From assembly GCA_024278555.1 (NCBI GenBank), contig JAJRSX010000123.1, positions 1 through 14,728 on the forward strand: a stretch of 14,728 bases of DNA. The letters are read 5' to 3'. Source of the stretch: a bacterium. Lineage in GTDB: Bacteria > CG2-30-53-67 > CG2-30-70-394. Each line of letters opens with the position of its first letter. Position 1 is the stretch's first letter. The notes beneath the pieces are model-generated. The model was not told the origin of the DNA. It searched no databases and saw only the letters and a list, made by a program, of their open reading frames with translations. Below, one piece after another: positions 1 through 14,728 of this stretch. Made by a program: the position numbers and the translations under genes.

Positions 1-87
1 AGGAGGCCGCTCTCCTCGCGAGCTCAGGTTCTAACCTGGCTCAATGCTAACCACGGGCTCGGAGCCCACAAGCAAAGGAGAGCGACC
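1..87 (+). other. 5' flank of IS110-type remnant with two small inverted repeats
   Basis: This is non-coding sequence just upstream of the transposase remnant. Two stem-loops can be drawn. The first pairs AGGAG (1-5) with CTCCT (12-16). The second is longer: GAGC (20-23) and CAGGTT (25-30) pair with AACCTG (33-38) and GGCTC (39-42 using GCTC), with one bulged T at 24. GGGCTC-G-GAGCCC at 55-67 is a further dyad. In the IS110 group the non-coding left end upstream of the recombinase gene encodes the structured bridge RNA. This flank could therefore be the 3' part of such an RNA, but the window starts inside it and I cannot show that. Confidence 0.3.
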
Positions 88-177
88 ATGAAGCAGGCTA
101 CCACGCAGACGATCGGAGTGGACGTGAGCGACCGGAAGAGCCGGATTTCGTCTCGGGGTCGGTTCTTTACCTTATAG
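88..177 (+). pseudogene. IS110-family transposase, N-terminal fragment only
   Basis: An ATG at 88 has a well-placed AAGGAG (75-80, 7 nt spacer). It opens a 29-codon frame ending in TAG at 175-177. Residues 8-18 read TIGVDVSDRKS, which is the start of the RuvC-like DEDD domain of IS110/IS1111 transposases. D12 would be the first catalytic Asp. The family resemblance stops at about residue 20. The rest (SSRGRFFTL) looks unrelated and runs into repeat-rich spacer. A full IS110 transposase is roughly 300-400 residues, so this is a severely truncated remnant that cannot be active. The good ribosome-binding site suggests the truncation is fairly recent. Assignment rests on a short motif, so confidence is moderate. 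Confidence 0.55.
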
Positions 178-382
178 CTTCACCCCACCCGCGACACCCC
201 AGCTCCCGTTCTCTACTCTCTGCGTCTCCCGCCCCTTCGCATCTCTGCGTGGAAATCCCACTCGGCACCAACCCCAGCCACACCACCTGAGGATGCCCAG
301 CCCCCGGGTCTCCCCTCTTTGCCTCTTTGCGTTGAGCGGTTCCCCCTCCGCCCCCTTCGTGGTCTTGCCCCGCTGACCGCCC
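178..382. repeat. Repeat-rich spacer (CTCTGCGT / CTCTTTGC / CCTTCGTGG type)
   Basis: This is the spacer between the IS110 remnant and the 3' end of the DUF255 gene. It holds CTCTGCGT at 218-225 and 243-250, two adjacent CTCTTTGC units at 315-330 followed by GTTGAGCGG, and CCTTCGTGGTCTTG near 354-367. The 12-mer CTCTGCGTCTCC at 218-229 recurs at 10489-10500. The CCTTCGTGG string belongs to the same sequence family as the nonamer arms at 12328-12540 and 14449-14608. No convincing ORF, promoter or terminator is visible. The pyrimidine-rich strand opens long frames in several registers, but these have low-complexity Pro/Arg/Ser composition and are artefacts. Confidence 0.5.
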
Positions 383-2407
383 CTACCCGAGCGCCCGTTC
401 CAGCTCCTCCCAGGTGGTCATCGGCGGGGAGCAGGTGTGGTGGCGACAGAGGTAGGCGGTGAGCTTGCCCCCCTGCGCCTCCTTGCCGGCGGCGATGGCG
501 CCGGCCACCGGGGGGTCGCACGGGAGGTGGCAGAGGGCGCGGTGGGGCAGGTGGAGCTGGGCGAGGTGGCGGGCCCAGTCCCGGCGCGCGGCGGGCTCGC
601 CCACCAGGGTGATCTCCGGGGGCGGGTCGAGGGCGGGGGCGACGCAGGCGAGCAGGCCGCCGTAGGCGACCGGCTGGGCGGCCATGGAGCCGGAGTGGTG
701 GGCCAGAGTTGCCTCCGCCGCGCCGCCCAGGCGTACATCGTCGGTGAACGGTACGAGGCGCAGGAGCAGGGTACACGCCGCCGCCGCCCCCGAGGGGATC
801 GACTGGTCGTGGCCGGCGCGTGGCCGGTGGACGAGGGGGTCCTGGCCGCCACCGGTGAGGTAGAAGCCGCCCCCGTCGCCGGCATAGAAGCGGTCGACGA
901 TCGCCCGGCCGAGGCCGGTGGCGCGCGCCAAAAAACGACCCTCGCCGGTCGCCTCGTAGAGGTCGAGGTAGGCAACACCGAGGTAGGCGTAGTCGTCCAG
1001 GACGCCGTCGTGGCGCGGAGCGCCATCGGTCCAGCAACGGTAGAGGTGGCCGTCGCGCCAACACCCATCCCACAGGAAGTCGCCGCTCTCCACCGCCATC
1101 GCCACCGCCCAGTCGAGGTCGAGGCAGATGCCGGCGCGGGAGCAAGCGGAGATCGCCATGCCGTTCCAGCTACAGATGATCTTGGTGTCGGTGGCCGGCG
1201 GGGTGCGCTCTCCACGGGCGGCGAGCAGCCGCTCACGGCCGCGCGCCAGCAGCCCGTCGAGGGCCGCCGTCGACATCCCCACCTCCGCCGCCACCTCGCC
1301 GGTGGGGCGCGCCAGGTAGAGGATGTTCTTGCCCTCCCAGTTGCCCGCCTCGCTCACCCCGTAGCAACGGCAGAAGGGGTCGGCGTCGGCGCCGAGGAGC
1401 GCCTCCACCTCGCTTCGCTGCCAGACGTAGTAGCGCCCCTCCTCACCCTCGCTGTCGGCGTCCTGGCTGGCGTAGAAGCCGCCGCCCGGGTGCAGGAGGT
1501 CGCGCTGGAGGTAGCGGAGGGTCCCCTCCACCACCCCGGCGTAACCCCGCTTTCCGGTCGCCTGGTACGCCTCCAGGTAGAGGGAGGCGAGGAGGCCGTT
1601 GTCGTAGAGCATCTTCTCGAAGTGGGGGACGAGCCACAGCTCGTCGGTGGAGTAGCGGGCAAAGCCGCCGCCGAGGTGGTCGTAGATGCCGCCGGAGGCC
1701 ATCGCGTCGAGGGTGAGCAGGGCGAGTTCGCGCGGCCGGCCAACCGTGCGCAAGAGCAGGGTGAGACAGGCGGTCTGGGGAAACTTCGGGGCGCCGCCGA
1801 CGCCGCCGTGGACCGGGTCGACGTGGGTGGTGCTCTCCTCCACCGCGCGCGCCACCAGCCCCGTGTCGAGGTCGCCGCGCGGCGCCGCCGCCTCCATCTC
1901 GCCGAGGGCCGCCACCACCCGGCCGCCGTCCGCCGCCGCCTCCGCCGGTTGCTCCTGGTAGTGGCGTGCCACCCCGGCCAGAACCCGACGGAAGGAGGGG
2001 AGACCGTGGCGGTCGTCGGGGGGAAAGTAGGTGCCGCCGAAGAAGGGGGCGCCGGCGGGGGTGAGGAACATGGTCAGGGGCCAGCCGCCGCCGCGCCGGG
2101 TGAGGAGCTGCAGGGCGGTCTGGTAGAGCTGATCGAGGTCCGGCCGCTCCTCGCGATCGACCTTGATGCAGACAAAGTGGTCGTTCATGAAGCGGGCGGT
2201 CTCCTCGTCCTCGAACGACTCGTGGGCCATCACGTGACACCAGTGACAGGCGGCGTAGCCGATGGAAAGCAGGATCGGCCGGTCGAGCTCCCGCGCCGCC
2301 GCCAGGGCCGCCTCCCCCCACGACCGCCACGCCACCGGGTTGTGGGCATGCTGAAGGAGATAGGGGCTGGTCTCGTGGATCAGGTCATTGGTAAAGATGG
2401 TGGTCAT
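383..2407 (-). CDS. Thioredoxin-domain DUF255 protein (YyaL/SSP411 family)
   Basis: The protein has 674 residues, the usual size of this family. The N-terminal part (about 10-160) is a thioredoxin-like domain with a CHWC redox motif at residues 54-57 in the family context ACHWCHVM. It is followed by the DREERPDLD and [11 protein letters not shown] blocks. The remaining ~500 residues form the alpha/alpha-toroid (epimerase/six-hairpin-like) part, with the family blocks [34 protein letters not shown] and SWNGMAISA. No signal peptide is seen, so it is probably cytoplasmic. The molecular function is not firmly known, and I give no gene symbol. The frame is open 27 codons further upstream. I chose ATG 2407 because GGAG (2413-2416) lies 5 nt before it and MTTIFTNDL is the typical N-terminus. 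It ends in TAG and is the last gene of the minus-strand run. Confidence 0.93.
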
Positions 2408-2511
2408 GGGCGCTCCGGATCGAGGTGATCCCCGCACCCTGACAAGCGACGGACGACTGGGCACGGGCGACGGAGTCCTAGCCCCCAATCCTGACCACCG
2501 ACAGCCCTACA
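2408..2511. other. Spacer between lipoprotein gene and DUF255 gene
   Basis: This 104 nt gap lies between two minus-strand genes. Only the DUF255 ribosome-binding site (GGAG, 2413-2416) is clear. I see no convincing sigma-70 promoter and no stem followed by a T-run, so I cannot tell whether the two genes are cotranscribed. Confidence 0.4.
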
Positions 2512-3444
2512 TCAGCTGCCGAGGCAGTGGCGCAGCTCGAAGCTCTCCGGCAGGCCGGTGGAGATGGACCAGTCGAGGTCGACATCGCAGATCCCCCCCT
2601 CCACGGTGACATTGGCGTCGTTGCTCCCCTCGGGGAAGTCGACCACGAAGGTAATGTCGTCGCCGAAGGGGTCGATGTTGTTCGCCCGCAGCCGCAGCGT
2701 CCCCGCCTCGGGACGTCGAAGCGACTCGCCCGTGGAGGGGTCGACGCGCAGGTTGACCGAGCTGAAGTCGAGCCGCGGCTCCTTGATCAACATGAAGAAG
2801 TCGGGGAAGAAGGAGAGGTCGACCGTGCCCTCGCCGTCGAGGGTGATGATGTCGTCGGCGGCACGCAGGGTGGAGAGGGTCCACTGGGCGTCGGTGATGG
2901 TGATCAGGTCGTAGCCGAGGAAGCCGAGGCGGGCCTTGGTGGTGGCGACGCGCACCTTGTCGGTGCGGGTGTCGCCGAAGGACTTGGTAATGGCACCGCC
3001 CGCGTCCTCGAACTGGACGTAGAAGCGAAAGTCGTTGGGGCCGAAGTTCTGGGTCTGGACGATCCAGGCGCCCCGCTGGGCGAAGAGGCCGTCGGCGTCG
3101 CTGTCCTCGTCGTAGTTGAGCTTCCACTCGCCCACGTCGATCTCCAGAGAGCTGGTACCCACGGGGGCGGCGTCGGCCCCCTCCTGGAGGACGGCAAAGT
3201 AGCGGGCGCTGGAGGTCACCAGCTCGACGCTCGCCACCGCCGCCTGGGCGTCACCCGCCACCAGTTGATCGTGGAACGAGGTGTCGTTGACGCTCACCGT
3301 CAGGGTCGGCGGCGGCTCGCTGGTGAATGGTGACAGGGCCCCGGAGGTCTCGCTGGAACCACCACCGCCGCCGCCGCCACAGGCAGCCGCCACCGTTGCC
3401 AGGACCACAGCACCGAACCGCAACCACTTACCAAAGGTCACCAT
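2512..3444 (-). CDS. Putative lipoprotein of unknown function
   Basis: The protein has 310 residues. Residues 1-21 form a lipoprotein signal peptide: a basic start (GKWLR), the hydrophobic stretch FGAVVLATVAAA, then Cys22 as the lipidation site. Seven glycines follow directly (23-29, encoded by four GGC and three GGT), then a Ser/Pro-rich linker to about residue 50. No Asp follows the Cys, so by the E. coli rule it would go to the outer membrane. The rest is acidic and beta-rich, with blocks such as GEWKLNYDEDSDADG. Near the end are two cysteines (in GGICDVD and LRHCLGS) that could form a disulphide. I recognise no domain. The start is secure: AAGGAGG lies 6 nt before the ATG. It lies 225 nt downstream of mlaD on the same strand, but nothing in it ties it to lipid transport. 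It ends in TGA. Confidence 0.82.
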   Translation of the reverse strand: MVTFGKWLRFGAVVLATVAAACGGGGGGGSSETSGALSPFTSEPPPTLTVSVNDTSFHDQLVAGDAQAAVASVELVTSSARYFAVLQEGADAAPVGTSSLEIDVGEWKLNYDEDSDADGLFAQRGAWIVQTQNFGPNDFRFYVQFEDAGGAITKSFGDTRTDKVRVATTKARLGFLGYDLITITDAQWTLSTLRAADDIITLDGEGTVDLSFFPDFFMLIKEPRLDFSSVNLRVDPSTGESLRRPEAGTLRLRANNIDPFGDDITFVVDFPEGSNDANVTVEGGICDVDLDWSISTGLPESFELRHCLGS

Positions 3445-3669
3445 TTCCGCCTCCTTGCTTCACAGAGAATGTAGCGCCGACCGGGGACTAGGCCGCGGGC
3501 GGCGTGATGCATCTGTGACTTATCGCCGGGAGGGGGTAATCCCTTCAGCCACGATCCGGCGCCGCAGGGCGCCGGCCAGGACGACGCACAGGCGAAGTGG
3601 CGGCGGTGCGTCGGTCTACTTCAGGAGCCCCGCCGGCAGGATGCCGAGGAGGTCCTTCAGATCCTCATC
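3445..3669. other. mlaD-to-lipoprotein spacer
   Basis: The 225 nt between these minus-strand genes divide into two parts. The part nearest mlaD (3616-3669) continues the mlaD frame and is described separately. The rest holds a perfect hairpin at 3556-3575 and the lipoprotein ribosome-binding site (AAGGAGG in minus sense, about 3451-3457). No strong promoter is evident. TACATT in minus sense near 3470-3475 is a possible but weak -10. Confidence 0.35.
3556..3575. repeat. Perfect 8-bp hairpin downstream of mlaD
   Basis: CCGGCGCC (3556-3563), loop GCAG, GGCGCCGG (3568-3575) is a perfect inverted repeat. It lies 41 nt beyond the second in-frame TAG after mlaD. No run of T follows on either strand, so it is not a classical intrinsic terminator. 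It could still stabilise the 3' end of the mla transcript or act together with Rho. Confidence 0.4.
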
Positions 3670-3672
3670 CTA
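3616..3672 (-). other. In-frame continuation of mlaD beyond its TAG stop (17 codons, then second TAG)
   Basis: Directly after the mlaD TAG (3670-3672) the same frame reads DEDLKDLLGILPAGLLK and then TAG at 3616-3618. Fifteen of the 17 codons end in G or C, matching the coding bias of the neighbours. The peptide is a plausible amphipathic C-terminal helix. From memory, MCE proteins of Geobacter-like bacteria end in a glycine-rich strand followed by F-x-D-D/E-D-L-K-x-L-L-G. That would make this the original C-terminus and the first TAG an inserted nonsense codon (GAG to TAG would do it) or a readthrough site. Confidence 0.5.
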
Positions 3673-5187
3673 GAAGGTCACCCCACCGCCGAGGAAGGCG
3701 GAGGCGACCTCGTCGTTGAGCGGGTTGTCGTAACCGGCGGTGAGGAAGAGGTGGGTAAAGAGGTCCCAGCGCGCCTTCGCCTTCAGGTGGGGGCTGGAGC
3801 CGGGGGTGTTGTCGCCGTCGAAGTCGTAGGCGTCGAGCGACAGGCGCAGGCGATCGTCGGCGAGGTAGTAGTCGGCACCGGCACCGAAGGTGTTCTCCTT
3901 CAGGCCGATGCGCAGGGCGGCGTTGTCGATCCGCTGGGCGATCTGGGCGGAGAACTGGACGTTGCCGCTCTTCTCCCGGTGCTCCTCGCTGACCACCGTC
4001 TGGGTGACGTCGGTGGGGAAAAAGTCCGAGCCCGCGCCGCTGCCGGTGTTGGTGATCTTCCGCACCTCGGTGGTGCGATGGATGGTCTCGTCACCGTTGG
4101 CCGGGGAGACAACCTCGAAGAGGTATGACTTCGTCTTACTCGGTGCGAGGGTGAGGGTGAAGATGCCGCGGCTATCCCCGCGGTCCACCAGCGACTCCCC
4201 CTCGAAGCTCACGTAGGTGCGGTAGCGGTCCCGCTTGGCGAGAAACTTGTCAATCTTGTCCAGCGCCGTGTTCAGCTTGTCCACGGTGGTCTCGTCGTTC
4301 ACCAGACGGCCGATGGTGCCGTGGCCCTCGTCCACCTTCTGGGCGACCCGGCCGAGGGCGGCGAAGGTGGTGTCGGCGCTCTGTGCCGCCCTCTGCGCCG
4401 AGTCGATGGTGGACTTCACCCCGGCGCGGTTCTCGGCGATCACCACCTGCAGGGCGTTCACCGTGCGGTCGAAGTCCTCACCCCACTTGGGCAGGTTGTC
4501 GCGGGTGTAGCCGGTGACCGAGCGGAGGTTGGCGACCGTCTCGGTCACCCCGGCGGCGTTGGTGGCGGTGAGCTTGTCGAGGCGGGTGGCAAGGGAGTCG
4601 AGGTGGGTGATGATGGAGTCGACCCGCTGGTCGTTGCGCGCCACGATCGTCTTCACGTTGGCGGTCAGGTCGCGCATGTTCGCCAGGATCGCCTGAAGGT
4701 TCGCCTTCCCCTCCTCGCTGCCGAAGGCCTCGGCCAGGGAGCCGGTGATCTTGCTGAAATCGGTGGCAAGCGTGCCGAGGGAGATGAGGAGCTCGTCGAG
4801 GGACTTCTGGCTGATCGACTCACCGATCGTCTGACCCGCCATGAGGCGGTGGGCCCAGTCCTTGCCCGGGATGATCGCCAGGTACTTCTCCCCCAGCATC
4901 CCCTCGGTGCGCAGCTCGGCGCGTGAATCCCCGGGGATAAGGGTGTCAGGCTGGACGCGCAGGGTGAGACGCGCCCTGCCCTCCTCCAGGTCGATCTTCT
5001 CCACCTGCCCCACCTTCACCCCGGCGATGCGCACCGGCGCCTTCTCCTCCAGGCCGTCGACGGTGTCGAAGCGTACCCTGAGCTCATAGCCCTCGGTCAC
5101 CTCCCCCTTCTCGAGCTGGGTAGAGAGGACAAAGAGCAACACCCCCACGAGGAGGACGAAGAAGCCGACCTTGGTTTCGAGATTCAC
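3670..5187 (-). CDS. mlaD: MlaD/MCE-family periplasmic lipid-transport protein
   Basis: The protein has 505 residues and is the substrate-binding MCE component of an Mla-type phospholipid ABC transporter. It is anchored in the inner membrane by one N-terminal helix (about 8-22, in VGFFVLLVGVLLFVL). The MCE domain covers about residues 33-110 (GYELRVRFDTVDGL, APVRIAGVKVGQVEKI, GEKYLAIIPG). Residues of about 120-320 are helical and coiled-coil-like. The last ~175 residues alternate like beta strands and look barrel-like, ending SAFLGGGVTF. This is much longer than E. coli MlaD (about 180 residues) but typical of long MCE proteins elsewhere. The start is GTG, chosen because GGGGAG (5194-5199) lies 6 nt upstream and the anchor begins there. 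It follows mlaF after 24 nt. The stop is TAG, with a coding-like continuation beyond it (see 3616-3672). Confidence 0.9.
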   Translation of the reverse strand: MNLETKVGFFVLLVGVLLFVLSTQLEKGEVTEGYELRVRFDTVDGLEEKAPVRIAGVKVGQVEKIDLEEGRARLTLRVQPDTLIPGDSRAELRTEGMLGEKYLAIIPGKDWAHRLMAGQTIGESISQKSLDELLISLGTLATDFSKITGSLAEAFGSEEGKANLQAILANMRDLTANVKTIVARNDQRVDSIITHLDSLATRLDKLTATNAAGVTETVANLRSVTGYTRDNLPKWGEDFDRTVNALQVVIAENRAGVKSTIDSAQRAAQSADTTFAALGRVAQKVDEGHGTIGRLVNDETTVDKLNTALDKIDKFLAKRDRYRTYVSFEGESLVDRGDSRGIFTLTLAPSKTKSYLFEVVSPANGDETIHRTTEVRKITNTGSGAGSDFFPTDVTQTVVSEEHREKSGNVQFSAQIAQRIDNAALRIGLKENTFGAGADYYLADDRLRLSLDAYDFDGDNTPGSSPHLKAKARWDLFTHLFLTAGYDNPLNDEVASAFLGGGVTF

Positions 5188-5211
5188 CCCATACTCCCCG
5201 GTAGCTCGGGC

Positions 5212-5994
5212 CTAGCGGCCCGCCTGCGCCTCCGCGTGGTCGTCGTCAGTGGGGCGATGTTCGCACACATCGCCCCGTGCGTTGAGAAATTCCTGCAACA
5301 GGGGCTCCGGGTTGGCACACACCTCGGCGGGGGAGCCCACCGCCACCATTCGACTCTCCGCAAGAAAGGCGATGGAATCGGCCATCTCCAGGGCGCTCTT
5401 CACGTCGTGGGTGACGATCACCACGGTGGAATCGAGCTCCTCCTTGGCGCGCGCGATCAGCCGGTTGATGTGCACCGTGGTGAGGGGGTCGAGGCCGGTG
5501 GTCGGCTCGTCGTAGAGGATGATCTCCGGATCCATGATCGTCGCCCGCGCCAACCCGACCCGCTTCTGCATGCCGCCGGAGAGCTCCGCCGGCATCTTCT
5601 CCTCGATCCCCGACAGCTCCACCCGCTCCAGCTCCCGCGCCACCCGGGCGGGGATCTCCGATTTGTCGCACAGGTGGTTCTCCAACAGGCCGAAGGCGAG
5701 GTTGTCGTAGACGCTCATCGAGTCAAAGAGGGCGGAGTTCTGAAAGACGAAGCCGAACCGGTGCATGAACGGCTCACGCGCCCGGCCGGAAAGATCGGTG
5801 ATGTCCTGCCCCTCCAGATAGACCCGGCCGCTATCCGGCTTGAGCAGCCCGACGATGTGCTTCAACAGGACCGACTTGCCGGTACCGCTCGGCCCGAGGA
5901 TCACCGTCGTGTTCCCCTTCTCGATGGTCAGGTCGATGTCCTTAAAGACCACCTGACCACCGAACGCCTTGCTGATCTTCTCCAGTCGGATCAT
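5212..5994 (-). CDS. mlaF: MlaF, ATPase of the Mla lipid ABC transporter
   Basis: The protein has 260 residues and is a cytoplasmic ABC ATPase that powers lipid movement through MlaE. All catalytic elements are visible: Walker A GPSGTGKS (34-41), Q-loop Gln85 in FGFVFQ, signature LSGGMQKR (138-145), Walker B IILYDE (158-163, Glu163 catalytic), D-loop around GLDP, and switch His196 in VTHD. The form GGMQKRVGLAR is characteristic of the MlaF/TTG2A group. The ATG overlaps the mlaE stop by 4 nt (ATGA), so translation is probably coupled. mlaD follows after 24 nt. The last ~20 residues (CEHRPTDDDHAEAQAGR) are a polar tail with no motif I recognise. It ends in TAG. Confidence 0.96.
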   Translation of the reverse strand: MIRLEKISKAFGGQVVFKDIDLTIEKGNTTVILGPSGTGKSVLLKHIVGLLKPDSGRVYLEGQDITDLSGRAREPFMHRFGFVFQNSALFDSMSVYDNLAFGLLENHLCDKSEIPARVARELERVELSGIEEKMPAELSGGMQKRVGLARATIMDPEIILYDEPTTGLDPLTTVHINRLIARAKEELDSTVVIVTHDVKSALEMADSIAFLAESRMVAVGSPAEVCANPEPLLQEFLNARGDVCEHRPTDDDHAEAQAGR

Positions 5995-6737
5995 CGGCCA
6001 AAGAGGAGGGAGGTGAGGATGTAGTCGGCCACCAGGATGAGGACCGAGGAGTAGACCACCGCCTGGGTCGTCGCCCGCCCTACCCCGGCGGCACCACCGC
6101 GGGCGCGCATCCCAAAGCTACAGCTCACCACCGACAAGACCAGGCCGAAGACCGCCGACTTGATCAGACCGTTGGCCATGTCGCTGAAGGCGACGAACTG
6201 GATGGTCTTGTTGATATAGAGGGTGGAGTTGATCCCCAATAGCTTCACCGCCACCAGGTAGCCGCCGAGGATGCCGATAAAATCGGAGAGGACCACCAGC
6301 ATCGGCAGGGTGAGGATGGTGGCCACCACCCGCGGCACCAGGAGGTAGTGGATCGGGTTCACCGCCATCGTGTACATGGCGTCGATCTGCTCGGTCACCC
6401 GCATGGTGCCGAGCTCCGCCGCCATCAGGGAGCCGGCGCGCGCGGTGACCATGAGACCGGCAAGCACCGGACCGAGCTCCCGCAGGACCGACAGGGCGAC
6501 CACCGTCCCCACCAGGGACTCGGCGCCGAAGCGGGCGAAGCCGTTGTACGACTGGAGGGCCAGGACCATGCCGGTAAACAGGCCGGTGAGGAGGACAACA
6601 AAGGTGGAGTTCACCCCCACCACCTCCATTTGGCGCAAGAGGTTGCGCAGCCGCCACGGCCGCCTCGGCAGCCAGCGGACGAGATTAAGGAGGAGCATCC
6701 CCATCTCCCCCGCCGCCTCCAAGAGGCCAAGGCTCAA
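5991..6737 (-). CDS. mlaE: MlaE, permease of the Mla lipid ABC transporter
   Basis: The protein is 248 residues from the first canonical start, a TTG at 6737. It is an inner-membrane permease that pairs with MlaF and MlaD. It has the MlaE family blocks: QMEVVGVNS, FTGMVLALQ, ALSVLRELGPVLAGLMVTARAGS, MAAELGTMRVTEQIDAM, and FGMRARGGAAGVGRATTQAVV near the C-terminus. About five hydrophobic segments are visible. The TTG has no usable ribosome-binding site. In the same frame further upstream the sequence reads VVVEQIGR into LSLGLLEAAGE, which resembles the usual MlaE N-terminus. A strong GAGGAGG (6773-6779) sits 8 nt before an ATC at 6764, so the true protein is probably 9 residues longer (end 6764). 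It overlaps mlaF by 4 nt and is the first gene of the mla group. It ends in TGA. Confidence 0.93.
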   Translation of the reverse strand: MSLGLLEAAGEMGMLLLNLVRWLPRRPWRLRNLLRQMEVVGVNSTFVVLLTGLFTGMVLALQSYNGFARFGAESLVGTVVALSVLRELGPVLAGLMVTARAGSLMAAELGTMRVTEQIDAMYTMAVNPIHYLLVPRVVATILTLPMLVVLSDFIGILGGYLVAVKLLGINSTLYINKTIQFVAFSDMANGLIKSAVFGLVLSVVSCSFGMRARGGAAGVGRATTQAVVYSSVLILVADYILTSLLFGR

Positions 6738-6761
6738 CCGGCCTATCTGTTCGACGACGAC

Positions 6762-6779
6762 GATGGCGTGGTCCTCCTC
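6762..6779 (-). promoter_or_regulatory. Strong RBS pointing to a non-canonical AUC start for mlaE
   Basis: Read on the minus strand, GAGGAGG (6779-6773) is followed by 8 nt and then ATC (6764-6762), in frame with mlaE. No ATG, GTG or TTG lies at usable spacing from this site. The next canonical start, TTG 6737, is 35 nt beyond the end of the GAGGAGG. Either mlaE starts at AUC (rare, comparable to the AUU of infC), or an ATG has mutated, or a sequencing error is present. Confidence 0.5.
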
Positions 6780-6841
6780 AATGCTCCGGCGCGGACTGTA
6801 CGGTGGCGGAGGCGACGGGACAACCGGAAGACGACCGGAAG

Positions 6842-6927
6842 AGGGTAGGAACCGGCCCCCACCGGCGATCCGCGCGCCGCGCGGCGAACCCTTGGCCGCC
6901 GTTCGCGGGCAAGCCCGCTCCTACCCT
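6842..6927. repeat. REP/BIME-like inverted pair between alr and mlaE
   Basis: The element is bounded by a perfect 9-bp inverted repeat, AGGGTAGGA (6842-6850) and TCCTACCCT (6919-6927). The right unit contains the hairpin GCGGGC-AA-GCCCGC (6905-6918) followed by TCCTAC. The strings GCGGGCAAGCCCGC and TCCTAC match the core of REP sequences known in Pseudomonas and relatives, which are mobilised by RAYT proteins. The left unit is a weaker copy with ACCGGC repeated at 6851-6856 and 6861-6866. The alr stop codon (TAG, 6921-6923 in plus coordinates) is inside the right unit. No RAYT gene is in the window. Confidence 0.6.
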
Positions 6928-8066
6928 CGGTACACCCGCGCCACCCGCGGGCCGATGCCGCACAGGACCTCGTAGGCGATCGTCTGGGCCTGGGCCGCCA
7001 CCTCCTCGGCGGTGATCCGCTCCCCCCCTTGGCTGCCGATCACCACCGCCTCGCTCCCCACCCCCGCGTCGGGGGCGTCGGTGAGGTCGATGCAGGTGAG
7101 GTCCATGTTCACCCGCCCGAGGATCGGGCAGCGGCGGCCGGCGACGAGGAAGGCACCACGGTTGGAGAGGGCGCGCGGCAGGCCGTCGCCGTAGCCGATC
7201 CGCGCCACCCCCATCCGGGTGGGGCGGCGACAGCGGAAGGTGCGGCCGTAGCCGACCGTCGCCCCCGCCCCCAGTTGGCGGAGCCGCACCACCCGGGTGA
7301 TCAGGGTGAGGGCGGGCTCCAGATCGGCGCCGCCGTAGCCGTAGAGGCCGAGCCCCGGCCGCACCATGTCGAAGTGGGCACCCGGAAAACGGACCATCCC
7401 GGCGGTGTTGGCAAGGTGAAACGGGATCGCCTCGAAGCCCGCCGCCGCCACCCGCGGCCGCAGGGCGGCGAAGGCGTCGATCTGTTGGCCGGTAAAAGCG
7501 GCATCCTCGTCGGCGCAGGCGAGGTGGCTCATCACCCCCGCGAGGCGCAGGTGGGCGGCGTGGCGCAGGCGCGAGAGCGCCGCCTCCAGGGCGGCCGGCT
7601 CCAGGCCGAGCCGCCCCATCCCGGTGTCGACCTTCAGGTGGATCCCCACCGGCCGGCCGGCGCGCCGGGCCGCCGCCTCCAGGGGGGCGAGCTCGGCCGG
7701 ATCGCTCACCACCACCTCCAAACCGAGCTCGACCACCGCCGCCGCCGCCGTCTCGTAGCCGGGGCTCAGGACCAGGATCGGCATCTCTACCCCGACGGCG
7801 CGCAGGGCGGCCGCCTCCTCCACCCCCGCCACCCCGAGACCATCGACACCGGCCGCCTCGAGCCGCCGCGCCACCGGGACCAGGCCGTGGCCATACCCCC
7901 CCGCCTTCACCACTCCGACCACCCGGGTGGTGGGCTGGAGGCGGGCGCGGAGGCGGCCGAGGTTGCGTGCCACCGCCCCGAGGTCCACCAGGGCGCGGGT
8001 GGCGGGGGCCACACCGGACCGATCGCGGGCGGGCTCGGCGGCGAGGAGGGGATCGGAGAGCGCCAT
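6921..8066 (-). CDS. alr: Alanine racemase (PLP-dependent)
   Basis: The protein has 381 residues, normal for Alr. It interconverts L- and D-alanine for peptidoglycan synthesis in the cytoplasm. Lys54 in VVGVVKAGGYGHG is the PLP-binding lysine (family motif VKANAYGHG). The second catalytic residue is the Tyr of VGYGRTF. Also seen are the family blocks HLKVDTGMGRLG, YGYG, RIGYGDGLPR, LGRVNMDLTCIDLTD and the C-terminal GIGPRVARVY. Nothing essential is missing. The ATG at 8066 is the first start giving a sensible N-terminus, but no ribosome-binding site is visible before it (GCCCCTCTTTACC). It follows dnaB with a 239 nt gap containing a foldback element and a hairpin. The rplI-dnaB-alr order is a conserved cluster in some bacteria. 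The TAG stop lies in the REP-like repeat. Confidence 0.95.
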   Translation of the reverse strand: MALSDPLLAAEPARDRSGVAPATRALVDLGAVARNLGRLRARLQPTTRVVGVVKAGGYGHGLVPVARRLEAAGVDGLGVAGVEEAAALRAVGVEMPILVLSPGYETAAAAVVELGLEVVVSDPAELAPLEAAARRAGRPVGIHLKVDTGMGRLGLEPAALEAALSRLRHAAHLRLAGVMSHLACADEDAAFTGQQIDAFAALRPRVAAAGFEAIPFHLANTAGMVRFPGAHFDMVRPGLGLYGYGGADLEPALTLITRVVRLRQLGAGATVGYGRTFRCRRPTRMGVARIGYGDGLPRALSNRGAFLVAGRRCPILGRVNMDLTCIDLTDAPDAGVGSEAVVIGSQGGERITAEEVAAQAQTIAYEVLCGIGPRVARVYRG

Positions 8067-8129
8067 GGTAAAGAGGGGCGATGCACGGGGGCGCCGCCGG
8101 CCGCAAGACGGTATCAGGTTGAGCGGCCC

Positions 8130-8156
8130 GGTGGCATGCGCGGGGAGGATGCCACC
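8130..8156. repeat. 8-bp hairpin upstream of alr
   Basis: GGTGGCAT (8130-8137), 11-nt loop, ATGCCACC (8149-8156) form a perfect inverted repeat 63 nt upstream of the alr start. It would fall in the alr leader if transcription comes from dnaB. The loop contains GGGGAGG in plus sense. It could be an operator or a leader hairpin. Nothing else supports a specific role. Confidence 0.4.
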
Positions 8157-8160
8157 AGCA

Positions 8161-8307
8161 TTCAGCGGTCAGCTTTCAGCGGCGGCACCGAGGAGACGAT
8201 GGCAGCACGGGTGAGGCAAGTGACCATCGCGATCCCCGGCGCCTCTCCTGGCCGCCGGATTCACGGATCCTCATAGGCTAACCGCTGAGAGCTGAGAGCT
8301 GAGAGCT
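8161..8307. repeat. Foldback element A with inverted GCTGAGA-type heptamer arrays
   Basis: The left arm is three 7-nt units (TTCAGCG, GTCAGCT, TTCAGCG, 8161-8181). The right arm is three perfect GCTGAGA units (8284-8304) plus GCT, in opposite orientation; both share the core GCTGA on one strand. Nested inside are GGCGGC (8181-8186)/GCCGCC (8251-8256), AGGAGA (8191-8196)/TCTCCT (8244-8249) and CGATGG (8197-8202)/CCATCG (8224-8229). The whole 147 bp is therefore an imperfect palindrome. It fills most of the dnaB-alr gap, and its right end contains the dnaB stop codon (8306-8308). Confidence 0.6.
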
Positions 8308-9658
8308 ATTGTGGCTGCCCGTACTCGAAGGCCTCGGAGGTGAAGCGGGCGTAGCGGCGCACGAACCACAGCTCCGCCTTGCCCACCGGGCCGTTGCGGT
8401 GCTTGGCGATGATCAGGTCGGTGGGCCAGGCGTCGGCGTCCTCCTCCATCTTGTCCGGGTCGCGGTGGAGGAAGAGGACCACGTCGGCGTCCTGCTCGAT
8501 GGCGCCTGACTCCCGCAGGTGGGAGAGCTTCGGCCCGCCGGTGGCCTCCTCCACCCGCCGGCTGAGCTGCGCCAGGGCGATCACCGGCACGTTGAGCTCC
8601 TTGGCCAGGGCCTTCAACGAGCGGGAGATCTCACCGATCTCCAGGTCGCGCCGCTCGGCGCGGTGGTTGCCGCGCATGAGCTGGAGGTAGTCGACGATGA
8701 TCAGATCGCAGCCGTGCTCCTGCTTCAGCCGCCGCGCCCGGGCGCGCATCTCCAGGGGCGACAGGGTGGCGGAGTCGTCGATGAAGATCTGCGCCTGGCT
8801 CAGGGACGATGCCGCGTTGGTCGCCGCGGTCCACGCCTCCCTCGGGATCGCCCCGGTGCGCACCTGGTGGGCGTCGATCTCCGCCTCCGCGCACAGCATG
8901 CGCAGGGTGAGCTGGAGGCTCGACATCTCCAGGGAGAAGAAGGCCACCTTGGCGCCGTGACGCACCGCCGCGTTAGCGGCGATGTTCAGGCCGAAGGCGG
9001 TCTTCCCCACCGACGGACGGGCCGCGAGGATGATCAGGTCCGATTTCTGAAAGCCGAGGAGTTTGTGGTCGAGGTCGTCGTAGCCGCTCGGGATGCCGGA
9101 GAGGGTCTTGCCGCGGCGACCCATCTCTTCGAGGGAGGTAAAGGCGTCCTTCACCAGCGGCTTCATCCCCACAAAGCCGCTCGTCGCCCCCTCATCGCTG
9201 AGGGTGAAGAGCTGCTGCTGGGCCCGATCGAGGATCTCCCCCGGCGTCTGCCGCCCCTCGCAACAGGAGGCGGAGATCTCCTGCGCCGCCCCGAGCATCC
9301 GCCGGAGCTGGTGCTTCTCGCGGACGATCTCTGCGTGGTGGCGGATGTTCCCCGCCGAGGCGACCGCCGCGGTGAGCTCCGCCAGATAGGCCGCCCCCCC
9401 CACCTCGCCGAGGACCCCCTCGTGGGTGAGGGCCTCGGTAAGGGTGAGCTCATCGATCGGCTCCCCCTTCGCCCCAAGGCGGGACATCGCCTCGAAGATG
9501 TGGCGGTGGGCGCGGGCGGAAAAGTGGTCGGCGCGGACCACCTCCAGCGCCGTGTAGAGCGCCTCGTTGTGCCACAAGACCGCCCCGAGGACCGCCCGCT
9601 CCGCCTCCAGACTGCGCGGCTGGGCCGCCTTCACCGGACTCTGTTCCACCGTCTCCAT
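8306..9658 (-). CDS. dnaB: Replicative DNA helicase DnaB
   Basis: The protein has 450 residues, full length for DnaB, the hexameric 5'-3' helicase that moves ahead of the replisome. The N-terminal primase-interacting domain covers about residues 15-120 (LEAERAVLGAVL, NIRHHAEIVREK). The RecA-like domain follows: Walker A ARPSVGKT (213-220; Val where Met is usual), FSLEM (241-245), Walker B IVDYLQLM (321-328), then ALAQLSRRVE and LRESGAIEQDADVVLFLHR. No intein interrupts it. The ATG at 9658 is preceded by GGGTGATC, which matches the 3' part of the extended Shine-Dalgarno sequence and is well spaced. An intrinsic terminator sits only 13 nt upstream of the start. Its TAG stop lies in the heptamer array of element A. 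It is probably cotranscribed with alr. Confidence 0.97.
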   Translation of the reverse strand: METVEQSPVKAAQPRSLEAERAVLGAVLWHNEALYTALEVVRADHFSARAHRHIFEAMSRLGAKGEPIDELTLTEALTHEGVLGEVGGAAYLAELTAAVASAGNIRHHAEIVREKHQLRRMLGAAQEISASCCEGRQTPGEILDRAQQQLFTLSDEGATSGFVGMKPLVKDAFTSLEEMGRRGKTLSGIPSGYDDLDHKLLGFQKSDLIILAARPSVGKTAFGLNIAANAAVRHGAKVAFFSLEMSSLQLTLRMLCAEAEIDAHQVRTGAIPREAWTAATNAASSLSQAQIFIDDSATLSPLEMRARARRLKQEHGCDLIIVDYLQLMRGNHRAERRDLEIGEISRSLKALAKELNVPVIALAQLSRRVEEATGGPKLSHLRESGAIEQDADVVLFLHRDPDKMEEDADAWPTDLIIAKHRNGPVGKAELWFVRRYARFTSEAFEYGQPQ

Positions 9659-9671
9659 CGACGATCACCCG

Positions 9672-9708
9672 AAAAAAAGGACCCCCCGGCGGAGCTCGCC
9701 GGGGGGTC
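9672..9708 (-). terminator. Intrinsic terminator between rplI and dnaB
   Basis: On the minus strand a perfect 12-bp stem, GACCCCCCGGCG and CGCCGGGGGGTC with a 5-nt loop, is followed by C and seven T (9678-9672). This is a textbook Rho-independent terminator for the rplI transcript. It ends 13 nt before the dnaB start, so dnaB must be expressed by partial readthrough or from a promoter within rplI. Confidence 0.92.
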
Positions 9709-9738
9709 TCGAAGATAAGCCGGAAACGGCCCGATCCG

Positions 9739-10308
9739 CTACTCGGTCGCCGCCTCGGTGGCCACCGCCTCCGCTGCCTCCGGAGCCTCGGCCTCCGCCG
9801 CCGCAACCTCGGCGCTCTCCCCACCCTCGCCATCGACCGCCTCCGCCTCGGCGGGCGCCTCGGCGCTCACCACCACCTTCACCGTCGCCACCACCCGCTG
9901 CGGCAGACGGACCTCCACCGTGGTCTCGCCCACCTCCTTGATCGGGGCGGCGAGGGAGATCTTGCGCCGCTCGATGTCGAAGCCACGCGCCGCGAGCTCG
10001 CGGGCGATATCGATGGTGGTCACCGCGCCGTAGAGGGTGCCGGACTCGCCGACCCGCTCGACAAACTCGAGCTCCTGGGCGCCGAGGTTCTTCGCAAGGT
10101 CCTCGGACTCGAGACGGATGCGCTTCATCTTCTCCGCCACGATCCGCTTGTGGTGCTCCATCTGACGCAGGCTGCCGCGTGTTGCGAGGACGGCAACACC
10201 CTTGGGGATCAAGAAGTTACGACCGTAGCCACGCTTCACCGTGACCACATCGCCCATCTCACCGAGGTGGTCCACCGCATCCATCAACAAGACCTGCATC
10301 GTCGCCAT
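9739..10308 (-). CDS. rplI: 50S ribosomal protein bL9 with acidic Ala/Glu tail
   Basis: The protein has 189 residues. The first ~148 match bL9: the N-terminal rRNA-binding domain (VVTVKRGYGRNFLIPKGVAV, 21-40), the long connecting helix (about 45-80), and the C-terminal domain (GTLYGAVTTIDIARELAARGFDIERRKISL). Residues ~149-189 are an extra tail made almost only of Ala, Glu, Pro, Gly and Val. Such tails occur in some L9 proteins and are probably disordered. The start is ATG 10308, with TAGGAG 9 nt upstream. A second ATG at 10299 would give the commoner MQV start but is too far from the ribosome-binding site. A promoter lies at 10360-10389. The usual partners rpsF and rpsR are not upstream. It ends in TAG, followed by the terminator. 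Confidence 0.96.
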   Translation of the reverse strand: MATMQVLLMDAVDHLGEMGDVVTVKRGYGRNFLIPKGVAVLATRGSLRQMEHHKRIVAEKMKRIRLESEDLAKNLGAQELEFVERVGESGTLYGAVTTIDIARELAARGFDIERRKISLAAPIKEVGETTVEVRLPQRVVATVKVVVSAEAPAEAEAVDGEGGESAEVAAAEAEAPEAAEAVATEAATE

Positions 10309-10324
10309 GGCTCAAGACTCCTAC

Positions 10325-10337
10325 GCCCGCAGCGGGC
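10325..10337 (-). promoter_or_regulatory. Small leader hairpin beside the rplI ribosome-binding site
   Basis: GCCCG-CTG-CGGGC in minus sense (10337-10325) lies in the predicted 45-nt rplI leader, one base before the TAGGAG ribosome-binding site. It could affect ribosome access. I recognise no known ribosomal-protein leader motif in it. Confidence 0.3.
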
Positions 10338-10359
10338 CGTTTCGCACAAAGGGGGCGAG

Positions 10360-10389
10360 AGGATAGGGATGGGACTCCCCGCGGGTCAA
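10360..10389 (-). promoter_or_regulatory. Sigma-70-type promoter of rplI
   Basis: On the minus strand TTGACC (10389-10384) and TATCCT (10365-10360) are separated by 18 nt, matching the consensus 5 of 6 and 4 of 6. The predicted start of transcription near 10353 gives a leader of about 45 nt. This is the best promoter match in the window and fits a monocistronic rplI transcript ending at 9672. Confidence 0.6.
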
Positions 10390-10661
10390 GGAAAAGGCAC
10401 CGGGTGACGGCGGCGCCAGCCGCGCCATCTTTTGGCTTGGCCGCCTTGCCGGGCCGAGGGGACGTCTGCCCCCCCAGGCCATTCCCCCCTCTGCGTCTCC
10501 GCGCCGCTGCGCGAGGATCCACCCGACGATGAGCATCCCCCTAGGGTTGACCTCACGCGGCGATGGAGGAAGATCGCTCGGCGTCGTCACCGCGACGATG
10601 TGAGTCACAATCAAGAGAGCACCCGTCTCGACCGACACGGAGAGAAGCACGGGAGCGCCCA
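10390..10661. other. Divergent intergenic region between rplI and the zinc-ribbon gene
   Basis: Together with the rplI leader this is a 353-nt gene-free stretch. It holds the rplI promoter at its left end, a single copy of the CTCTGCGTCTCC repeat at 10489-10500 running into GCGCCGCTGCGCGAGG, a possible weak promoter and palindrome for the plus-strand gene (10584-10611), and its ribosome-binding site (GGGAG, 10651-10655). Frames crossing it are low-complexity and have no ribosome-binding site, so I call no gene. Confidence 0.45.
10584..10611 (+). promoter_or_regulatory. Candidate promoter with TGTGA-G-TCACA palindrome
   Basis: TCGTCA (10584-10589) and CACAAT (10606-10611) are 16 nt apart, each 4 of 6 to the sigma-70 consensus. 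A perfect palindrome, TGTGAGTCACA (10599-10609), overlaps the -10, a typical repressor position. Transcription would start near 10618, giving a leader of about 44 nt. The match is weak and the palindrome short, so this is only a candidate. Confidence 0.3.
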
Positions 10662-11189
10662 ATGGCCCAAGCTGTGACCGACAAAATTAGCCTTCACCAC
10701 GACGAGGAGATCGTCGACGCCGTCCGTGTCCGCCTGGTGGTCAACAAGCTGATCGCCCAGGATGGCCGCCTCTACCTCACCAACCGGCGAATCATCTTTT
10801 CACCGAGTGGTCTGGTGGACCGGGCGGTAGGGGCGGTAGAGATCAGCGTCTACCTCCCCCATGTACGCGACATCAGCGTCGAGGAGAACGCCCTCACCCT
10901 CCAGTCGCGCACCCGCGTCTACCGGTTCGACGGCAAGCAGGTCGACCTCTTCGCCGAGCAGGCCCAGGCCATCCTCAACGCCCCCGACAAGTGTGTCGAC
11001 GACGACTGCCTGGAAGAGGAGACCCGGACCACCGCCACCTCCTGCCCCACCTGCAAGCAGGCGGTACGCTCCGACTTCATCTACTGCCCCTACTGTCAGG
11101 AGCAGCTCATCTCCCCGGTCTGCCCCCACTGCCACCGATCTGTGGAGGAGGCGTGGACCTTCTGCCCGAGCTGCCGCTGCGCCCTGTGA
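10662..11189 (+). CDS. GRAM-like protein with two C-terminal zinc ribbons
   Basis: The protein has 175 residues and probably is cytoplasmic, with no signal or membrane segment. Residues ~15-105 resemble a GRAM/PH-like domain: DGRLYLTNRRIIFSPSG (the characteristic core strand pair), a predicted loop, then VYLPHVRDISVEENALTLQ and a closing helix. Residues 128-171 hold two zinc ribbons with identical spacing: Cys128/131 with Cys142/145, and Cys154/157 with Cys168/171 (CPxC, ten residues, CPxC in each). Further cysteines are at 111, 116 and 173. The function is unknown. The combination suggests a lipid- or protein-binding adaptor. The ATG at 10662 is preceded by GGGAG at a 6-nt spacing. The frame is open 33 codons further up without a ribosome-binding site. 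It stands alone between rplI (divergent) and foldback element B. Confidence 0.88.
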   Translation: MAQAVTDKISLHHDEEIVDAVRVRLVVNKLIAQDGRLYLTNRRIIFSPSGLVDRAVGAVEISVYLPHVRDISVEENALTLQSRTRVYRFDGKQVDLFAEQAQAILNAPDKCVDDDCLEEETRTTATSCPTCKQAVRSDFIYCPYCQEQLISPVCPHCHRSVEEAWTFCPSCRCAL

Positions 11190-11199
11190 GGGATTAGCA

Positions 11200-11370
11200 G
11201 AAAGTAGAAAGTAGAAAGTAGAAAGGGGACGCTCTTCTCGAAGGATGGTGGCGACCCCGCCGCACAAGAGGGCTGGAGGTCGCTGGCAGCGGGCACCCTT
11301 TTCGAGGAAGGGCACTGTCCCCGCCATACGCCCCCGAAGCCGCCCCCTTTCTACCTTCTACTTTCTACTT
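11200..11370. repeat. Foldback element B with inverted AAAGTAG-type heptamer arrays
   Basis: The left arm is three perfect AAAGTAG units (11201-11221) plus AAAG. The right arm is CTTTCTA, CCTTCTA, CTTTCTA (11347-11367), the same unit inverted. Nested inside are GGGGAC (11225-11230)/GTCCCC (11317-11322), CTCGAAGG (11237-11244)/CCTTTTCGAG (11297-11306) and GCGACC (11251-11256)/GGTCGC (11278-11283). The whole 171 bp is one long imperfect palindrome. It occupies nearly the entire gap between the zinc-ribbon gene (stop 11189) and nadD (start 11385). Confidence 0.65.
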
Positions 11371-11384
11371 CCCCCCCTCCCCCC

Positions 11385-12002
11385 TTGTCCCCCCGCGACT
11401 GCTACTTCGGCGGTACCTTCGACCCGGTCCACACCGGCCACCTGGCGATCGCCGCCGCCGCCCTGGCCACGGACGAGGTGGCGCGGGTCATCTTCCTCCC
11501 CGCCGCGACGCCGCCGCACAAGGGGGGACGGTCGCTACGCCCGTTTGCGGAACGGCTCCACCTCCTGCAGCTCGCCTGCGGAGACGACCCGCGCCTGGCG
11601 GCGAGCCCGCTGGAGGCGGATCTCCCCGCCCCGTCGTTCACCGCCCGTACCCTGGAGCTGCTCGTCGGCCGCGGCGCGCCCCGACCCATCCTGCTGCTCA
11701 TGGGGGCGGACACCCTTCTCGACCTACCCAACTGGTACCGACCGGAGCGGGTGGTCGAGCTCGCCCGCCTCCTCGTCGCCCCGCGACCGGGGGTGGCGCC
11801 GGAGCAGCTCCGTGCCGCCACCAGAGCGCTCCTCCCCGGCGACACCTTCGACCGCCATGTCCGTCTCCTGCAGATGGCGCCGGTAGCCTGCTCCGCCACC
11901 GAGATCCGCGGCCTGCTGGCGCGCGGCCTTGACCCGGGTGCGTTGCTGCCAGAACCTGTGCGCGCTTATCTCCTCGGCACCCCCCCTCCGGAGGCAGGTT
12001 GA
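11385..12002 (+). CDS. nadD: Nicotinate-nucleotide adenylyltransferase
   Basis: The protein has 205 residues, the normal NadD size. It transfers AMP from ATP to nicotinate mononucleotide in NAD synthesis. The nucleotidyltransferase signature is intact: GGTFDPVHTGH (9-19) with HxGH at 16-19, then LPAATPPHKGG (38-48), LLLMGADTLLDLPNWYRP (103-120) and the C-terminal ATEIRGLLARG. The start is TTG 11385. It places the GGTFDP block at the usual distance from the N-terminus, and no ATG or GTG lies upstream in frame. There is no ribosome-binding site: the preceding bases are a C-rich tract directly after the heptamer array of element B. rsfS, a common partner downstream of nadD, is not here. The TGA stop overlaps the TTG start of the next gene. 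Confidence 0.94.
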   Translation: MSPRDCYFGGTFDPVHTGHLAIAAAALATDEVARVIFLPAATPPHKGGRSLRPFAERLHLLQLACGDDPRLAASPLEADLPAPSFTARTLELLVGRGAPRPILLLMGADTLLDLPNWYRPERVVELARLLVAPRPGVAPEQLRAATRALLPGDTFDRHVRLLQMAPVACSATEIRGLLARGLDPGALLPEPVRAYLLGTPPPEAG

Positions 12003-12316
12003 GCCCCTTCGCCGCCCCCTCCCCACCCACCCGATCCTGGGTTCACCCTCTGCTGCTCGGGGTGACCGTGGGCGCGGCAGTGCTGATGGTCGTCCTCGCC
12101 CTGGCCGACGAGAACGGGATCCTGCCGCGCCGTGCCAAGGCGCGCGAGATCGCCGCCATGCGCGCCACCGTCGCCCGCCTGCAGACGGAACAAAAGGAGC
12201 TGGAGGAGCGCCTCGACAACCTCGCCGGCGGCCGCTTCGAGATGGAGCGCATCGCCCGCGAACGGCTGGGGCTGGTACGCAAAGGCGAGCTCATTTACCG
12301 CTTCGACGGGCGGTAG
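11999..12316 (+). CDS. ftsB: FtsB/DivIC-family septum formation protein
   Basis: The protein has 105 residues, with the layout of FtsB/DivIC, the small bitopic division protein that works with FtsL and FtsQ. A short cytoplasmic N-terminus is followed by one membrane helix (about 17-36, PLLLGVTVGAAVLMVVLALA), then a periplasmic coiled coil (about 46-78, IAAMRATVARLQTEQKELEE) and the typical ending ERLGLVRKGELIYRF (88-102). The start is TTG at 11999, overlapping the nadD stop as TTGA, with GGAGG (11990-11994) 4 nt upstream inside nadD. Translation is therefore probably coupled. FtsB often sits next to eno; here it is paired with nadD. FtsB and DivIC cannot be told apart by eye. It ends in TAG. 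Confidence 0.88.
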   Translation: MSPFAAPSPPTRSWVHPLLLGVTVGAAVLMVVLALADENGILPRRAKAREIAAMRATVARLQTEQKELEERLDNLAGGRFEMERIARERLGLVRKGELIYRFDGR

Positions 12317-12327
12317 ATAAACGGCCT

Positions 12328-12540
12328 CACCACGGAGGACACGGGGGACGTAGGGGGCAGGAGGGACCGGAGAATTCCCGGCGCGAACGCGGCTTCCCCG
12401 CATTGCCGGATTCGCTGGACCCGTCACCCGCCGCAGCCCCCCCGTCGTTGTACGAAGACAGGAAACCACCCACGCCGCCACGGATAGGGAGCGCACCCAA
12501 CCCCCTATGCCCCCAAAGCTTCCCCGTGTCCCCCGTGGTG
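12328..12540. repeat. Foldback element C with inverted nonamer arms (CACGGAGGA type)
   Basis: The left arm (12328-12359) begins CACCACGGAGGACACGGGGG and reads as 9-nt units CACGGAGGA, CACGGGGGA, CGTAGGGGG. The right arm (12508-12540) is its inverted copy, with about 28 of 32 positions matching (reading CACCACGGGGGACACGGGG on the minus strand). They flank about 148 bp with no ORF that looks coding. The element fills the convergent gap between ftsB (ends 12316) and typA (stop at 12573). No conventional terminator is seen in this gap, so the element itself may serve both genes. Confidence 0.55.
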
Positions 12541-12572
12541 CAAGCGGTCTACTCCCGCGGTAGCGCGACCCG

Positions 12573-14375
12573 TTACCGGGCGCTGGCGGAAAGCTCCCGT
12601 TTGCGCAGGCGGATCGATTTGGGGGTCACCTCCACCGCCTCGTCATCGGTGATGAACTCGATGGCCCGCTCCAGGGTGATCGGCTGCACCGGCGCCAGGA
12701 GGATGTTGTCGTCGCGGCCGGAGGCCCGCATGTTGGTGAGCTTCTTCATCTTGCACGGGTTGACGATCAGGTCGCGGTCGCGGCTGTGCTCGCCGATCAC
12801 CATGCCGCGATAGACCACATCCCCCGGACCGATGAACAGGGTGCCGCGCGGTTCCAGGTGGAAGAGGGCGTAGGCGACCGCGTCGCCGTTGCGATCGGCG
12901 ACCAGGGAGCCGGTGAGGCGGGAGGGGAAGTCGCCACGGTACGGCTCGTAGCCGTCGAGGTAGGCGTTGAGGATGCCGCTGCCGCGGGTATCGGTGAGGA
13001 ACTCGTTGCGGTAGCCGATCAGGCCGCGCGACGGGATCGAGTACTCCATCCGCACCCGGCCGGTGCCGTGGTTCACCAGGTTGAGCATCCGTCCCTTGCG
13101 CAGGGCGAGCTTCTCGCTCACCACCCCGATGAGCGGCTCCGGGCAGTCGACGAAGAGTCGCTCGATCGGCTCCAGCCGCTGCCCCCCCTCCTCCCTGTAG
13201 ATGATCTGCGGCCGGCCGACGGTGAGCTCGAACCCCTCACGGCGCATCGTCTCGATGAGGATCGCCATCTGCAGCTCGCCGCGCCCCTTCACCAGGATCG
13301 AGTCGTCCGGCTGCTCCTCCACCTGGATGGCGACATTCTGCAGCGTCTCCTTGTGGAGCCGCTCGCGGATCTTGCGTGCCTGGACGATCGTCCCCTCGCG
13401 GCCGGCGAGCGGTGAGGTGTTGGCACCGAAGCGCATCGCCACGGTCGGCTCGTCGACGCTGATCCGCGGCAAGGCGCGCGGCTGCTCGCGGGTGCAGATG
13501 GTGTCGCCGATCTCCACCTCGTCGATCCCCGCCAGGATGGCGATCTCCCCCGGCCCCACCCCGCTCACCTGCCGGATCTCCAGGCCGTCGTACACCTGCA
13601 GGCGGGTCACCCTGAGCGGCCGGTTGGCGCCAGCCTCGCCGACGCACACCAGGGCGTCGGACTCGTGCGCCCTACCGTGGACCACCCGCCCGATGGCGAG
13701 CCTGCCGAGGTAATCGGAGTAGTCGAGGTTGGCGACCCGCATCTGGAACGGCTCCGCCGGATCGTAGCGCGGCGGCGGCACCGCCTTGACGATGGTGTCG
13801 AAGAGGAGGGTGAGGTCACCCATCTCGTCCTCCATCGACCCCTTGCAGGTGCCATCGCGGCCGATGGCATAGATGACCGGGAACTCGATCTGCTCGTCGC
13901 TCGCACCGAGATCGATGAACAGGTCGTAGATCTCATCGAGCACCTCCGCCGGGCGGGCGTCGGCGCGGTCGATCTTGTTCAACACCACCACCATCGCCAG
14001 GCGCATCTCCAGCGCCTTGGCCAGCACGAAGCGGGTCTGCGGCAGGGGGCCCTCCGCCGCGTCCACCAGCAGGATCGCCCCGTCCACCATGGAGAGCGCC
14101 CGCTCCACCTCGCCGCCGAAGTCTGCGTGGCCCGGGGTATCGAGGATATTGATCTTCACCTCGTGCCACACCACCGAGCAGTTCTTCGCCGAGATGGTGA
14201 TCCCGCGCTCCCGCTCCAGCTCCATCGAGTCCATCGCCCGCTCTTGCATCCGCCGCCCCTGCCCGACGGCGCCGGACTGGCGGAACATCTGGTCCACCAG
14301 GGTCGTCTTGCCATGGTCGACGTGGGCGATGATGGCGATATTGCGAAGCTCAGGGGTCTCGGCGGGGGGAATCAC
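12573..14375 (-). CDS. typA: Ribosome-associated translational GTPase TypA/BipA
   Basis: The protein has 600 residues, full length for TypA/BipA, an EF-G-like GTPase that binds the ribosome and helps 50S assembly and stress adaptation. The GTPase motifs are G1 AHVDHGKTT (17-25), G2 RGIT (57-60), G3 DTPGH (79-83) in [14 protein letters not shown], and G4 NKID (133-136). TypA-specific blocks follow: [41 protein letters not shown] and [20 protein letters not shown]. The C-terminal domain reads [22 protein letters not shown]. The frame is open 64 codons upstream. I chose GTG 14375 because GAGG lies 6 nt before it and [21 protein letters not shown] is the family N-terminus. It ends in TAA, the only TAA in the window. 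A possible promoter lies at 14403-14408. Confidence 0.96.
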
Positions 14376-14402
14376 GGCATACCTCGAAGGAAGGGGGCGG
14401 GC

Positions 14403-14408
14403 ATTATC
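14403..14408 (-). promoter_or_regulatory. Candidate -10 of typA
   Basis: GATAAT in minus sense (14408-14403), preceded by TG, matches the -10 consensus in five of six bases. It lies 28 nt before the GTG start, enough for a short leader with the ribosome-binding site. The -35 region is poor (TCTGGC at 18 nt), so only the -10 is offered. Confidence 0.35.
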
Positions 14409-14448
14409 CACGCGCGGCGCCCGTGGGCCAGAGGCCACGGCACAAAAC

Positions 14449-14608
14449 CACGAAGGGCACGAAGAGCACGAAGAGGGAGGTGGAGCGGGACCTCGGTGGC
14501 GCCAGGAGCGAGGGAGCCGGTTCGAAGAGATCCTGTTGGTAGCACCGGCAAGTGATCGCCCCTCCATGATCTCCCTTGCCGCTCTCCGTGCCCTCCGTGT
14601 CTTCCATG
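14449..14608. repeat. Foldback element D with inverted nonamer arrays (CACGAAGAG type)
   Basis: The left arm is three 9-nt units, CACGAAGGG, CACGAAGAG, CACGAAGAG (14449-14475). The right arm (14582-14608) is CTCTCCGTG, CCCTCCGTG, TCTTCCATG, the same unit class inverted. Nested inside are GCGAGGGAG (14508-14516)/CTCCCTTGC (14571-14579; 8 of 9) and GCCGGT (14516-14521)/ACCGGC (14544-14549). The 160-bp element lies about 75 nt upstream of the typA start, in its 5' flank. Confidence 0.55.
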
Positions 14609-14728
14609 AGGAGGCCGCTCCCTGTCAACACCGTGGAGGCCGGGTGGCGGGATACCGGAGGGGGAGACGAGATGCGCGACCGCGCAGCGAGTCGTCCCCC
14701 GAGAAGGAAAAGAACTTCTCCTCCGTCG
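14609..14728. other. Structured spacer at the right edge, no gene seen
   Basis: These 120 nt contain TGCGC-GACC-GCGCA (14674-14687) inside a looser pairing of GGGGGA (from about 14661) with TCGTCCCCC (ending 14700), then GAGAAG (14701-14706)/CTTCTC (14715-14720) with an 8-nt loop. No T-run follows, and no start codon with a ribosome-binding site is evident. It may belong to the flank of a gene beyond the window. Confidence 0.3.

Follow-up and report, generated by a model that had tools for sequence, protein, structure and literature searches.

Intergenic foldback elements with inverted tandem-repeat arms as probable MITE-like relatives of IVP- and GxxExxY-bearing mobile elements

Four spacers of the window (the whole stretch of DNA that was analysed, 14,728 nucleotides) carry elements whose inverted arms are built from short tandem repeats. 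They are probably non-autonomous, MITE-like foldback relatives of intergenic mobile elements that carry genes for either the protein of intervening sequences (IVS) or the protein GxxExxY, and they would move by a mechanism that we infer below. The arrays are real and widespread, and go beyond a local curiosity. Elements of this kind are dispersed, nested within one another, internally deleted, altered in both arms together and linked to cargo genes, and there is good support for their spread as mobile elements. The IVS protein gene is found with arrays of 7-nt units, and GxxExxY with arrays of 8-10-nt units (cores such as CACAGAG, CGCAGAG, CACGAAG). The first family, TIGR02436/PF05635, is the 23S rRNA intervening-sequence protein (IVP), a four-helix bundle; the second, TIGR04256, is GxxExxY, a predicted PD-(D/E)XK nuclease. 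To our knowledge, neither IVP nor GxxExxY has a settled function.

Elements of the window

Elements A and B belong to a 7-nt class. Element A (8161..8307) occupies the spacer between alr and dnaB, and its right end abuts the dnaB stop codon. Its left arm spans 8161-8182 (TTCAGCGGTCAGCTTTCAGC...), and its right arm, 8284-8307, is reported by TRF as an array of GCTGAGA x3.4. Element B (11196..11372), located between a zinc-ribbon gene and nadD, has arms at 11196-11231 (AGAAAGT x3.9) and 11341-11372, within which TRF finds AGAAAGT-type arrays at 11199-11225 (x3.9) and 11347-11370 (x3.4). The paired segments 11202-11231 and 11341-11370 (30 nt, 93% complementary) form the longest inverted repeat that the window contains within 400 bp.

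Elements C and D belong to a 9-nt class. Element C (12328..12540) lies between the convergent ftsB-like gene and typA; its arms, 12328-12357 (CACGGAGGA) and 12511-12540, rank second in length by the same measure (30 nt, 80%). Element D (14449..14608) lies upstream of typA and has arms at 14449-14475 (CACGAAGAG x3) and about 14581-14608. The TRF arrays of this class are found at 12331-12349 (CACGGAGGA x2.1) and 14449-14475 (CACGAAGAG x3.0). Two further places, noted from the start as holding single-arm relatives, are seen as solo arrays: right-arm-type arrays with 9-nt-class cores at 218..372 (CTCTGCGTCTC..., CCTCTTTGCCTCTTTGCG, CCTTCGTGG), for which no intact partner was seen, and a remnant with a 9-nt-class core at 10489..10515 (CTCTGCGTCTCCGCG).

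Inverted tandem-unit arms in all four spacers, as originally noted, are thus confirmed by the inverted-repeat search, TRF and folding. With RNA parameters, the fold energies of elements A-D all lie below those of dinucleotide shuffles, with z values of -4.6, -5.2, -2.7 and -2.6, respectively, of which those of C and D are modest; judged from sequence, the elements are compatible with structured RNAs. An Rfam scan of the window gave no match and no rRNA, and a plasmid search using the window returned weak coding matches only. No coding remnant of IVP or GxxExxY was found inside the four elements. The absence of a protein gene, part of the original observation, therefore holds for these four, but sister elements with like arms do carry genes. 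These sisters, which explain the arms, had been missed, as had the division into two classes, 7-nt and 9-nt, where one family had been proposed; the inverted-arm plan itself is common to all four.

Array pairs and their position in the genome

Pairs of adjacent arrays sharing one unit, at most 1.5 kb apart, were counted in 831 kb of the genome. The search for inverted array pairs yielded 63 convergent, 9 divergent and 32 parallel pairs, against a random expectation of 1:1:2, in a count where unit patterns overlap and some arrays are counted twice. Inverted pairing is thus commoner than direct pairing, as the foldback proposal had required, and many arrays in the same count are partnerless. The distances between paired arrays group around 75-220 bp, and some pairs are about 330-420 or 900-1150 bp apart. 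Most non-coding heptamer pairs of this 831-kb sample consist of AAAGTAG or GGGATGG, the units of both IVP elements of this genome. Across the whole genome, GAAAGTAGAAAGTAG has 42 matches with at most one mismatch vs 0 for its reversed control, and CACGAAGNNCACGAAG has 107 matches vs 1. When periodic inverted pairs were sought without regard to the unit, the signal was weak (43 inverted vs 29 direct pairs, the latter probably mostly coding tandem repeats), and unit-based counts are used for this reason.

With spacers defined by a simple codon-usage gene finder, 47 of the 53 merged elements could be placed: 37 in tandem, 6 in divergent and 4 in convergent spacers. Their median distance is 26 nt to the stop codon and 60 nt to the start codon. 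Dedicated terminators would favour convergent spacers, so the 4 of 47 found there disfavour termination as the main role. Transcription-end structures, one of the natures first suggested for the elements, are consequently not the primary one. A secondary influence on transcript ends is possible, since published RNA-seq data from Xanthomonas show more transcript starts and stops at heptamer arrays (PMC4692102). As a separate observation, GCCTGGAAGGC beside 9-nt arrays was considered as a target motif; its context appears to fit better with the interior of another array element (nesting).

Genes enclosed by the arms

This genome has two IVP genes (PF05635/TIGR02436; L061 and L062), both enclosed by inverted heptamer arms. 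The arms of L062 pair GTAGAAAGTAGGAAGTAGAAAGGGGG with its complement at 96%, with 333 nt between them, and their unit is also that of element B; the other IVP gene has GGGATGG-type arms. The four GxxExxY genes (PF13366/TIGR04256), one of them frameshifted, all lie within inverted arms of the 9-nt type, which include one arm of 31 nt without mismatch, one of 39 nt with a score of 36, and two others. Accordingly, 6/6 IVP and GxxExxY genes of this genome are situated inside such arms. In a single case, convergent CACGAAG arms at a distance of 1.1 kb enclose an MntA/HepT toxin-antitoxin pair.

In GxxExxY, residues D67, E77 and K79 are invariant among five aligned members, as predicted from the PD-(D/E)XK fold (Pfam); a sequence search returned no solved relative of this protein. 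Solved relatives of IVP are 2gsc, which is Xanthomonas XCC0516, and 2rld. A search of viral contigs for GxxExxY returned five loci.

Unit length and cargo across phyla

Cargo and unit length are linked well beyond this genome. Inverted arms, called at a score of at least 14, flank 59 of 80 IVP loci drawn from many phyla, compared with 1.65% of permuted flank pairs, and the period is 7 in 54 of these 59. GxxExxY loci of another phylum have arms in 21 of 29 cases vs 7.6% in permuted pairs, with periods mostly of 8, 9 or 10; the arm cores in this 29-locus set are CACAGAG, CGCAGAG, CACGAAT or CGCCGAT. In the own phylum, sampled with eight genomes, period-7 arms occur at 9 of 11 IVP loci (with scores of 11-23, a few of them close to chance) and 9-nt-type arms at 9 of 11 GxxExxY loci, while NadD control flanks show no arms, the score never exceeding 11. 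The heptamers are diverse but align in one phase, better than shuffled units do, on an invariant G, mostly as AG and then T or G. Since unit length goes with cargo, elements A and B can be assigned to the IVP type, and elements C and D to the GxxExxY type.

A crude test for 23S strings at the 80 IVP loci found single weak matches to one short string in only 7, so most of these loci apparently lie outside 23S rRNA. In the IVP tree, phyla are intermixed at supported forks, a pattern to be read within the limits of few alignment columns and possible paralogues. Over 61 genomes, the array excess tracks GxxExxY (p = 1e-5, relatedness ignored). Strict dependence on GxxExxY in trans is contradicted by two genomes, G005 and G007, which contain many 9-nt arrays and no IVP or GxxExxY match.

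Evidence for movement

Comparison with a genome of the same genus, G001, provides occupied and empty sites, as had been proposed for the four elements, with a divided outcome. The site of element A is empty there, with 94 bp vs 312 bp between the aligned flanks. The same holds for a site outside the window (L097, 1722-1915; 32 vs 250 bp). The site of element B, on the other hand, is occupied, with its arms retained and its interior diverged; a single site retained since the genus split does not support recent movement of this copy. The element C spacer of G001 has no arms, though its length is similar, and at element D no array was found in G001, where synteny ends near 14430. At an IVP site common to both same-genus genomes (L062/L180), the unit of both arms has changed together, from AGTAGAA to AGTAGAC.

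Dispersed families give further evidence. In a relative, G006, one IVP element family is present in about nine copies that have left or right ends in common and unrelated flanks. Two of the copies are internally deleted, with the start of the gene fused to its 3' end, and two complete copies have faint candidate target-site duplications, AATTAAAA and TGATTT. In the 9-nt class, a 165-bp family has eight copies in both orientations with a conserved interior, and elements are also found nested within elements. The suggestion that the spacers hold MITE- or foldback-like units gains support from the convergent polarity of the arms, the nested insertions, the conserved interior of the 165-bp family, the empty and occupied orthologous sites, and the multi-copy IVP elements of the relative. 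No transposase, integrase or reverse transcriptase tied to the elements was found.

Mechanism and alternative explanations

In the proposed mechanism, IVP or the predicted nuclease GxxExxY, as the protein of its element, would act in trans on the repeats that make up the arm stem. A single-stranded foldback hairpin would be the form in which the element is copied into intergenic sites. One arm may template the other, in which case both would be rewritten jointly; the unit could therefore drift between elements with no loss of complementarity between the arms. Internal deletion can produce gene-less copies. Evidence of such descent comes from G006 alone, because the window elements retain nothing of either gene. 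IVP and GxxExxY are frequently enclosed in arrays whose unit length is specific to the protein, and the role that this suggests for both is recognition of the repeated arm.

Several other explanations have to be weighed against this one. It is unlikely, yet the best placed of them, that the arms are host RNA structures under selection (RNase III sites, 3'-end protection, attenuation) and the small genes are passengers. The stable folds of elements A-D agree with such a function, as do the complementarity kept at L062/L180 despite the unit change, the retention of element B in G001 while its interior diverged, the proximity to stop codons (median 26 nt), and the more frequent starts and ends of Xanthomonas transcripts at heptamer arrays (PMC4692102). 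However, host RNA structures would not predict empty same-genus sites, nesting, or dispersed copies with common ends. The small number of convergent spacers and a protein-specific unit length across phyla are likewise unexpected for host regulators.

Still less probable is the absence of any mobility, with tandem slippage and quasipalindrome template switching building and correcting inverted arrays without a protein. Such processes would fit the joint evolution of the arms, the variable repeat number and the many partnerless arrays, but they leave unexplained the conserved interior of the dispersed 165-bp family, the G006 copies with common ends in unrelated flanks, and the recurrence of the same units and of the same cargo genes in different phyla. 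Quasipalindrome correction alone might maintain the likeness of the arms but would not account for their spread.

Very improbable, and already disfavoured, is an origin as REP/RAYT-type elements that this genome's own Y1 transposases would mobilise: there are four PF01797 genes, and REPs are likewise high-copy intergenic hairpins, but the repeat beside all four RAYT genes (L063-L066) is another one (TGGGGTCAGG...), and tandem-unit arms do not flank them. A retroelement resembling the diversity-generating retroelements (DGR) was also raised, as IVP resembles their protein Avd, and rejected: this genome has no match to the reverse transcriptase PF00078, and the match to Avd is weak (E = 1.5e-7, below the model cut-off).

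Comparison with known systems

Bacterial MITEs and REPIN/RAYT elements are small, intergenic, palindromic, multi-copy and gene-less. The window elements are likewise short and gene-less and have terminal inverted repeats, and the class as a whole has dispersed copies, common termini and occupied and empty sites, of which element A provides the only empty site in the window. They differ in that their termini are tandem arrays whose unit varies by element, and no transposase terminus was matched. The IVP-bearing L062 has the unit of element B, but IVP is no known transposase; the repeats beside the RAYT genes are of another kind, as described above. In the eukaryotic Foldback (FB) and Galileo elements, the long terminal inverted repeats likewise consist of short subrepeats in tandem. 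These elements have a P-superfamily transposase and are much longer, and the resemblance is in plan only (cf. PMC3573991).

Already known are the 23S rRNA IVSs, which in Coxiella contain heptamers, and the heptamer pairs of Xanthomonas. The IVS of Coxiella burnetii contains an S23/IVP gene within about 430 nt, a 28-bp terminal stem, and tandem GACAGAT heptamers before the gene, and is sporadic and horizontally spread (PMC4990558). The 7-nt gene-bearing elements have the same anatomy of IVP gene, terminal stem and tandem heptamers, which argues that the 7-nt class acts like an IVS outside rRNA. The four-helix-bundle gene is present in L061 and L062 and absent from the four window elements, of which A and B do have the terminal stem with tandem heptamers. 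Unlike the Coxiella IVS, the elements are not inserted in a 23S rRNA helix but lie between protein genes, both arms are heptamer arrays, and many copies are gene-less. Strict IVS membership thus fails on location and, for the window elements, on the missing gene. We know of no IVS counterpart of the 9-nt GxxExxY class.

In Xanthomonas, GGGAATC heptamer arrays are 89-93% intergenic, lie near stop codons and form 70-75 convergent inverted pairs per genome, and RNA-seq shows transcripts starting or stopping more often at them (PMC4692102). These arrays differ in being described as gene-less G-quadruplex repeats of a single unit with no IVP link. The TAACTGA heptamer arrays of Beggiatoaceae are intergenic, occur in several phyla and are suspected of horizontal spread; in contrast to the present elements, they are almost only direct repeats upstream of start codons, with no inverted partner or IVP link (PMC4679880). 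The bacterial literature searched, which did not extend to subscription journals and preprints and is weak evidence in this respect, contained no report of a link between cargo and unit length, of the GxxExxY class, of the 9-nt array strings or of a GxxExxY-repeat association.

A tentative reading is that IVSs and the Xanthomonas and Beggiatoa heptamers may be fragments of one widespread kind of mobile element, in which the cargo sets the unit length (7 nt for IVP, 8-10 nt for GxxExxY) and which moves through templating of foldback arms and no classical transposase. It would unite 23S rRNA IVSs, G-rich heptamers and CACAGAG/CACGAAG arrays, and it is relevant to the way in which IVSs move.

Cargo and flanks of the 9-nt arms

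At one locus of the window's genome (L088, 7750-8926), convergent CACGAAG arms lying 1.1 kb apart enclose an MntA/HepT type VII toxin-antitoxin pair, perhaps a third cargo. At another locus (L130, on contig C22), a frameshift splits the GxxExxY gene, yet the 39-nt arms persist with just one or two mismatches. The motif GGCCTGGAAGGCG, preceded by GTCACCGGTGG, is found a few bases outward of many 9-nt arrays in this genome (L104, L091, L128, and L074), and this position suggests either that nesting favours the site or that the motif is an outer terminus.

Arrays in other genomes

Arrays of 9-nt units are abundant in two genomes of the same class, G005 (100; control 5) and G007 (55; control 4), and searches of both for IVP and GxxExxY gave no match. 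Different cargo or the loss of a helper are possible explanations. A genome from another phylum (G039) carries dozens of CACAGAG hairpins with an arm spacing of only ~60-110 bp, almost all convergent among the places listed; these are apparently a minimal form without a gene, present in high copy number.

Other features of the window

A gene resembling that of ribosomal protein L9 lies on the minus strand (9739-10308), and the Ala/Glu-rich tail at its end is encoded by a 24-bp tandem repeat (9739-9802). By eye, positions 1-150, at the contig start, comprise a non-coding leader followed by the apparent 5' part of a transposase gene of the IS110 family (MKQATTQTIGVDVSDRKSR...), which seems to break off within ~25 codons. 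Nearby, CTCGGGGTCGGTTCTTTACCTTATAG (155-180) may be a RAYT-associated REP, because it resembles TGGGGTCAGGTCTTTACCTTATAG, a repeat flanking the RAYT (Y1 transposase) genes of the same genome (L065).
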